This document shows positions 1 to 64,000 of a stretch of 64,000 nt of DNA, in pieces (positions within the stretch are counted from its first letter, which is position 1; each line of letters begins with the position of its first letter). The stretch lies in NCBI GenBank assembly GCA_016124495.1, contig WGNP01000006.1:124001-188000 (forward strand), given 5' to 3'. Under the pieces are notes generated by a model that ran no database searches, had not been told where the DNA came from, and worked only from the letters and a program-made list of their open reading frames with translations. The position numbers were made by a program, and so were the translations under genes. Source of the DNA: Hyphomonas sp. Its GTDB lineage: Bacteria > Pseudomonadota > Alphaproteobacteria > Caulobacterales > Hyphomonadaceae.

Positions 1-2
1 TC

Positions 3-251
3 GTCATGCCGCTTTCGGGCGTGCTGATGTCGCTGCTGGGCGGGCGGTCGATCGATATTTTCGGTCTTTTCGCCATCCCGCCGCTCGCGGAAATCGAAGG
101 CGCCGGCAAACTCGCCCGCGCGGTCCACGGTTACGCCGCCTGGGCGCTCGCCGCGCTGATTACGCTGCACGTCGCCGCCGCTTTGAAACACCTGGTCGTG
201 GACAAGGATGGCACGGTGGCCCGGATGGTGACGGGCAAGGCGGATCGGTGA
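3..251 (+). CDS. cytochrome b561 family protein, C-terminal part (cut by window edge)
   Basis: The reading frame is open from the first bases of the window, so this is the tail of a longer gene. The 81 visible residues hold a hydrophobic helix with two histidines (VHGYAAWALAALITLHVAAALKH), the pattern of the last haem-ligand helix of the b561/YodB membrane cytochromes. Such proteins carry electrons across or within the inner membrane, usually between quinol and periplasmic acceptors. The start codon and the first helices are outside the window. The family is a good match, but the partner and exact role cannot be judged from this fragment. Confidence 0.75.
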   Translation, partial: VMPLSGVLMSLLGGRSIDIFGLFAIPPLAEIEGAGKLARAVHGYAAWALAALITLHVAAALKHLVVDKDGTVARMVTGKADR

Positions 252-329
252 TTGCAATTCGTGCCTTTCGGGGCGTATCCTGATCCCGTCAGACCCGCTG
301 CATCATACAAAAGTGGGCAGGGAGGAACC

Positions 330-1169
330 ATGCAGATCACACCGCTTGCTGGCGCCGGCGCGGAGATTACCGGCGTCGACGTCCGCCATCTCTCGTCCGG
401 AGAATTCGCTGCGGTGCGTCAGGCCTATGCCGATCACGGCGTCATCTTCTTCCGCGACCAGTCGCTGACGGAGCAGGACCATATCGCTTTTGCGCGCCGC
501 TTCGGGCCGATCAATATCAATCGCTTCTTCCAGGCGCATGAGCGCTATCCGGAAATTGCCCTCGTCCTGAAGGAGAAGGAGCAGAAAACCAATATCGGCG
601 GCGGTTGGCACACGGATCATTCCTATGATGCTGAGCCGGCCATGGGATCTGTCCTCGTCGCGCGCCAGCTGCCGGACGTGGGCGGTGATACCTGGTTTGC
701 GTCGATGTATACGGCCTATGATACGCTGGATGACGCCACGAAGGCCGAGGTCGCCGGCCTTCGCGCGGTGCATTCGGCCAGGCACATTTTCGGCTCCGGC
801 AACGACAATCACTACAAGGCGAACCGCGACACGGACGGGCGGATCGGCAACACGGCGGCGGCCGATGTGCTGGACGATGTCGTGCATCCGGTGGTGATCA
901 CCCACCCGCTCAGCGGCAAGAAGGCGCTCTACGTTAATCCCGCCTTCACCGTGCGGATTGAGGGGTACCCGGACGACGCGTCAAACGCGCTGCTGATGCG
1001 CCTCTACGCGCACGCGATGAACCCGGACCACGCCCACCGCTTCAAATGGCAGCCCGGCTCGGTCGCCTTCTGGGACAACCGCGCCACCTGGCACTGGGCC
1101 ATGAACGACTATCACGGCGAACGCCGCCTGATGCACCGCATCACAATCGAAGGCTGCGCCCTGAACTGA
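330..1169 (+). CDS. TauD/TfdA-family Fe(II)/2-oxoglutarate dioxygenase
   Basis: The ORF track opens this frame at a TTG at 252, but an ATG at 330 has a strong ggagg 5 nt upstream and gives a normal 279-residue family member. The facial triad is visible: WHTDHS near residues 93-98 supplies His and Asp, and TWHWA near residue 255 supplies the distal His. An Arg in the RRLMHR stretch would bind 2-oxoglutarate. These soluble enzymes hydroxylate small acids such as taurine, alkyl sulfates or aryloxyacetates, and the substrate cannot be read from sequence. A GC-rich hairpin (gcggcg/cgccgc) follows the stop directly. The gene stands alone, facing the PhoD-type gene. Confidence 0.85.
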   Translation: MQITPLAGAGAEITGVDVRHLSSGEFAAVRQAYADHGVIFFRDQSLTEQDHIAFARRFGPININRFFQAHERYPEIALVLKEKEQKTNIGGGWHTDHSYDAEPAMGSVLVARQLPDVGGDTWFASMYTAYDTLDDATKAEVAGLRAVHSARHIFGSGNDNHYKANRDTDGRIGNTAAADVLDDVVHPVVITHPLSGKKALYVNPAFTVRIEGYPDDASNALLMRLYAHAMNPDHAHRFKWQPGSVAFWDNRATWHWAMNDYHGERRLMHRITIEGCALN

Positions 1170-1324
1170 GCGGCGAACGAAGAGCGCCGCGAGACAGGCT
1201 TCCCGTTTCCGCACGCTTGTCCAATGATACTGCCGAGTTCAAACAGGGCAGTGGCCGGCGCCGGTTCGCAGACCATACCCCAAGGCCAATTCCTGCAGGC
1301 TCAGTATGACTCCCTCGGCTTGGA

Positions 1325-3001
1325 CTAGCCCTCGGCCTCCAGCATCAAAACACCTTCCTGCTTCCGGATCACGGTCCGCCGCAGGCTGCTCACGCGGTAG
1401 TCGCGGGACAAGCAGGTATCGACCGCAATGAAGTCGACCCGCGCATCGGTCTGCGTGAACTCGACCCGTACGTAGCCCTGATACCGATCCTCGGTCCAAT
1501 TCACCTCGGGAAGGGCTTCAGCGAACAGCGCATTGAGCCGCGCCGGGCCGTCTCCCGTCCATCCAGTCTCCACGAAGTCCCCCGGTGAAGAGATGCCGGC
1601 GGTGCCGATCTCGACGCCGATGGGCTTGCCATTTTCGTCAAACAACGGATTTTCCCAGAAGCTGTGGCTGTCGCCTGTAAGGAATATGAGATCGCGCGCG
1701 CCGGCCTTGTCAGCGGCGGCATAAAGCTGCTCACGCGCCGCCGGGTAGCCATCCCAGGTGTCGGTGTAGAAAGGCAGGTTCCACTTGCCCTTCCAGAAAA
1801 GGTTGGCGCCAGCACCTATACGTTCACTTGCCGGGGCCAGCGATTCTGGAATGCCGGCAGCTTCGAGATCGGGTACCAGCATGCGGGCAATCGGGCTCGC
1901 ATTGCCTACAAAGCGCCACGGCTCCCCGCGTGCAACCGACCGGGCGACAGCGTCCTCGAAGAAGGTCTCCATCTCTGGCGAAAGCATGCGCCGCGCCGGA
2001 TCGCCGATGATGTCCAGCATGAACCGGTCGCGCGCGTCCTGGCTCTGGATTTCGGCATAGTGTTTGGCGTAGTCGATCTGACGGTCGCGGCCGGTATGAC
2101 GCGATTCCAGGGTGATTAGCGTTGCAAGACCGCCCAGCTGATAGCTGCGCCAGAATGCTTCCGGCGCCTGGCCCGATAGCGGATCTCGCACCGGCATCCA
2201 TTCATAGTACGCCTGCAGCGCTGCTTGGCGGCGCAGCGCATAGTCCCCTTCGCTCTCACTCTGGTGGTTCTGCGCGCCGCCGGTCCAGGGATTGTTGGTG
2301 ACCTCATGATCATCCCAGCACGCGACGAAAGGATGTGCGGCATGCATCGCCTGAGCGCCGGCATCGGTCTTGTACTGGGCATGACGTTGGCGATAATCCG
2401 CCAGCGACACGATTTCATTGGCGGGCTGATGCCGGCGGCCGAGCGCAGTCCCGGTTTCATCACCCCATTCACTGGCGCCATACTCGTAGATATAGTCGCC
2501 TGTGTGCAGTACCAGATCGATGCCCGGATCCTTGGCGATCGCGTCGTAGGCGTTGAAATACCCGAAGGCAAAATTCGAGCAGGAAGCCAGCGCGATCCCG
2601 ATCCGGTCCTCGCCGCTCGCCTTGAACAGCCGGGTCCGGCCGGTGGGTGAAACCTCGCCGAGAGCAGAGAACCGGTAATACAACGCCGGGCCAACCGGCA
2701 GCGGACCCGCGATGACCTTGACCGTATGGTCTGTTTCGGCCGACGTCTGCGCATCTCCTCGCAGGAGGATACGATCGAATGAGGGCTGATCCGACACTTC
2801 CCAGGAGACGGTTGCCGCACGTTCCGTCCCGCTGATCCGGGTCCAGAGTACTATGCTGTCCAATGTTGGATCACCGCTGGCCACACCGTGCCTGAACACG
2901 GAATTTTCGGGTACAACTTCCTTCGATGGCGCACATGCGGGCACCGCGCCTGAGACTGCAAGCGCAATGAGCAGCTGCCGGCGATCAAGCTGGTTGGACA
3001 T
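1325..3001 (-). CDS. PhoD-type alkaline phosphatase/phosphodiesterase, secreted
   Basis: This 558-residue protein starts with a twin-arginine-like stretch (DRRQLLIALAVSGAVPAC) that ends in a lipobox-like VPAC, so export by Tat and possible lipidation are likely. Metal-site motifs of the PhoD family are visible: HTGDYIYEYG, CWDDHE and TGDSHSFWENP. PhoD enzymes release phosphate from phosphomonoesters or phosphodiesters outside the cytoplasm. An ggaggt lies at a good distance from the ATG. It follows a TonB-dependent receptor by 74 bp on the same strand, but a strong terminator-like hairpin sits between them, so its expression may be partly uncoupled. Its substrate is not predictable from sequence. 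Confidence 0.87.
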   Translation of the reverse strand: MSNQLDRRQLLIALAVSGAVPACAPSKEVVPENSVFRHGVASGDPTLDSIVLWTRISGTERAATVSWEVSDQPSFDRILLRGDAQTSAETDHTVKVIAGPLPVGPALYYRFSALGEVSPTGRTRLFKASGEDRIGIALASCSNFAFGYFNAYDAIAKDPGIDLVLHTGDYIYEYGASEWGDETGTALGRRHQPANEIVSLADYRQRHAQYKTDAGAQAMHAAHPFVACWDDHEVTNNPWTGGAQNHQSESEGDYALRRQAALQAYYEWMPVRDPLSGQAPEAFWRSYQLGGLATLITLESRHTGRDRQIDYAKHYAEIQSQDARDRFMLDIIGDPARRMLSPEMETFFEDAVARSVARGEPWRFVGNASPIARMLVPDLEAAGIPESLAPASERIGAGANLFWKGKWNLPFYTDTWDGYPAAREQLYAAADKAGARDLIFLTGDSHSFWENPLFDENGKPIGVEIGTAGISSPGDFVETGWTGDGPARLNALFAEALPEVNWTEDRYQGYVRVEFTQTDARVDFIAVDTCLSRDYRVSSLRRTVIRKQEGVLMLEAEG

Positions 3002-3016
3002 CGCTACCTCCGGTCA

Positions 3017-3056
3017 TTTCAAAAGAACTGGCGGCCTCCAGACTGGAGGCCGCCAG
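3017..3056 (-). terminator. terminator-like hairpin between TonB receptor and phosphatase genes
   Basis: A perfect 14-bp inverted repeat (ctggcggcctccag, one base, then its complement) lies between the receptor stop and the phosphatase start. Read on the minus strand it is followed by ttcttttg, the layout of an intrinsic terminator. It could end most receptor transcripts and let only some read through into the phosphatase gene, or act as a stabilising 3' hairpin. Confidence 0.7.
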
Positions 3057-3075
3057 GCAGGAAGAAACAATATCC

Positions 3076-5439
3076 TTAGAACGCCTTGCGGATGGTCAGG
3101 AAGAGTTGTTGCGGCGCACCGGTCACGAGGGTCTGCGAGTCTCCGGAGTTTACAAATCCGTTGGTTCCAAGCGTGCCGACATAGTCTTCGTCGAAGATGT
3201 TGGTCGCGTTCAGCTGAACCTCGAGGCCCTCAAGGATCGGATTGCCGCTGAAGCGGTAGCCGAGCGTTGCGTCGACAATCGTCCGGCCTTCGACGTTTCC
3301 GCCGTTGTTCGTGAAGGTGAAGAAGCGGTCGCCGAGGTAATTGGCACCCAGAGAACCGAACACACCGCCATTGTCATAGACGATTTCGGCGAAGGCAATC
3401 GTGTCGGGCGTGTTGACAACCTTCTTGCCGGCTGTCGCCGCCAGGACAGCACCTGCGCGGTTCACCACGTCATCCTGATACCGGGAGTCGTTGAAGGTGA
3501 AGGCACCGAACAGCGTGATGTCATCGTTGACCAACACGGATCCGACGAGTTCAATCCCTTTCGTTTCGACGCTTCCCACGTTGGAGATCACCGGCGCGTT
3601 GCCGACGATTCCGGGGCCTTGAGACACGGCGAGCAGGCGGTCGTCGAACGTGACGAAGTAGGCCGCAGCGCCGAGCTGGACGAGGTCATTGCTGTAACGC
3701 AGGCCCGCTTCGAAGGTTTCCGAGCTTTCCGGATCGACCGAAGCAATCACCTCGTCCACGACGAGTTGGCTGCGCGAAGAGAATGGACCGGCGGTGGCGG
3801 CAGAGACAAAGGCTGCCGTATTTTGAGAATAGGAACCGAAGACTTCTGTCTGGTCGGAAACCTGATAGTTAAAGCCCGCCTGCGGCAGGAAGGATTCTTC
3901 TGTCTCGATCGTGGCCACGAGGTTCGAATTGGTGCCGACCACGGGCTGGGCATTGTTGATGATCAGCGTATCGACCGAGTTTTCAACGTTCAGCGACTTG
4001 AAACCGCCGTTCAGCTTCAGCTTGTCAGTGACCTGCCAGGTATCCTGGATGAAGAACTGGACCGTCTGGGTGTCGAAACCGTAGCCCCACTGGGTGAAAA
4101 ACGGATTGTCGAGGAAGCCGAGGAAGTCGCGGGTCGGTCCATTGCGGTTTTCCGAGTAGAAGCGGCGATATTGCTCGAAGTCGTTCTGTTCGAGCCAGAC
4201 GCCGCCCTGGATTTCATGGTTGCCTACCGCGTAGGTGACGCTGCCGATCAGGCCCTTGCGGTCGATATCGTATTCCGTGGTGCGAACCGAAAGCGGCGCG
4301 TTGGCAGTCGTTGCACCAGGCGTAAGAGCGTTCGGAGAGATGAGATAAGGCGTGCCCCAGAGTCCCTGACCCTTGTTCTGGTGGCTGTAGCCTTGAACAC
4401 GCAGGTCAAGCCCTTCGGCCAGCGGCCAGTCGAGCGCGATATAGGCAAGATCGTCGTCGCGTACGCCGGCTGCGTTCCAATATGCATCATCGGCGGTTGC
4501 GATCGGCGCGGGGTAGACGAGGCCGGCGCCGGCATCCGTCACCGGCTGGCCGGTATCGCCGCGATTGTGGGCGATGTCGGCGACAAGAACGGCGACGTCG
4601 AAATTGCTGTCACCAAAGTTGTCCCAGTTATAGCCGAGGCGGTCGATCATGCCGAGCGACAGGTCCTGATAGTCCTGCTCGCGGCGCTCGGAGTGGCTGT
4701 AGTAGCCGGTGAGCGTTGCCGGACCGACGGGCTGGACGACCTTCAGGCCATACTGGTCCTGGTTCTGCTCGCCGTCGCCCTTGTACTTGCCCATTTCGCT
4801 GGTCATGGCCGAGACCCAGGCCCGCGTGCCGAGCCCTTCGATCTCGCCGGTATCGATTCGGCCGAACAGGCGCAGCGTGTTGTCGCTGCCGGTCGTTGCG
4901 GCGCCAAGCACACCGAACTCGTCAGCAGCATCGACCGAGCTGAACTTGAGGGCGCCGCCGAGATTGCCCGAGGACGCGACATCCAGGGCGCCCGAACCCT
5001 GGGCGAGGGTAACGCCGCCGAGGTTCTCGCTGATCAGCGCGCGGGAGATGTGCAGACCATTGTGGTTGCCATAGCTCATGTCGCCGAGCGGAACGCCGTC
5101 GAGCGTGAAGCCGAGCTGGTTCTGGCTGAAGCCGCGGATGTTGATGCGGACAGCCCACTCATAGGCGCCGAACGGGTCAGCGCCCGAGACGGCAACGCCC
5201 GGCAGGCGCTGGACCACCTTGATCGGGCTCGTACCCGGCGCCTGGAACTCCAGCGCTTCGCTCGAGACGGACTGGGTCTGGCGCACTTCGCCGGAGCCGA
5301 TGACCACCACGGCATCGAGGACGCGGCTTGCGTCGGCGGCGGCGAGATCCTCACCGGCTTCAGCCGCTGCTTGTCCATGCGCGCTGAGCGCAGTTGTCAT
5401 GGCCAGGACGGCCGAAGAGAGAAGGAATTGAAGTTTCAT
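3076..5439 (-). CDS. TonB-dependent outer-membrane receptor
   Basis: The track ORF runs upstream to 5658, but the signal peptide begins at MKLQFLLSSAVLAMTTALSAHGQ (start 5439), giving 788 residues. The plug domain follows at about residues 40-170, with IRGFSQNQLGFTLDGVPL and SGNLGGALKF. The barrel ends in LFLTIRKAF, with the C-terminal aromatic residue needed for assembly. There is no N-terminal signalling (STN) domain. Such receptors import scarce ligands by TonB energy. Its neighbour downstream is a PhoD-type phosphatase, so a phosphorylated compound is a reasonable but unproven ligand. The upstream region has two adjacent GAATC sites and a weak Pho-box-like element. Confidence 0.9.
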   Translation of the reverse strand: MKLQFLLSSAVLAMTTALSAHGQAAAEAGEDLAAADASRVLDAVVVIGSGEVRQTQSVSSEALEFQAPGTSPIKVVQRLPGVAVSGADPFGAYEWAVRINIRGFSQNQLGFTLDGVPLGDMSYGNHNGLHISRALISENLGGVTLAQGSGALDVASSGNLGGALKFSSVDAADEFGVLGAATTGSDNTLRLFGRIDTGEIEGLGTRAWVSAMTSEMGKYKGDGEQNQDQYGLKVVQPVGPATLTGYYSHSERREQDYQDLSLGMIDRLGYNWDNFGDSNFDVAVLVADIAHNRGDTGQPVTDAGAGLVYPAPIATADDAYWNAAGVRDDDLAYIALDWPLAEGLDLRVQGYSHQNKGQGLWGTPYLISPNALTPGATTANAPLSVRTTEYDIDRKGLIGSVTYAVGNHEIQGGVWLEQNDFEQYRRFYSENRNGPTRDFLGFLDNPFFTQWGYGFDTQTVQFFIQDTWQVTDKLKLNGGFKSLNVENSVDTLIINNAQPVVGTNSNLVATIETEESFLPQAGFNYQVSDQTEVFGSYSQNTAAFVSAATAGPFSSRSQLVVDEVIASVDPESSETFEAGLRYSNDLVQLGAAAYFVTFDDRLLAVSQGPGIVGNAPVISNVGSVETKGIELVGSVLVNDDITLFGAFTFNDSRYQDDVVNRAGAVLAATAGKKVVNTPDTIAFAEIVYDNGGVFGSLGANYLGDRFFTFTNNGGNVEGRTIVDATLGYRFSGNPILEGLEVQLNATNIFDEDYVGTLGTNGFVNSGDSQTLVTGAPQQLFLTIRKAF

Positions 5440-5547
5440 GATGGCCCCGTCGAGAAAAAGGTTTCGCAGACGAAACGGCAGCCAGGAAGGATGCAGTTCG
5501 TGCTCTGCGGACGTAGCCTCGCTCATTGACGGTTCCGCAAAGGTGCA

Positions 5548-5565
5548 GAGACGGATTGATGACAG
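5548..5565 (-). promoter_or_regulatory. weak Pho-box-like element upstream of TonB receptor
   Basis: Read on the minus strand the sequence is CTGTCAT caat CCGTCTC. The first heptamer matches the PhoB half-site CTGTCAT exactly and the second matches at four of seven positions with the usual 4-nt spacing. It lies about 110 nt upstream of the receptor start. No good -10 follows at the expected distance, so this is a suggestion only. Confidence 0.3.
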
Positions 5566-5615
5566 TGCCTGAGCGTTGCAAAAAAACGTCAGGGTCCGGA
5601 ATGCGGACATTTTTC

Positions 5616-5750
5616 TATAATATTTGAATCGAATCCAGCTGCGGCTGCCTGACGTCAATCCTCACGGGCAACGGTCTGGCTTGGGTCAATCACCGCCGTC
5701 GCCGGGCATGGCCGGCGGCAAGTTGAGGCGATAAGCCGCCCGGCCTTTTT
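5616..5750 (+). ncRNA. candidate small RNA between TonB receptor and PilZ genes
   Basis: A perfect TATAAT at 5616-5621 on the plus strand could start a transcript near 5628. A GC-rich stem at 5710-5745 (ggccggcggc against gccgcccggcc, one bulge) followed by five T could end it. No plus-strand protein gene lies between or just upstream, so the terminator has no obvious coding owner. There is no recognisable -35, and the same AT-rich patch reads TATTAT on the minus strand and may serve the receptor gene instead. Confidence 0.35.
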
Positions 5751-5767
5751 GATTGCGGGAGCGCTGA

Positions 5768-6055
5768 CTACTCGAACTTGAACTCGACGCCGATCTCGAG
5801 GCCGCTTTCCCAGCGCTTCAGGCAGGTGCGCGGATACTTGAACTGCGGCAGGCGCAGCTCGAATTCGTCCGGCAAAAGCACGCCTTCTGTGACCGCAATG
5901 CGTGCCCCGCCCGGCGAGACATCGCGCACTTCCACTTCCAGCTTGCGGAACCAGCCGAGCTTGATCAGCCCGCGCGCATCGACGCGAGCGCGCTGGCCGC
6001 GCCGGTTGAACTTGCCCACTTCTAGACGCCGGGTATTGAAGGACTGGCTGGACAT
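5768..6055 (-). CDS. PilZ domain protein (cyclic di-GMP binding)
   Basis: The track ORF is 513 residues long only because it reads antisense through the next gene. The real protein is the last 95 residues, starting MSSQSFNTRR at 6055. It is a bare PilZ domain: the RxxxR-type cluster NRRGQRARV lies near residues 17-25 and the second motif DVSPGGARI follows near residue 47, together the c-di-GMP contact residues. Single-domain PilZ proteins act as adaptors in motility, adhesion or polysaccharide control. The ribosome site is weak. The gene is divergent from the next one, and no diguanylate cyclase is in the window. Confidence 0.8.
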   Translation of the reverse strand: MSSQSFNTRRLEVGKFNRRGQRARVDARGLIKLGWFRKLEVEVRDVSPGGARIAVTEGVLLPDEFELRLPQFKYPRTCLKRWESGLEIGVEFKFE

Positions 6056-6193
6056 GGCGGTTCCGGAGCTGGAGCAAAGGCAGGCTTCAGCGTGGTTATT
6101 GCATAAAGGTGTAAAGGCTTGGCGAAACCGCTTGTCACAAATTGGGAACCGGGCATTTACCAGTCGGCTACTCTTTGAAGGACCAGAATCGCC

Positions 6194-7258
6194 ATGAGCG
6201 CAGACGTATCGATCCGGCAGCAGGGCGGCCTCGGCCGTATTACGCTCACCCGCCCCTCGGCCCTGCACGCCCTCAATACGCCGATGTGCGCCGCCATCCT
6301 GGAGGCCGTCATGCGCTGGGCCGCAGACCCGTCCATCCAGCTGATCTGGATCGACCATCAAGAGGGCACGCGCGGCTTCTGCGCCGGCGGCGACATCCGC
6401 ATGCTGGCCGAAAGCGGGGCAGGGGACGCGTCCGAAGCCCGCAATTTCTTCCGCACCGAATACCGCATGAACGCCGCCCTCAAGGCCTTCCCGAAACCCA
6501 TCCTCGCCCTCATCGACGGCGTATCCATGGGCGGCGGCGTCGGTCTTTCCGTCCACGGATCGCACCGCGTCGCCACCGAACGCACCGTCTTCGCCATGCC
6601 CGAAACCGGTATCGGCCTCTTCCCGGATGTCGGCGGTGGCTGGTTCCTGCCGCGCCTCGGCGGCGAACTCGGCACCTGGCTCGCCCTCACCGGTGCCCGC
6701 CTGAAAGGCCCAGACGTCGCGGCCGCCCGCGTCGCCACCCACTATATGCCGTCCGAACTTATCCCCGCGCTCGCCAAGCAGATCGAGGCGGCCGACTTTT
6801 CCGCCGGCGCCGCTGAACTCCTCGGCGAAATCCTCGCTCGCTTCGCTCACGCCGTCCCCTCCGGGAGCTTCGAAGCCCACCGCGCCACGATCGACCGCTG
6901 CTTCGCGTTCGCCCGGGCTGAAGACATCCTCGCCGCCCTCGACGCCGATGCCAGCGACTGGGCCCGAACCGAAGCGGCTACTCTGCGTGCCAAAAGCCCT
7001 GAAACCGTAAAGGTTGCCCTTGGCCAGCTGCGCAAAGGCCGAGCCGCCGAAACCTTTGAAGACAACATGCGCATGGAATTCCGCATCGGCTGGCGCAAGG
7101 TTCAGAGCGCCGATTTCCTCGAAGGCGTGCGCGCCGTCATCATCGATAAGGACAACGCGCCCGTCTGGAAGCCCGCCCGCCTTGAAGATGTCACCGAGGC
7201 CGATGTCGCCCGCTACTTTGCCCCACTCGGCGCAGACGAACTGACCTTCGCTGCCTGA
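6194..7258 (+). CDS. 3-hydroxyisobutyryl-CoA hydrolase-type enoyl-CoA hydratase/isomerase
   Basis: At 354 residues this crotonase-fold protein is about 90 longer than a simple enoyl-CoA hydratase. It carries the HIBYL-CoA hydrolase pattern: GFCAGGDIR, SMGGGVGLS and PETGIGLFPDVGGGWFLPRL, where the Glu of PETGIG is part of the active site. These enzymes free 3-hydroxyisobutyrate from its CoA ester during valine breakdown. A gaagga lies 11 nt before the ATG. No other valine-pathway gene is adjacent, so the assignment rests on length and motifs. A generic enoyl-CoA hydratase is the alternative. Confidence 0.85.
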   Translation: MSADVSIRQQGGLGRITLTRPSALHALNTPMCAAILEAVMRWAADPSIQLIWIDHQEGTRGFCAGGDIRMLAESGAGDASEARNFFRTEYRMNAALKAFPKPILALIDGVSMGGGVGLSVHGSHRVATERTVFAMPETGIGLFPDVGGGWFLPRLGGELGTWLALTGARLKGPDVAAARVATHYMPSELIPALAKQIEAADFSAGAAELLGEILARFAHAVPSGSFEAHRATIDRCFAFARAEDILAALDADASDWARTEAATLRAKSPETVKVALGQLRKGRAAETFEDNMRMEFRIGWRKVQSADFLEGVRAVIIDKDNAPVWKPARLEDVTEADVARYFAPLGADELTFAA

Positions 7259-7329
7259 AGCCCGGGTCTGGACAGGCCCCGGGCAAGGCGCCGATATTTG
7301 AACATCCAAAGCAGCAGGGATGATGGTGA

Positions 7330-8004
7330 ATGCGCGGCGAAGTCCTCAAGCCAGACGATGCGACCGGCCCCGGCCTGATCCTCGGCGAGGACGGCAAGCG
7401 CTACCAGTTCACGTCTGCCCGCGTCCACAAAGGCGCGGCCCTGGCCGCCGGTAGTCCCGTAGACTTCATTGCCCTTGGCGAAGAGGCGCGCGACATCTAT
7501 ACTTTAGGCCGAACGCCGGCTCCAGCAGTCAATACAAGTATTGACGCGGCCTATGCTCCGGCAATTGCTGCGAAATCTGAAGGAATGCTCAAATACTTCA
7601 GCCGAGCCCTGACGCGGAACTACTTTAATTTCAGTGGCCGCGCCCGCCGCGCTGAGTACTGGGGCTATCTCCTATTCTTTTTTATCACTCTGGTCGTTCT
7701 AATCGTTGTCGACGCCGTAATATCCGCGGCCTTCTTTGGCGTGGATACATATGGAAATCCGAACTTTTTCCCGATCCTGACCATTCTGTTCTATATATAT
7801 AATGTAATTCCCGGTATCGCCCTGACGGTCCGGCGTCTGCATGACCAGGACATGTCGGGCTGGCTCTATTTGATCAGCTTCATTCCTTATATTGGCAGTC
7901 TTATCATTTTCATTCTGATGTTCTTTGATTCTCGTGCGGCGCCGAACAAGCACGGGGCATCTCCCAAGTATGGGGCCGCGCAGACTGTGGATGTGTTTGC
8001 CTGA
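7330..8004 (+). CDS. DUF805 membrane protein with N-terminal beta domain
   Basis: The 224-residue protein has two parts. Residues 1-60 (GLILGEDGKRYQFTSARVHKG...GSPVDFIALGEEARDIYTL) look like a small OB/cold-shock-like beta barrel. Residues 85-210 form a DUF805 domain, with FNFSGRARRAEYWGYLLFF at the entry of the first helix, about four membrane helices, and the typical LTVRRLHDQDMSGWLYL. DUF805 proteins are common inner-membrane proteins of unknown role. The linker is poor in motifs and codon use is less GC-rich around 7550-7800 than in neighbouring genes. The function of the beta domain is unknown. Confidence 0.8.
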   Translation: MRGEVLKPDDATGPGLILGEDGKRYQFTSARVHKGAALAAGSPVDFIALGEEARDIYTLGRTPAPAVNTSIDAAYAPAIAAKSEGMLKYFSRALTRNYFNFSGRARRAEYWGYLLFFFITLVVLIVVDAVISAAFFGVDTYGNPNFFPILTILFYIYNVIPGIALTVRRLHDQDMSGWLYLISFIPYIGSLIIFILMFFDSRAAPNKHGASPKYGAAQTVDVFA

Positions 8005-8058
8005 GGCGCCCGTCGTTGCGCATCAGTAACGGTTAATGATAAATCGCCTTTATTAACT

Positions 8059-8074
8059 CTCTACTTGAGTAGAG
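8059..8074. promoter_or_regulatory. inverted repeat upstream of MarR gene (candidate operator)
   Basis: The sequence ctctact tg agtagag is a perfect 7-bp inverted repeat with a 2-nt centre, 78 nt before the MarR ATG. A second, looser dyad (actcaa ... ttgagt) spans the start region and repeats the same TTGAGT core. MarR dimers bind such palindromes and commonly repress their own gene. Confidence 0.5.
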
Positions 8075-8151
8075 GGATCCTGCTTATCAAAATATTAGTG
8101 CTCGTGATGTAACTATACTCAAACTACAACAAAAGTTGAGTGGTGGTTACA

Positions 8152-8646
8152 ATGATGATGATCGAAACGCAGGAAACTGCGAATACTTCTATCAGCGAGT
8201 CTTTCCTGAAGTCTCTGTCACTTCTTGAGCAGGCGCACCGCCGTCTGCACGATGTCGTCAAGGACGACCTCGAGCGCGGCGGCGAACGTTCGCTGACCGG
8301 CGTCCAGGCCCTGCTCCTGTACGAGATCGGCGAAGGCGAGGCCCCGGCCTCCGTCCTGCGCGCCCGCGGCGCCTTTGCCGGCACCAGCCTCTCCTACAAC
8401 GTCAAGAAACTGCAGGAAGGTGGCTACCTGCTGCAGACGCGTTCGGAAGACGACAAGCGCACCGTGACGCTCCGTCTCACCGATCGCGGCAAGAAGGTCC
8501 GCGTCCGCGTGGCGAAACTGTTCGAGAAGCAGGCAACCGCCCTCGAGCCGACCGCCAGCGTCCGCGCCGACGATCTCTCGCAGCTCAACAAGACGGTATC
8601 GCGCCTTGAGCGCTTCTGGTCCGACCAGATCCGCTACCGTCTCTAG
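8152..8646 (+). CDS. MarR-family winged-helix regulator
   Basis: The track opens at a GTG (8140), but the in-frame ATG triplet run at 8152-8160 is a more natural start, giving about 164 residues. The central part (TGVQALLLYEIGEG, then APASVLRARGAFAGTSLSYNVKKLQEGGYLLQ) forms the helix-turn-helix, and TRSEDDKRTVTLRLTDRGKKV is the beta wing with its typical DKR turn. These dimeric repressors respond to small ligands or stress. The gene has a long AT-rich upstream region with a perfect inverted repeat, which suggests self-regulation. It faces the DUF2141 gene tail to tail across a hairpin, and its target is unknown. Confidence 0.88.
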   Translation: MMMIETQETANTSISESFLKSLSLLEQAHRRLHDVVKDDLERGGERSLTGVQALLLYEIGEGEAPASVLRARGAFAGTSLSYNVKKLQEGGYLLQTRSEDDKRTVTLRLTDRGKKVRVRVAKLFEKQATALEPTASVRADDLSQLNKTVSRLERFWSDQIRYRL

Positions 8647-8695
8647 AAGCTGTCATCCCGGGCCACGCGCGAAGCGCGATTGACCTGGGAAAGCC

Positions 8696-8731
8696 CCGGC
8701 CCGCAAAGCGGGCCGGAGCCTTACTAGCTCC
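8696..8731. terminator. hairpin between convergent marR-type and DUF2141 genes
   Basis: A perfect 9-bp stem (ccggcccgc aaa gcgggccgg) at 8696-8716 is followed at once by a second dyad (ggagc ... gctcc). It lies between two genes that end towards each other. There is no long T-run, so it may be a shared factor-assisted or structure-stabilised end. Confidence 0.5.
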
Positions 8732-8750
8732 GGCTACGGAGATTTCCGGC

Positions 8751-9176
8751 TCACTCCGGATAGATCACTTTCAGGGTCGTGGCCGTGCCGGCTGCGGGAA
8801 GCGTCAGGCTCGCGTCGGCGAAGGTTGGCGCGGCGCGCATCGCCTCGCCATTGATCATCGCCCAGCCATCGGCGGGTGGGCCGGCTTCGCTCATGTCGAA
8901 CTGGCCGTTGGCGTTGAAGTCATGCCAGATCGAAATGGCATAGGCGCCTTCCGGCAAGTTGAAGGTGAAGCTCCGGCTGCCGGCCTCGGGCGCGGCAACC
9001 ATCTCGCCGGCAATCCCGGCATTTTCCATGAACTGCGCTTCGGTCTGCACGCCCACATAAAGGGTGCCGCCGCGCGCTTCGATGCCGTCCACGTTGACGG
9101 TAAGGGGCGCAGCCGCTGCCAGGCCGGCGCCGGAAAGTGCGGCCGCGCAAGCAATCAGAGTTTTCATCGAGGTCAT
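8751..9176 (-). CDS. DUF2141 secreted protein
   Basis: This 141-residue protein has a signal peptide (MKTLIACAAALSGAGLAAAA) and the DUF2141 core, with YAISIWHDFNANGQFDMSEAGPPADGWAMING, in which DFNANGQFD resembles a calcium-type loop. DUF2141 proteins are periplasmic or outer-surface proteins of unknown role, often found near outer-membrane or carotenoid genes. The aaggag at 7 nt supports the start at 9176 rather than the internal Met at 9167. Its promoter is flanked and overlapped by two near-identical dyads, so tight repression is likely. The regulator is not obvious in the window, although a MarR gene is next door. Confidence 0.8.
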   Translation of the reverse strand: MTSMKTLIACAAALSGAGLAAAAPLTVNVDGIEARGGTLYVGVQTEAQFMENAGIAGEMVAAPEAGSRSFTFNLPEGAYAISIWHDFNANGQFDMSEAGPPADGWAMINGEAMRAAPTFADASLTLPAAGTATTLKVIYPE

Positions 9177-9205
9177 CTGTCGTCTCCTTTTTCATTTCGA
9201 CAAGT

Positions 9206-9260
9206 ACTTTGTATAACAAAGCAAATGCAACCGTCAACAAATAACTTTGAAAAACAAAGT
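9206..9260 (-). promoter_or_regulatory. promoter with paired ACTTTG-N5-CAAAGT operators
   Basis: On the minus strand a TTGACG (-35, plus-strand 9232-9237) and a TATACA (-10, 9210-9215) are 16 nt apart and drive the DUF2141 gene. The -10 sits inside one dyad, ACTTTG-tataa-CAAAGC (9206-9222). A second, perfect dyad, ACTTTG-aaaaa-CAAAGT (9244-9260), lies just upstream of the -35, with centres 38 bp apart. This is the layout of a cooperative repressor site. The divergent DUF1543 gene starts 66 bp away and might share control. Confidence 0.6.
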
Positions 9261-9325
9261 AAATCGGGTCCACCTTGCGCCGAACAGGGGCTCCCGCCAG
9301 ACTGGCCCAAGGTCAGGAGGTCCCC

Positions 9326-9835
9326 ATGAAACTCTTCGCGGTCTTCGTTGGCGGCAATCTCCCGCGTGCGAATATCGAGCTGCATGACCTGCGCTTCGTC
9401 ACCGGCGAGACCATTAAGGACACCGTTCCCCAGCTGCGCGCCGCATGGTGGGGAACGCCGGCCTCGCTGCATATCGATGGCTATGCCGAACTCACGCACG
9501 CCGAAGGCCGCCGCATCGAGATCGCGCCCGGCCCTGCCCCTGCCAACGCAGACGCGCGCCTCTGGTTTATCAATGTCGGCGGCTACACGCCGGAGCTCTT
9601 TGGCGAGCAGCACCACTATCTCTTCATGGTCGGTGCAGAGAAGCCCGAAATCTGGGCCCGCGCCCGTGCCCTCGCGCCGGACTGGACCAGCCGCCACAAG
9701 GACAACCTCGCTACCGTCGATGATGTACTGGAAGTCAACACCCTTCTGGGTGCGGACGGTTTCCACGTCCGCATCGGCCCCTGCGATCCCGGCGCACCTG
9801 GTCCGAAAATCGTCTCGGACTATATCAAGCTCTGA
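9326..9835 (+). CDS. DUF1543 domain protein
   Basis: The true start is the ATG at 9326, with aggagg 5 nt upstream; the track start lies upstream without a site. The 169-residue product opens with MKLFAVFVGGNLPRANIELHDLRFVTGETIKDT, the DUF1543 signature, and continues with a second half-repeat around FINVGGYTPELFGEQHHYLFMVG. These small cytoplasmic proteins have no established function. The gene is divergent from the DUF2141 gene, and the shared 150-bp region contains the paired dyads. Repeat copy A follows downstream. Confidence 0.8.
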   Translation: MKLFAVFVGGNLPRANIELHDLRFVTGETIKDTVPQLRAAWWGTPASLHIDGYAELTHAEGRRIEIAPGPAPANADARLWFINVGGYTPELFGEQHHYLFMVGAEKPEIWARARALAPDWTSRHKDNLATVDDVLEVNTLLGADGFHVRIGPCDPGAPGPKIVSDYIKL

Positions 9836-10627
9836 GCGCAGCTTCCCAGGCTGCAAAGGTTTTCAATTGCGCCTGCATCCAGCCCTCAAAACCGCGCCTC
9901 TCCGCCTCTCCGCCTCTCATGCCGTCGAAATCCGGGGCTCAGAACTTCCAACATCACAAAGCTCTCTGGGCCGGCGTTGGCCAGTATGACAGGAATTACG
10001 TTTTTTACCCGGAAGAATCCGGCTGGGTGCCCTGCGGGGTGCTCTCCCGGCAATTGTCCCGATGCGCGCCTTCAGAGCCGACCCGCACTTAGGCGACATG
10101 TTCGCGCCTGTGTGTGTCATCTGCTGGCCGATCCTCTGGTGGCAGCTCAACGCGCTGCTGGCCTGGAGCAGACGCCAGAGCGTGGTGGATCCTCTTTATT
10201 CGGTCAACGACTGGGGCTTCATTACCTCGCGCAATGCCGGCGAAACGCCCCATCCTGAAACCAGAAAGCCGCTCGCCCGAACCTTCCGTCCCCTGACGGA
10301 TGCCAGCTGGGCAGTGATGTGCCAGTCATCCTTTCTGATCTCGCCGCGCTCGAAACGTTTGGGCCTGTTCCAATCCTCGCCCGCGTCAGCGGGGGAGTTG
10401 GCTTGCGCGAAGCGCGCGGCTCGGAAAGGACCCTGCCGTCAAAGCTGGATTCACCCCAGGTCATCTGCCGCTCACCCTGTTTTCCTCCGGGATGAGCGGA
10501 TCCAAACGAAATCAACCCAATAGAACCGGCAAGCCACCGCTGCGTTCGGCCACCCGCGCGTTGAAAAACCGCGGGCAACCCGCGCCCCTGCTTTTCCACG
10601 GCAGTTCGCCACCTTGAGATGATCGCC
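9836..10627. other. intergenic stretch containing dispersed repeat copy A
   Basis: These 792 bp hold no gene I can support. About half is repeat copy A (9986-10401), with short matches to copy B continuing to about 10500 (gggatgagcgga against gggatgaacgga). Confidence 0.6.
9986..10401 (+). repeat. dispersed repeat, copy A (partner at 43180-43600)
   Basis: This segment matches 43180-43600 in the same orientation, from about acgtttttt through MRAFRADPH...FAPVCVICWP (if translated) to gcgtcagcgggggagttgg. In the best 82-codon block the two copies differ at about 18 codons, of which 16 change the amino acid, so the frame does not look constrained. It may be a remnant of a gene family or an untranslated repeat. 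No terminal inverted repeats or target duplications are seen. Confidence 0.75.
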
Positions 10628-11277
10628 ATGCGGGGGCTCTTCGCTCAGCTCTTCAAGGCGGCAACGCTGGCCAGCGCCGCCAGTGCAGCCCCCTGGGTGC
10701 GTGATGAGGCCGGCTGGTATGGCCGCGCGCTGCTCGCGCATGACACGCTCGGCAACGCCAATGGCTGGCGCAGCGATCTCTATGCCGAGTACGGCCTGAC
10801 GAAAGACTGGACTGTCACCGGCAAATCCTAATCCGTCACCTATCCGGACGATGAAGTCTTCGGCCGCGACGCCGTCCTCCTGACGCTCTTCTGCAAGCTT
10901 TTCACCCAAAAGAACTGCACCGCCGGCGCCGAAGCCGGCCCGATCTATGGCAGCGCGGTCGCGGCCTCGGCTATTCCGGAGCCGACAAGACGGGCCCCAA
11001 ATTCTGCGCCTTCGCGGATGCGGCCTGTATCCGCGAGCAATCTGGCTGTGAAGGTGTCCGTGCCGAATCCGGCTAAGGTTCAGACCTCTGCGAACGCGTC
11101 TTTTTCACCCGGTAGCTGTGGTTCGAAGAGGGCAACCAGAGCGCCAGTTTGATCAAGATCGAGAACCAGCTCGGCGTGCACTTCGACAAGATCAATCTCT
11201 CGCTCGGCTAACGCGAAGAACTCGGCCGCCAGTTCGACGAGCACGCTGTGCTCATCGCCTTCGTCGCCCGGCGTTAG
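10628..11277 (+). pseudogene. decayed outer-membrane or surface protein gene
   Basis: The first 60 codons from 10628 read MRGLFAQLFKAATLASAASAAPWVRDEAGWYGRALLAHDTL...YAEYGLTKDWTVTGKS, a signal peptide followed by barrel-like sequence, then stop at a TAA. The coding sense continues in frame (SVTYPDDEVFGRDAV), then moves to another frame (LGYSGADKTGPKFCAFADAAC), meets a further stop, and ends with LWFEEGNQSASLIKIENQLGVHFDKINLSLGYREELGRQFDEHAVLIAFVARR. Several independent breaks make sequencing error unlikely. The whole would have been an outer-membrane protein of about 210 residues. The family name is uncertain. Confidence 0.7.
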
Positions 11278-11279
11278 CG

Positions 11280-11798
11280 TTACTCCGCCGCCGCTGCCGG
11301 CGCGGTATATCCGCTTTGTACCATCAGGTACGCGATCACCGCGAGCCGGTCTTCTGGTTTGCGGACACCTGAAAAGCTCATCCGGTTTCCCGGCACGAAG
11401 GTGCGCGGATTGGCGAGCCATTGGTCAAGCTGTTCCGGCGTCCAGGTAAACGTCTCGGCCTTCAGCGCCGGCGAATAATCGAAGCCTGGCTCGGAGGCGA
11501 CCTGCCGCCCGAATAGTCCATGAAGGTTCGGCCCGACGAGATTGCCCGCGCCTTCGGCCGTCAGGTGGCAGGACTGGCAAAGCTTCCAGGTCCGGTTCCC
11601 CGCCGCGTAGCTGGCGGTGTTGTAAGGCGCCGGAAGTGCCGCGAATTCCAGACTAGGTTCGGCCGGTGCAGGGGCGGGTGTTTCAGTAACCGGCGCGATC
11701 ACCGGCGTGGCGGCGGGCGCTGGCGCGGCCGGTTCATTGGCGCCGCCGCAGGCGGAAAGAACTGACAGGGAAAGAAGGGCGGAAACAAAAAAGCGCAT
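11280..11798 (-). CDS. c-type cytochrome, lipoprotein (class I, cyt c2-like)
   Basis: The start is MRFFVSALLSLSVLSAC at 11798 (172 residues); the track ORF runs further upstream without support. LSAC is a lipobox, so the protein is probably anchored in a membrane. A long Pro/Ala linker (residues 20-45) precedes one haem-c domain, with CQSCH as the haem-binding motif, NLVGPNLHGLFGR following, and Met of MSFSG as the likely sixth ligand. It would carry electrons in the periplasm. It is convergent with the decayed gene and diverges from mutL. The partner oxidase or dehydrogenase is not nearby. Confidence 0.88.
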   Translation of the reverse strand: MRFFVSALLSLSVLSACGGANEPAAPAPAATPVIAPVTETPAPAPAEPSLEFAALPAPYNTASYAAGNRTWKLCQSCHLTAEGAGNLVGPNLHGLFGRQVASEPGFDYSPALKAETFTWTPEQLDQWLANPRTFVPGNRMSFSGVRKPEDRLAVIAYLMVQSGYTAPAAAAE

Positions 11799-11914
11799 AT
11801 CAGCAGGGCCTTGAGTGATGAGCAATGCAGCAGTTTCACCTCGAAACGCGCAAAACTCAACTACCCACATCCGCGCAGGACAAGCGCAGGCCGGCCCGTT
11901 ACACTGTGCGGGTA

Positions 11915-13753
11915 ATGGCTGATTCTGCGCGCCCCCGTCCCGTGATCCTCCGGCTGCCGCCGGAGGTGGTCAACCGCATCGCGGCGGGCGAAGTCGTGGA
12001 GCGGCCTGCGGCCGCGGTAAAGGAGCTTGCGGAAAACGCGCTCGATGCCGGCGCCCGCAACATCGCCATCGCTATCGAGGACGGCGGCCTGAAGCGGATC
12101 ACCCTCGAGGACGATGGCTGCGGCCTGACGGCCGACGAACTTTCCCTAGCGTTGGAACGGCATGCTACGTCGAAGCTGGTTCCGGACCCTGATGGCCGCG
12201 TCGATCTTCTGAACATCCATACCATGGGGTTTCGCGGCGAGGCCCTGCCGTCGATTGCCTCAGTTAGCCGGATGCGGATCGTCAGCCGCGCCGCGGGTCA
12301 GGCGGCGGCGGAGATATATTCCGAGGCCGGACGGATCGACGGGCCCAGACCGGCTGCATTCACCGGACGAGGCGGGACTGGGACGCGTCTCGATGTGGCG
12401 GATCTTTTTCATGCGACACCGGCGCGCCTGAAATTCATGCGCGGTGAGCGTGCTGAGGCGCTGGCTGTCACCGATGTGGTCAAGCGTCTCGCGATGGCCA
12501 ATCCCGCAACCGGGTTCACACTGGAGAACAATGGCCGCAATGTCCTGCGCTACGGCGCCGAGCGCGATGACGAAGCCGGCCGCCTCGCGCGGCTCGGCGC
12601 GATCATGGGGCAGGAGTTCAGAGACAATGCCATTGCTATTGAAGCTGAGAGAGACGGCGCCCGCCTTTCCGGTTTCGCAGGCCTGCCAACGCTCAACCGC
12701 GGTAATGCTCAGATGCAATACCTGTTCGTGAACGGACGGCCCGTGAAGGACCGGATGCTGACGGGCGTGGTACGCGCCGCCTATCAGGAATTCCTCGCTC
12801 GCGACCGTCATCCGATGCTCGCGCTGTTCGTGGAACTGGAAGCCGAAGAGGTAGACGTAAACGTTCACCCGGCGAAGACCGAAGTGCGCTTTCGCGATGC
12901 GGCCAGCATTCGCGGTCTGATGATCGGCGCGCTGCGCCATTCGCTCGCGGGCGCGGGGCATCGCGCCTCGACGACGGTTGCAGGATTTGCGCTGCGCAAA
13001 GCGCAACCCGAAGCCTCGCAGGTTGGCCTCTTGTGGCAGGCGCCCTATTCGACTGCGCATCGGCCAGTGAGCCTGCCGCGCGGCGTGTTCGAAACGCAGC
13101 GGGAACCGTTCGTGCCGGATTCCGCCCCGGCGGCCCGGGTCGAAGCGGAGTCGCCGTCGGCGCATTCCGGTGAATTCCCACTCGGTGCGGCCCGGGCGCA
13201 GCTGCACGAGACCTACATTATTGCTCAGACGGCGGACGGTATCGTCATCGTCGATCAGCATGCAGCGCATGAGCGCCTCGTCTACGAGTCGATGAAGCGG
13301 CAGATGGCAGAAGGCGGGGTCCGGCGCCAGGCGTTGCTGATCCCCGACATCGTCGAGCTCAACGAAGACGAAGCGGCCCGCATTCTGGAGCGTGCGGAAG
13401 ATCTCGGCGCGCTCGGGCTCGAGGTCGAAGCCTTCGGTCCCGGAGCTATCTGCGTGCGGGCGACGCCGGCGCTCTTCGGCGAGATGGACACGGCCGGGCT
13501 CTTGCGTGATCTGGCGGATGATTTCGCTGAGTACGGCTCCGGCCTCGTGCTCAAGGAGCGGTTCGAGGAAATGATGGGCAATATGGCGTGTCGGTCTTCG
13601 GTGCGCGCGGGTCGACGTCTGAACGGCGAAGAGATGAATGCGCTGCTGCGCCAGATGGAGGCTACACCGCATTCCGGCCAGTGCAATCATGGCCGTCCGA
13701 CTTATGTCGAACTGAAGCTTGCTGATATCGAGAAGCTGTTCGGGCGTCGGTGA
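11915..13753 (+). CDS. mutL: DNA mismatch repair protein MutL
   Basis: The start is the ATG at 11915, giving 612 residues. The N-terminal GHKL ATPase has [33 protein letters not shown] and [13 protein letters not shown]. The linker is at about residues 335-430, followed by a C-terminal dimerisation domain. The C-terminal domain contains [12 protein letters not shown], which fits the DQHA(X)2E(X)4E metal-binding motif of nicking MutL proteins. This is expected in bacteria without MutH. It couples MutS recognition to strand incision. The next gene starts within the mutL stop (TGATG), so the two are translationally linked. Confidence 0.96.
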
Positions 13754-15003
13754 TGAAGGCGGGCCTTACACGACGCGGCCTCCTCGCAGGCGCCAGCACT
13801 CTTACCGCAGCAGGATGTGCAAGCTTTCCTGCCTCCGGCCCACCATCGGAGGCGCACGACCGCATCCGCGCACTCGTAGAGGAGGGCGACGTTCCGGCGG
13901 CAGGTCTGGTAGTGCGCCGCCGGGGGCGGATTGTCTTTTCCTTTGCTGCCGGCCTCGCACAGGGCGCAGGAGGGGAAGCTGCGCCAGTCCTGTTCCGCGC
14001 GGATACGAAGATGCGTATTGCTTCGGTGTCCAAGATGGCGGTCGCGTTGTCCGCGCATCGTCTCGGTGCATCCGGATTGCTGGATATCGACGCGGATGTG
14101 TCGGCGGCGTTTGATCCGCCGCTGCGCCATCCGCAGTTTTCGGACGCGCCAGTCACGCTGCGCCAGCTTCTCGGCCACACCGCGGGCTTGCAGGATCCTG
14201 ACATCTACTGGATGGCGGCGCCCGGCCGCACGGAGGGGCTTTTCACGCCAACCATGTGGCGGCCTGCCGAGGCGGGCCCCCCGGGCAGTGCGTTCAAATA
14301 TGCGAACTTCGGATACGGTCTGGCTGCGCATGTTCTGGAACGTGTCACAAATGTCCGCCTTGACCGGCTCGTCACACAGTCCGTTTTCCGCGGGGCGGGC
14401 CTGGACTGCGGGTTCAACTGGTCCGGTGTACCGCGTGCCCGGCGGCAAGCCGGGGCGACGCTGTATGCCTTTGAGGAAAGTATCTGGCAGCCGCAGGCCG
14501 ACGGTCCGGCGATCCTCGCTGGCGATTCGCCCGCCATCCTGAGCGAGACCGGATTCGACCTTGCGAGTTATGTTCCGGGTACGAATGGAACCCTCTTCAG
14601 TCCCCAAGGCGGCTTGCGGGCGAGTTTGCTAGACATGCTGACGCTTGCGCGGCTGGCCGCGTCCCATCCGGGAATGAGGGAGCCTGTCTGGACACATGAT
14701 CGGGCGGGGGCCGCTGACGACACGGATGCCGGATACTTTTCAGTGTTCACCGCCGGTGCGCAGATTCATCCCGAAGGCGACTCTCCGATCCGCGGATTGC
14801 AACTGCTGGGTCACCACGGCGAAGCTTACGGGCTGTACAGCGCTGCCTTCCACTCGCCGGAGCTGGACGCTGAATTCGCCTTTGCAGTCACGGGAACAAA
14901 GTCCGGCGGCGCGGCTCGCACAGAACGTCATTCAGCTGTCGTCAAAGCGACCGATCCGCTTTGGAAAAGTGTGGCGGACATCCTCGGATCTGGCACCCTT
15001 TAG
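13753..15003 (+). CDS. serine hydrolase of the beta-lactamase/esterase family, exported
   Basis: The ATG at 13753 overlaps the mutL stop by one base. The 416-residue product begins TRRGLLAGASTLTAAGC, a Tat-like signal with a lipobox, so it is probably a lipoprotein. The catalytic SxxK is SVSK in RIASVSKMAVAL, and the second motif is YANFGYG. This is the class C beta-lactamase/EstB fold, which includes esterases, D-aminopeptidases and PBP4* proteins. Its link to mutL is probably only shared transcription. Substrate unknown; true beta-lactamase activity should not be assumed. Confidence 0.85.
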   Translation: MKAGLTRRGLLAGASTLTAAGCASFPASGPPSEAHDRIRALVEEGDVPAAGLVVRRRGRIVFSFAAGLAQGAGGEAAPVLFRADTKMRIASVSKMAVALSAHRLGASGLLDIDADVSAAFDPPLRHPQFSDAPVTLRQLLGHTAGLQDPDIYWMAAPGRTEGLFTPTMWRPAEAGPPGSAFKYANFGYGLAAHVLERVTNVRLDRLVTQSVFRGAGLDCGFNWSGVPRARRQAGATLYAFEESIWQPQADGPAILAGDSPAILSETGFDLASYVPGTNGTLFSPQGGLRASLLDMLTLARLAASHPGMREPVWTHDRAGAADDTDAGYFSVFTAGAQIHPEGDSPIRGLQLLGHHGEAYGLYSAAFHSPELDAEFAFAVTGTKSGGAARTERHSAVVKATDPLWKSVADILGSGTL

Positions 15004-15050
15004 GTAAAGTACCATAGGTCTTTCTGCGGCGAAAGTTCAACAAGAGCCGA

Positions 15051-16421
15051 TCAGGGTTTCGCCTTCTTCGCCGTTCTTGGCTTCTCGGCTTTCTTTCCGG
15101 TTTCGCGCATCCTGCGCATCCGGTCCATGCCGCCGCCCGCGACCCATTTGAAGATGCGCCAGGCTTCACTGGTCGTCAACTTCGGGGCGGGCGCGAGCGT
15201 GCCGGTCTTCTCGGGCGGCGCTATCCTCGGTGGTTTTCGGCCTTTGGTCTTTGAGCAGACGGGTGAAGGGATTTGCGGCGGTGTGTCCGCGGCGATGATT
15301 TCTTCCTCGCGGGTTTCCAGCTGGGCCGGCGCGCCTCTCGATTCGAAGGCGGGGTCGAGGTTTCCAAGCAGATGGGCATCGGAAAAATCCACCGCGAGTT
15401 CAACCCAGAGCGGCAGGTGGTCCGACATCTGCCAGGACAGCCAGCGCTCAGCATAGTATTCCCGGTCCTTTGCCTTGTCCTTCGGCAATCCGTCCGGGCC
15501 AAGGTCGCGGTGGCGGGCAGGAAGGGCTGGCGCGTAATGTTCATAGTGCTCCGGCTTAAACACAGCTTTCGACCAGTCGAAGGCTCCGGAGGACAGGAAG
15601 GTGAGCTCGTCCGCCTTGGTGCGGAAGGCGATCTGGTCATAATAGTTCGTACCGAGAAGGTTTGACGGATACTGTTCTGGCGGCAGTTGAAATCCTGCGT
15701 TGGTCAGCGCCTGCATCGTCTCGTCGATGGGATTTTTGATGTTGAAATCGCCGAGCAGAATATAGTTTTCCTTCTCGCGCTCGGCTCGTCCCGCCATTTC
15801 CTTCGCCAGGTATTCGATTTCCTGAACGCGGCGCTGATACCCGTCCGAGCCTTTTGATTCCTCGCCGAAATAGATGTGTACAGTGCAGAGAGAGAACTTG
15901 AACCAGCCGGCCTGGAAGCTCACGAGGAAGGGTGTGCGCGCGAACTGCTGCTCGCCCGGGAGCAGCGCATGTTTGGGCAATACGATCTCGCCGGCGATAT
16001 TCCGAAAGCGGACTTTCCGGCTGTCGTACACGAATGTCATGCGCTCGCGGTTACCGGAGCTGCCTACAGTCACGTCCGTTGCGATGAAATCCCACCCTGG
16101 ACCCATCAGGCGGATCACATCCTTCAGGGGTTGGAGGTCTTCGTTGACTTCCTGCAGCGCGCAGACATCGAAGGCGGAGAGGATTTCGGCGATGTAATGC
16201 AGGCTTTCGCGGCGGCGCGGACCGTGCCGGAACTTGTTGTTGTCGAAATCCCTTATGTTCCAGGTGCCGATGATAAGGCTCGCATCCTTCGTACGGCGCG
16301 GCACGCCATTTGGCGGCGGCGAAGCGAGCTGGGCGCGCAGGTCGAGTAGCCGGCGCGAGGTCCAGTCGCGCTCGGCGAGGGTGAACAGGCGCTCATTGCG
16401 CAGATCGGTGTACCAGACCAT
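15051..16421 (-). CDS. endonuclease/exonuclease/phosphatase (EEP) family protein
   Basis: The start MVWYTDLRNERL at 16421 has gaggggac upstream and is preferred to the track start, giving 456 residues. The EEP fold covers about residues 55-330, with IIGTWNIRDF, ALQEVNED, LLGDFNIKNP and the terminal MSDHLPLWVEL, the last with the catalytic His. These metal enzymes cut DNA, phospholipid or phosphoinositide phosphodiesters. The C-terminal 120 residues are Pro/Lys-rich and end in a basic tail (KKAEKPRTAKKAKP), which might bind nucleic acid. The 60-bp region upstream is AT-rich with several TTAA/TTAAC half-sites. Confidence 0.82.
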   Translation of the reverse strand: MVWYTDLRNERLFTLAERDWTSRRLLDLRAQLASPPPNGVPRRTKDASLIIGTWNIRDFDNNKFRHGPRRRESLHYIAEILSAFDVCALQEVNEDLQPLKDVIRLMGPGWDFIATDVTVGSSGNRERMTFVYDSRKVRFRNIAGEIVLPKHALLPGEQQFARTPFLVSFQAGWFKFSLCTVHIYFGEESKGSDGYQRRVQEIEYLAKEMAGRAEREKENYILLGDFNIKNPIDETMQALTNAGFQLPPEQYPSNLLGTNYYDQIAFRTKADELTFLSSGAFDWSKAVFKPEHYEHYAPALPARHRDLGPDGLPKDKAKDREYYAERWLSWQMSDHLPLWVELAVDFSDAHLLGNLDPAFESRGAPAQLETREEEIIAADTPPQIPSPVCSKTKGRKPPRIAPPEKTGTLAPAPKLTTSEAWRIFKWVAGGGMDRMRRMRETGKKAEKPRTAKKAKP

Positions 16422-16518
16422 TCGCGTGTCCCCTCGCATTCTGCGACAGGCTATCAATTGTTAAGTATGGTTAGCAGGCCGTTAACGTCTTCCCAAATGC
16501 GCCATGAAAGCAGGGTGT

Positions 16519-17931
16519 TCAGACGCTGACCACGCGGCCAGGGTTCATGATGTTGAGAGGATCCAGCGCGCGCTTGATGGCGCGCATCGCTTCGGTGGCG
16601 GCGAGCGGGCGCAGGCGGGCGAGTTCGTCTCGCTTCAGGCGGCCGACCCCGTGCTCGGCGGAAATGGAGCCGCCGAAGGCCGTGACAGTGTCGAACACGG
16701 TGCGCGTGACGATGGCTTCATGCGCCTTGAGGACCGGGGCGGCATTGCCTGCCGGCTCGACCACAGAATAGTGCAGGTTGCCGTCGCCGACATGGCCGAA
16801 GATGACAAAGTCCGCCGACGGAACATGCGCGAGCACGGCGCCATTGCAGGCCTCAATGAAGGCAGGGATGCGGCTGATCGGAACCGAGATGTCCTGATTG
16901 AGCGCGGTTCCATAGGCGCGCTTGGACAGGGGAATGGTCTCACGGATGTGCCAGAAGGACTTGGCCTGCGTCTCGCTGGTGGCAATGGCGGCGTCCTGGA
17001 CAAGGCCCGCTTCGGCGCCCGCTTCGAGGGCGGCCGTCAGCAAGGCTTCGGCCTGCTCGGCGCGGGGCTGCGAGATTTCGATCAGCACGCGCCATTCGGC
17101 ATTGGCAGGCAGCGGATCGCGCGTGCCCGGAATATCGGCGACGACCATCGCGACGGCGTTGGCGGGGATAATCTCGAAGCTGGTGACCGAGTCGCCAGCA
17201 TGATCGCGCACCAGGGCGAGTAGTTTCACAACGTCTTCGGCTGTCGCGACGACGACCCACCCGGTGGCGCGCTGGACTTTCGGGAATAGCTTGAATGTGG
17301 CTGCCGTGATCAGGCCGAGCGTGCCTTCCGCGCCGGCGAAGAGGTGTTTCAGGTCATAGCCGGTATTGTTCTTGCGCAGACCCGAGAGGCCGTCCCAGAT
17401 CTCGCCGGAAGGCAGCACGACTTCTAGGCCGAGGATCAGGTCGCGCATCATGCCATAGCGCAGCACCGCGACGCCGCCCGCGTTGGTGGAGATCAGCCCG
17501 CCGAGCGTAGCGGTGCCCTGCGAGCCGAGAGAGAGGGGAAAGAGGCGGTTTGCCTTTTCGGCGGTTTCCTGTGCGGCAACGAGCGTGGCGCCGGCTTCGA
17601 TAACCATGGAATTGTTGAACGGGTCGACCTCGCGCACGGCGTTCATCCGGGTCATCGACACGCAGACTTCGCCGTGCGGCGTACCGCCATCAACAAGGCC
17701 GGTATTGCCGCCTTGCGGTGTGATAGCGACGCGGTGGGCCGCGCATAGTTTGACGAGGGCAGCGGCCTCCTTGGTGGAGGCCGGGCGTGCAATGAAAGGT
17801 GTTTCGCCCTGATAGGTGCCGCGCCAGGGGGTCGAGGCCACGCGCAGCTTTTCCGGTTCGTCCGTCCAGCCTTTCAGGCCGAGCAGATCCTTGGCGGCGG
17901 CGAGGAAGGCGGGGGGCAGGGGCGCGGTCAT
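16519..17931 (-). CDS. FAD-linked oxidase, D-2-hydroxyacid (2-hydroxyglutarate/lactate) dehydrogenase type
   Basis: The protein has 470 residues. The N-terminal FAD-binding PCMH domain shows PQGGNTGLVDGG and SLGSQGTATLGGLISTNAGG. The C-terminal cap has the metal/substrate site FGHVGDGNLHYSV and ends with SAEHGVGRLKRDELARLR. This is the D-lactate/D-2-hydroxyglutarate dehydrogenase family, which passes electrons to cytochrome c or ETF. The length and the FGHVGDGNLHY region favour 2-hydroxyglutarate, but this is not decisive. It overlaps the upstream PaiB-like gene by 4 nt, which suggests one operon. Confidence 0.87.
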   Translation of the reverse strand: MTAPLPPAFLAAAKDLLGLKGWTDEPEKLRVASTPWRGTYQGETPFIARPASTKEAAALVKLCAAHRVAITPQGGNTGLVDGGTPHGEVCVSMTRMNAVREVDPFNNSMVIEAGATLVAAQETAEKANRLFPLSLGSQGTATLGGLISTNAGGVAVLRYGMMRDLILGLEVVLPSGEIWDGLSGLRKNNTGYDLKHLFAGAEGTLGLITAATFKLFPKVQRATGWVVVATAEDVVKLLALVRDHAGDSVTSFEIIPANAVAMVVADIPGTRDPLPANAEWRVLIEISQPRAEQAEALLTAALEAGAEAGLVQDAAIATSETQAKSFWHIRETIPLSKRAYGTALNQDISVPISRIPAFIEACNGAVLAHVPSADFVIFGHVGDGNLHYSVVEPAGNAAPVLKAHEAIVTRTVFDTVTAFGGSISAEHGVGRLKRDELARLRPLAATEAMRAIKRALDPLNIMNPGRVVSV

Positions 17932-18539
17932 CCCTGCAGTCTACGCATTTCCTGCGCGATGGCGAGGCCGCCGGCTGTCGCAGAGAGACCTTCGATCACC
18001 CCTTCGCGCGCCGCGGTCGTCTTGTTCTGGCTGAGCTTGCTCGTGCCTTCGAAGCGGATCGGGCGAAGCTCATAAGCGCGGATGCCGCGGAGCATCATCT
18101 CGAAAGACCCGGGGTCCATCTTGGCACGTGTCCAGGGCGGTTTCGGCAAAAGCTGCGCTTCGAAAAGGCCGGAGACGTCGTCTAGGAAAGCGGTCGCGTC
18201 GGCGGGCGACGGCGTGCCTTCGGCCTCCACCGAGAGATAGTTCCAGGTAGGCACCTGGTTCGGAACAGGGCCGTACCAATCGGGCGAGATATAGGCGTCC
18301 GGTCCGGTGAAGACGATCAGCGCGGCGGCTCCCGCTTCAAGGCGTCGCGTGGCGGCATTGTGCGCCGACAGATGAAACCGCAGGCGCGGCGCGCCGTTCT
18401 CGAGCGATGCGAGGACGGGCGTGTGCACGGCGAGCGGGGCGACCTCGCCGTTTACGCAGACGAGCCCGAGCGGGTGGGCGCGGATGCGGGCGATCAGGGC
18501 CTCTGTATCAGACTCGCGAAAGAGCGGCGCAGGATGCAT
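17928..18539 (-). CDS. PaiB-like FMN-binding protein
   Basis: The 203-residue sequence fits the FMN-binding split-barrel PaiB family: HPLGLVCVNG, then HLSAHNAATRRLEAGAAALIVFTGPDAYISPDWY, and PTWNYLSVEAEG. The C-terminal KLSQNKTTAAREGVIEGL is also typical. The family was first named as a negative regulator of sporulation and protease genes, but most members are probably flavin or redox enzymes. It is followed with a 4-nt overlap by the FAD oxidase and preceded by xseA with a 3-nt gap, all on one strand. Confidence 0.85.
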   Translation of the reverse strand: MHPAPLFRESDTEALIARIRAHPLGLVCVNGEVAPLAVHTPVLASLENGAPRLRFHLSAHNAATRRLEAGAAALIVFTGPDAYISPDWYGPVPNQVPTWNYLSVEAEGTPSPADATAFLDDVSGLFEAQLLPKPPWTRAKMDPGSFEMMLRGIRAYELRPIRFEGTSKLSQNKTTAAREGVIEGLSATAGGLAIAQEMRRLQG

Positions 18540-18542
18540 GGG

Positions 18543-19925
18543 CTAGAACAGACTTCCTTGCTGGCCAGGCTTGCGAGGCGTGGTCTTGGGTGGATCACCG
18601 CCGAGCGGCTGGGCAGCGATATCGCCATCCGCAAAGCTTACCCTGAACTGATCCGTTCCCGACGCAATCGCGGCGGATCTGATCAGGCGGCCATCGATAT
18701 CCCGGACGATGGTGTAGCCGCGTTTCAACGTGGCCTGGTAGGAGAGGGTTTCCAGCATCTTGGCTTCGGTGTTCAGCGCCGCCGTGCGCTTCTCGATAAG
18801 GCGCATGAGGGCGGGCCGGGCGCGCACAGCGATGTCGCAGAGGCGCTGGCGGCCCTGGCGGATTTCGTATTTCAGCATGGCGGGCGAGAGCTGCAGGTGC
18901 GAAAGCTTAAGGCGCGCCTTCTGTGTCAGGGCAAGAGCAGCCTTGGGCAGGTTGGCGCTTGCAAAATCGAGGCGCTGGCGGGCGGGCTGCAGCAACATTT
19001 CCGGGCGCGGCAGGCGCGCGGCCGCGAGCTTGTCGCGGCTGCGGCTGAGGGCGCGTGTCAAGGCGCGCTTCAGGCGATCGCCAATCTCGCCTGTAGATAG
19101 GATAAGTTCCGTCCGTACCGGGACTGCCATCTCGGCGGCCCCAGTAGGGGTCGGTGCGCGGCGGTCGGAGACATAGTCGATGAGGGTCGTGTCAGTCTCG
19201 TGACCGACGGCGGAGATCAGCGGGATCTTACTGTCGAAGGCGGCGCGCACGACGATCTCTTCGTTGAAGGGCCAGAGGTCTTCGATTGAGCCGCCGCCGC
19301 GGGCGACGATCAGCACATCGGGACGGTCCGCGCCGGTCATGGCGTTGAAGCCGCGGATGCCGGCGGTCACCTGTGCGGCGGCCTGTTCGCCCTGCACGAG
19401 GGCGGGCCAGACGATGACGCGCACGGGAAAGCGTTCGCGGATCCGGTGGAGGATGTCGCGGATCACTGCGCCGGTCGGGCTTGTCACTACGCCGATGACG
19501 CGCGGTATGTAGGGGATCGGCTTCTTGTGTTTCGGGTCGAAGAGGCCTTCGGCGGCCAGCTTCTTCTTTCGCTCTTCGAGCAGCTGCATCAGCGCGCCGG
19601 CGCCGGCGGGGCGCATGGTGCTGGCGATCAACTGGTAGGCGGAGCGGCCCTCATAGGTGGAGAGGCGACCCGTCGCGATCACTTCGAGGCCTTCTTCGGG
19701 ACGGAAGGGCAGCCGCTCGACCTGGCTGCGCCACATGATCGTGTTGAGCACGGCCTTTTCGTCTTTCAGGTCGGCATACATATGTCCCGATTTTGCGAGG
19801 GTGACGCGGCCGAGTTCGCCGCGCACGACAACATGGTCATAGTTTGTCTCGATCGTCCGCTTCAGGCGGGCGGCGAGTTCGGAAACGGTGAGTTCCGCCT
19901 GATTGGTGGGGCTTGAGTCGGACAT
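18543..19925 (-). CDS. xseA: exodeoxyribonuclease VII large subunit
   Basis: The track ORF starts far upstream inside the opposite-strand purD. The only sensible Met is MSDSSPTNQAELTVSEL at 19925, giving 460 residues. An N-terminal OB fold (TIETNYDHVVVRGELGRVTLAKSGHMYADLKDEKA) is followed by the catalytic domain with IGVVTSPTGAVIRDILHRI, the DVLIVARGGGSIEDLWPFNEE signature and AVGHETDTTLIDYVSDRRAPTPTGAAE. A long coiled coil and GYTIVRD close it. It degrades single-stranded DNA together with XseB, which is not in the window. The gene is divergent from purD with only 43 bp between them. Confidence 0.96.
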   Translation of the reverse strand: MSDSSPTNQAELTVSELAARLKRTIETNYDHVVVRGELGRVTLAKSGHMYADLKDEKAVLNTIMWRSQVERLPFRPEEGLEVIATGRLSTYEGRSAYQLIASTMRPAGAGALMQLLEERKKKLAAEGLFDPKHKKPIPYIPRVIGVVTSPTGAVIRDILHRIRERFPVRVIVWPALVQGEQAAAQVTAGIRGFNAMTGADRPDVLIVARGGGSIEDLWPFNEEIVVRAAFDSKIPLISAVGHETDTTLIDYVSDRRAPTPTGAAEMAVPVRTELILSTGEIGDRLKRALTRALSRSRDKLAAARLPRPEMLLQPARQRLDFASANLPKAALALTQKARLKLSHLQLSPAMLKYEIRQGRQRLCDIAVRARPALMRLIEKRTAALNTEAKMLETLSYQATLKRGYTIVRDIDGRLIRSAAIASGTDQFRVSFADGDIAAQPLGGDPPKTTPRKPGQQGSLF

Positions 19926-19968
19926 GGGGACTTGATCCCATGAGCGGCGCGGCGCATCAAGCCGCTCC

Positions 19969-21258
19969 ATGAACATACTCCTGATCGGATCGGGCGGCCG
20001 TGAACACGCCCTGGCCTGGAAGATGGCCCAGTCGCCGCTGGTGGATGTGGTGCATTCGGCGCCCGGCAATCCGGGCATGCACGAGATCGGGCCCTGCTTC
20101 GACGTAGCGCCAGACGATATCGACGGCCTCGTGAAGCTCGCGCTGCAGTTAGAGCCGGACCTGATCGTGATCGGGCCGGAGGCGCCCCTCGCGCTCGGCC
20201 TGTCGGACATCCTGCGGGCGCGGGGTTTCGACGTCTTCGGACCCTCGAAAGAGGCGGCGAAGCTGGAAGCTTCGAAGGCCTTCTCGAAAGCGCGGATGAT
20301 GAAGTATGGCGTGCCGACAGCGGCGTATGGCGAGTTCACGCAGGCCGCGCCGGCTAAGGCGTTCCTGAACAAGATGAAGGCGCCCTATGTGCTGAAAGCG
20401 GATGGTCTCGCGGCGGGCAAGGGCGTGGTCATCGCGGAGACACTTGCGGAGGCGGAAGCGGAGATCGACGAGATGCTGTCCGGCAAGTTCGGGGACGCTT
20501 CGGCGACATTGGTGATCGAGGAGTTCATGCACGGCGAGGAGGCGAGCGTATTTGTCATCACCGACGGCGAGGGCGCAGTCTATCTGCCGGCAGCACAGGA
20601 TCACAAACGCGTGGGCGATGGCGACACCGGGCCCAATACCGGCGGCATGGGCGCCTATGCACCGGCACCGGTTGTCAATCCAGAGATCATGGCGCGCGTG
20701 AAGCGCGAGATTGCCGAGCCGATGCTGAAGGGCATGGCAAAGGACGGGATGCCATATCAGGGCGTTCTGTATATTGGTGTGATGGCGACGGCGGACGGCC
20801 CGAAGGTGGTCGAGTTCAATGCGCGCTTTGGCGATCCGGAATGCCAGGTGCTGATGAAGGGGCTGGCGGGCGATATCGTGCCGCTGATTCTGGTTGCCGC
20901 GACCGGCGGGCTTAAAGGTAGCGAGAAGGATTTCGAACGGCTGCTGGAGCTGGAAGACTTCCGGCCCACCGCCACGGTCGTGATGGCAGCAAAGGGTTAT
21001 CCTGGGAGCTACGGGAAAGGCTCCGTGATCTGCGGCGTAGCGGCCGCAAATGCGATGGACGGCGTCACGGTATTTCATGCGGGTACGGATGTTGCGCCGG
21101 ACGGCGCACTGGTCGCCAAGGGCGGGCGCGTGCTGAATGTCACCGCGAGCGGCGCGACGCTGCGCGAGGCGGTCGATAGCGCCTATGCGGGCGTGGCGGC
21201 GATCGACTGGCCGGAGGGTTTCTGCCGGCGTGATATCGGCTGGCGGGCGCTGGGCTAA
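19969..21258 (+). CDS. purD: phosphoribosylamine-glycine ligase
   Basis: The 429-residue protein is a full-length GAR synthetase, second step of purine synthesis, ligating glycine to 5-phosphoribosylamine with ATP. Landmarks are MNILLIGSGGREHALAWK, HSAPGNPGM, the ATP-grasp GPSKEAAKLEASKAFSKARM, LKADGLAAGKGV, the purD signature FNARFGDPECQ, and a C-terminal GGRVLNVTA. It is divergent from xseA, and its stop overlaps by 3 nt the stop of the convergent dehydrogenase gene. Confidence 0.97.
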   Translation: MNILLIGSGGREHALAWKMAQSPLVDVVHSAPGNPGMHEIGPCFDVAPDDIDGLVKLALQLEPDLIVIGPEAPLALGLSDILRARGFDVFGPSKEAAKLEASKAFSKARMMKYGVPTAAYGEFTQAAPAKAFLNKMKAPYVLKADGLAAGKGVVIAETLAEAEAEIDEMLSGKFGDASATLVIEEFMHGEEASVFVITDGEGAVYLPAAQDHKRVGDGDTGPNTGGMGAYAPAPVVNPEIMARVKREIAEPMLKGMAKDGMPYQGVLYIGVMATADGPKVVEFNARFGDPECQVLMKGLAGDIVPLILVAATGGLKGSEKDFERLLELEDFRPTATVVMAAKGYPGSYGKGSVICGVAAANAMDGVTVFHAGTDVAPDGALVAKGGRVLNVTASGATLREAVDSAYAGVAAIDWPEGFCRRDIGWRALG

Positions 21259-22307
21259 GCGGTCGGATCTATCAGGATCTTGATCTCGCTTGGGTTCCTG
21301 GCGAGGGAGTCGAAGGCGGCTTCGGTGTTGGCCAGGGGCTGGCGGCTGGTGATCAGGCGGGCGGCCTTGTCCGGATGCGCTGCGATCATCGCAAGGGCGG
21401 CGGCGAATTCCTCCGGGCGGTAGGCGAAGCTGAATTCGAGGGTCAGTTCACGCAGGATGCCTTCGATCGGTGTCAGCTTTTCCTCATGCGGGCAGACGCC
21501 GGCGACAATGATGTGGCTGTGCGGCGGGGCGCCCTTGATCACCTGGTCGATCAGGCCCGGCGCGCCGGTACATTCAAACAGGTTGGCGCCGGGCGGTAGG
21601 CCGCGGAATTCGCGCGCCAGCAGCGGTGACATCGTATGCGGCGTGAAGGCGAGATCGTCCCAGTGGGTGAAAGGAGAGTCCGTGGCCGGATCAATCACGA
21701 TATCGGCGCCGAGTGCGGCGGCGGCCTTGCGGCGCTCGGGCGAGAAATCGGCTGCGAGGATGGGCCCGCGTCCCTGCAGGCTGAGCGAGAGGATGACGGC
21801 GAGGCCGACCGGGCCGCACCCGATGACAACATTCGGTCCTTTGTTGCGGCTGGCGAGTCCCGCTGCATGCAGGCCGACCGAGAGCGGCTCCGTCAGCGCT
21901 GCCAGATCGTCCGGCACGTTGTCCGGGATGCGGAAGCTGCGCACGGCATCGATACAGCTGAGCGTCGCGAGGCCGCCGCCATGGCCGGGGGAGAGGCCGA
22001 TGGTTTGCGGGCCGGCATGGTCATGCGTGAAGGGCAGGCCGGTGATCCGGTCGCCGGGTTTGAGGTTCGTCTCGGTGCCGGGCGCGATGCCGACGATCTC
22101 GGCGGAGAATTCATGCCCGGGGATAATCACCGGCAGCTGGTTCTGCGGCAGCGCGTCGGCCAGCGCGGCGAGCTGTTTGCGCAGCGAGAGATCGCTGCCG
22201 CAGATGCCGGTGAAGATCGGCCGCACCAGCAATTGTCCAGGCGCCGGTGAAGGGTCCGGCATGTCGCGGACGGTAAAGGCTTTACCCTGCAGCGTGGCGG
22301 CGCGCAT
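21255..22307 (-). CDS. zinc-type medium-chain alcohol dehydrogenase
   Basis: The start MRAATLQGKAF at 22307 gives 350 residues; the track start is upstream and unsupported. The catalytic zinc site shows ICGSD (Cys), PGHEFSAEIV (His-Glu) and a later Glu in ALTEPLSVGLHA. There is no four-Cys structural-zinc loop in the usual place, where LPFTHDH is found instead. The Rossmann motif is VIGCGPVGLAV. It oxidises an alcohol or polyol with NAD(P). It is the last gene of a cupin-SDR-dehydrogenase operon probably controlled by the divergent TetR gene. Confidence 0.85.
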   Translation of the reverse strand: MRAATLQGKAFTVRDMPDPSPAPGQLLVRPIFTGICGSDLSLRKQLAALADALPQNQLPVIIPGHEFSAEIVGIAPGTETNLKPGDRITGLPFTHDHAGPQTIGLSPGHGGGLATLSCIDAVRSFRIPDNVPDDLAALTEPLSVGLHAAGLASRNKGPNVVIGCGPVGLAVILSLSLQGRGPILAADFSPERRKAAAALGADIVIDPATDSPFTHWDDLAFTPHTMSPLLAREFRGLPPGANLFECTGAPGLIDQVIKGAPPHSHIIVAGVCPHEEKLTPIEGILRELTLEFSFAYRPEEFAAALAMIAAHPDKAARLITSRQPLANTEAAFDSLARNPSEIKILIDPTA

Positions 22308-22323
22308 GGTCCGTATCCTGATC

Positions 22324-23112
22324 TTAGGTGTTGGGCGGCAACATGAACTGTGCGACTTCCGGCTGGCCGGTATGCGCGGTGGTGCCGCCATCGGCGACGA
22401 CAATCGATCCCGTCATGTAGGAGGCGTCATCGGAGGCGAGGAAGGCGACGATCTTGGCCATCTCTTCCGGCTCAGCGGCGCGCCCGAGCGGGATGCGGCG
22501 GGTCCAGTCGTCTCTCAGGCCCGGCATCTGGGAGACGCCGGCGGTGATGGGTGTATCGACGAGGCCGGGACAAAGCGCGTTGACGCGGATGCCGTCGCGC
22601 GCATGGTCCACCGCGAGCGCGCGGGTGTAGTTGATCACCGCGCCCTTGGCGGCGTTGTAGGCTGCAAAGCGGTAGTCGCCGCCCATGCCGGAGATCGAGG
22701 CGGTGTTCACGATGGCGCTGCCCTTCGGCATGTGCGGAATCGCGAAGTGGCAGGCGTAGTAGACGCTGTTGAGGTCGACCGCGATGATGTTCTCCCAATC
22801 GGCTGGGGCGAGTTCGACGCTGGTGCCGAAGCTGCCGATGCCGGCATTGTTGAACAGGATGTCGATGCGGCCATGCGCAGCGACGGCGGACTTGATCAGG
22901 GCCTCGACCTCAGCGGCTTTCGACACGTCGCACTTCACGGCCATCGCCGATGGGCCGAGGCTGGCCGCAAGGCTTTTGCCGCCTTCGTCGCCGATGTCAG
23001 CGAGCACGACGAGCGCGCCTTCCTTCGAAAGCAGACGTGCCGTGGCCGCGCCGATGCCGGAGGCTGCGCCGGTGATGACGGCGACCTTGTTCTCGAATCG
23101 CTTCGGCGTCAT
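22324..23112 (-). CDS. short-chain dehydrogenase/reductase
   Basis: The protein starts MTPKRFENKVAVITG at 23112 (262 residues) and overlaps the cupin gene stop by 4 nt. It has all classical SDR marks: TGAASGIG (cofactor), NNAG, catalytic Ser in IVNTASISG, YNAAK (Tyr and Lys), and CPGLVDTP. An Asp after the second strand (LADIGDEG) favours NAD over NADP. It probably interconverts a secondary alcohol and a ketone made or used by the neighbouring MDR dehydrogenase. The substrate is unknown. Confidence 0.9.
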   Translation of the reverse strand: MTPKRFENKVAVITGAASGIGAATARLLSKEGALVVLADIGDEGGKSLAASLGPSAMAVKCDVSKAAEVEALIKSAVAAHGRIDILFNNAGIGSFGTSVELAPADWENIIAVDLNSVYYACHFAIPHMPKGSAIVNTASISGMGGDYRFAAYNAAKGAVINYTRALAVDHARDGIRVNALCPGLVDTPITAGVSQMPGLRDDWTRRIPLGRAAEPEEMAKIVAFLASDDASYMTGSIVVADGGTTAHTGQPEVAQFMLPPNT

Positions 23113-23645
23113 GACAGGACGGCGCTCGGCGGAGCGGTCTCGTTCGCCCAGTCGGGCTTGCGTGCGGTGACGGCCGCGGCGATCTTTTCCCAGGCAGGCA
23201 AGGACTTGGCGATGAAATTTATGTCGAAGTCTTCCTGCGTGCGGAACTCGAGGACCTCGACGCCTTGCGGGCCGGGCGTGTAGCGATAGGCCTTGTCCTT
23301 GCCGAGGAAAAATCCGTCGCCTGGGCCGAGCGTTTCCGTGCCGAGCTGGAGCGAGCCGGCGACGATATAGTAGAGGCAATCCGCATTGTGCGTATGCAGA
23401 GGAAGCGGGAAGCCGCTCTTGAACCAGGCATAGGTGAGGCTGAAGCCGGGGCGGGAGAACAGGGTCTTTACGATGTTGCCCTCGGCGAAACCGGCTTCGA
23501 GCGCCTTGGTGATGCCCGCCTGGAATTCCGGGTTCATGCCGGTGATTTCCATATGCGCAGTCTCGTCCAGCGAGGGCGATGTGGCCGTGCGGAAAATTTC
23601 GTAACCGCCGGCGGCGGATCGGGCTTCGGTTGCGGTATCACTCAT
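23109..23645 (-). CDS. cupin domain protein
   Basis: The 178-residue protein has one cupin barrel at about residues 75-140: FPLPLHTHNADCLYYIVAGSLQLG holds the first metal motif, and LGPGDGFFLGKDKAYRYTPGPQGVEVLEF the second. It could be a small dioxygenase, isomerase or ligand sensor. It is the first gene of the operon running to the SDR and MDR genes, and is divergent from the TetR gene. The start at 23645 has aggacctgc-like purines upstream. Confidence 0.8.
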   Translation of the reverse strand: MSDTATEARSAAGGYEIFRTATSPSLDETAHMEITGMNPEFQAGITKALEAGFAEGNIVKTLFSRPGFSLTYAWFKSGFPLPLHTHNADCLYYIVAGSLQLGTETLGPGDGFFLGKDKAYRYTPGPQGVEVLEFRTQEDFDINFIAKSLPAWEKIAAAVTARKPDWANETAPPSAVLS

Positions 23646-23748
23646 GGGCAGGTCCTCCGGAATCGCTTGTTGCCTTTGCAGCAGGGCGGGTGCGGAATGT
23701 AGCGGGCGCTCTTTCCGTCTTGATCAGACGCTAGCAGAAACTCGAAAG

Positions 23749-23764
23749 TAGTCAATATTGACTA
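23749..23764. promoter_or_regulatory. perfect 16-bp palindrome between TetR and cupin operon
   Basis: TAGTCAATATTGACTA is self-complementary over all 16 bases, and a further cgaaa/tttcg pair flanks it. It lies 56 nt before the TetR ATG and 104 nt before the cupin ATG, in the divergent promoter region. This is the expected place and form for a TetR-family operator controlling both directions. Confidence 0.65.
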
Positions 23765-23819
23765 ATGTTTCGAAATCGCTTAATCACCGCCAAGGCACGA
23801 CGACAGGTCAAAGTGTTAC

Positions 23820-24482
23820 ATGCCGAACAGGAAATCAACGACGATCATACCCGCGCGCCCGGTCGCTCGCCGGCGCACGCGCCGCGGAGAGGAAACGCGC
23901 CGCCAGATCGTCGAGGCGGCGATCGATTGCCTGAACCATCTCGGCTATGCCGGAACGTCGGTCGAGGCCGTGATGGAACAGGCGGGGCTCAGCCGGGGCT
24001 CTGTGCTGAACCAGTTCCCGACGCGCATCGACCTGATGGCCGCCACCATCCAGGCGGCGATGGAGGCGATGGTCGCCCATACGGTCACCCTGGCGGCGGC
24101 AATCGCAGACCCGGCCGCGCGGATGCGCGCGATGTGCGACGTATTCTGGACGACACAGCAGCTACCGGCCTCCACCGCCATGACGGAAGTATTGCTTGCG
24201 GCGCGCTGGGACCGCGCGCTGGCGGTGGCCCTGCGCCCGGTGGCCAGCCAGGTCGAAACCGCAATTGATCAGTTCACGGCGCAGCTCTCCCGCGAGGCCG
24301 GCGTCACGGAAGAGGGGCTTGACGCCAATCTGCTGCAAGCCCGAATTCTGATCCTGAGCCTGCGTGGCATCACGCTGGAGCTGATGTATGATCAAGACCG
24401 CGGCATCATCCACCGCGCCCTCGACCAGATCCGCGCGATGCACCAGGCGCACTGTGACCGCGTGCTGGGTGGGCGCCGTTAG
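23820..24482 (+). CDS. TetR-family regulator
   Basis: The 220-residue protein starts with a basic tail, followed by the TetR helix-turn-helix at about residues 25-70: RRQIVEAAIDCLNHLGYAGTSVEAVMEQAGLSRGSVLNQFPTRIDLM. The C-terminal ligand domain (75-215) is helical and not diagnostic. It is divergent from the cupin-SDR-dehydrogenase operon across a perfect palindrome, so local repression relieved by a pathway compound is the simplest model. Its stop overlaps the convergent DUF3297 stop by 4 nt. Confidence 0.9.
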   Translation: MPNRKSTTIIPARPVARRRTRRGEETRRQIVEAAIDCLNHLGYAGTSVEAVMEQAGLSRGSVLNQFPTRIDLMAATIQAAMEAMVAHTVTLAAAIADPAARMRAMCDVFWTTQQLPASTAMTEVLLAARWDRALAVALRPVASQVETAIDQFTAQLSREAGVTEEGLDANLLQARILILSLRGITLELMYDQDRGIIHRALDQIRAMHQAHCDRVLGGRR

Positions 24483-24733
24483 GCCTCGGCCGCCGGTTCA
24501 TCCTTGAACCAGACTTCGACCGGGCCCTTGAACGTCAGCGTCAAGGGATTGCCTTTGCGGTCCATCGCCTTGCCGGCGGTCAGCTTGATCCAGCCTTCGG
24601 AGACGCAGTATTCCTCGACCGTGGTCTTTTCCTCGCCCTTGAAACGAACGCCGACGCCGCGAATGAGGGCGTCATAGTCATAGTGCGGGCTGCGCGGGTT
24701 CACGGAGAGGCGGTCGGGGGGTGTATCGGTCAT
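24479..24733 (-). CDS. DUF3297 family small protein
   Basis: The 84 residues match the short DUF3297 family found in many Proteobacteria: PPDRLSVNPRSPHYD, VRFKGEEKTTVEEYCVSEGWIK and GKAMDRKGNPLTLTFKGPVEVWF. It is soluble, probably a small beta-rich protein, of unknown function. The start codon directly abuts one arm of a 9-bp inverted repeat (aaccggggg/cccccggtt) that fills the space to the divergent PsiE-like gene. Confidence 0.85.
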   Translation of the reverse strand: MTDTPPDRLSVNPRSPHYDYDALIRGVGVRFKGEEKTTVEEYCVSEGWIKLTAGKAMDRKGNPLTLTFKGPVEVWFKDEPAAEA

Positions 24734-24780
24734 AACCGGGGGTTTAGCCGGGCTGGCGGGCTGGTTTCAAGCCCCCGGTT
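24734..24780. repeat. inverted repeat between DUF3297 and PsiE-like genes
   Basis: Perfect 9-bp arms aaccggggg and cccccggtt enclose 29 nt. One arm touches the DUF3297 start codon. It might fold in the DUF3297 leader or serve as an operator for both divergent genes. Confidence 0.45.
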
Positions 24781-24827
24781 GCCGCGCGCCTTCAAAAGAG
24801 TAGATCGGGTTGAAAGGGAGTTCAGTC

Positions 24828-25235
24828 ATGACGCAGCGCAATCCAGATGTTCCGCCCGCCATGGGCCAGATAAACAGCCGTCTCGGCCTCTCCTTCTTCA
24901 AGCTGGTCGAGCGCGCGCTGCTCCTGCTTACGGCAGGATTGACGATCATCGCGGCGGCGACCGAAGTCTGGAACATCTACATCAAGCAGGAAGTCGGCCT
25001 GGCCGACATCCTCCTGATGTTCCTGTATGTCGAAGTCATCAGCATGATCGCGGTGTTCTACACCGGGATAGGCTCCCCTTTCGTCTACCCGATTTTCATT
25101 GCGATCACGGCCATCGCGCGCCTCATTGTGCTTCAGGGGAAGGACATGGCGCCCGAAAAGGTCGTTCTGGAGGCCGCTGCGATCCTTATTCTCGCGATCG
25201 CGGTTGTCGTTGTCGGTTATGCCAAACGCAACTGA
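24828..25235 (+). CDS. PsiE-like membrane protein
   Basis: The ATG at 24828 has gggag upstream; the track start is a TTG. The 135-residue protein has about four membrane helices and resembles the phosphate-starvation-inducible PsiE family: FFKLVERALLLLTAGLTIIAAATEVW, VEVISMIAVFYTG and the polar FVYPIFIAITAIARLIVLQGKDMAPEKVVLEAAAILIL. Function is unknown; in enteric bacteria the gene is PhoB-controlled. No clear Pho box is seen here, but an inverted repeat lies upstream. Confidence 0.75.
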   Translation: MTQRNPDVPPAMGQINSRLGLSFFKLVERALLLLTAGLTIIAAATEVWNIYIKQEVGLADILLMFLYVEVISMIAVFYTGIGSPFVYPIFIAITAIARLIVLQGKDMAPEKVVLEAAAILILAIAVVVVGYAKRN

Positions 25236-25243
25236 ACGGGAGA

Positions 25244-25834
25244 CTACGCGCCCACAAAGATCAGCGTGCCTTCCGGCACCTCTTCGATGAAACGCGCCAG
25301 GTCCGACTTCGAAAAGACGATGCAGCCGTTGGACCGGCCCATCTTGCCGTGCTGTTTCAGGAAGGCCGGCTCGGCATAGCTGGCGGCGTGGATGACGATG
25401 GCCCGCGCGCGGGACGTCCTGTTGCCCTCGTCCAGCCCATCGAGGCGGAACGACTGGCCGTGCTTGCCGGTATACTCCTCGGCAAAGCGCAGCAGGCCTT
25501 CGGGGCTGGCCTGCGACCCGGGAACGCTTGAGAAACTGTCCAGATAGCCGTTATGGTCGGCGTCCGAGCCGCGGCCGTGGGCCGCGCGGAAAGCCGTTAC
25601 CGCGCCGGACCCAAGATCGATGACAAACAGGCGCTCTTGGCTGGAATGCAGGCTGTAATCCACCACAACCAGCTTGCCGGTGGCGTGGCCGTCGTGGCCG
25701 CGCGCCTCCATGGCCTCGACGGCGCGCTCCAGCAAGACGGGGCGGATCAGGCCCGCAGGATCGAGGGATTGGGCGTGGGACCCGCCGGCGAGGCTGAAAA
25801 AGGCAAGCAGGAACAGGTCAACGCGGCGCAACAT
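25244..25834 (-). CDS. murein L,D-transpeptidase-like protein (YkuD_2 type)
   Basis: The product has 196 residues with a signal peptide (MLRRVDLFLLAFFSLAGGSHAQ). The catalytic region has IVIHAASYAEPAFLKQHGKMGRSNGCIVFSKSD, where the His of IVIHA and the Cys of SNGC match L,D-transpeptidase catalytic residues in the shortened YkuD_2 branch. It would act on peptidoglycan in the periplasm, making 3-3 cross-links or anchoring proteins. It is convergent with the PsiE-like gene and divergent from the phosphotransferase gene. Confidence 0.82.
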   Translation of the reverse strand: MLRRVDLFLLAFFSLAGGSHAQSLDPAGLIRPVLLERAVEAMEARGHDGHATGKLVVVDYSLHSSQERLFVIDLGSGAVTAFRAAHGRGSDADHNGYLDSFSSVPGSQASPEGLLRFAEEYTGKHGQSFRLDGLDEGNRTSRARAIVIHAASYAEPAFLKQHGKMGRSNGCIVFSKSDLARFIEEVPEGTLIFVGA

Positions 25835-25948
25835 CCAGGCATGGGCCTTCCGTCATCAAATCGTCTGCGACGCGGCGGCAGGTCTTGGCGCGCGGGTCTG
25901 TATCAGTATGGTAGGGGTCAAAATCCGGCAGAATTGAGGGAGCGCGAC

Positions 25949-27037
25949 ATGGCAGAGGCGGCAAACGCACAGGACCTGTTTTCCGGCACAAAGCCGGTGG
26001 TGGACAGCCACAAGTTCAACGAGGCAAATCTGGCCACCTGGATGCAGGCGCATGTCGAGGGCTATGAGGGCCCGCTGGAAGTGCGCCAGTTCAAGGGCGG
26101 CCAGTCCAATCCGACCTACCAGCTGGTGACCCCCAAGAAGAAATACGTGATGCGCCGCAAGCCGCCCGGCAACCTGCTGCCCAGCGCCCACGCGGTTGAC
26201 CGCGAGTTCACCATCATCAGTGCGCTCTATCCCCTCGGCTATCCGGTTGCGCGGCCCTATGGTCTGTGCGCGGATGACAGCATCGTCGGCACGATGTTCT
26301 ACATTATGGACATGATGGAAGGGCGCATCCTCTGGGACGGCACGTTGCCGGACTATGAGCCCGCGATGCGCCGTAAGATCTACGAAGCGAAGGTCAAGAC
26401 CTTCGCCGAGCTGCACAATGTCGACTGGAAAAAGGCCGGCCTCGAGGGTTACGGCAAGGAGGGCGACTACATCGCCCGCCAGATCCACCGCTGGACGAAG
26501 CAGTACAAGGCCTCCGAGACGATGCACATTCCGGAAATGGAAAAGCTGATCGAATGGCTGCCGAAGAACATTCCGCCTGGCGACACGACCACCATCGTGC
26601 ACGGCGACTACCGGCTTGACAACATGGTGCTGCACCCGACCGAGCCGCGCGTGATTGCGGTGCTCGACTGGGAACTCTGCACGCTGGGAGATCCGATCGC
26701 GGACTTTTCCTACCACCTGATGAACTGGGTCATGCCGCCGGGCGATTCCACACGCGGCTCGATCATGGCGATCCCTGACCTCAAGGCCTGGGGCATTCCG
26801 ACGATGGAAGAATATGTGGCGATGTATTGCGCCCATACCGGCCGCAAGGGCCTGCCGCAGCTCGACTATTACTTCGCCTACAACGCTTTCCGTCTGGCCG
26901 GCATCCTGCAGGGCATCATCGGGCGGGTGAAGGAAGGCACGGCCAACAGCGCCAACGCTGAGTCGAACGCGGCCCGCGTCGTGCCGCTGGCGAAGTTTGC
27001 CTATGAATATGCCCGCCGCGCCGGCATGGAGGGGTGA
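25949..27037 (+). CDS. phosphotransferase-family protein (ACAD10-like kinase domain)
   Basis: The start MAEAANAQDLFSG at 25949 has gaggg upstream and gives 362 residues; the track ORF begins much earlier. The APH fold shows FKGGQSNPTYQL (nucleotide loop), YVMRRKPPG (Lys strand), the catalytic IVHGDYRLDNMVL and the metal-binding VLDWELCTLGDP. This is the branch fused to acyl-CoA dehydrogenases in ACAD10/11, which phosphorylates 4-hydroxyacyl-CoA or related compounds. The MFS gene starts inside its stop. A role in hydroxy-acid breakdown is likely but not shown. Confidence 0.85.
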   Translation: MAEAANAQDLFSGTKPVVDSHKFNEANLATWMQAHVEGYEGPLEVRQFKGGQSNPTYQLVTPKKKYVMRRKPPGNLLPSAHAVDREFTIISALYPLGYPVARPYGLCADDSIVGTMFYIMDMMEGRILWDGTLPDYEPAMRRKIYEAKVKTFAELHNVDWKKAGLEGYGKEGDYIARQIHRWTKQYKASETMHIPEMEKLIEWLPKNIPPGDTTTIVHGDYRLDNMVLHPTEPRVIAVLDWELCTLGDPIADFSYHLMNWVMPPGDSTRGSIMAIPDLKAWGIPTMEEYVAMYCAHTGRKGLPQLDYYFAYNAFRLAGILQGIIGRVKEGTANSANAESNAARVVPLAKFAYEYARRAGMEG

Positions 27038-28269
27038 CGCCGCCGCCTCCGGCCTCGCCGGGCGGTGAGGCAGGGCGAAAGCTGCTGAGCCGGCGGGAGT
27101 TGTTCCTGCTCGCCTTCGCCGCCGCTGTGGTAACGGCGAACGCCTATTACATCCACCCGATCATTGCGCTGGTCGCGAAGGATTTCGGCGTGTCGCCTTC
27201 GGAAATCGGTCTGGTGCCTGCCCTCAACCAGATCGCGCTGGCCGCTGGCATCTTCTTCCTGCTGCCCCTCGGCGACCGGTTCAGCAACCGGCAACTCGCG
27301 ACCATCTTCGCAGCCGGCCAGCTCGCTGGCCTATGTGTCATGGCGTTCGCCACCAGTTTCTGGGTCTTTGTGGCCGGCTCCACCTTTCTCGGCTTCTCCA
27401 CCATAACGCCTTACCTCTTGCCCGCCTATGCCTCCAAGCGCGTCGAGCCGCGCCGCCTCGGCCAAGCGACCGCGACGCTGACGACTGGCGTGATCGCGGG
27501 CATCCTCGTGGCGCGTGTCGGGGCGGGTTGGGTCGGCGAACATCTTGGCTGGCGTTGGGTCTACTACGGCGCAGCGGCGGTCATGCTGTTGGTGACGCTT
27601 CTCTTGCCCCGTATCATGGAAGGCCGGGACAAGTCCGAATCCACCCCAGCGCCGGAGAACTATCCCTCCCTTGTCCTGTCGGTTTTCCCGATTGCCCGTC
27701 AGCACCCGGAGGTTCTTCTGTCCGGCGCGATCCAGGGGCTCGGATTCGGTATCTTCCTCGCTGTCTGGCTGGGCCTCGGCCTGCATCTTACCAGCGCGGA
27801 GATGGGATACGGCGCCGACACGGTCGGCTATCTTGCCGCCATCTCGCTGCTAAACCTCGCCACCACACCCGCCCTCGGCGCCTGGGCAGACCGGACAGGG
27901 CCGCGCCGCGCACGGGTCATCATATCGCTGGTGCAATTCTCCGCCGTGATCCTGCTGGGCTTCTTCGGCCACAGCCTCTGGCTGCTGATCCTGCCGCTGG
28001 TCCTGCTCAACCTCGTCGGGCCGCTGATCGACATCACCGGGCGGATGACCTTCCTCACGCTGCCCGCCAGCGTGCGCACACGCCTGATGACCGCCTATAT
28101 CGTGCTGATGTTCATCGGCGGCGGCCTCGCCAGCTGGGCGGCGACCTGGGTGTATGAACACGAAGGCTGGCACGGTACGGCGATGCTGGCCGCCGGGCTT
28201 TCCGCGCTTCTGGTCACGCTGTCCTTGCTTGCCCTCCGCTTTGATCCGGCCCGCCGCAACAAGGCGTGA
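27034..28269 (+). CDS. MFS transporter
   Basis: A GTG at 27034 overlaps the previous stop (GTGA), giving 411 residues. Twelve membrane segments are readable, with the MFS loop motif LPLGDRFSNRQLATIF between helices 2 and 3 and ALGAWADRTGPRRAR in the matching position of the second half. The order and length fit drug/metabolite exporters of the YbjJ/YgaY type. Coupling to the kinase-like gene suggests that the substrate or product of the same pathway is moved. The substrate is unknown. Confidence 0.87.
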   Translation: MTPPPPASPGGEAGRKLLSRRELFLLAFAAAVVTANAYYIHPIIALVAKDFGVSPSEIGLVPALNQIALAAGIFFLLPLGDRFSNRQLATIFAAGQLAGLCVMAFATSFWVFVAGSTFLGFSTITPYLLPAYASKRVEPRRLGQATATLTTGVIAGILVARVGAGWVGEHLGWRWVYYGAAAVMLLVTLLLPRIMEGRDKSESTPAPENYPSLVLSVFPIARQHPEVLLSGAIQGLGFGIFLAVWLGLGLHLTSAEMGYGADTVGYLAAISLLNLATTPALGAWADRTGPRRARVIISLVQFSAVILLGFFGHSLWLLILPLVLLNLVGPLIDITGRMTFLTLPASVRTRLMTAYIVLMFIGGGLASWAATWVYEHEGWHGTAMLAAGLSALLVTLSLLALRFDPARRNKA

Positions 28270-28313
28270 CGCGGCCCGCAAGCGATGGCATTGTCCGGAA
28301 AAAGGGAGACATC

Positions 28314-29222
28314 ATGCACGAGATCCTGAAGGGCGAATTGCGCCGTCCCATCAATCTTCTGACCGAACAGAAGTATGCCGGCCACAAATCGCTGCACGAT
28401 GACGCAGAGGCCGCTCGCCTCGGCATCAAGGCGGGGCCGGTCGAGGGACCGACGCACTTTTCCCAGTTCGTGCCCCTGCTGGCGGATGTCTGGGGCAGGG
28501 CCTGGTTCGAGCAGGGCTGTTTCTCCTGTCACTTCCTCAACATGGTGTTCGAGGGTGAAGAGGTCTGGGCCGAGATTGACCAACCGGCCCCGAACGCCAC
28601 ACGCACGCTTGCCCGCGCCTTCAAGGCCGACAGCACGCCGGTGCTGGAAGCGAGCGCCAGTCTCGGCCCGGACCATGGCGAGACCCTGCTTGAAGAGCGG
28701 ATGAAAAAGCTGCGCCCCGCCGATGATCTTGTCATCCTGGCGGACCTGAAGGCCGGCATGACCGGCCGCGACGACGAGATCGTCAGCATGGGGCCGGATC
28801 AGCACATGGGCGACCTCTATCCCTTCTCGCTGGCCGACAAGCTGAAAGTCATCACCGAGACCGACCCTATGTATTCCGACGCTAAGGCCTCGCCTTGGGG
28901 CCGCGCCGTCATCCCGCTCGAGATGGTTAGTGTACTGGCCAACTATTCCAGCCACGGCGCCCGCTTCCCGGTCAGGAATCCCAGCATCGGCCTGTTCGCC
29001 GATCTGGAGATTCGCATGATCGACGGGCCGCTTTTTGTGGGTGAGGAATACCTCCTGCGCCGCGAGATCGTCGCCTTATCGCAATCGCGCCGCGTCGAGA
29101 ATTACTGGGTGCGCACCCGCATTTTCGATGCGAAGGGCAAGACCCAGAAAGCCGAGATGCTGCTCAATCACGGCGTAATGAAAGCCAGCTATCCGCATTA
29201 TCCGGCAGAGCGGCTTTCATGA
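28314..29222 (+). CDS. MaoC-like hotdog protein of unknown function
   Basis: The ATG at 28314 has agggag 7 nt upstream (302 residues). The N-terminal part has AARLGIKAGPVEGPTHFSQFVPLLADVWGRAWFEQGCFSCHFLNMVFEGEEVWAEI, close to MaoC/hotdog dehydratases, though the usual Asp-His pair is not obvious. The second half (residues 185-300) may be another hotdog unit, ending with WVRTRIFDAKGKTQKAEMLLNHGVMKASYP. It could be an acyl-CoA hydratase or thioesterase relative. It is in a string with kinase-like, MFS and YjbR genes. Confidence 0.6.
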   Translation: MHEILKGELRRPINLLTEQKYAGHKSLHDDAEAARLGIKAGPVEGPTHFSQFVPLLADVWGRAWFEQGCFSCHFLNMVFEGEEVWAEIDQPAPNATRTLARAFKADSTPVLEASASLGPDHGETLLEERMKKLRPADDLVILADLKAGMTGRDDEIVSMGPDQHMGDLYPFSLADKLKVITETDPMYSDAKASPWGRAVIPLEMVSVLANYSSHGARFPVRNPSIGLFADLEIRMIDGPLFVGEEYLLRREIVALSQSRRVENYWVRTRIFDAKGKTQKAEMLLNHGVMKASYPHYPAERLS

Positions 29223-29503
29223 TACACGCCGCCTTCGGCAAGCATGTCCTGTCTCTTCCGAGTATAGAATGCGCCGAACAGCTGGGCTATACTCAGTTTT
29301 ACAAGATCGCTGGCAAGGTGTTCGCGGTGACCTGCAAAGGCTGCACGAAAATCTCGTTCAGTTGCAGCGATGAGGCCTTCCACGTTTTAACCGAATCCGG
29401 CGCCGCCACTCCCGCGCCCTATCTCGCCCGCGCCAAAAGGGTGTGCGTGACGCCGGACCACTTGCCGGCTGCCAAACTGCGCGGGCGCGTCACCCAGGCC
29501 TAA
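29219..29503 (+). CDS. YjbR/MmcQ family protein, apparently shortened at the C-terminus
   Basis: The 94-residue product overlaps the previous gene by 4 nt (ATGA). It has the YjbR fold marks YKIAGKVFAVTCKGCTKISFSCSDEAF and the later LTESGAATPAPYLARAKRVCVTPD. These are small DNA-binding-like proteins of unknown role. Normal members continue with a helix like S/Y-x-LV-x-AGLTKK-x-QAxL. Here the same sequence (AIVRAGPTKKVQAGL) lies directly after a TAA, in frame. A nonsense change has probably removed the last helix. Confidence 0.75.
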   Translation: MIHAAFGKHVLSLPSIECAEQLGYTQFYKIAGKVFAVTCKGCTKISFSCSDEAFHVLTESGAATPAPYLARAKRVCVTPDHLPAAKLRGRVTQA

Positions 29504-29662
29504 GCCATCGTCCGCGCCGGCCCGACGAAGAAAGTCCAGGCGGGCTTACCCCGTTCGCTGACTGAGCCGCTCGTCTCCGTATTTTCCCGGACTGATCTTC
29601 TGCACTGATCGGCGCTAGCGTCTCTGGCAGCGGGCACCCGTCCGCTGACCGAGGAGGCATTA

Positions 29663-30124
29663 ATGAAACTCAAGACCGGAACCTGGGTCGTTGTCGCCGA
29701 TGGTGGCCACGCAACCATTTTTGAGAACGAGGGCACGGCAATAGCGCCCAGGCTGAAGATGCTGAGGGACTATGACGAGCCCCATGCGCGCACCAGTGAT
29801 CTCGGCGAAGACAAGCCGCCGCGGGCGTTCAGCCCGGCGGGTGGCCGGCGTGCGTCGTTTGAAGGCACGGACCTGCACCAGGTCGAGGAAGACCGTTTCA
29901 TCGCCCGGATCGCGCACGACCTGTCTCTGGCTGCCACCAACAAGACGTTCGCGCATATCGTGGTCGTCGCCTCGCCGGTCGCGCTCGGTAACTTCCGCAA
30001 GGCGGCGAGCCATGATCTGAAGGACCGCGTGATCCTCTGGCTGGACAAGGACCTGACAAAGCACTCCGTCGCTGACATCACTGCGGCAGTCACGCGGGCG
30101 CTGGAAGATACCGCCGCCGGTTAA
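29663..30124 (+). CDS. host attachment-type protein (baeRF-related)
   Basis: The 153-residue protein opens with TWVVVADGGHATIFENEG, the usual start of the family annotated as required for attachment to host cells, which has a release-factor-1-like (baeRF) fold. Other marks are HQVEEDRFIARIAHDLSLAATNKTFAHIVVVASPVALGNFRKAAS and the C-terminal KDLTKHSVADI. Its real job is unknown and the attachment label comes from one early genetic observation. An aggaggcatta precedes the ATG. It stands alone. Confidence 0.78.
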   Translation: MKLKTGTWVVVADGGHATIFENEGTAIAPRLKMLRDYDEPHARTSDLGEDKPPRAFSPAGGRRASFEGTDLHQVEEDRFIARIAHDLSLAATNKTFAHIVVVASPVALGNFRKAASHDLKDRVILWLDKDLTKHSVADITAAVTRALEDTAAG

Positions 30125-30191
30125 AGTCGGTGCCGGTTCTTGGCTTTCGGTCAAAGCCGGCAGATAGTCGGCGCTTTAACGGAGCGCCGCC

Positions 30192-31103
30192 ATGTCCGGG
30201 TTTGCCACCATCCTCTACGAAACGCACAGCGGCCATGCCCGCATCACCCTGAACCGCCCGGCGAAGCTCAACGCGCTCTCCTATGTCATGCAGAACGAAC
30301 TCGCCGAAGCGCTCTGGGAGGCAGACAATGACACATCCGTACACAGTGTCATCCTCGAAGGGGCCGGCCGCGCCTTCTGCGCGGGATATGACCTCTCGGG
30401 CGCGGACGGCGAAGTGCCGGTCTCGCCGGTCGAGGACAAGGCATCAAAATCCTATCGCGGTCACCGATCGATCGATGATGATGCTTGGCAGCTCGAGCGC
30501 CAGCAGCGCTGGCGCATGGCGATCTTCGACATGCACAAGCCGGTCATTGCCAAGGTGCACGGCTATTGCCTCGCGGGCGGCTGCGACCTCGCGCTGATGA
30601 GCGACATGGTGATCGCCGCCGACACCGCCACCTTCGGCTTCCCGCCCGCGCGTGATCTCGGCGCGTTGCCTAACCAGTTTTGGGTCTACCATTGCGGGCC
30701 ACAATGGGCGAAGCGATTGATGCTTACCGGCGACACGGTCACGGGCCGCGAAGCGCAGCAGATCGGCCTCGTGATGAAAGCCGTGCCCGAGGCGGACCTT
30801 GAAGCCGAGGTCACCGGCCTCGCCGCCCGCCTCGCCCTGATCGACCCGGACCTCCTCTCTGCCAACAAGCGCATCGTCAATCTCGCGATGGAGCTGATGG
30901 GCGCCCGCACGCTGCAGCGCCTCGCGGTCGAAAACGACGTACGCGGACATAATACGCGCGCCGCCGGCGGCTTCCGCAGGTCGGTGCAGGAGAACGGCCT
31001 GAAGGCCACCCTCCGCGCCCGCGACGCTGCCTTCGGCGACGGCCGGGCACGCGTCGAAGGAGCAGAGACGCGGGACGCAGATGGAAGGCTGATTGAGGAC
31101 TAG
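30192..31103 (+). CDS. enoyl-CoA hydratase/isomerase family protein
   Basis: The 303-residue crotonase has ITLNRPAKLNALSYVMQNEL, the first oxyanion-hole segment AFCAGYDLSG, and the second VHGYCLAGGCDLALMSDMVIA. A longer insert (residues 75-105) and a C-terminal extension of about 40 residues set it apart from FadB-type hydratases. The catalytic Glu pair of canonical hydratases is not clear (FPPARDLGALPN), so it may be an isomerase or hydrolase. ggagcg precedes the ATG. No operon partner is obvious. Confidence 0.85.
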   Translation: MSGFATILYETHSGHARITLNRPAKLNALSYVMQNELAEALWEADNDTSVHSVILEGAGRAFCAGYDLSGADGEVPVSPVEDKASKSYRGHRSIDDDAWQLERQQRWRMAIFDMHKPVIAKVHGYCLAGGCDLALMSDMVIAADTATFGFPPARDLGALPNQFWVYHCGPQWAKRLMLTGDTVTGREAQQIGLVMKAVPEADLEAEVTGLAARLALIDPDLLSANKRIVNLAMELMGARTLQRLAVENDVRGHNTRAAGGFRRSVQENGLKATLRARDAAFGDGRARVEGAETRDADGRLIED

Positions 31104-31222
31104 GGCATGGGAAGGGGTCGCCGAACTTTGAGCAGTCCGGGTACATTCTTTGAGGAGGCAGGCGGAACCGCACCCGTGGAGGCGCTATCGCCTGTCGTCC
31201 CAACCGCGTACCCGCCGATCCC

Positions 31223-31708
31223 ATGAGTGCGGAAATGATCCATCTTGTCGAGAATCTGCTCCTTGCGAGCGGCATGGTTGCTGTCACCGTGCTCGTTCAC
31301 TTCTGGGGCTTCATCCTTCTGACGAATCTCATGCAACGCAGCGGCAAACGGCTTCGGCCGCACGAGCACCGGATCGGTCAGGCGGCTTTGATCCTGCTCG
31401 TCGTGTTTGGCATCTTCGGGCTGCATACCATCGAGATATGGCTTTACGCCTGGGTCTACCTGATTTTGGGCGAAGCCCATTTTCTTGAGGAAGCGCTCTA
31501 CTTCTCAACGGTGACGTTTGCGTCTCTCGGATTTGGCGACATTGTCCTGTCTCCGCGCTGGCGATTGTTGAGTGCAATCGAAGCGGCCAACGGCGTGATT
31601 CTGTTCGCGTGGTCAACCACGTTCCTTCTGGGCGTAAACTCCAGGCTGCGCCTGCTGGAGCATGATTGGCTGGAACGTGGCAACAAGGATGAACCGGGCG
31701 ACAGGTAG
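31223..31708 (+). CDS. two-helix ion channel family protein
   Basis: The 161-residue protein has two N-terminal helices, then a pore loop ALYFSTVTFASLGFGDIVLSPRWRLLSAIEAANGVILFAWSTTFLL. The segment TFASLGFGD resembles the K+ channel filter (TxGYGD), with LGFGD in place of GYGD. It is therefore an Ion_trans_2-type channel of uncertain ion preference. A tetramer in the inner membrane is expected. It is a single gene between a crotonase and an amidohydrolase. Confidence 0.78.
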   Translation: MSAEMIHLVENLLLASGMVAVTVLVHFWGFILLTNLMQRSGKRLRPHEHRIGQAALILLVVFGIFGLHTIEIWLYAWVYLILGEAHFLEEALYFSTVTFASLGFGDIVLSPRWRLLSAIEAANGVILFAWSTTFLLGVNSRLRLLEHDWLERGNKDEPGDR

Positions 31709-31811
31709 ACGGCATTCATATGTGTTCGTCCCGGGTGCGTTTGGCCCACCGCGTTGATTCCCCAGCCAAAGCCATTACGTTCACCTCAAACTTTCCGGGG
31801 AAGGACCCACC

Positions 31812-33089
31812 ATGAAAAAGCTAGCTGCTGCGCTGATTGGCGCTGTTTCCCTTGCCGCGATGGCCCACGCGCAGGACGCCGTCATCCAGGCGGGCCATGT
31901 GCTCGCGGTGCCGGGCGAGGGCTATCTCACCAACCAGACGATCCTCGTCGAAGACGGCCGCATCGTCTCGATTACGCCGGGCTTCACCACGCCGAAAAAG
32001 TATCCCGTCATCGACCTTAAGAAGTCTTATGTCCTGCCGGGCCTGATCGATAGCCATGTGCACATAACAAGTGAAAATGGACCAGAAGGCCGGATCAAGG
32101 AGTTCGAGGACTCCGATGTCGACGCCGCTTTTGATGGCGCCGCCTTCGCGCTGAAAACCCTGAAGGCCGGTTTCACGACGGTTCAGGATGTTGGCGGCGC
32201 CAACGATGCAGTGTTCGGCTTGCGCGACGCAATCGCGCGCGGCGCCGTGCCTGGCCCGCGCCTGCGCGCATCGGGCGGCTCGGTCGCTATCACCGGCGGT
32301 CATGGTGACATCAACGGTTACTCCGCCCGCGTCATGGCGGCGTTCACAAGTTCGTCCGTCTGCAACGGCGCAGATGACTGCCGCCGTGCCGTCCGCCAGC
32401 AGATCAAGGAAGGCGCTGACCTGATCAAGATCACCGCTACCGGCGGCGTCCTCTCCAACACCGCCGCCGGTCTCGAGCAGCAATTCTCCGACGAGGAACT
32501 GAAAGCCATAGTTGAGGCCGCACACGCGATGGGCCGCAAGGTCACCGCACACGCGCACGGCAAGAGCGGCGTCGATGCCGCGCTCCGCGCCGGTGTCGAC
32601 TCGATCGAACACGGCACTTATCTCGATGCCGAGTCGATTGCCCTCTTCAAAGAAAACGGCGTGACCCTTGTGCCGACCGTGCTGGCCGGCGCCACCGTCA
32701 CCGGCTGGACCAACGAGCCCTGGCTGCCCGCGCCGTCGCGCGCCAAGGCGGCCATCGTCGGCCCGCTGATGCTGGATATGCTCCGCCGTGCGTATGAAGG
32801 CGGCGTCAACATTGCCTTCGGCACCGACACCGGCGTCTCCCGCCACGGCGACAACGCGCAGGAATTTGCCCTAATGGTCGAGGCCGGTTTCTCGCCCGAA
32901 GAGGCCATCCGCGCCGCCACGGTCATCGCTTCCGAACACGTCGAGATGGCCACGGACATCGGCACGCTGGAGAAAGGTAAGTACGCTGACCTGATCGCCG
33001 TCACCAAGGATCCCTTGAAGAACATCAAGGAACTGGAGTCGGTCGATTTCGTGATGAAGGGCGGCGAGGTTGTCAAGCCGCTCGATTAA
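31812..33089 (+). CDS. secreted amidohydrolase (imidazolonepropionase/Xaa-Pro dipeptidase-like)
   Basis: The 425-residue protein has a cleavable signal (MKKLAAALIGAVSLAAMAHAQ). The metal site is typical of the amidohydrolase superfamily: LPGLIDSHVHI (HxH), a Lys in DLIKITATGGV, AHAHG, SIEHGTYLD and FGTDTGV. The family includes periplasmic dipeptidases and carboxypeptidases acting on Pro or Lys/Arg substrates. ggaagg lies upstream of the ATG. A paralog with the same architecture lies at 60030-61343. Confidence 0.9.
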   Translation: MKKLAAALIGAVSLAAMAHAQDAVIQAGHVLAVPGEGYLTNQTILVEDGRIVSITPGFTTPKKYPVIDLKKSYVLPGLIDSHVHITSENGPEGRIKEFEDSDVDAAFDGAAFALKTLKAGFTTVQDVGGANDAVFGLRDAIARGAVPGPRLRASGGSVAITGGHGDINGYSARVMAAFTSSSVCNGADDCRRAVRQQIKEGADLIKITATGGVLSNTAAGLEQQFSDEELKAIVEAAHAMGRKVTAHAHGKSGVDAALRAGVDSIEHGTYLDAESIALFKENGVTLVPTVLAGATVTGWTNEPWLPAPSRAKAAIVGPLMLDMLRRAYEGGVNIAFGTDTGVSRHGDNAQEFALMVEAGFSPEEAIRAATVIASEHVEMATDIGTLEKGKYADLIAVTKDPLKNIKELESVDFVMKGGEVVKPLD

Positions 33090-33211
33090 CCCTGCCGCAC
33101 TTGTCTGCCGTGGCCTGCGCCGGGGTTTTGACCTTGGCGAGGCGGCGGCTTAAGGCTTGCAGGGATGGGGTGAATGGCCGGCTCCCCGGTCCCCTGGCTG
33201 TGAGACGAAAC

Positions 33212-34060
33212 ATGGTTGCTATCCGCTCTGGTACACTTTGCGCCTCGGTCCTGGCACTGGCGCTCCTCGGCGCCTGCGATGCGCCGCCTCCCGGCATGCC
33301 CGCGCCGGATGCTGTCGCCACGAACTCGCCGGACTGCGTGACGCTCGCAGAAGGCCTCTACGAATTCAATGATGGCCAGTTCCTCGCGGTTTCTGCTGCC
33401 ACGCTCGCCCTCAGCGGCGCGTCCGGCTGGGAAGGTGAACTGCAGACGGCCTTCACCGGTGCCGGCTTTCCCTGGATGGGCCTCAAGGTGCGTGACCGGG
33501 TCGCCACCCTGACGGGTACGGCCCCCAGTGCTGACGCCAAGGTCGCCGCCCTGTCCGCGGGCGAATCCGCTATCGCCGCCCACCCGGAAGCCGGCCGCGC
33601 CGGCCTGATTGTCGTCGACGCCATCTCGGTGGACGGCGGCGAGCGCGGCGTCGGCGAAAGTCTCGCCATTCTCGCCGATACCGGCGCAAGCCCCGAGAGC
33701 TGCCAGCGCGCTTTCACTGACACGATGGCAGGCCGCAGTGTCATGTTCGAATCCGGCAATGCCCGCATCTCGCCCGTCAGCGCGCGCCTGCTCGACGCGG
33801 TCACCGGCGTCGCTACGCTCTGTAGCCAGTTTGTCGTCGAGATCGGCAGCCACACCGACTCGCGCGGCGCCGATGACTATAACCTCGAGCTCTCGCAGGA
33901 CCGGGCCGACGCCATGCGCGCCTACCTCGTAAGCAAGGGCGTCTCGGAAGACGCACTGATCTCGGTAGGCTACGGCGAAACCGCACCGCTCAATCCCGCG
34001 CCTACACCGGAAGCCTACAACCAGAACCGCCGCACCGAGTTCAAGGTCATCGCGCGCTAG
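33212..34060 (+). CDS. OmpA-family lipoprotein
   Basis: The start MVAIRSGTLCASVLALALLGAC at 33212 gives a lipoprotein signal (LLGAC) and 282 residues. The middle part (residues 45-160) contains a BON-like repeat region: VRDRVATLTGTAPSADAKVAAL. The C-terminal 110 residues form the OmpA peptidoglycan-binding domain: VMFESGNARISPVSARLLD, VEIGSHTDSRGADDYNLELSQDRADAMRAYLVSKGV and GYGETAPLNP. It probably ties the outer membrane to the cell wall. It ends by overlapping the stop of the convergent DUF2855 gene. Confidence 0.87.
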   Translation: MVAIRSGTLCASVLALALLGACDAPPPGMPAPDAVATNSPDCVTLAEGLYEFNDGQFLAVSAATLALSGASGWEGELQTAFTGAGFPWMGLKVRDRVATLTGTAPSADAKVAALSAGESAIAAHPEAGRAGLIVVDAISVDGGERGVGESLAILADTGASPESCQRAFTDTMAGRSVMFESGNARISPVSARLLDAVTGVATLCSQFVVEIGSHTDSRGADDYNLELSQDRADAMRAYLVSKGVSEDALISVGYGETAPLNPAPTPEAYNQNRRTEFKVIAR

Positions 34061-35127
34061 AAGCTGAGCACGAGCCCTTTTGAGGGCGGCACTTTCGCGT
34101 CCAGCGTATCGATCCAGGCCGCCGTGATGGCCTCGTGGCCCTTCTCCGTTTGCGGCGTGAGGTAACCGGCGGACGCGTCGTAGAAACTCCGCATCGCTCT
34201 GCCCAGCCGCGCATTCAGCACATCTGGTCCAAGCACCCTGGCGCGGTCCGCGGCATAGGTCGGCACGAAGAAGAATTCCGGTTGCGGATCGGGCAGGGCA
34301 ATCGGTGCGCGGTTGCCCTCCCAGTCGGTCACCCCGATCACCAGGCTGCGCACCAGCCTGTCCTTCAGCGCATTGTGCACGTCCGCCGTCAGCGTCGGTC
34401 GCCCGAGGAAATCCACATATGCCGTCAGCCCGCGCGCATGCAGCCGGTCCGCCGCGTCATAGGTTTCTACCCGCGCGTACAGGCCAAGCCCCTCGACATA
34501 GGCCTTGTTGCCGGGCGAGGTCAGCCCGACCGCGTCCACGCCGCCGCGCGACTTCAGGCAATGCGCCAGCGCCAGCGCCGTCTTTGAGGACGCACTGGAG
34601 ATCACCACCGTCTCCGGCACGTTCTCGCCCGCTTCCATCAGGCAGTCATCGATCATAAAACCGGTCGTAAACAGCGGCCGGAACAGCATCTGCTGCGCCT
34701 CCAGCTTTGCATCATAAACGGGATCTGCGGCTGTGAAGATGTAGGTATTGTAGATCGGCGCGAGACCCTGCCGGCTGGCGGCCCCGTCCATGAAGCTCTC
34801 CTTGCCCGCCCGCACCGGCGTCACATCGAAGCTCTCCGAAATCGGCAGATAGCCATACACACGCGCGCCCACAACCACGCCGTCTGCATTGGACTCCTTC
34901 ACCGTCGCAAAGCCCCAGACCGGCACGCGGCCAAACGCAGGATCGGCGGCCGGGAAGAAATTCCAGTAGCCCATCGCCTCACCAAAGGTCGCGTAGGTCA
35001 CATTGTTCGCCGTCAGTGCAAAAGCCTCGACTTTCAACCGCGCGGCACCGGGCGCCAGCGGGCCTGGCCTGCTTTCGCTCCACGCCGTATCGCGCAGGTC
35101 GCCGCGCCTGATCAGGAAGTCTGCCAT
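34057..35127 (-). CDS. DUF2855 family protein
   Basis: The 356-residue protein matches DUF2855, a distant medium-chain reductase-like family: AFALTANNVTYATFGEAMGYWNFFPA, VPVWGFATV and ISSASSKTALALAHCLKSRG in place of a nucleotide loop. The usual zinc ligands are absent. It is the last gene after two P450s and a crotonase on one strand with a 20-nt gap, so a role in the same oxidation pathway is plausible. No member has a well-established reaction known to me. Confidence 0.8.
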   Translation of the reverse strand: MADFLIRRGDLRDTAWSESRPGPLAPGAARLKVEAFALTANNVTYATFGEAMGYWNFFPAADPAFGRVPVWGFATVKESNADGVVVGARVYGYLPISESFDVTPVRAGKESFMDGAASRQGLAPIYNTYIFTAADPVYDAKLEAQQMLFRPLFTTGFMIDDCLMEAGENVPETVVISSASSKTALALAHCLKSRGGVDAVGLTSPGNKAYVEGLGLYARVETYDAADRLHARGLTAYVDFLGRPTLTADVHNALKDRLVRSLVIGVTDWEGNRAPIALPDPQPEFFFVPTYAADRARVLGPDVLNARLGRAMRSFYDASAGYLTPQTEKGHEAITAAWIDTLDAKVPPSKGLVLSF

Positions 35128-35147
35128 GTGAACCGTCCCTTTGGGTG

Positions 35148-35894
35148 CTAGTTTTTCGGTTTGCCCATGAAGGCGCCGATCCGCGCCTGCATGTCAGGGC
35201 CAACCCCTTCGCAGTTCAGTACTTCCCATTGCAGGCCGCTGTCCATGTCGCGCGCGTCGGTGGCTTCCAGCAGACGCTTGTTGGCCGCGTGGCTGAAAGG
35301 CGAGTTCGCGAGGATCTGTTTGCCCATCGCCTCGATCGCCGCTTCGAACTCCGCATCCGGCACAACTTTCTCGGCCAGCCCGATGCGGAACGCCTCGGCC
35401 GCGCTGATCATTTCCGCTGTGAACATGAGGCGCTTGGCCGTCGCCACGCCCACCCGGCGCGGCAGGCGCTGGCTCATGCCCCAGACCGGAGTCAGCGCCC
35501 ATTTCGCATGCGTGTCACCAAACCGTGCGGTCTCGGCCGCCAGGATGAAATCCGCCGCCAGCGCCACTTCCAGCGCGCCAGTATAGCAATGTCCGTGGAC
35601 GGCAGCGATCACCGGCTTCGGCAGCCGCTCCATCAGGCGCAGCGTCTCCGAATGCCAGCCGCGCGAGGGTACTTTCTCGCCCTCGGCAATATCGGCGAGG
35701 TCATGGCCGGCCGAGAAACACTTGCCCGCCCCGCGTAGCACGACGCAGCCGATGGTGTCGTCCTTGTACAGATTGCTGACATGATCTCGCAACTCGCGGA
35801 ACATGCCTACGGTCAGCGAGTTCAGCTTGTCCGGCCGGTTCAGCGTCAGGATCGCGAGGCCGTCCTTGTCGGCGCGGGTGACGAGATCGCTCAT
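35148..35894 (-). CDS. enoyl-CoA hydratase/isomerase family protein
   Basis: The 248-residue crotonase shows LTLNRPDKLNSLTVGMF, GKCFSAGHDLADI (first oxyanion segment) and AVHGHCYTGALEVALAADFILAAETARFGDTHAKWALTPVWGMSQRLPRRVG. The catalytic-Glu positions of classical hydratases are not conserved in an obvious way. Its start overlaps the upstream P450 stop by 4 nt, so it is translationally linked to the P450s. It may process an acyl-CoA formed after P450 oxidation. Confidence 0.87.
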   Translation of the reverse strand: MSDLVTRADKDGLAILTLNRPDKLNSLTVGMFRELRDHVSNLYKDDTIGCVVLRGAGKCFSAGHDLADIAEGEKVPSRGWHSETLRLMERLPKPVIAAVHGHCYTGALEVALAADFILAAETARFGDTHAKWALTPVWGMSQRLPRRVGVATAKRLMFTAEMISAAEAFRIGLAEKVVPDAEFEAAIEAMGKQILANSPFSHAANKRLLEATDARDMDSGLQWEVLNCEGVGPDMQARIGAFMGKPKN

Positions 35895-37222
35895 GTGCCG
35901 AGGTCCACGGTAAGCGACGAGATCGCATGCACGAAATTGTTCGGAGCCAGAACCTGCTCGCCGGTCCAGCGCGCGTTGGGAAAGCGCCCCAGGATCTGCT
36001 TGAAAGCGCTTTCCAGTTGCATGTTGGCCACCCGCTGTCCAAGGCAGACGTGCGGCCCGTGCCCGAACGAGAGATGCTCGCGCGCGTTGCTGCGGTCGAT
36101 CCGGAACCGGTCCGGCTTGTCGAACTTCGCCGGGTCGCGGTTCGCTGCCGGATAGTACATCACGATCTTCTCGCCCTCGCCGATCTTCTGGTCGCCAAGC
36201 TGGGTGTCCTGCGTCGCTGTGCGGCGCATGTAGGTCACCGGCGTGACCATGCGGATCGCTTCATTCACGAAGTTCGGAAACAGGCTCGCATCCGCCGCCA
36301 GTTGGCCGCGCAGGTCAACAAACTCCGTGATCAGCCGCATCGTGCCCGACAACGAGTTGCGCGTCGTGTCATTGCCGGCAAACACGATCAGCAACCAGGA
36401 ACCATCCAGGAATTCCGGTGACAGCGGCTGGCCGTCGATCGTCACGTTTGCAATCGCCGAGAGCAGGTCCGGCTGCGGATTTTTCCGGCGCTCCTCCAGC
36501 AGGTAGCGCCCATATTCGAACATTGCCTGGATCTCGCCGAGAAAGGTCATGATCTGCTCGGGCGAAACATTGCCGAGGCCTTCCTGCTGCGCCTGGTACT
36601 GCGAGGTTTCGAGGAAGTGCATCCAGTGCACCAGTTTCGGACGATCCGCGGGCGGCACACCTAGAATTTCGCACAAAGTGAACAGCGGCAGTTCGGCAGA
36701 AAACAACTCCACCATGTCGACTACCGGTCCCTTTGCCTGCATCAGGTCCAGCAGACGGCCCACTTCGACGTCCACACGCTTGCGCAGTTCGGCAACGAAG
36801 TCCGCCCGGAAATACGCCATGTGTTCCATGCGCAGCGGCGTGTGATAGGGCCGGTCCAGGTTGATCAGCGAGTTCAGGGAGGAGGAATGCAGCAACGGAT
36901 GGCGCGGCACGCCCTCCATGCCGTAATTCATCAGTATGCCGCCTTTCTGTGAGGAGAAGGTCTCCGGCGTCAGCTCGACCTTCTTAACCAGATCATAGCT
37001 GGTCACCGCCCAGAAGCCCGCGCCCATCACTTCCGGGTGCCACATCACCGGCGCCTTGTCGCGCATTTCGGCGAAGGCCTCGTGCGTATATCCGCCATGG
37101 CGGGAGAACACTTCCGCGTCGGTCAGGTCCACCGGGGGCTTCAGCGCAGAGGCGGGCTTGAATTTCGGCTCGCGCGGTGGCGCTTCAACCTGGTAGGTCT
37201 CGGTCACATTGACGAGTGTCAT
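35891..37222 (-). CDS. cytochrome P450 (first of tandem pair by coordinate)
   Basis: The 443-residue soluble bacterial P450 has an oxygen-binding I helix FAGNDTTRNS, an ExxR in NEAIRMVTPV, and the haem loop FGHGPHVCLG with the thiolate Cys at about residue 393. It hydroxylates a hydrophobic substrate using electrons from a ferredoxin system that is not in the window. The sequence resembles the class I P450s used for terpenes, sterols or alkyl chains. It overlaps the crotonase gene and follows the second P450 after 63 nt, where a GC hairpin (cgggcc gag ggcccg) lies at 37258-37272. Confidence 0.92.
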   Translation of the reverse strand: MTLVNVTETYQVEAPPREPKFKPASALKPPVDLTDAEVFSRHGGYTHEAFAEMRDKAPVMWHPEVMGAGFWAVTSYDLVKKVELTPETFSSQKGGILMNYGMEGVPRHPLLHSSSLNSLINLDRPYHTPLRMEHMAYFRADFVAELRKRVDVEVGRLLDLMQAKGPVVDMVELFSAELPLFTLCEILGVPPADRPKLVHWMHFLETSQYQAQQEGLGNVSPEQIMTFLGEIQAMFEYGRYLLEERRKNPQPDLLSAIANVTIDGQPLSPEFLDGSWLLIVFAGNDTTRNSLSGTMRLITEFVDLRGQLAADASLFPNFVNEAIRMVTPVTYMRRTATQDTQLGDQKIGEGEKIVMYYPAANRDPAKFDKPDRFRIDRSNAREHLSFGHGPHVCLGQRVANMQLESAFKQILGRFPNARWTGEQVLAPNNFVHAISSLTVDLGT

Positions 37223-37257
37223 TCGGGTCTCCCTTGATTGCCGGGCCGCTTCAGGTC

Positions 37258-37272
37258 CGGGCCGAGGGCCCG
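37258..37272 (-). other. short hairpin between the two P450 genes
   Basis: The 6-bp arms cgggcc/ggcccg with a 3-nt loop lie between the P450 stop and the next start. There is no T-run, so it is more likely a processing or stability element that sets unequal expression of the pair than a terminator. Confidence 0.35.
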
Positions 37273-37285
37273 AGACCGGGGCAGG

Positions 37286-38623
37286 TCAGAATTTATACCG
37301 TACCGGAATGGATTTCGGCCCGCCCACGAAGTTCGCCTTGATGAAGCTCGGCTCACCGGCCAGCTCCATCGACTTCACACGGCTGAACAGTTCCTCGTAG
37401 ATTGCCTGCATCTCGAGACGGGCCAGATGCATGCCGAGGCACATGTGCCCGCCATGCCCGAACGAGATCAGCTTGTTCGGGCTGCGGTCGACCTTGAACT
37501 TGAAGGGCTCGTCGAACACTTCCTCGTCGCGGTTGCCCGACGGGTAGCAGAGCAGAAGGCTCTCGCCTTTCAGAACCTTCTTGCCGCGCAGCGCGTAGTC
37601 ATCCTGCGCCGTGCGCATGAAATGCTTCACCGGCGTCGTCCACCGGATCGCTTCGTCGACAGCCGTGCGTGACATGGCTCTGGGGTCCGCCATCATCTTC
37701 TTCAGCTGCCCGGGGTCCTGCAGCATCGCCAGCACGCCGCCGCCGGTCGAGGCGCTGGTCGTGTCATGGCCGGCCGCTGCGGTGATGATGTAGTAGCTCA
37801 TCGCTTCCAGCTGGCCGATCGGCTCGCCGTCGATCATGCCATTGGCAATAACGGTGGAGACATCGTCCTTCGGGTTGGCGCGCCGGTCAGCGGTGATCGC
37901 CGTAAAGTACATGAAGAACTCGGCCAGCGTCGCCTGAATCGAGGCGAGGCCCTTTTCCACATCGCGCTCCTCGGCAAGCGACTTGTCGCGCATGAGGTCT
38001 TCGTCCTGCGCGCCGAAAATCTCCTGCGTCAGTTTCAGCATCATCGGTTCGTCCGACTCCGGAACACCGAGGATCTGCATGATCACGCGCAGCGGATAGT
38101 AAAGCGCCACATCGCGCTGGAAATCGCATTCGCCGCCGAGGTCTTCCATCCGGTCGACATATTGCTTGGCAATCGTCTTGATCGCGTCTTCGCGCTTTTT
38201 GACGTTCTGCGGCATGAACCATTCCTGGGTCAGGTGGCGCAGCTTGTAGTGAACCGGGTCGTCCAGCTGGACGAGGGTTTTCAGAAGGTGCGGCTGGCCG
38301 AATTTCGCATACACGCCCTCTTCTGCGGCCGCGTAGGACAGCATCTCGCGCTCGCCGTTCGTGAACAGCGCGTTCTGGCGCGACACTTCCATGATGTCGG
38401 CATGCTTGGTCACCGCCCAGAAGGGGCGAAAGGCCTCCGGTTCGCACCATGTCAGCGGATCTTCCTTGCGCAGCCGGGCGAAGGTTGCATCCTGCAGCTT
38501 GTGATCGGCGTAGAAGGCCGGCGTCACGATCAGGTCGCACGTCTCTGACGCCGTCTGGCTCATGGTCCGCGAGGGGTCAAATTTTGTCTGCGGCGGCGTG
38601 GCGAGGGCGACAGTGTCGGCCAT
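37286..38623 (-). CDS. cytochrome P450 (upstream member of tandem pair)
   Basis: The 445-residue P450 has I helix AAAGHDTTSAS, ExxR in DEAIRWTTPV and haem loop FGHGGHMCLG with Cys near residue 395. It differs widely from its neighbour, so the pair is not a recent duplication but two enzymes likely acting on one pathway. It is the first P450 of the string leading to the crotonase and DUF2855 genes. It begins 17 nt after the stop of the pseudouridine synthase gene, so it might be co-transcribed with it. No redox partner is nearby. Confidence 0.92.
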   Translation of the reverse strand: MADTVALATPPQTKFDPSRTMSQTASETCDLIVTPAFYADHKLQDATFARLRKEDPLTWCEPEAFRPFWAVTKHADIMEVSRQNALFTNGEREMLSYAAAEEGVYAKFGQPHLLKTLVQLDDPVHYKLRHLTQEWFMPQNVKKREDAIKTIAKQYVDRMEDLGGECDFQRDVALYYPLRVIMQILGVPESDEPMMLKLTQEIFGAQDEDLMRDKSLAEERDVEKGLASIQATLAEFFMYFTAITADRRANPKDDVSTVIANGMIDGEPIGQLEAMSYYIITAAAGHDTTSASTGGGVLAMLQDPGQLKKMMADPRAMSRTAVDEAIRWTTPVKHFMRTAQDDYALRGKKVLKGESLLLCYPSGNRDEEVFDEPFKFKVDRSPNKLISFGHGGHMCLGMHLARLEMQAIYEELFSRVKSMELAGEPSFIKANFVGGPKSIPVRYKF

Positions 38624-38640
38624 GTGGGATGCTCCGGGAT

Positions 38641-39585
38641 CTAGCTGTGTCGCGGGCTCTTCCGCTTCTTCTGCAGTGTATCCGGACGCGGCGCCCTGCC
38701 AAGATGTGACTTGGCGGCAGGCGCCCTGGTCAGGGATGACTTGTCCATCGGCGCGCCGAGGCTTTCCAGCGCTTCGCCGAGCAGGCCCGCGGGAATTTCC
38801 TCGACCTGTCCGGGCTTCAGCTCGGCCAGCAGGAACGGGCCATAGCTCACGCGGATCAGCCGGTTGACCATAAGGCCCACCGCTTCCAGCGCCCGGCGCA
38901 CTTCGCGCTTCTTGCCTTCCGACAATGTCACCGTCAGCCAGGAATTGGCGCCCATCTCGCGGTCGAACACCGCCCGGATCGGCGCATACCGCACGCCGTC
39001 CACCGTCAGGCCGCTCGCCAGTTCTTCAATCTTCTGCGGCGTTACCGTGCCTTTGGCTCGGGCCCGGTAGGTGCGCTCCAGGCCGGATTTCGGCAGCTCG
39101 AGGAACCGCGCCAGCTCGCCATCATTGGTCAGCAGCAATAGGCCTTCGGTCGTCAGGTCGAGCCGCCCGACGGTGACAACACGAGGCAGGGATTTCGGCA
39201 GTTCGTCAAAGATCGTGCGCCGGCCTGCCGGATCATCCGTCGTGGTGATCAGGCCCGAGGGCTTGTGATAGCGCCAGAGCCGCGTGCCATCCGGCGCCTC
39301 CACCGTGCGGCGGCCCACCTTGATCGTCTCGCGGCCCGTCACCTTGAACGCCGCAGACGTCAGCGTCTTGCCGTTGACGCTGACTTCGCCCGCCTCGATC
39401 ATCCGCTCGATCTCGCGGCGCGAGGCGATGCCGGCGCGGGCGAGGTACTTGGCGATCCGTTCGCCGCCCTCGTTCCACTCTTCATCGGTCTTGGGTGCCG
39501 GGGAGGCGGCAGGCTTCCTCAATGCAGCTGGGCGCGGGCCGGAAGGTTTCCGGCTGGGGCGGCCCGTCTCACGACGCTCCGGCAT
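38641..39585 (-). CDS. RsuA/RluB-family pseudouridine synthase
   Basis: The 314-residue protein has an S4 RNA-binding domain ([36 protein letters not shown]) at about residues 40-90. The catalytic domain follows, with [24 protein letters not shown] holding the catalytic Asp and [31 protein letters not shown]. It modifies large-subunit rRNA if RluB-like. Both ends carry basic, Pro/Lys-rich tails, which is common in alphaproteobacterial members. RluB against RluE/RsuA cannot be settled by eye, but the S4 domain excludes RluE. Confidence 0.88.
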
Positions 39586-39606
39586 GGTCTGGTCTTTCTT
39601 CTGGTT

Positions 39607-40008
39607 TCAGCGCGTGAACTGAAGGATCGGTGCCGCAATGGCAAGCCCGAGGGCAATTTCGGTCGCCATCCAGATCGGGATGATCTTCGCCTCGCCGCCC
39701 TTGCCGCGGTCCAGCACCATCGAAAACGTTCGCCCTATCGCCGCGCCGAACCAGCCTGTCGCTATCGGCAGCACCACGAACACGGCCACCGTATCGGGTG
39801 CGTGCAGCACCAGGATGAACGCCGTCAGGTGTATCAGCAGCAGCAGTCCGCCATAGGTCGCCCGGAACTCGGAATAGCCGCCAGGCTTGGCCGGATCGGC
39901 CTGCAACCGCACAACGCCCGCCGCCCAGTTCGGCGAAAACAGCGCCCCCAGTCCCAGCAGCGCGCCGATGCCCAGCCCGATAAGTGCAAGAATTTCCCCG
40001 AAATGCAT
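39607..40008 (-). CDS. DUF4345-like membrane protein
   Basis: The 133-residue protein has four membrane helices and the family-like core GGYSEFRATYGGLLLLIH. It is an inner-membrane protein of unknown function. It lies just upstream of the pseudouridine synthase gene on the same strand (21-nt gap). The 280 bp between it and the FlhF-like gene contain a divergent promoter region. Confidence 0.65.
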   Translation of the reverse strand: MHFGEILALIGLGIGALLGLGALFSPNWAAGVVRLQADPAKPGGYSEFRATYGGLLLLIHLTAFILVLHAPDTVAVFVVLPIATGWFGAAIGRTFSMVLDRGKGGEAKIIPIWMATEIALGLAIAAPILQFTR

Positions 40009-40195
40009 GGCCGGTCCCTTTTGTTGCAGGTCCGAATGGTAGGGTGAAAGCGATTTGAGGAAAGTTAAGTATCTGCAGGGCGCCAGCGTTCAGGCTTGTG
40101 TTACGAAAGCCTCGTCAATGCGCCCCCTTTACCCCTCCACAGCCCGGATTCTGGGCGTAACATTAGGGTAAATCCTAACTTCGGTTCGGGAAAAA

Positions 40196-40203
40196 TTAAC
40201 CAT
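40196..40203 (+). promoter_or_regulatory. CtrA half-site TTAACCAT upstream of flhF-like gene
   Basis: TTAACCAT is the half-site form recognised by CtrA in Caulobacterales. It lies 85 nt before the FlhF-like ATG, in an AT-rich pocket (gggaaaaattaaccatttcg). The ctrA gene is two genes downstream. One 8-mer can occur by chance, so position is the main argument. Confidence 0.45.
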
Positions 40204-40288
40204 TTCGCGGCTCTTCTTCACCGTGAGTTTCGCGGTCACAGGCAGAATCACTGTCCCGGGCCGCCCAGCGTCGCGAGGAAGCCGCCCC

Positions 40289-41299
40289 ATGCGCATGAAG
40301 ATGTTCGCTGCAGAGTCCATGGAAGCTGCGAAAGCGATGATCTTTGCGGAGATGGGCTCTGATGCGGTGATTCTTTCCGAACGCGAAGTGGACGGCGGCG
40401 TTGAGGTCCGCGCCGCCATCGATCGCATGGGCGCCGCCGCTGTCGGCAACGAGCCTGTCTTCCTCCGCGATGCCCGTGGCGGCGGCCATGGCCGCGGTAT
40501 CGACAACCCTATGTATGCCCGCGTTCGGGACGCGCTCCTCTGGCACGGCGCCCCGCAGCGCTTTGCCGACCGTGTCGCGCATGAAGGCGCCGGCCGCCTG
40601 CCGGGCCAGTTCTCCGCCCCGGAAGACGCGATGGCCGAAGGCCTCGGCCGGATGATCACCTGCGACCCGATTCCCGCCCGCTTCGACCGCGACATCCTCC
40701 TCGTTGGTCCGCCCGGCCATGGCCGCACCGCCACCGCCGCCAAGCTCACCCGCCGCGCCTCGATGGCCCGCGCCGAAGTCATCCCGCTCGCCGCCGATCT
40801 CGACGGCTCCGGCGCCGGCGCCCAGCTTGCCGCCTACCTCGAACTTGAACGCGACCAGATCCGCGTCGCCGACACGCCGGACGCGCTGTTTGCAACCCTT
40901 CGTATGCTGCGCAAGGAAAACCGCCGCTGCGTTATCGACCTGCCGGCGATCAATCCCTTCGAAGGCGACGACCTCGCCAGCCTCGCCGATCTTGTGGCCG
41001 CCATCCGCGCCGAGCCCGTGCTGGTCCTCTCCGCCGAGGGCCATCCGGAAGACCTCGCCGAAGCCGCCCGCGCCTTCCAGCGCGCTGGCGTGCGCCGCGC
41101 CATTCTCACCAAACTCGATGTCGTCCGCCGCCGCGGCGGCGCCATCGCAGCCCTGACGTCAGCGGGCATCGCCTTCTCCCACCTGGCCATCACGCCCTTC
41201 ATCGGCGGCGGTCTGGTGCCGGCGGCGCCGTCGCGTCTGTCGGCGCTTCTGATTGAAGAAGCGCGCGGCGACGTCATCGCCCTCAGAGGAGCAGCCTGA
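40289..41299 (+). CDS. FlhF-like SRP-type GTPase with degenerate nucleotide motifs
   Basis: The ATG at 40289 has gagga 8 nt upstream (336 residues); the track start is earlier. The N-domain MKMFAAESMEAAKAMIFAEMGSDAVILSEREVDGGVEV is typical FlhF, the polar-flagellum placement factor. In the G domain the P-loop is GPPGHGRT (residues 140-147) with Arg in place of the Lys, the DTYR region is replaced by DLDG, and DTAG is replaced by DLPA (217-220). Only TKLD (274-277) is kept. GTP hydrolysis, and perhaps binding, is therefore doubtful. It precedes the FlhG-like gene by 4 nt. Confidence 0.8.
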   Translation: MRMKMFAAESMEAAKAMIFAEMGSDAVILSEREVDGGVEVRAAIDRMGAAAVGNEPVFLRDARGGGHGRGIDNPMYARVRDALLWHGAPQRFADRVAHEGAGRLPGQFSAPEDAMAEGLGRMITCDPIPARFDRDILLVGPPGHGRTATAAKLTRRASMARAEVIPLAADLDGSGAGAQLAAYLELERDQIRVADTPDALFATLRMLRKENRRCVIDLPAINPFEGDDLASLADLVAAIRAEPVLVLSAEGHPEDLAEAARAFQRAGVRRAILTKLDVVRRRGGAIAALTSAGIAFSHLAITPFIGGGLVPAAPSRLSALLIEEARGDVIALRGAA

Positions 41300-41303
41300 T
41301 CCC

Positions 41304-42143
41304 ATGAGCTTCACCATGCGACGATCCCAGGACCGCCCCTCCGTTCGCCCGCCCCCGCGGGTGACGCCTGCCTCGATCATCGCGGTCGCCAGCGGCAAGG
41401 GCGGCGTCGGCAAGACCTTCATGTCTATCACGCTCGCCTCTGCCCTGGCGAAAGCCGGCCGCCGCGTGCTGCTGGTCGACGGCGACCTTGGCCTCGCCAA
41501 TGTCGACGTTCAGCTCGGCATTGCACCTGAAACCGATCTTGCGGCCGTCGTTGCCGGCTGGGTCGAGCTCGATGACGCCGTCACGCCGGTCGATGGCGGG
41601 GCAGGTGGAGGCGGTTTTGACGTGCTGCCCGGCCGCTCCGGCTCCGGCGCGCTTGCGGAACTGCCCACCGAGGAAGTCGCGCGCCTCGCCGCCGGCCTCA
41701 CGGCCCTCGCGCTCCAGTACGATCACCTCGTGCTCGATCTCGGCGCCGGCATCGAAGCCAACTGCATGCGCCTTGCGCGCTCGGCCGACAAATCCCTCGT
41801 CGTCATCACCGACGATCCCGCCTCGATGACCGACGCCTACGCCTTTATCAAGGTGCTGAAAGGTTACGCGCCGAACGTCGAGCCGATCATCGCCATCAAC
41901 CAAGCCGACACGCGCGCCGCCGGTCAGCGCACCTATGAAGCGATCGCGCGCGCCTGCACCACCTTCCTCGGTTTCCGCCCGCGCCATGCGGGCACCGTCA
42001 TGCGCGACCCGAAGGTTCGCGACGCCATCCGGTGTCAGAAGACGCTGATTTCCACAGATCCCCAGGCCCAGCCTGTTCAGGATGTGATGGCAATCGCCCA
42101 GATGCTCATCGGTGAGGGGCAGCCCGCCACCTTGGGCAATTGA
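41304..42143 (+). CDS. FlhG/MinD-like ATPase
   Basis: The start is MSFTMRRSQDRPSV at 41304 (279 residues). The deviant Walker A GKGGVGKT lies at residues 31-38, followed by LLVDGDLGLANVDVQLGI, the switch II region LVLDLGAGIEANCMRLAR and VVITDDPASMTDAYAFIKVL, all typical of FlhG/FleN. FlhG normally limits flagellar number and activates FlhF through an N-terminal DQAxxLR helix. That motif is absent here. The gene sits between the FlhF-like gene and ctrA, and no other flagellar gene is in the window. Confidence 0.85.
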   Translation: MSFTMRRSQDRPSVRPPPRVTPASIIAVASGKGGVGKTFMSITLASALAKAGRRVLLVDGDLGLANVDVQLGIAPETDLAAVVAGWVELDDAVTPVDGGAGGGGFDVLPGRSGSGALAELPTEEVARLAAGLTALALQYDHLVLDLGAGIEANCMRLARSADKSLVVITDDPASMTDAYAFIKVLKGYAPNVEPIIAINQADTRAAGQRTYEAIARACTTFLGFRPRHAGTVMRDPKVRDAIRCQKTLISTDPQAQPVQDVMAIAQMLIGEGQPATLGN

Positions 42144-42189
42144 TCCGTACTAGGAATTATGAAGATTTCGTCCGTGTCCCAACGCCAAA

Positions 42190-42270
42190 TTAACTTGTTA
42201 ACAACAATGCGGCGGTAGGATTCACAAAGGTTAACAATCGGGCTAAACCAGCCCCAAGCTGATTCGGGAG
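42190..42270 (+). promoter_or_regulatory. ctrA promoter region with TTAA elements and GAnTC sites
   Basis: The region holds TTAAC-TTG-TTAAC (42190-42202), a third TTAAC at 42231, GATTC at 42219-42223 and GATTC at 42261-42265, then gggag (42266-42270) as ribosome site. In Caulobacter, ctrA is controlled by its own product at TTAA motifs and by CcrM methylation at GAnTC. The same two signal types are present here, though no perfect TTAA-N7-TTAA is seen. Confidence 0.55.
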
Positions 42271-42277
42271 ACGAGCG

Positions 42278-42991
42278 ATGCGCGTCCTATTGATTGAAGA
42301 TGATCGGGCACTGGCACGCTCCATTGAGCTGATGCTGAAAGCCGCTGGCTTCAACGTCTATATGACGGACCTCGGTGAAGATGGCGTCGATCTCGGCAAG
42401 GTCTATGAGTACGACATGATCCTTCTCGATCTGTCGCTGCCGGACATCTCTGGCTTCGAAGTCCTGAAGCAGCTGCGCATGAGCCGCGTCAACACACCTG
42501 TAATGATTCTCTCGGGCAACCCGGACATTGAAGCGAAAGTGAAAACCCTCGGCTATGGCGCCGACGACTACCTCACCAAGCCTTTTAACAAGGACGAACT
42601 GATCGCGCGCATCACCGCCATCGTCCGCCGCTCGAAAGGCCATGCCGAAAGCGTCATCCGCACCGGCGAAATCCTCGTCAACCTGGATGCCAAGACTGTC
42701 GAAGTCGAAGGCGACCGCGTGCACCTCACCGGCAAGGAATACGCGATGTTCGAGCTGCTCTCCCTGCGCAAGGGCACGACGCTCACCAAGGAAATGTTCC
42801 TCAACCACCTTTATGGCGGCATGGACGAACCAGAACTCAAGATTATCGACGTGTTCATCTGCAAGTTGCGCAAGAAGCTGCAGCAGGCGACTGGTGGCAA
42901 CCACTATATCGAAACCGTCTGGGGCCGCGGCTATGTGCTCCGGGACCCCCGCCCGGCGTCTAAGGCCGGCGAAATCGAAGTCGCCGCCTAA
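42278..42991 (+). CDS. ctrA: cell-cycle response regulator CtrA
   Basis: The 237-residue OmpR-type regulator is almost certainly CtrA. The receiver [56 protein letters not shown] has the phospho-acceptor at Asp51, and [11 protein letters not shown] holds the conserved Lys. The winged-helix domain has [54 protein letters not shown]. The C-terminus ends in VAA, matching the Ala-Ala end needed for ClpXP turnover. It controls replication start, division and polar organelles. It lies downstream of the FlhF/FlhG-like genes and is followed by a clear terminator. Confidence 0.96.
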
Positions 42992-43015
42992 CGCGCCTGA
43001 AGCTGAAAAGTTCAA

Positions 43016-43048
43016 ACGCCCTGGCCCTGCGCCGGGGCGTCTCCTTTT
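43016..43048 (+). terminator. intrinsic terminator of ctrA
   Basis: The stem acgccc/gggcgt encloses a GC-rich loop and is followed by ctcctttt, 25 nt after the ctrA stop. The stem is short but the layout is that of a rho-independent terminator. Confidence 0.6.
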
Positions 43049-43179
43049 GAAGGCGCAAGCAAAGCCGCTTCACCTGCATCCCTGACGGTTTCCCGAACTT
43101 TTTCCATGTCATCCCGGCCAAAGCCAGAACCCAGTGTGTTTTGACTCGATTGAAGTCCGGGGCCCCGGCGTCCGGAGGC

Positions 43180-43600
43180 ATGACAAGCCACTGACGTTTT
43201 TTGCCCTCCGCCAATCCGGCTAGGTCCCCTGCGGGGGTTACTCTCCCGTCCATGATCCCGATGCGCGCCTTCAGAGCCGACCCGCATTTCGCCGACCTGT
43301 TCGCGCCTGTGTGTGTCATCTGCTGGCCGGTTCTCTGCCGGCAGCTCAACGCGCTGCTGGTCTGGAGCAGGCGCCAGAGCGTGGTGCATCTTCTTTATTC
43401 GGTCAACGACTGGAGCTTCATTACCCTGCGCCGCGCCGGCGAAGCGACCCATCCTGTAACCAGCAAGCCGCTCGCCCGAACCTTCCGTCCCCTGACGGAT
43501 ACAGGCTTGGGCAGTGATGTGCCATCTGATCTTGATGCGCGCTCGCGCAGCGAGACAGCATGCTCCGCACTTATCCTCCTTGCGTCAGCGGGGGAGTTGG
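43180..43600 (+). repeat. dispersed repeat, copy B (partner at 9986-10401)
   Basis: The same-orientation partner of copy A. The best-matching block runs from gatgcgcgccttcagagccgaccc to ccttccgtcccctgacggat, and a further shared block is gcgtcagcgggggagttgg. It lies downstream of ctrA, while copy A lies downstream of the DUF1543 gene, so both copies occupy 3' intergenic space. No transposase is associated with either. Confidence 0.75.
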
Positions 43601-43763
43601 TATCCTGCGCAGCAGGATGTCTTAGGGGGGGCACTTTACTCACACCCCAACATATCCTCGCTCATTTTCCGCTCATGCCGGCTTTCGACGGGATGAACGG
43701 AAAATCAGTGCAGCTGAAACCCGGAAACCGGCCGCTTCCCGAAAGCGCGTCTGGCCGCACGCG

Positions 43764-44219
43764 CTATTTCCGTGCTCGAGCCTCGTCCGTACCCAGACGG
43801 GCGAGCTCATCGGCGCGGTCATTGTTCGGGTCGCCCGAATGCCCTTTCACCCATTTCCAAGTGATGACATGGCGCGCGCAGGCCTCTTCCATCGCCATCC
43901 AGAGTTCCTGGTTCTTCACGGGTTTCTTGTCAGCGGTTTTCCAGCCATTGCGCTTCCAGCCCTTGATCCATTTCGTCAGGCCGTCCTTCACATAGGTTGA
44001 GTCCACATGCAGCGTCACCTTCGACGGTTTCTTCAGGGCGTTCAGCGCCTCGATAACCGCCATCATTTCCATCCGGTTGTTGGTCGTCGCCGGATCGCCG
44101 CCATACAGTTCCTTCACATGGCCGCCCGCGCGCATGAGGGCGCCCCAGCCGCCGGGGCCGGGATTGCCACTGCACGCGCCGTCGGTCCAGATTTCGATCG
44201 TGTCGATTGTCTCGGTCAT
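43764..44219 (-). CDS. rnhA: ribonuclease HI
   Basis: The start is [21 protein letters not shown] at 44219 (151 residues); the track ORF is extended upstream in error. All four acidic active-site residues are visible: Asp in [15 protein letters not shown], Glu in [13 protein letters not shown], Asp in LHVDSTYV and Asp in NNDRADELA. It removes RNA from RNA-DNA hybrids in replication. It follows thrB and a membrane protein gene on the same strand, a variant of the thrB-rnhA order common in alphaproteobacteria. Confidence 0.95.
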
Positions 44220-44260
44220 GCCTCGCGAGGTGGCCCGCTTCGCCGGATGCGTCAAGCCGC

Positions 44261-44821
44261 TCAGAAAATGCTGAGATCCATCTCGGTCAGCTGCTTTGCC
44301 GGCGCGACGATCCGGTGCAGCAGGAAGCCGCAGAACGCGCCTGCCACCCCGCCGATCGCGGCGCCTGAGACCAGCGCTCCCGCGGCCGCTGCCGCCCCGC
44401 CGAACCATCCGAAAACACAGGTCGTGCCGCCCACAATGATCGCGCCCCAGACCGCCCCCCAGCGTAGGTACGGCATCAATGCCGTGATGCCTCGGTGCGG
44501 CAGGCGCCCGATCGACAGACCCAGCGCCAGCGCCGCAGCCGGCACCGTGATGAAGAACAGGAAGAAGTTCAGCGCCGCCAGCTGCAGCCCGGTCTGTACG
44601 CCGCTGAGAAACCCGGTCTGCCCCACGGCCAGCCCGCCCCAGCCCAGGATGCCGAAGGCCAGTTCCATCAGTCCAAGGAATACATACCCCATCAGCGTCA
44701 CGCTCACGCAGGCCGCAAAGGAAGACACCAGCAAGGCCAGCCGGATCCGTTTCACGCGCCTCGGCCGGGGCGTCGTCGCATAGGCGGGAAGCGCGCTGTC
44801 GCTTTCCACCTCGCTGGTCAT
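44261..44821 (-). CDS. hypothetical polytopic membrane protein between thrB and rnhA
   Basis: The 186-residue protein has four or five membrane segments rich in Gly and Ala, including a glycine-rich pair near the end ([32 protein letters not shown]), and a charged N-terminal tail. It overlaps the thrB stop by 4 nt, so it belongs to the operon. I recognise no family and no function can be offered. Confidence 0.65.
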
Positions 44822-45804
44822 GCCCCATATCCTTCCGCGCCCTTGATGTGCAGATGGAACGCGAGCCGTGCGGCATATTCAAGAGGGTTCTTGGGCCGCA
44901 CCAAGGCGCCCGCCGGCGTCGAGCTCCAGTCCACGAGCCTGGTCAGGAAGAACCGCATCGCTGAGCCAAGGCAGAGGAGGGGCAGGGCGTCCAGCTCATC
45001 GCGCGCCAGCGGCCGCACGGACTGGTAACCCGCGATCAGGGCCGCGCCTTTTGAGAAGTTGAACTCCAGACGTGAGGCATCGCTGGCATTGCCTTCATCG
45101 AAGGCCCAGGCATTCATGCACACGGCAAGGTCATAGGCCAGCACATCGGTGCAGGCGAAATAGAAGTCGATGGCGCCGGAAAACTCGTTGCCCAGGAAAA
45201 AGGCATTATCCGGAAACAAGTCCGCATGGATGGTCCCGCGCGGCAGGTCCGCAAAACTGCTCCGGGACCGGAGGATCTGGATAAAAGCGGCTTCAACCGT
45301 GTCCGACAGTCCGACCTGCAAGGCATTGGCATCGTCGGTCCGCCCCGCCCAGAGCGGCGCCCAGGCTTTTAGTCCCAGTGAGTTCTCTCGCTCACCCGCA
45401 AAGTCGGCGAGCGCCAGGTGCATCTTCGCAAGGCCTTCGCCCAGCGCCCGGCACTGGCGCACGTTCGGCCGGCGCGGCGAAAGCCCGTCGAGGAATGTGA
45501 TGATCACCGCCGGCCGGCCTTCCAGCGTGCGCAGCGCCGAGCCGTCGCGTCCCATCACCGGTTCGGGGCAGGGATAACCCTTGGCGGCAAGGTGCTGTTT
45601 CAGGCCGATGAAATAGGGTAGCTCCGCCGCGTTCACGCGCTTCTCGAAAAGGGTAAGGATGAACCGGCCTTTTTCCGTCTCGAGATAGTAGTTCGAATTC
45701 TCTACGCCTTCGGCAATGCCCTTGAAAGCGAGGGCCGCGCCGAGGTCGTAGGCGGAGAGGAACTCCGCCAACGCCTCATCGGATACTTGCGTGTAGACCG
45801 CCAT
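44818..45804 (-). CDS. thrB: homoserine kinase (APH-fold, ThrB type II)
   Basis: The 328-residue protein belongs to the choline-kinase/APH-fold homoserine kinases of alphaproteobacteria and pseudomonads: [37 protein letters not shown], the catalytic [15 protein letters not shown] and [25 protein letters not shown]. It phosphorylates homoserine for threonine synthesis. It is the first gene of the thrB-membrane protein-rnhA operon and lies 9 nt downstream of an MFS gene stop on the same strand. Confidence 0.92.
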
Positions 45805-45813
45805 CCTGCCGGA

Positions 45814-47316
45814 CTAAGCGGTCTTGTTCACCATGTCACGTACCAGTGTCTTGCCCGCCAGCAGGTAGTGCAGGGCGGCCCAGGCATACAGTGCGTTGAA
45901 AATGATGATCGACCATTGCAGTCCGCGTGCGTCAGCGCTCACGCAGGTTGCTAGCTGCTCGGCAGTTAGGGCTACTGCTGCCTTGCAGATGTCGAGCGTT
46001 AGTCCGAGGTCTGCTCCTGTCAGGAAGCTGGACTTAAGGAATGTAGACAGGGCACCGATAATCGGCGGGCCAAGCCCGTAGCCCAGAAGGTTGACAACGA
46101 ACAAGGTCACGGCGACTGCGCTTGCGCGCATTCTGCTGTCCACAACGCCTCCAGAGACAGCATACATCGGACCCAGATAGAAGTAGTGGATCATTGCTGC
46201 GATCATCAGGAAGGGCATGGCCAGCCAGAGATTATCGACAGAGTATCCAACCGCATAAAGGGGCACCGAAAGGCCCATACCAAGCGCCGGAAGCCAGGAA
46301 AGCGATGTCGGGCGGGTCTTCGCCATCTTGTCCGAGAGGTATCCCGAGAGGAAGACACCGATCGCGGCCATGACACCAAGAATTACACCAAACAGAAGTG
46401 CTGCCTGTTGCAGGTTCAGTCCGTGAGTGCGGATCAGGAAGGAGGTCGTGAACTGACCGACACCGTAACCGATGAAAGACGCAATGGTCGCGCCCGCAAC
46501 AACGTGTACATAGGCTGGCTTCTTCATCAGGATTTTCAGAACCTGAACAAAGCTCGTGCGCTCCCCGGTCTTGTTCTGAAGTTCCGGTGGATCGGAGTAA
46601 CCCCGGGGCGGCTCACGGATTGTCAGGAACACAATCAGGCCAAGCAGCAAGCCAGGTAGTCCGACAACGACGAATGCGACGCGCCATCCTTCGATGGAAG
46701 GCCAATCCAGCATGTTGAGCGCCCAGGTCCAGCCCCAGTCTGTCAGCGCCGCTGCGATCTGTGCCCCACTGAGGTTGCCGGCCACGAATGCCCCGAAGAC
46801 CGCAGCAAACATACCCCCCAAGGGCACACCAAGGGCATAGATCGAAACCGCCGTGGCACGGCTGCCCGGCTTGAAATAGTCTGCAATAAGGGATTGTGCA
46901 GGCGGTGTGCAGCCCGCCTCTCCAACGCTGACCCCGATGCGAAACAGGAACAGCATCAGGAAGGTCGTTGCAAACCCGCAGAGAACCGTCATCAGGCTCC
47001 AGAATGCCACCGCTGCCGCGATGATACCGACGCGGTGTGAGCGCTCTGAAAAGCGTGCGATCGGGATGCCCAGCATGGTATACAGAATGGCGAAGGCAGG
47101 GCCGCCCAAAAGGCCCATCTGCCAGTCCTCAACGCCGAACGAGTTTTTGATGGGCTCCGTAAGGATATTGATGATCGTACGGTCAATGAAATTGAAGATG
47201 TAGACCAGCAGCAATGAGCCGAGGACATAGCTGCGATAAGCTTTGGTTCCAAACCCTGTCTCGTGGGGCGGCAGGCTCACAGCTTGCGTCTGGCTCGAAT
47301 TGGCGGCGTCGGTCAT
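45814..47316 (-). CDS. MFS transporter, spinster-like
   Basis: The 500-residue protein has twelve helices and the spinster-type start YRSYVLGSLLLVYIFNFIDRTIINILTEPIKNSFGVEDWQMGLLGGPAFAILYTMLGIPIARFSERSHRVGII. The signature FRIGVSVGEAGCTPPAQSLIADYF is also shared with the tandem copy. These carriers move lipids or organic acids in various organisms and are frequent near aromatic or sterol catabolic genes. Locally the base composition is lower in GC than in its paralog. The substrate is unknown. Confidence 0.9.
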   Translation of the reverse strand: MTDAANSSQTQAVSLPPHETGFGTKAYRSYVLGSLLLVYIFNFIDRTIINILTEPIKNSFGVEDWQMGLLGGPAFAILYTMLGIPIARFSERSHRVGIIAAAVAFWSLMTVLCGFATTFLMLFLFRIGVSVGEAGCTPPAQSLIADYFKPGSRATAVSIYALGVPLGGMFAAVFGAFVAGNLSGAQIAAALTDWGWTWALNMLDWPSIEGWRVAFVVVGLPGLLLGLIVFLTIREPPRGYSDPPELQNKTGERTSFVQVLKILMKKPAYVHVVAGATIASFIGYGVGQFTTSFLIRTHGLNLQQAALLFGVILGVMAAIGVFLSGYLSDKMAKTRPTSLSWLPALGMGLSVPLYAVGYSVDNLWLAMPFLMIAAMIHYFYLGPMYAVSGGVVDSRMRASAVAVTLFVVNLLGYGLGPPIIGALSTFLKSSFLTGADLGLTLDICKAAVALTAEQLATCVSADARGLQWSIIIFNALYAWAALHYLLAGKTLVRDMVNKTA

Positions 47317-47352
47317 AGGCGTCTCCAGTTAAGGCGGTAGGGTATTGCGAAA

Positions 47353-48846
47353 TCAGGTAGCAGGACTCCAGCGATCCTTCTGGTAGGTGCGGGCGGCGAG
47401 GAAGTAGAACAGGGCGGCAATACCGAAGAACAGCACGGTCGCCACCATCGACTGGCGCAGGCCTTCGGCATAGGCCGAGCAGAGGGCTGGGCCGGTTTCT
47501 CCGAGCTCTGCGATACGGCCGGCGCAGAGGCCTGGATTGAAGGTCGCAAAGGCCTCTTCAAGGCCGGCTTTCCTGACGATTCCGCCCATGAAGGCGCTGC
47601 TCATCATGCCGGTGAAGAGGGGGCCGATGCCGTTGCCGATCAGGCTGATAATCAGCAGCATCACGGAGACCGTCGTGGCGCGAGAACGCGGGCTGACGAT
47701 CGAGGTCGAAACTGTGTACTGCGCGCCGAGGTAGGCATAGTGCGCGATGGCCGCGATCACCCAGAGCCAAAAGGCCATGGTGAGCGTAGGGCTCAGGAAG
47801 GCGCCGACATATGCGGGGATGGCGATCAGTAGGCCGACACCCGGCAGCCAGGCCGCAACGGACGGAAAACGCGGCGAAAGTTTTTCGGAGAGGAACCCGC
47901 CCGCGAAGGTACCGAAGGCGGCAACGGCCGCCAGCGGCGCACCGTAGTTCATAGCGGCCTCGGCGACGCTGACCCCGTGCACGCGCATCAGGAACGGCGC
48001 CTGGAAACTGATCAGACCGTAGCCGACGAACGCCACGAAGGCCGCTCCAAGCGACAGCGTCCAGAAGGTTGGCTTCTGGCCGAATTCCTTGAAGGCCTCG
48101 AAGAATCCCGCCTTGTCCGGTATGGCCGATTTGGGGTCCGAGTAGCCGCGAGGCGGCTCACGGACGGTCAGCCAGAAGATAAGTGCCACGAGGATCCCTG
48201 GTACGCCGACGATCACGAAGACGAGCCGCCAGCCTTCCACTTCCGCCCAATTCACGCCGGTAAAGAGGAACTCCAGGCCGATGGCATTCATCCAGCTGCC
48301 GAACGTCTCGCCCTTCAGGCTGGCGAGCTGGCCGCCGAAAAGCTGGGCGAGGACGCCGCCGATGGTGACGCCCATCGAATAGATACCGATCGCGTTGGCG
48401 CGGCTCTTGGGCGGGTAATAGTCGGTGATGATCGAGTTGGCGGGGGGGGTGCAGCCGGCCTCGCCGATGGCGACCCCGATGCGGAAGACGAGCAGCCAGA
48501 GGAAACTGGCGGCAAGACCGCAGAACACTGTCATCAGCGACCAGACAACGACACACAGTGCTATGATCATCACCCGGTTGGAACGGTCGGCCCACATCGC
48601 GATAGGGATGCCCATAATCGCGTAGAACAGCGCAAAGGGCGGTCCAGTCAGCAGGCCCCATTGCGCATCGCTGAGCGAGAAAGTGTTTATGATCGGCTGA
48701 GCGACGACCGTAATCACGGTGCGATCGATAAAGTTCAGCGTGTAAATGAGTGTCAGCGCGATGAGGACGTAGGAGCGATAGCCCTTCGAGCCATAGCCCG
48801 TGATGTGCCCGTTCGCGCTGTCAGCCGTAGCCGCAGTGGCCGTCAT
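47353..48846 (-). CDS. MFS transporter, spinster-like (tandem paralog)
   Basis: The start MTATAATADSANGHITGYG at 48846 gives 497 residues, with ggaggcgagag upstream; the track start is earlier. It shares IDRTVITVVAQPIINTFSLSDAQWGLLTGPPFALFYAIMGIPIAMWADRSNRVMII and FRIGVAIGEAGCTPPANSIITDYYPP with the next gene downstream. The two are separated by 36 nt and probably co-transcribed. They are clearly paralogs, but divergent enough to have different substrates. Confidence 0.9.
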   Translation of the reverse strand: MTATAATADSANGHITGYGSKGYRSYVLIALTLIYTLNFIDRTVITVVAQPIINTFSLSDAQWGLLTGPPFALFYAIMGIPIAMWADRSNRVMIIALCVVVWSLMTVFCGLAASFLWLLVFRIGVAIGEAGCTPPANSIITDYYPPKSRANAIGIYSMGVTIGGVLAQLFGGQLASLKGETFGSWMNAIGLEFLFTGVNWAEVEGWRLVFVIVGVPGILVALIFWLTVREPPRGYSDPKSAIPDKAGFFEAFKEFGQKPTFWTLSLGAAFVAFVGYGLISFQAPFLMRVHGVSVAEAAMNYGAPLAAVAAFGTFAGGFLSEKLSPRFPSVAAWLPGVGLLIAIPAYVGAFLSPTLTMAFWLWVIAAIAHYAYLGAQYTVSTSIVSPRSRATTVSVMLLIISLIGNGIGPLFTGMMSSAFMGGIVRKAGLEEAFATFNPGLCAGRIAELGETGPALCSAYAEGLRQSMVATVLFFGIAALFYFLAARTYQKDRWSPAT

Positions 48847-49125
48847 TGTATCTCTCGCCTCCCAGGGGAAAGCGCGCTTCTGGCGGCGCGCCTTGTTATG
48901 GAGAGACGGTAACCTGCCTGCTGCCGCCTGCAAGCCTTATCGTCAGGGCAGGCGAAGACACCCCCGTTTTTCCCCTCCTCCGGGCATTGATTCTGGCTCC
49001 GGGCATTGAATCCGGCGCGCGCCTGATCTCATTCGCCGCGGCAAGCCTGATACATGAGCGCTGCGCCATGGGCCTCGCCCGCAAAATGACCGCCTTCGGA
49101 TCAATTTGCCGGATGAGCCCTGTCC
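48847..49125. other. intergenic region, nothing recognised
   Basis: This 279-bp gap between the MFS start and the ABC-F relic should hold the promoter of the MFS pair. I see no clear -35/-10 pair, operator or RNA gene. The small ORFs here overlap each other on both strands and have no recognisable content. Confidence 0.4.
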
Positions 49126-49651
49126 ATGCCTGCTTCAATCACCCTGTCTTCGCTCAGCTTTGCCCTGCCTGATGGCCGGGTTCTGTTTTCAGACCTGAAT
49201 TTCAGTTTCAATCAGGAACGCATCGGACTTCTCTGTCAGAACGGCGTCGGCAAATCCGCGCTGCTGCGCCTCTAAAGCGGGTACCTGTCGCCGTCTGCCG
49301 GAAAATTTTCGTCAGCAGCAAGCTCGGAATGCAGCGCCAGAGTTTCGAAGGGGCGGCCAGACGATTGCCGGTCTGTTCGATGTCCGGGCGTCGCCGGCGA
49401 ACCTGCGCCGCGCCGAAGCAGGCGAAGCAGACGCGTTGGAGGCGGCGGACCGGACGCTGGAGGCGCGCCTCGCTGAAGCGCTCGGCCGGGCCGGGAGGGA
49501 CGCCGCGCCGGAGACGCTGCCCGCGTCCCTCTCCGGCCGGCTGCGCACGTGGGCGGCCCTCGCCGCAATGATCTTCGCAGAGCCTGATTTCCAGCTGCTG
49601 GAGGAGCCGACCAGCAATCTCGACCGCAAGGGACGCGCGGCGGCGGAGTAG
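49126..49651 (+). pseudogene. relic of an ABC-F ATPase gene
   Basis: From 49126 the sequence reads MPASITLSSLSFALPDGRVLFSDLNFSFNQERIGLLCQNGVGKSALLRL and then a TAA. This is the start of an ABC-F (Uup/EttA-like) ATPase up to its Walker A. Downstream, shifted frames contain an ABC signature remnant (LSGRLRTWAALAAMIF) and a Walker B-like LLEEPTSNLDRKG, normally LLDEPTNHLD. Only about 170 of over 500 codons remain and most of the linker and second cassette are missing. It is non-functional. Confidence 0.8.
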
Positions 49652-49844
49652 AGGTCGATCTGGTTCGAGAGCTGGACCTAAGCGATCGCCGGCCCGTCCC
49701 GGCAGGCGGGGGCCAGCGTCAGGGGGCAGGAGACAGTATCGGCCGCCGCGGCTTCGGTCTAAGCCTGCGCCATGGCAGGCGCGCCTGCCGGTCCCGAACA
49801 GGCCTCCGTGAGCAGGATTACGGCGGCGGCGGCCAGGGATCGCA

Positions 49845-50666
49845 TCAGGAGCGGACCTTGAACGGCTCGTGCCAGCCTTTCGGGGAGGCCGAGAATATCT
49901 CGTAGCCGGTTTCGGTGACGCCGATGGAATGCTCAAACTGGGCCGAAAGCTGGCGGTCGCGCGTTACGGCGGTCCAGCCATCCGGGAGGATGGCAGCGTC
50001 CTTGCGGCCGAGGTTCAGCATCGGCTCCACCGTGAAGAACATGCCAGCCTTAATCACCGGGCCTGTTCCGTAGGCGGAGGAATGGACGACGTTCGGCTCG
50101 TCATGGAACAGGCGCCCGAGCCCATGCCCGCAGAATTCGTCGACCACGGAGACGCGGTTGAGGCGAGCCACTTCGCTGATCGCGCCGCCTATGTCACCGA
50201 AGCGCGCGCCCGGCTTGATCTGCGCGATGCCGGCCATCATGGCCTCGTAGGTCACTTCCATCAGGCGCTCAGCTTTTCGCTTCACTTCGCCTACGCCGTA
50301 CATCCGGCTGTGGTCGCCGTGCCAGCCATCGACGATCAACGTTACGTCGATGTTGGCGATGTCGCCGTCTTTCAGCGCTTTCGGTCCGGGGATGCCGTGG
50401 CAGATCACGTGGTTCACCGAGATGCACGAGGCGTGGCGATAGCCGCGGTAGCCGATGGTGGCCGAGGTCGCGCCATGATCGTGCACGAACTCATAGATCC
50501 GCCGGTCGAGATACTCGGTCGTGACGCCTGGCTTGACCTCGGGAACCAGCATATCGAGGCACTCGGCGACCAGGCGGCCAGCGCGGCGCATGCCCTCGAA
50601 GCCCTCGGGGCCGTGGGTGCGGATTTCGCCCGTGCGCAGGGGCAGTAGGAGCTCTGTGTCTGTCAT
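49845..50666 (-). CDS. map: methionine aminopeptidase, type I
   Basis: The start MTDTELLLPLRTGEIRTHGPEGFEGMRRAGRLVAE at 50666 gives 273 residues; the track start is upstream. The dinuclear metal ligands are visible: NIDVTLIVDGWHGDHSRMY (two Asp), CGHGLGRLFHDEP (His) and FFTVEPML (Glu), with SAQFEHSIGVTETG giving the last Glu. It removes the initiator Met from new proteins. The gene stands alone and is divergent from the serine hydrolase operon. Confidence 0.95.
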   Translation of the reverse strand: MTDTELLLPLRTGEIRTHGPEGFEGMRRAGRLVAECLDMLVPEVKPGVTTEYLDRRIYEFVHDHGATSATIGYRGYRHASCISVNHVICHGIPGPKALKDGDIANIDVTLIVDGWHGDHSRMYGVGEVKRKAERLMEVTYEAMMAGIAQIKPGARFGDIGGAISEVARLNRVSVVDEFCGHGLGRLFHDEPNVVHSSAYGTGPVIKAGMFFTVEPMLNLGRKDAAILPDGWTAVTRDRQLSAQFEHSIGVTETGYEIFSASPKGWHEPFKVRS

Positions 50667-50781
50667 CGGCGTAATATGGCAGGCCGCGCGCCCGTTTTCC
50701 ACTCCCATCTTGCCGAAACGGCTGCCCCCTGCCAGTTAGCGGACCAGAAAACAGGCCAGAAATTTCCAAGGGAGATACCGC

Positions 50782-52107
50782 ATGCGCAAACCCCTGTCCG
50801 TCAAGGCGGCCAGCCTCGCCTTGCTCGCCGTACTCGGCCTCGCGGCCTGTGCCAGTGCGCCGCCGGCCGCTGAAGCGCCCGCGCCGGTCTCTCCTGCCGC
50901 CGAGACGCCGCCCCCGGCTTTCAGCGCTGAGGGAATTGCCGCGCTCGAGGCCCGCATGGCGGCCTATGTCGAGGACGGTGCGGCGAAGGGTATTGCAACT
51001 CGTCTGGTCCGCGGCGGCGAGGTTATCAGCGATGTCCGCTACGGCATCCGCCGCGAGGCCGATGCCGCGCCGGTGGAAGGGGACACGATCTGGCGGGTCT
51101 ATTCGATGTCGAAGCCGGTGACCGGCGTCGCGCTGCTGACGCTCTGGGAAGAGGGCGCGTTCCAGCTGGACGATCCGGTCACGAAATACTTTCCCGAAAT
51201 CGAGGGCCTGCAGGTTTTCACCGGCCTTGATGCGGCGGGCGAACCTGTCCTCGTGCCCGCCGCCCGGCCCGCAACCATCCGGGAACTGATGAGCCATACG
51301 GCCGGCTTCGGCTACGGCCTGCGCGGTGGGGACTATGTCAACGACATGTTCCAGAAAAAGCAGGTGTTCCAGTCACCCACGATGGCGGAAATGGTCAGCC
51401 GCGTCGCCAGTATTCCCCTGCTGCACCAGCCAGGCGAAGTCTGGGACTATTCCATCGCGGTCGATCTGCAGGGCGCGCTGATCGAGCGGCTGTCCGGCCA
51501 GACCTTGGGCGAGTTCTTCGAGACGCGGCTGTTCGGCCCACTGGGCATGAAGGATACCGGCTTCTTTGTTCCGGAAGCGGACTATGACCGTTTCTCGGAT
51601 ATCTGGGGCTGGAGCGCCGAGCAGGGGGCGTTCGCGGCTCTGCCCATGCCCGCTTTCCAGTACCGCAAAGGGATGATCGCTTTTGAAGGCGGCGGGCACG
51701 GGCTCGTCAGCACGATGGACGATTTTGCGCGCTTTGCCGAGATGCTGGCAAATGGCGGCAGCCTCGACGGCGTCCAGATCCTGAAGCCGGAAACCGTCGC
51801 GATGATGGCGACCGATGTGCTGCCCGAAGGCGCCTTCCTCGGCTTTGACGGCACCGCCAGCAGCGAAGCGGCAGGCGTCGGCTTCGGGCTCAACGTCGCG
51901 GTGATCCGCGACGCCGGGAATGACCGCGGTTTTCCGCAGGGCTCCTATACCTGGGGCGGTGCAGCAGGCACTTGGTTTTGGGTGGACCCAGCAAACCGGC
52001 TCTACTTCGTTGGCATGGTGCAACGCTTTGGCCAGGGCGGCCCGGCTTTCGGCGCGCGCACGGAATCGGCCAGTCTCGTCTACAAGGCTCTGGAAACCGC
52101 TGAATGA
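50782..52107 (+). CDS. serine hydrolase, beta-lactamase/EstB family, lipoprotein
   Basis: The 441-residue protein starts with a lipoprotein signal (LALLAVLGLAACASAPPAAEAPAP) followed by a Pro/Ala linker. The catalytic SxxK is in YSMSKPVTGVALL and the Tyr motif is WDYSIAVDLQG, as in EstB-type esterases rather than true beta-lactamases, which have YxN. The C-terminal WGGAAGTWFWVDP stands in place of the KTG box. It is first in an overlapping operon with the CinA-like and membrane protein genes. The substrate is unknown. Confidence 0.88.
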   Translation: MRKPLSVKAASLALLAVLGLAACASAPPAAEAPAPVSPAAETPPPAFSAEGIAALEARMAAYVEDGAAKGIATRLVRGGEVISDVRYGIRREADAAPVEGDTIWRVYSMSKPVTGVALLTLWEEGAFQLDDPVTKYFPEIEGLQVFTGLDAAGEPVLVPAARPATIRELMSHTAGFGYGLRGGDYVNDMFQKKQVFQSPTMAEMVSRVASIPLLHQPGEVWDYSIAVDLQGALIERLSGQTLGEFFETRLFGPLGMKDTGFFVPEADYDRFSDIWGWSAEQGAFAALPMPAFQYRKGMIAFEGGGHGLVSTMDDFARFAEMLANGGSLDGVQILKPETVAMMATDVLPEGAFLGFDGTASSEAAGVGFGLNVAVIRDAGNDRGFPQGSYTWGGAAGTWFWVDPANRLYFVGMVQRFGQGGPAFGARTESASLVYKALETAE

Positions 52108-52859
52108 CAAACCCCACTGCCGCCGTCCTCCTGATCGGGGACGAACTCCTCTCTGGCCGCACGCGGGATATCAACCTGCAGCAGGTCGCTCAGTATCTTG
52201 AGCCGCTTGGCATCCCGGTGATGGAGTGCCGCACCGTGCCGGACATTGAGGCCGAGATCGTCGCCGCCGTGAACGCCCTGCGCGCCAGGTACACCTATGT
52301 CTTCACGACCGGCGGGATTGGCCCGACGCACGACGACATAACGGCAGACGCCATCGCCGCCGCCTTCGGCGTCGGTATTTCGGAACATCCGGACGCGATC
52401 CGCGGCATGGCCGCCCGCTATGCGGCCATGAACACCGAGTTCACCGCCCCCCGGCGGCGCATGGCCCGCGTGCCGCATGGCGCAAGCCTCGTCGCCAACC
52501 CCGTCTCCGGCGCGCCGGGCTTTCAGATGGAGAACGTGTTCACGCTCGCCGGCGTGCCGCAGATCGCCCGGGCGATGCTGGAGGATATCGGGCCACGGCT
52601 CGAGACCGGCGCAGTGGTTCACAAGGTAACCGTCAGGGGCATGGGCCTGCGCGAGGGGGATATCGCCGTGAAGCTGGGCGAGATCGATGCTGCCGCGCCG
52701 CTGGTTTCGGTCGGCTCCTATCCCTGGTACTTGACGGCTGAAAATCACGGCGTATCGCTGGTGGCCCGCTCGATCGACCCTGCGGCCCTGAGCGCCGTGC
52801 GCCAGCAGCTCGTTGAACTGGCCGAATCCCTCGGCATCAAACCGGAAATCGATTCATGA
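52104..52859 (+). CDS. CinA/molybdopterin-binding domain protein
   Basis: The 251-residue protein overlaps the preceding stop (ATGA). It has the MoCF_biosynth fold: AVLLIGDELLSGRTRDINLQQVAQYLEPLGI, then FTTGGIGPTHDDITADAIAAAFGV and FTLAGVPQIARAML. It lacks the C-terminal CinA amidohydrolase domain, so it corresponds only to the N-terminal half, the form often annotated as a competence/damage-inducible protein. This half of CinA is an ADP-ribose pyrophosphatase in some species. Confidence 0.87.
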   Translation: MTNPTAAVLLIGDELLSGRTRDINLQQVAQYLEPLGIPVMECRTVPDIEAEIVAAVNALRARYTYVFTTGGIGPTHDDITADAIAAAFGVGISEHPDAIRGMAARYAAMNTEFTAPRRRMARVPHGASLVANPVSGAPGFQMENVFTLAGVPQIARAMLEDIGPRLETGAVVHKVTVRGMGLREGDIAVKLGEIDAAAPLVSVGSYPWYLTAENHGVSLVARSIDPAALSAVRQQLVELAESLGIKPEIDS

Positions 52860-53341
52860 GCTTCATTACCCGCACCCCCGTCCTCTGGACCCTCTTTGTG
52901 CTGACGGTTGCGCTGACGCTGGCCTTCGGGGCCTCCGCGCCCATGGTCGGCGGCCAGTTCCTCGACATGCTATCAAAGCCGGAAGATACGCGCGCCCTGT
53001 TCGACGCGATGACGCCGGACGAACGAACCGCGCACTTCTGGCTTACGGTCCTTCTGGATACGGCCTACCCCCTGTCTTTCGGCCTCTTTTTCGCGGGCAT
53101 GGCCTGGCGCTTCTTTGGCAAGCTTGGCCCGTTCGCCGCAATACCCGGTTTCGTCGTACTGATCGTCGATCTCACCGAGAATACGTTGCAGGCGATCACG
53201 CTGTCGGGCGCGGCCTATGTGCTGGAGCCGAAGGAATGGGTCTCGCCGCTGAAGATGAACCTGTTCTATCTCGCGGCCCTCATCGCGCTCATTGCGGCAG
53301 GCATCGCGCTCTACCGGGTCATCACGAAGAAGAAGGCCTAG
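52856..53341 (+). CDS. hypothetical membrane protein, four helices
   Basis: The 161-residue protein overlaps the CinA-like gene by 4 nt. It has an N-terminal helix, a periplasmic loop of about 40 residues (GGQFLDMLSKPEDTRALFDAMTPDERTAHF), then three helices including GFVVLIVDLTENTLQAITLSGAAYV. I recognise no family. Being third in a tightly overlapped operon, it is likely to be made with the hydrolase and CinA-like proteins. Confidence 0.7.
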   Translation: MSFITRTPVLWTLFVLTVALTLAFGASAPMVGGQFLDMLSKPEDTRALFDAMTPDERTAHFWLTVLLDTAYPLSFGLFFAGMAWRFFGKLGPFAAIPGFVVLIVDLTENTLQAITLSGAAYVLEPKEWVSPLKMNLFYLAALIALIAAGIALYRVITKKKA

Positions 53342-53418
53342 GGCCTCCCCAAGGTCAGGCTTGGCGCGGGGCGCCTCCCGGCGGTAACACTGCTGGCACA
53401 CAAAAGGGAGAAGCCGCC

Positions 53419-54201
53419 ATGTCAGAAAAGATTGTCCTCGTCGAGCGCCACGGCGCCGTTGCCCTCGTCACGCTCAACCGGCCGGACGCACTGAACGCCC
53501 TGAACCGCGCCCTGCGCGCCGAGATTGTGCGCGTGTTCACCGAACTGAAGGACGACACCTCGATCCGCGCCGTCGTGCTCACCGGCGCTGGCCGTGCTTT
53601 CACTGCCGGCATCGATCTGAAGGAAGCGGGCCAGACCGGCTTTGCCCTTGGCGCCGATGAGGACTCCAAATCGATCAACATGGCCGCCGCGCTCGAGGCC
53701 TATCCCTGGCCCATCGTCGGCGCGATCAACGGCTTCGCCATCACGGGTGGCTTCGAGCTCGCCCTGATGTGCGACGTGCTGCTGGCGTCGGAGAACGCCA
53801 AGTTCGCCGACACGCATGCCCGCGTCGGCATCGTGCCAGGCTGGGGGCTGTCGCAGAAACTCTCGCGCCTGATCGGAATCAGCCGCGCCAAGGAGCTTTC
53901 CTTCACGGGCAATTTCATCGACGCGCATACGTCGGAGAAATGGGGCCTCGTCAACCGCGTCTACCCGGCCGCAGACCTCGTGCCCGCTGCGCTCCAGCTC
54001 GCGACCGAAATGACCGGCACACAGCCGGTACTGCTGAAGAAGTACAAGGCGCTGATCGATGACGGCTTCGGCATGGAGTTCGGCAAGGCGATGAAGGAAG
54101 AAATCAAACGCTCGATCGAGCATTCGGCTTCGGTGTCGGCAGAGTCGGTCGAGGAAGCGCGCAAGCAGGTGACCGCACGGGGCAGGGACCAGCAGGGCTG
54201 A
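53419..54201 (+). CDS. enoyl-CoA hydratase/isomerase family protein
   Basis: The start MSEKIVLVERHGAVALVTLNRP at 53419 has gggag upstream and gives 260 residues; the track start is far upstream in error. Crotonase marks are LNRPDALNALNRALRAEI, AFTAGIDLKEAG and INGFAITGGFELALMCDVLLASENAKFADTHARVGIVPGWGLSQKLSRLIG. It resembles the 35148-35894 paralog closely in the FADTHA...GMSQ/GLSQ segment. It is followed by the dioxygenase relic and the thiolase, so it may belong to a beta-oxidation-like unit. Confidence 0.9.
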   Translation: MSEKIVLVERHGAVALVTLNRPDALNALNRALRAEIVRVFTELKDDTSIRAVVLTGAGRAFTAGIDLKEAGQTGFALGADEDSKSINMAAALEAYPWPIVGAINGFAITGGFELALMCDVLLASENAKFADTHARVGIVPGWGLSQKLSRLIGISRAKELSFTGNFIDAHTSEKWGLVNRVYPAADLVPAALQLATEMTGTQPVLLKKYKALIDDGFGMEFGKAMKEEIKRSIEHSASVSAESVEEARKQVTARGRDQQG

Positions 54202-54239
54202 CCCGTTGAACCCCTCTCCCTCCCGGAGAGTGGAGAAGG

Positions 54240-54850
54240 CCAAGTCGCAAAGTCGAACGCATACAGCATCAGTATACTGAGGGTCATTGACTGGTGCAGC
54301 GACATAGCCGCTGTCCCGCCAGCTCCAAAGGCGACGAACTGTGGCAGGAAATGCTCCTGCGTCGAATAGTTGCGCGCGGCGCGTCGCGAGGCGGCGATAG
54401 TTCAGCATGTCTTCGATCTGCCCTGCAGCCAGTGCGGCGTTTACCCAGTCCGCAAATTCGCTTGCCCAGCCGGGCGCCACAGTGCTGCCCCGCCAGTCGA
54501 CGATGCGCAGGTCATGCGTGAAGCTGCCGCTGGCAAGGATCAGCACGCCGTCCTCCGTAAACGCACGCAGCGCCCGGCGGCGGATAGCGCTGGTCGGGCA
54601 GGATCTGCGGGAAGCCGCCAAAGTCGAGGATCGTCTCGTTGACGGCCACCGTGTTCACCGCAGGAGTGTTCGTATCCCAATGCGCCTAGACGACGAGGAT
54701 GGCCTTCGGGCGCGGCAGGGGCTGGCCCAGCGCCACGAGGAAATCCCGCGCGGGCACATCATCGGATCGCAGCGTCGGCGAACCGTGGGAGACAAAGACG
54801 GGGTCGATCAGGCAGTAATCCTCCACCCGTGTTTAATCGCCCGGATCCGG
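54240..54850 (-). pseudogene. relic of a DODA-type extradiol dioxygenase gene
   Basis: Reading the minus strand across frames recovers the family in order: VFVSHGSPTLRSDDVPARDFLVALGQPLPRPKAILVV, a TAG where SAHW is expected, then AHWDTNTPAVNTV...FGGFPQILPDQRY, a frame change to FTEDGVLILASGSFTHDLRIVDW...FADWVNAALAAGQIEDMLNYRR, and another to STQEHFLPQFVAFGAGGTA...LHQSMTLSILMLYAFDF. This is the class III 4,5-DOPA/YgiD-like fold. One stop and at least two frameshifts show it is dead. The relic lies between the crotonase and thiolase genes. Confidence 0.85.
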
Positions 54851-54984
54851 GAACGCCCCGCTAGCAATGTCAGCCCGCGGGCGCCGCCGAACCTCTATGC
54901 CGCTACGGCATGGCCGTGCCGGGAGTTGCGCGAAGGCCTTCCCCCGGACTATCACCATCCCAGCCATAACACCGGGAGAAAGCC

Positions 54985-56196
54985 ATGCGCGATGTCGTGA
55001 TCTGTGAACCTGTCCGCACGGCGGTCGGCGGCTTCGGCGGCTCGTTCAAGGATGTCCACGCGCATGTGCTCGGCGCGGCAGTTGTCGAAGGACTGATGGC
55101 GCGCACCGGCTTGCCGAAGGACAAGGTGGACGATGTGATCTTTGCGCAGTGTTATCCTTCTATGGACGCGCCGGCGCTTGGCCGCGTGGTCGCGCTCGAT
55201 GCGGGCTTGCCGATCGAAGTCAGCGGCATGCAGATCGACCGGCGTTGCGGCTCCGGCTTGCAGGCGGTCATCAATGCGACCATGCAGATCGCCACCGGCG
55301 CTATGGACTGTGTTATCGCGGGCGGCGCTGAGTCGATGAGCAATGCGCCGTTTTATTCCACCAACTGGCGTTGGGGCCTCGGCCAGGGCAACATGACCGT
55401 GAACGACGGCCTGATCACTGGCCGCCTCACGGCTGGCGGCAAGAATTTCCCGGTGCCGGGTGGCATGCTGGAGACGGCTGAGAACCTTCGGCGCGATTAC
55501 CAGATCACCCGCGCCGCGCAGGACGCGTTCGCGGCCGCCTCCCATGCGAAAGCCGTCGCTGCCCAGAATAGCGGTGTGTTCAACGAGGAGATCATCCCGG
55601 TTTCTGTCAAAGGCAGGAAGGCCGACACGGTGGTCACCCGCGACGAACATCCGCGTGCGGACTCGACCGCTGAAGTGCTGGGAAAGCTTAAAGCCATCCG
55701 CCTGAAGCAGGATCCTGAAGCCACCGTTACCGCCGGCAATGCCAGCGGCCAGAATGACGGCGCCTCTGCCTGTCTCGTGATGACGCGTGAAATGGCCGAC
55801 CAGTACGGCCTGAAGCCGCTCGCCCGGCTGGTCTCTTGGGCGGTTGCGGGAGTCGGTCCGGCGGTCATGGGCATCGGCCCTGTTCCGTCCACGGAGAAAG
55901 CGCTGAAGCGCGCCGGGCTGACGCTGAAGGACCTTGACCTGATCGAACTCAATGAGGCCTTCGCCGCGCAGGTGCTTGCCTGCACCAAGGCGATGGGCTT
56001 TTCGGACGAGGACTATGCCCGCCTCAACGTGCATGGCTCCGGCATCTCGCTGGGCCACCCGGTCGGCGCGACCGGCGGGCGCATCCTTGCCACGCTGCTG
56101 CGCGAAATGGACCGCCGCGAAGCACGCTACGGCCTTGAAACCATGTGTATCGGCGGCGGGCAGGGGCTGGCCGCGATTTTCGAGCGTGTTAACTGA
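54985..56196 (+). CDS. acetyl-CoA C-acyltransferase (thiolase)
   Basis: The 403-residue thiolase has the nucleophile at about Cys88 in IDRRCGSGLQAV, the GGAESMSNAPFY loop, IELNEAFAAQVLAC, the His in NVHGSGISLGHPVGATGGRI and the final Cys in ETMCIGGGQGLAAIFE. It cleaves 3-ketoacyl-CoA in beta-oxidation or condenses acetyl-CoA. Length fits the biosynthetic/degradative thiolase family. A gggaga ribosome site precedes the ATG. Neighbouring crotonase and dioxygenase relic hint at degradation of an aromatic or branched acid. Confidence 0.94.
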   Translation: MRDVVICEPVRTAVGGFGGSFKDVHAHVLGAAVVEGLMARTGLPKDKVDDVIFAQCYPSMDAPALGRVVALDAGLPIEVSGMQIDRRCGSGLQAVINATMQIATGAMDCVIAGGAESMSNAPFYSTNWRWGLGQGNMTVNDGLITGRLTAGGKNFPVPGGMLETAENLRRDYQITRAAQDAFAAASHAKAVAAQNSGVFNEEIIPVSVKGRKADTVVTRDEHPRADSTAEVLGKLKAIRLKQDPEATVTAGNASGQNDGASACLVMTREMADQYGLKPLARLVSWAVAGVGPAVMGIGPVPSTEKALKRAGLTLKDLDLIELNEAFAAQVLACTKAMGFSDEDYARLNVHGSGISLGHPVGATGGRILATLLREMDRREARYGLETMCIGGGQGLAAIFERVN

Positions 56197-56403
56197 GATT
56201 TCTCAGACGGCGGACTGCGCAGAGCCTAACGTAGAAATAACTTGCTATTGGCGGGTCAGGGGCGCATATGCCCGTTATCGACATTGGCCGGCCACTCAGG
56301 CGCAGCTCCCGTAACAGGGTGCGGTTTCAGATAACCTCTCCAAAATTCGATATGCAAGGTCTGACGCATTGTCAGTCCACAAACTTATATGAGACTTACT
56401 TTT

Positions 56404-56619
56404 ATGACTATGACGAACGGTACTGTGAAATTCTTCAACAGCCAAAAAGGCTTCGGCTTCATTGCGCCTGCAAACGGCGGCAACGACGTTTTCGTGCACG
56501 TGACCGCGCTTGAGCGCTCGGGCATCGCACATCTGAACGAAGGCCAGAAAGTCAATTTTGACACGGCCAAAGATCAGCGCTCCGGCAAGGTCGCCGTGAG
56601 CACGATCGAACTGGCTTAA
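56404..56619 (+). CDS. cold-shock domain protein
   Basis: The 71-residue protein from the ATG at 56404 is one cold-shock domain. RNP-1 is KGFGFI and RNP-2 is VFVHVT, with the usual start NGTVKFFNSQ. It binds single-stranded RNA and DNA as a chaperone. A Met lies five codons upstream in the same frame, so the exact start is open. The leader of about 200 nt is long, as in other csp genes, and may hold temperature-dependent structure. A strong terminator follows. Confidence 0.9.
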   Translation: MTMTNGTVKFFNSQKGFGFIAPANGGNDVFVHVTALERSGIAHLNEGQKVNFDTAKDQRSGKVAVSTIELA

Positions 56620-56675
56620 GCCAGGCAGCTGCTGGCGCCGCGTCCCCGCGGCCGCCTCAGCGGCAAACTGAAGAG

Positions 56676-56705
56676 GCGCGTTCCGGTAACGGGGCGCGCT
56701 TTTTT
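56676..56705 (+). terminator. intrinsic terminator of the cold-shock gene
   Basis: A 10-bp stem (gcgcgttccg/cggggcgcgc, two G-U pairs) with loop gtaa is followed by at least six T. It is the clearest rho-independent terminator in the window, and also separates the convergent DUF2490 gene. Confidence 0.88.
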
Positions 56706-56720
56706 CTTTGTCCCGAACAT

Positions 56721-57368
56721 TCAGAGCTCTTTCGAGACGCCGATAACAATGTGGTCGCTGGTCTCGCCGTCCCGGTCCCGTTGGAGGTATTCGATCTGCC
56801 ACTTCGTGCCAGCGATCGTCCGCTCAAACCCTGCCCGGGAGCGGTTTTCCTGAAGTCCGCTGTCATTGCCCCATTCAGTGGTGTTCAGTCCCAGCATGAT
56901 TTCTTCGCTGAGCGAGAGCGTCAGCCCGGTGCCTTTCAGCGGATATTCAAGTCCGATCCGCTGGCGAACGCGCCAGCCGGTCCCGCTGGTGCCTTCGCGG
57001 TATCGCTGCTCGAGCCGCGTGCGCGATGAAAACTCTACACCCCAGGTCTCGAACAGGCGATAATCCGCCTGTTGCCACAACCGGTGCTCAATCTGATCGG
57101 CGCCGGTCCGTATGGACTGACTATATCGGTATCCCCCGCTGATCTCGAGCCGCTCGTTAACCTCGAACGACAGCACCGGGCGGATGACGAAGGCGTCCAG
57201 CTGGCCGTCCGGCTGGTAGCGCATTTCTGTATCTAGGCCCACCGCAGCGCGTGGTTCTCCCGGCAGCGACTTCTCAAGGTCTGCCTGAATCCAGATCTGG
57301 TTCTCGGCAAGAGCGCCCGGCGCAGAGCTGGCTGCGACCGCAGCAATGGCCACAAAAGTACGTTTCAT
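56721..57368 (-). CDS. DUF2490 outer-membrane protein
   Basis: The 215-residue protein has a signal peptide (MKRTFVAIAAVAASSAPGALA) and a repeating beta-barrel pattern: ENQIWIQADLEKSL, LSFEVNERLEISGGYRYS, IEHRLWQQADYRLFETWGVEFSSRTRLEQRYREG and GWRVRQRIGLEYPL. These fit DUF2490, a predicted outer-membrane barrel of unknown function. It is a single gene between the cold-shock terminator and the DASS carrier. Confidence 0.8.
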   Translation of the reverse strand: MKRTFVAIAAVAASSAPGALAENQIWIQADLEKSLPGEPRAAVGLDTEMRYQPDGQLDAFVIRPVLSFEVNERLEISGGYRYSQSIRTGADQIEHRLWQQADYRLFETWGVEFSSRTRLEQRYREGTSGTGWRVRQRIGLEYPLKGTGLTLSLSEEIMLGLNTTEWGNDSGLQENRSRAGFERTIAGTKWQIEYLQRDRDGETSDHIVIGVSKEL

Positions 57369-57484
57369 GGCATCGCCTTAGCACAACCAGCCTGACGCAA
57401 ATCTGTCAAAAAACTACCGCGCTGTACAATTTCCGGCTTCAGGCGTGAACAATCTGCTAAAAGCAAGATGTCTCTGTTTCAACC

Positions 57485-58948
57485 TCAGAGGCCGAAATAC
57501 AGCGCGATGATTCCGATGCAGGTTACGTTCAGCGCCAACCCCGCCCGCGCCATGTCCCGCACCGTCAGTTTCCGCGTCGCAAACACCACTGCATTCGGCC
57601 CGGTCGCAATCGGCAGCATGAAGCCGCAGGAAGCCGCGACGCAGCAGGGAATCACCAGGCTGCGGATATCCAGCCCCGTCGCCTCGGCCAGCGCGCCGAG
57701 CACCGGCAGGAACGTTGTCATCGCCGCAACATTCGACATGATCTCAGAGAGGAACACGACGATCGTCACGATGATCAGGATCAGCAGCACCGGGGGCAGA
57801 TTTGCAAAGCCTGCGAGGCCGGCGCCCAGCCATCCAGCCAGTCCGGAGGCCTGGATTGCCCCGGCGATCGACAGACCGCCCCCGAACAGCAGAACGACAT
57901 CCCACGGGATGTTCCTGCCGTCTTCCCAGTCCAGCAACGCGCGCCCCCGACCGGCCGATTTAGGCCCGGTATCGCCGTGCGGCACGAGGAACATCACCAC
58001 GGCGCCGAGCATCGCAATGCCCATATCGCTGAGACCTGCCAGTGCGGGTACTTTGATCAGCTGCTCGCGCAGGATCCACGCGCCCGCAATCAGGCCGAAC
58101 ACGATAGCCACCCGCGCTTCCGCCTGCGTGATGCGGCCCAGCGCGCCATGCTGAACACGGATGGACTCGCTCGCAGCTTTCGCCTGATCGGGGGAAGATC
58201 TGAGCCCCCAGGTCAGGATCAGCCAGGCTGCCGGCAGCATCAGGGCAATCATTGGTATGCCAATGCCCATCCATTCACTGAAGCCGATCTCGATGCCGGC
58301 GTTTTCGCGCAGCCAGCCCATGGCAATCAGGTTCGTGGGTGTGCCGACCGGCGTGCCCAGCCCGCCGATCGAGGCGGCGTAGCAGACCCCCAAGAGAAGC
58401 GCGACCGCGAGCCTCGGCCCGCCGCCCGCTGCAACGGCCACGGACAGCACGATGGGCGCCATCATCAGTGTCGTCGCCGTATTGGAAATCCACATCGACA
58501 GAAGCGCCGTGGTCAGCATAACGCCAGCCACCAGCAATTTCAGCCGCGCGCCGGAGACGCGCAGCACATTCAGCGCGATGCGCCGGTGCAGGTTCCACTT
58601 CTCGACGGCCAGCGCCACAATGAACCCGCCGAGCAGCAACATCACGACGGGGTCCGCATAGGGCGCCGCGATGTCCTTCAGCGGCATCAGCCCGATCAAC
58701 GGCAACACAGCCAGCGGCAGGAGAGATGTGACCGCCATCGGCACGGCCTCGGTCGCCCACCAGACGGCCATCAGCGCGAACAGGCCGGCCACCAGCATGG
58801 CGCTCTGTTCAAGGCCGCCGGGGGCCGGAATCAGTGCGATCGTCAGGCCCAGCGCGGGGCCAAGCCAGAGCCCGAGCTTTTGCGCAAACCCGGTGCTTTC
58901 AGGCGGCATGCCTTCGCGCGGCGGGGATGTCTCACCCGTCTCGGTCAT
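57485..58948 (-). CDS. DASS/SLC13-family sodium-coupled anion transporter
   Basis: The start MTETGETSPPREGMPPE at 58948 has gaggaac upstream (487 residues). The two inverted halves each carry the substrate/Na+ motif, MWISNTATTLMMAPI in the first and EIMSNVAAMTTFLPV in the second, where SNT is changed to SNV. Other marks are AVWWATEAVPMAVTSLLPL and LFGGGLSIAGAIQASGL. It imports di- or tricarboxylates or sulfate with Na+. The tail ATGPNAVVFAT is typical of the carboxylate branch. Confidence 0.9.
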   Translation of the reverse strand: MTETGETSPPREGMPPESTGFAQKLGLWLGPALGLTIALIPAPGGLEQSAMLVAGLFALMAVWWATEAVPMAVTSLLPLAVLPLIGLMPLKDIAAPYADPVVMLLLGGFIVALAVEKWNLHRRIALNVLRVSGARLKLLVAGVMLTTALLSMWISNTATTLMMAPIVLSVAVAAGGGPRLAVALLLGVCYAASIGGLGTPVGTPTNLIAMGWLRENAGIEIGFSEWMGIGIPMIALMLPAAWLILTWGLRSSPDQAKAASESIRVQHGALGRITQAEARVAIVFGLIAGAWILREQLIKVPALAGLSDMGIAMLGAVVMFLVPHGDTGPKSAGRGRALLDWEDGRNIPWDVVLLFGGGLSIAGAIQASGLAGWLGAGLAGFANLPPVLLILIIVTIVVFLSEIMSNVAAMTTFLPVLGALAEATGLDIRSLVIPCCVAASCGFMLPIATGPNAVVFATRKLTVRDMARAGLALNVTCIGIIALYFGL

Positions 58949-59065
58949 CTGATGTTCCTCAAACCCCATAGTCTTTGAGACGACGCTTAGCGCGCTTTGC
59001 CGGGTGGGGGAACCGGCCCCCGGCTTGCCATCCGTACGGGCGCGCCTTAACGCTCTGCGTCATGT

Positions 59066-59152
59066 GCGGGCGTGGCGAAATTGGTATACGCAAGGGACTT
59101 AAAATCCCTCGGCCGCAAGGCCTTGCCGGTTCAAGCCCGGCCGCCCGCACCA
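59066..59152 (+). tRNA. tRNA-Leu (anticodon UAA)
   Basis: The 87-nt sequence folds as a class II tRNA. The 7-bp acceptor stem is GCGGGCG with CGCCCGC, followed by A73 and an encoded CCA. The anticodon loop CTTAAAA gives UAA, reading UUA and UUG. The variable arm (cggccgcaaggccttg) is long as in leucine tRNAs, and the T loop GTTCAAGC is present. It lies on the opposite strand to the broken pirin gene, which ends 5 nt away. Confidence 0.96.
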
Positions 59153-59157
59153 TTGTT

Positions 59158-59897
59158 TCACCCCTCCGGCAGCGGGGTAAATTCCGCATCGTCCCCATCC
59201 GGCAATTTCATCCGGCCCTGTTTCCAGTCTTCCTTCGCTTGCTGCACCCGCGTCTTTGACGACGACTCGAAGTTCCAGAAGATGAACCGTTCTCCAACCG
59301 CCTCGCCGCCGAGCGCCATCACGGTCGACAGCGCAAGCGCCGTTACGCATACATCACCGTTGCCGACAACGGCCATCTGACCGGGCATCAGCGCCTGTCC
59401 CGCCACTTCGATGGCGCCATCGGTGAGATACACCGCGCGTTCCGCATGCTCTCCCTGAACGCCCCGGCTGGCGCCCGTGATCATCCGTCCACGGAGGCCG
59501 GCTTCCGTTCAAGTCGGCAGGCTGTCTGCCGGGGGGGGCAGAAGCCGGGATCAAGCTCCTGGTCCTCGTTTGGCAGGGCCACCCAGGCCTGGATGCCATG
59601 CATGTGCGCGCCGTGCATCCGCGCATGCTCCAGCCGCTCCGAAGGCGTGATGCCTTTCCCGGCCGTCATCCAGTTCACCGCGCCGGAGTAGCGACAGGTG
59701 ACGGTCGAGAGGCCGATGTGCGGATGCGGCCGCACGTCCAGTTCGTGCGGAATGCCCGGCGCAAAATCGAAAGGCCCCATCTGGTCGAAGAAGATGAACG
59801 GTTCCACCATCCGCCGCTTCGCGAAAGGCAGCACGCGGCCCACTTCAAAGCCGCCGCCGAGGTCGCGACTGCGCTTGTCGACGATGAGGTCGATCAT
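59158..59897 (-). pseudogene. broken pirin-family gene
   Basis: The N-terminal half (59481-59897) reads RDLGGGFEVGRVLPFAKRRMVEPFIFFDQMGPFDFAPG, HPHIGLSTVT and GAVNWMTAGKGI, a clear pirin cupin. About 20 residues are missing between VTCRYS and GAVNWMT. After DPGF the frame changes at a run of eight G (plus strand 59531-59538), then again before MITGASRGVQG, and the C-terminal half (QALMPGQMAVVGNGDV...GERFIFWNFESSSKTRVQQAKEDW) follows to 59158. Together the pieces cover most of a pirin, but no single frame does. Confidence 0.82.
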
Positions 59898-60029
59898 GGG
59901 AGGCTCCTTCCGGTCAGTGTCTCAGGCCCACCCGCATACCAGCCTTTCCCGCGGCGAGGCTTTTTCTATGCGCGCGCGCCTGATAACACCTATACAGGCC
60001 TTGTTTTCAGACGATCCCGGAGTTTTCCC

Positions 60030-61343
60030 ATGCCGCTGTTTTCCGCCCGCCTGCGCTGCGCTGCTGCCAGTGCGGTTCTCACCCTCGCGACGGCGCTGCC
60101 GGGGTTTGCCGAAACCGTCTACGTGCAGGCCGGCAAGGTGCTCGCCGTCCCGGGTGAGGCGCCGCTCGGCCAGACGACGATCGTCATCACCGATGGCAAG
60201 ATCGTCTCCCTCGCGTCCGGCTATCAGACGCCGAAAGACAAGGCGGTGCGCGTCATCGATCTGAAGGACAGCTATGTGCTGCCGGGCCTGATCGATTCCC
60301 ACGTCCACCTCACCTCCGACACGGGCGGCATCGCGTCCCAGCTGGAAGATGTTACCCTCGCGCCTGCTGCGCAGGCCTTCAATGCCTGGGAAAACGGCAT
60401 GAAGACCTTGAATGCCGGCTTTACAACGGTACGCAATCTTGGCGACGGGGACGGCGCCGTGCTCGCGCTGCGCGATGCCATCAATGACGGCCAGGTCACC
60501 GGCCCGCGCATTTTCGATGCCGGCAATTCCATTTCGGGCACGTCAGGTCACATGGATGCTTCGCTCGGTTACCGCGACGAGTTGCGGGAGTATTTCGACG
60601 CCGCCGGCAACACCTGCAACGGCGCCGAGGATTGCCGCCGTGCGGTGCGCCTGCAGATCGCCCGCGGGGCAGATGTGATTAAGTTTGCGTCCACCGGCGG
60701 CGTCAACAGCCGCATCGGTGCTGGCCTCGGCGCGCAGATGTTCTCGGATGAAGCCCGCGCCATTGTCGAGACGGCGAAGCTGTTCGGCAAGAAGGTTTCC
60801 GCGCATGCTCACGGCGCGGATGGTATCCGCCTCGCCCTTGAAGCGGGCGTTGATTCGATCGAGCACGGCACCATCCTCGACCCTGAGACCATCGATGCCT
60901 TCGTCGCGTCTGATGCCTACTATGTACCGACCCTTTCGACCGTGAACGGATACATTGAGCGGCTTCAGGCAAACCCGGACGCGTACGAGCCGGATGTCCG
61001 CGCCAAGATCGAATGGCGTATCGGCATCACCGGCAAGAGCCTCGAGATCCTCTACGCTCAGGGCGTCAGGATCGCCTTCGGAACGGATGCCGGCGTCTCC
61101 AAGCATGGCCGCAACGCGGACGAGTTCGAACTTATGGTGAAATTCGGCATGCCGCCAGTCGAAGCCATAAAGGCCGCTACGGTCAATGCCGCCGACTTGC
61201 TCGGACTGACCGCCGAGATCGGCACGCTGGAGCCCGGCAAGAGCGCAGACCTCATCGCTGTGAAGGGCGACCCGTTGAAGGACGTGAAAGTCCTCAAGCA
61301 GGTTGATTTCGTCATGGTGCGCGGGGATGTGGCCAAGGAATAG
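60030..61343 (+). CDS. secreted amidohydrolase (paralog of the 31.8-kb gene)
   Basis: The start MPLFSARLRCAAASAVLTLATALPGFA at 60030 gives a signal peptide and 437 residues; the track ORF is extended upstream. Metal-site motifs are LPGLIDSHVHLT, DVIKFASTGGV, SAHAHGADG, SIEHGTILD and FGTDAGVSKHGRN. Sequence and motif order match the gene at 31812-33089 throughout (for example VYVQAGKVLAVPGE and ADLIAVKGDPL). Family members are periplasmic peptidases of the Xaa-Pro or Xaa-Arg type. It is convergent with the alanine dehydrogenase gene. Confidence 0.9.
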   Translation: MPLFSARLRCAAASAVLTLATALPGFAETVYVQAGKVLAVPGEAPLGQTTIVITDGKIVSLASGYQTPKDKAVRVIDLKDSYVLPGLIDSHVHLTSDTGGIASQLEDVTLAPAAQAFNAWENGMKTLNAGFTTVRNLGDGDGAVLALRDAINDGQVTGPRIFDAGNSISGTSGHMDASLGYRDELREYFDAAGNTCNGAEDCRRAVRLQIARGADVIKFASTGGVNSRIGAGLGAQMFSDEARAIVETAKLFGKKVSAHAHGADGIRLALEAGVDSIEHGTILDPETIDAFVASDAYYVPTLSTVNGYIERLQANPDAYEPDVRAKIEWRIGITGKSLEILYAQGVRIAFGTDAGVSKHGRNADEFELMVKFGMPPVEAIKAATVNAADLLGLTAEIGTLEPGKSADLIAVKGDPLKDVKVLKQVDFVMVRGDVAKE

Positions 61344-61461
61344 GGCATCAGAAAAGTTGTGTCACGCCCGGTCGCGCATCCAGTAAGTCGTCCGGATTTC
61401 GTCCAACTGTTTCCTGTCATCCCAGCCTGTCACGCCGATCGGCGCACAGCCGTGGCGGGCG

Positions 61462-62586
61462 TCAGGTAAAGGCGACGTTCAGCCAGCTCGGGCGCACATA
61501 GGTCTCGCCGAGATCGCGCGCGACAAGCTTGTGCGCGATCGTGCCCTGATCGACGGTCAGGCCATTTGCCAGGTGCCGGTTCGCATTGATGGCACCGCGC
61601 GCGCCCTTCGCTGCGATCTGCATGACAAAGGGTAGGGTGGCGTTGTTCAGCGCGTAGGTGGATGTGCGCGGCACTGCGCCGGGCATGTTGGCGACGCAGT
61701 AGTGAAGTATTCCGTCTACGTCATAAATCGGGTCTTCGTGCGTCGTCGCATGGCTTGTCTCGAAACACCCGCCCTGGTCGATCGCAATGTCCACCAGCAC
61801 CGCGCCGGGCTTCATCGTCTTCAGCTGCTCGCGGCTGACGAGCTTCGGCGCCGAAGCGCCCGGGATCAGCACTGCGCCGATCACGAGGTCGGCCTCCTTG
61901 ATCGCTTCGGCCAGCGCATGCGCGGTCGAGTACATCGTCTTCAGGCTGCCGCGGAACTGCTCGTCGAGCTGGCCGAGGCGCACATTGTTCCGGTCAAAGA
62001 CGGTTACGTCGGCGCGCATGCCCACCGCAATTTCCGCCGCATGGGTGCCTGAGACGCCGCCGCCGATGATCACTACCTTGGCCGGCGCCACGCCCGGCAC
62101 GCCGCCGAGCAGGATGCCGCGTCCACGCTTCGTGCGCATCAGCGCCCAGGCGGCGACCTGCATCGACATGCGCCCGGCCACCTGGCTCATCGGACGCAGC
62201 AGCGGCAGGCCGCCTTCTGCGTCGGTGACGGTTTCATAAGCGATCGCGAGGCAGCCCGATTTCATCAGCCCCTTCGCCTGCACCGGATCCGGCGCAAGGT
62301 GCAGGTAGGTGAAGAGGGTATGCTCCGGCGTCAGGCGCGCGGTCTCTTCCGGCTGTGGCTCCTTCACCTTCACGATCAGCTCGCTGCCGCCGAACACCGC
62401 TGCAGCGTCCGGCCCGATCTGCGCCCCGACGGCGACATAGGCCTCATTGTTGAAGCCCGAATTCACACCCGCATTCGATTCTACCAGGACGCTGTGACCC
62501 GCCCGGACGAGCTCGCCCACACTCTCCGGTGTAAGGCCGACACGGGATTCCTGTTTCTTGATTTCGGTTGGAACGCCAATGCGCAT
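61462..62586 (-). CDS. ald: alanine dehydrogenase
   Basis: The 374-residue protein is a full-length NAD-dependent alanine dehydrogenase, which interconverts alanine with pyruvate and ammonia. It begins MRIGVPTEIKKQESRVGLTPESV, has VKVKEPQPEE, a Lys in that strand for pyruvate, the Rossmann VVIIGGGVSGTHAAEIAVGMRADVTVFDRN, IDQGGCFETSHATTHEDPIY and NMPGAVPRTSTYALNNATLPF. There is no Lrp/AsnC regulator beside it in the window. Confidence 0.95.
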   Translation of the reverse strand: MRIGVPTEIKKQESRVGLTPESVGELVRAGHSVLVESNAGVNSGFNNEAYVAVGAQIGPDAAAVFGGSELIVKVKEPQPEETARLTPEHTLFTYLHLAPDPVQAKGLMKSGCLAIAYETVTDAEGGLPLLRPMSQVAGRMSMQVAAWALMRTKRGRGILLGGVPGVAPAKVVIIGGGVSGTHAAEIAVGMRADVTVFDRNNVRLGQLDEQFRGSLKTMYSTAHALAEAIKEADLVIGAVLIPGASAPKLVSREQLKTMKPGAVLVDIAIDQGGCFETSHATTHEDPIYDVDGILHYCVANMPGAVPRTSTYALNNATLPFVMQIAAKGARGAINANRHLANGLTVDQGTIAHKLVARDLGETYVRPSWLNVAFT

Positions 62587-62686
62587 GAAGCCTCTCCTTG
62601 GGGAAGGTCTAACCCTATACCGCCCCTTTCCGGCAACTTCCAGCCCTCTCTGGTGAGGTGTGCCACGCGGTGAGAAACTTGCCGGG

Positions 62687-63367
62687 CTAGCTTCTGATCG
62701 TCAGCGTCAGGATCAGGCGCTGGGCAGCCGGAGCAAAATTTCCGATGTCGGTGTCCGAGTAGCGAAGGTCGATGGCGGCGGCGCCCCGCGAAACTGTCGA
62801 GCCGATTGACCAATTGGTATAGTCGCCGTCCGTTTCGCTTGCGTAAGATCCGATGGCTGCGTCCAGGCTGAAAGACGGGCTTAACGCGTAGCCAGCTTTG
62901 AGGCTCGTATAGACATAGTCTTCACCGGGACTGAAGGCGCCGTCGGTTGCCACCCAGAAACCGGTATCGAAGCTGTATCCAAGTCCGCCGCTGAGTTCCA
63001 GACCACTCAGGCCCTCCGCGTCGGCGCCCGGATAGTCAAAGAAAGTTGCTCTCAGATCCCAGCTGACGCCGTTTTCCAGCACGTCAGCCAGTCCCGTGTA
63101 GGCGCTGACTTCCAGATATGCGGCGGATGTATCACCAAAATCGACTGTTGACGCCCACACCCCGGCATAGAGCGCGCTGTTTGTGTAATCGAACCCGCCC
63201 TGAATCGCGGGGTTCCCGTTTGATGAAGAGATACCCCGATCGGTATAGTCGGTGGCAAGGGAGGCATTGGCAGTCCAGCTGCCTTGCGCCGCAGCCTTTT
63301 TCTCAAACACGGGCATCTCAGCGGCGATCAGGCACACCGAAGCTTTCATCAACAACGATGGTTTCAT
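62687..63367 (-). CDS. TorF-type putative porin
   Basis: The 226-residue protein has an N-terminal signal-like stretch (MKPSLLMKASVCLIAAEMPVFEKKAAAQ), although it is less hydrophobic than usual. The TorF/Gcw_chp barrel follows: SWTANASLATDYTDRGISSSNGNPAIQGGFDYTNSALYAGVWASTV, then DYTNWSIGSTVSRGAAAIDLRYSDTDIG. It forms a small outer-membrane pore. Its ggagg ribosome site lies in a predicted hairpin with an upstream cctcc. A second gene of the same family lies directly upstream and is cut by the window edge. Confidence 0.82.
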   Translation of the reverse strand: MKPSLLMKASVCLIAAEMPVFEKKAAAQGSWTANASLATDYTDRGISSSNGNPAIQGGFDYTNSALYAGVWASTVDFGDTSAAYLEVSAYTGLADVLENGVSWDLRATFFDYPGADAEGLSGLELSGGLGYSFDTGFWVATDGAFSPGEDYVYTSLKAGYALSPSFSLDAAIGSYASETDGDYTNWSIGSTVSRGAAAIDLRYSDTDIGNFAPAAQRLILTLTIRS

Positions 63368-63376
63368 GATCGTCGG

Positions 63377-63398
63377 CCTCCGGTTTCAGTATCGGAGG
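63377..63398 (-). promoter_or_regulatory. hairpin sequestering the ribosome site of the porin gene
   Basis: In the minus-strand transcript CCTCCG-atactgaaac-CGGAGG forms a 6-bp stem. The second arm contains the ggagg that lies 9 nt before the porin ATG, so the fold would hide the ribosome site. Such structures can act as thermometers or protein-controlled switches. Confidence 0.45.
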
Positions 63399-63597
63399 GC
63401 ATGGGATTGAAGTCCAGTCTGTTCAGGAGATGCGGGGCCGGGGGTGTTCAAACACCTGTTCGGGGCGCGGCGCAGCGCTCTGCCTGATCAGCGATCTGCA
63501 GGCTGCGCCAGTCGCCGGCAGGTCGTGACGGCGACCAGAGCCTGTTTCCCGACGGTATCACCGGGGCGGCCGACAAACTTGGCTTTGGCCGTGCTGC

Positions 63598-63636
63598 AAT
63601 AAAAATGTCCCTCTCCCGGCGGGCCGGAAGAGGGAC
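63598..63636 (-). terminator. intrinsic terminator of the second porin gene
   Basis: Arms gtccctct and agagggac, extended by a ccggc/gccgg inner stem with one mismatch, are followed on the minus strand by atttttatt. It lies about 45 nt after the stop of the partial porin gene and separates the two tandem genes. Confidence 0.75.
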
Positions 63637-63681
63637 AACAGGCCTGGCTCAAGCCCCGCCGTGATACGTTGAGGCGAAAAC

Positions 63682-64000
63682 CTAGAAGACCTTCGAGATC
63701 ATGACGACGAAGTTCTCGTCTGCAACGTCACCGGCGACGGCGTCGTCGATGTCCGTGTCGCTGTACTTCAGCGTCAGGTCGAACGCGCCGAACGCGTAGG
63801 CACCGCCGAGCGACCAGTTGGTGTAGTCGCCGCCGCCGTCGAAGCTGGCATTGCCAACGCTGGCGAGGCCCTTCAGTTTTTCGGAGAAGGCGTAGGCGCC
63901 CGTGCCCTCGACATAGGTGTTCTTGTTGTCGGGGTCATAATAGGCGGTTGCGCCGAGGGTGACCGCGTCGACAGTGTAGCCAAGGCCGGCTTTAACTTCG
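63682..64000 (-). CDS. TorF-type putative porin, C-terminal part (cut by window edge)
   Basis: The frame runs off the window and is not in the ORF track. The 105 visible residues read EVKAGLGYTVDAVTLGATAYYDPDNKNTYV, then GGGDYTNWSLGGAYAFGAFDLTLKYSDTDIDDAVAGDVADENFVVMISKVF. The DYTNWSLGG and KYSDTDI segments match the neighbouring porin (DYTNWSIGS, RYSDTDI), so the two are tandem paralogs. It ends in Phe as barrel proteins do, and is followed by a strong terminator. Confidence 0.85.
   Translation of the reverse strand, partial: EVKAGLGYTVDAVTLGATAYYDPDNKNTYVEGTGAYAFSEKLKGLASVGNASFDGGGDYTNWSLGGAYAFGAFDLTLKYSDTDIDDAVAGDVADENFVVMISKVF

Follow-up and report, generated by a model that had tools for sequence, protein, structure and literature searches.

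A flagellum-derived module with a GTPase-degenerate FlhF in the Hyphomonadaceae, a possible filament-less motor

In S. putrefaciens the N-domain of FlhF binds FliG and lets FliG meet FliF, while FlhG contacts the N-terminus of FliM (PMC11236974). FlhF and FlhG position or regulate flagella in a number of bacteria and are absent from C. crescentus according to a 2025 review (PMC12826062). In C. crescentus holdfast production receives signals from the rotor, MotAB and DgcB, also when the outer flagellum is missing (PMC7885107). Rotor proteins without a filament were reported for 11% of non-motile species in a 2025 survey, which asks what the use of half a motor may be (PMC12199754).

The window (the whole 64-kb stretch of Hyphomonas DNA that was analyzed) encodes an FlhF-like protein, an FlhG-like protein and CtrA (Table 1). 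We assign the first two to a module whose members are marked by an asterisk (FlhF*, FlhG*, mini-FliF*, FliG*, FliN*, FliM*, MotA*, and MotB*). The module resembles the FlhF/FlhG positioning switch of S. putrefaciens, Vibrio, and B. subtilis in its FID-like N-domain, its NG fold, the adjacent MinD-like ATPase and the presence of FliG and FliM. It deviates from the switch by an Arg in the P-loop, by the lack of the G2 Arg, DTAG, and DQAxxLR, and by being kept where no flagellum is encoded. It shares the gene order around sciP and FlhF/FlhG and a CtrA-type promoter box with the flagellar operon of the Caulobacterales, but lacks flhA and has a FliF reduced to TM1-RBM3-TM2-tail. Surface sensing in C. 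crescentus is similar in that a motor without outer parts can signal, but that pathway uses the swimming motor (PMC7885107), whereas the module is a separate set without an export gate. Like the non-flagellar type III secretion system, the module would be a flagellar subset turned to another use; there the export gate was retained and the motor lost, and the module is the reverse, its mirror image.

The module is a defined, syntenic and clade-conserved set with a stator, a targeting pair and a promoter box. It belongs among the flagellum-derived machines, a kind already known, while the set itself is new; we found no published description of it in the openly accessible literature.

Table 1. 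Positions of module members, their motifs and ctrA. Plain numbers are window positions; other positions are given by genome, contig and nucleotide.
Feature	Position	Strand	Remarks
FlhF*: FliG-interaction N-domain and NG domain, GTPase site degenerate	40289..41299	+	ATG at 40289, stop at 41299
N-terminal FliG-interaction domain (FID-like), MRMKMFAAES...EVRAA	40289..40426	+	Strongly conserved; match to 9en1; invariant residues
P-loop of FlhF*, GPPGHGRT (Lys to Arg)	40706..40729	+	
G2 region of FlhF*, DLDG where DTYR is expected	40796..40807	+	
G3 region of FlhF*, DLPA where DTAG is expected	40937..40948	+	
G4 of FlhF*, TKLD retained	41108..41119	+	
FlhG*: MinD-like ATPase without DQAxxLR enhancer helix	41304..42143	+	ATG at 41304 is the most likely start
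Deviant Walker A of FlhG*, GKGGVGKT	41394..41417	+	
ctrA, conserved neighbor of flhF*-flhG*	42278..42991	+	NCBIfam CtrA, 409 bits; adjacent in related loci
sciP, mini-FliF*, FliG*, FliH-like, FliN*	G000:C5:227-2836	-	Window's genome, outside the window (L129)
FliM*	G000:C22 near 140013		Outside the window
MotA*	G000:C3 near 104622		Outside the window
MotB*	G000:C19:116419-116556	-	Window's own contig, ~7.4 kb left of the window (L171)

The FlhF*/FlhG* pair and the order of its losses

An earlier note on this DNA had described a degenerate FlhF beside an FlhG-like protein that keeps GKGGVGKT and lacks DQAxxLR. The former was borne out by re-reading of the ORF and by profile matches: out of GxxGxGKT, DTYR, DTAG, and TKxD only the last was found intact, as TKLD. 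The latter agrees with the sequence, FlhG* having a MinD-like fold with GKGGVGKT and an N-terminus (MSFTMRRSQDRPSVRPPPR) in which DQAxxLR was sought and found absent. The solved FlhF FID 9en1 aligned with residues 4-46 of FlhF* (E 7.4e-6), and the SRP54 GTPase model of Pfam matched at 7.6e-11. The SRP-type NG fold was recovered against the solved FlhF 8r9r by sequence and by fold, the latter with a model of low confidence (pLDDT 59), and the nucleotide pocket in the AF2 model was set aside at this pLDDT. FlhF* scored 77 bits (2.1e-21) against the FlhF model TIGR03499 of NCBIfam, below the equivalog cut-off of 174 bits, which is not discriminating here since it was reached by none of the 299 genomes of the order. 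A cytochrome P450 gene (window positions 37286-38623, minus strand) is located near flhF* and is apparently unrelated.

By comparison with named relatives the window belongs within Hyphomonas or beside it. Homologs of FlhF* were found in 100 of the 105 genomes of the window's family. The P-loop contained Arg (GRT) in every FlhF sequence read from the genera g1 (Hyphomonas) and g12 (Henriciella) and from the sister genera g18 and g55, together referred to as the Arg clade, and these sequences were 59-98% identical to the window protein. The Lys-to-Arg change raised in the earlier note is in this sense clade-wide, but the genera g13 to g16 have GKT and the alteration of DTAG is wider, as it was found in families f1, f3, and f4, with DTPG in f5. 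The G2 Arg is absent across the window's family and present in f3 to f5. None of the Caulobacterales FlhG sequences read (f1, f3, and f4) contained DQAxxLR, even where the adjoining FlhF has GKT.

On a tree of FlhF and FlhG, for which long outgroup branches call for caution, the P-loop changes twice. The Lys-to-Arg change at the base of the Arg clade shares its branch with the departure of flhA from the locus. In one genome of genus g56 (G330, locus L112) FlhF has independently changed from Lys to Arg (GAPGAGRS) and is located beside a normal flhA; Lys-to-Arg alone is therefore no marker of flagellum loss. By the distribution of the motifs and the tree together, the activator was lost first, catalysis next and the Lys last. 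The two sides of the GTPase cycle were thus not lost together, as had been proposed, because the FlhG motif is missing in relatives that have an intact FlhF P-loop.

A recent local mutation of the P-loop was rejected, GRT being found clade-wide. A chance motif was rejected as well, given GRT in all Arg-clade sequences read and a median dN/dS of 0.10. Within Hyphomonas the median dN/dS was 0.097 for FlhF* and 0.078 for FlhG*, which indicates purifying selection, although the values are rough since dS exceeds 1. We infer from the motifs that FlhF* works without nucleotide binding; the Arg P-loop might still bind nucleotide, as FlhF* retains TKLD and most of the P-loop.

The orphan cluster and its dispersed partners

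The flagellar operon of C. crescentus has the order fliF-fliG-(flbE/fliH)-fliN-(flbD)-flhA, and this order was read in g13. In the Arg clade a colinear cluster sciP - mini-fliF - fliG - fliH-like - fliN - flhF - flhG - ctrA was found, from which flhA is missing. All of its genes stand side by side in Henriciella mobilis (L090), H. pelagia (L097), H. aquimarina (L094), Hyphomonas chukchiensis (L088), and others. In the Arg clade the gene for FliG* precedes flhF, or is found at another locus in the window's subclade (G000:C5). The orphan cluster is derived from the ancestral flagellar operon minus flhA. The pair and its place before ctrA are, as the earlier note held, kept throughout the clade.

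Pfam recognized the N, M, and C domains of FliG*, as well as FliN* and the sciP-like protein (DUF1153), and gave no credible match for mini-FliF* or the FliH-like protein. The identity of the latter (117-127 aa) follows from position and size only. Mini-FliF* has ~225 aa, and its profile aligned with the C-terminal part of FliF (96.8% probability, E 2.3e-10). In the predicted structure a TM helix is followed by an alpha-beta-beta-alpha-beta domain (pLDDT ~88-93), another TM helix and a pair of helices at the C-terminus. Among PDB entries this structure matched the RBM3 rings of Salmonella FliF best (E 3e-3, probability 1.00), with a low global TM-score of 0.25. Compared to the RBM1, RBM2, RBM3, and collar of FliF, mini-FliF* was found to have an RBM3-like domain, two TM helices and a FliG-binding tail only. 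Mini-FliF* and FliG* evolve faster than FlhF* and FlhG* (dN/dS 0.38 and 0.24).

A box of the CtrA type (TTAA-N7-TTAA, at most one mismatch) was found ahead of mini-FliF* in each of the 21 loci examined, at a distance of 60-73 bp in most of them, with spacers that differ between lineages. There is no mismatch in the box of the window's genome (L129) or in that of the flagellum-less genome G018. The background frequency of such a match is 0.003-0.07 per locus; the 21 loci are not independent tests because they are related. The 64-kb window itself contains no exact CtrA site; the box is located before mini-FliF*, elsewhere in the genome.

A rotor and stator set (FliG, FliN, the FliM C-domain, MotA, and the MotB plug) was found. 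FliM* was recognized by its C-domain and N-terminal motif only: its N-terminal AEIEALLRP (EIEALL) and the SpoA domain are retained, whereas the middle domain is strongly diverged. MotA* scored 294 bits against the MotA1 model. MotB* retains YADFLTAL with the pore Asp and the peptidoglycan-binding domain, and the linker between these is much shorter than in g13, which is in keeping with a small FliF*. The torque face of FliG* retains the Lys, the Arg and one acidic position in most rows of the alignment; the residues of FliG that contact MotA are Arg281 and Asp289 (PMC7564593). A conserved ORF of ~175 aa (MSRFDELI...) was observed right after motA* in the loci read from the Arg clade (L162 of G048, L160 of G018, and L159 of the window's own genome) and not beside motA of the g13 genome G255; it is a candidate partner.

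A second flagellum, genomes without flagella, and competing explanations

FlhA is encoded directly upstream of flhF in g13, g14, g15, g16, and g56 (~860 bits). The FlhA of the Arg clade (~675-707 bits) is encoded away from flhF, accompanied by a FliF of its own and by a distant FliG that scored ~44-64 bits in a FliG_C search, compared to ~100-127 bits for FliG*. As read from gene content, the flagellum is replaced in the Arg clade, FlhA being gone from beside flhF and a separate system being encoded elsewhere. Two genomes of genus g15 (G173:C11 and G245:C1) each encode both types of FlhA, which suggests that both systems were present together for a time ahead of the replacement. FliG, FliM, FliN, MotA, and MotB come in two sets in flagellated members; the second system has its own FlhA and FliF too, and the FlhA export gate, the rod/hook and the filament belong to it. 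In BLASTP searches FliG*, FliM*, FliN*, and MotA* of the window's genome were closer to the ancestral-type proteins of g13 than to the second set of the same genome, while MotB* scored about equally against both.

In 10 FlhF*-bearing genomes (G018, G022, G235, G048, G309, G314, G315, G307, G308, and G331) no FlhA, FliF_C, rod/hook domain or flagellin was found, and thus no complete flagellum with export gate, rod/hook and filament. All 10 kept a GRT FlhF, FliN*, and FliM*, nine kept FliG*, nine MotA*, and seven MotB*. On the tree the flagellum state changes at least six times, while the system changes once, on the Lys-to-Arg branch. A new use of the motor is suggested because the motor set is kept where the genomes encode no flagellum.

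The members may perform separate jobs and form no single assembly, with FlhF*/FlhG* as a small polar scaffold, for example, and MotA*B* working with another partner. FliM*, MotA*, and MotB* are encoded at separate loci, and partial sets occur: G309 has FlhF* without FliG*, MotA*, and MotB*, while G316 and G207 have FliM*, MotA*, and MotB* without FlhF* and FliG*. These three proteins may therefore have other work. We nevertheless regard separate jobs as unlikely, since FlhF*, FliG*, FliM*, FliN*, MotA*, and MotB* are all retained in 7 of the 10 flagellum-less genomes, FliF*-FliG*-FliN*-FlhF*-FlhG* are syntenic, and FliF* and the MotB* linker are shortened as a pair.

A role in positioning or regulating the second flagellum, for FlhF*/FlhG* and the extra ring proteins, would fit a clade in which flagellated members are the majority, as well as the role of FlhF/FlhG elsewhere (PMC12826062). 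It is quite unlikely given that the module is kept in the 10 genomes without a flagellum, that G207 (genus g17) has a second flagellum and lacks FlhF* and FliG*, and that the second system is equipped with a FliF, FliG, FliM, FliN, MotA, and MotB of its own.

The strong divergence of mini-FliF* and of the middle domain of FliM*, and the lack of some members in four assemblies, could be signs of a decaying relic of the old flagellum that persists by chance without function, a possibility also raised for other half motors (PMC12199754). A relic is an improbable explanation for open reading frames with dN/dS of 0.08-0.38, for a GRT FlhF kept at the flagellum-less tips through at least six changes of flagellum state, for a CtrA-type box conserved between differing spacers, and for conserved torque-face and pore residues. 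It is very improbable that the flagellum-less genomes are an artefact of incomplete assemblies: several are MAGs, and the search for flagellin came up empty even for the genome of the window (93.7% complete), which has rod/hook genes, but FlhA, FliF, rod/hook and flagellin are all absent from G235 (100% complete), G048, and G018 (both 99%), and genomes of this kind are spread over several lineages.

Proposed mechanism and significance

We favor, with somewhat better than even confidence, a CtrA-controlled, filament-less assembly of MS/C-ring and stator, with FlhF*/FlhG* as its targeting pair and FlhF* as a nucleotide-independent FliG tether. Comparison of genomes gives the composition, synteny, retention without flagella, selection and promoter box on which this reading builds.

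In the Arg clade the ancestral operon would have lost flhA, and FliF would have shrunk to TM1, one RBM3-like domain, TM2 and the FliG-binding tail, while FliG, FliM, FliN, a FliH-like protein, MotA, and MotB were retained and a separate second system was encoded for swimming. The operon would be switched on in the cell cycle by CtrA. Mini-FliF*, FliG*, FliM*, and FliN* would assemble into a small MS/C-ring with which MotA*B* engages. The N-domain of FlhF* would hold FliG* as a tether free of GTP hydrolysis, and FlhG*, an intact MinD-like ATPase, would cycle and may contact the N-terminal motif of FliM*. Every part that makes the contacts described in S. putrefaciens is present, so the simplest view of FlhF* is that of a FliG tether independent of hydrolysis and partnered by an ATPase.

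Assembly into one complex, the polar location and a sensory output are further inferences within this model. Lacking a rod or filament to drive, the assembly would probably serve signaling or positioning at the pole, for example by sensing load or surfaces and so acting on holdfast or c-di-GMP control. The signaling of the C. crescentus rotor makes a filament-less sensor or polar hub plausible. No output partner of the module was found and no DgcB partner was identified. The earlier note had proposed a polar scaffold. There is good support for a scaffold role beyond the flagellum, since genomes without one still have the pair, but the pair does not stand alone, as it forms the distal end of the orphan cluster.

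In its widest form the reading is more tentative and falls somewhat short of an even chance: the Hyphomonadaceae would possess a filament-less rotary machine, made of a reduced MS-/C-ring driven by its own MotAB and positioned by the FlhG ATPase and an FlhF that is dead as a GTPase. With its genes between sciP and ctrA, this machine would be under the control of CtrA and would act at the stalk, bud or holdfast pole or sense mechanical load.

A natural GTPase-degenerate FlhF is useful for separating tethering from hydrolysis. If the module is assembled, the flagellar motor would have a selectable job other than propulsion, and the module would be a candidate device for polarity or for the sensing of surfaces in budding bacteria with stalks.
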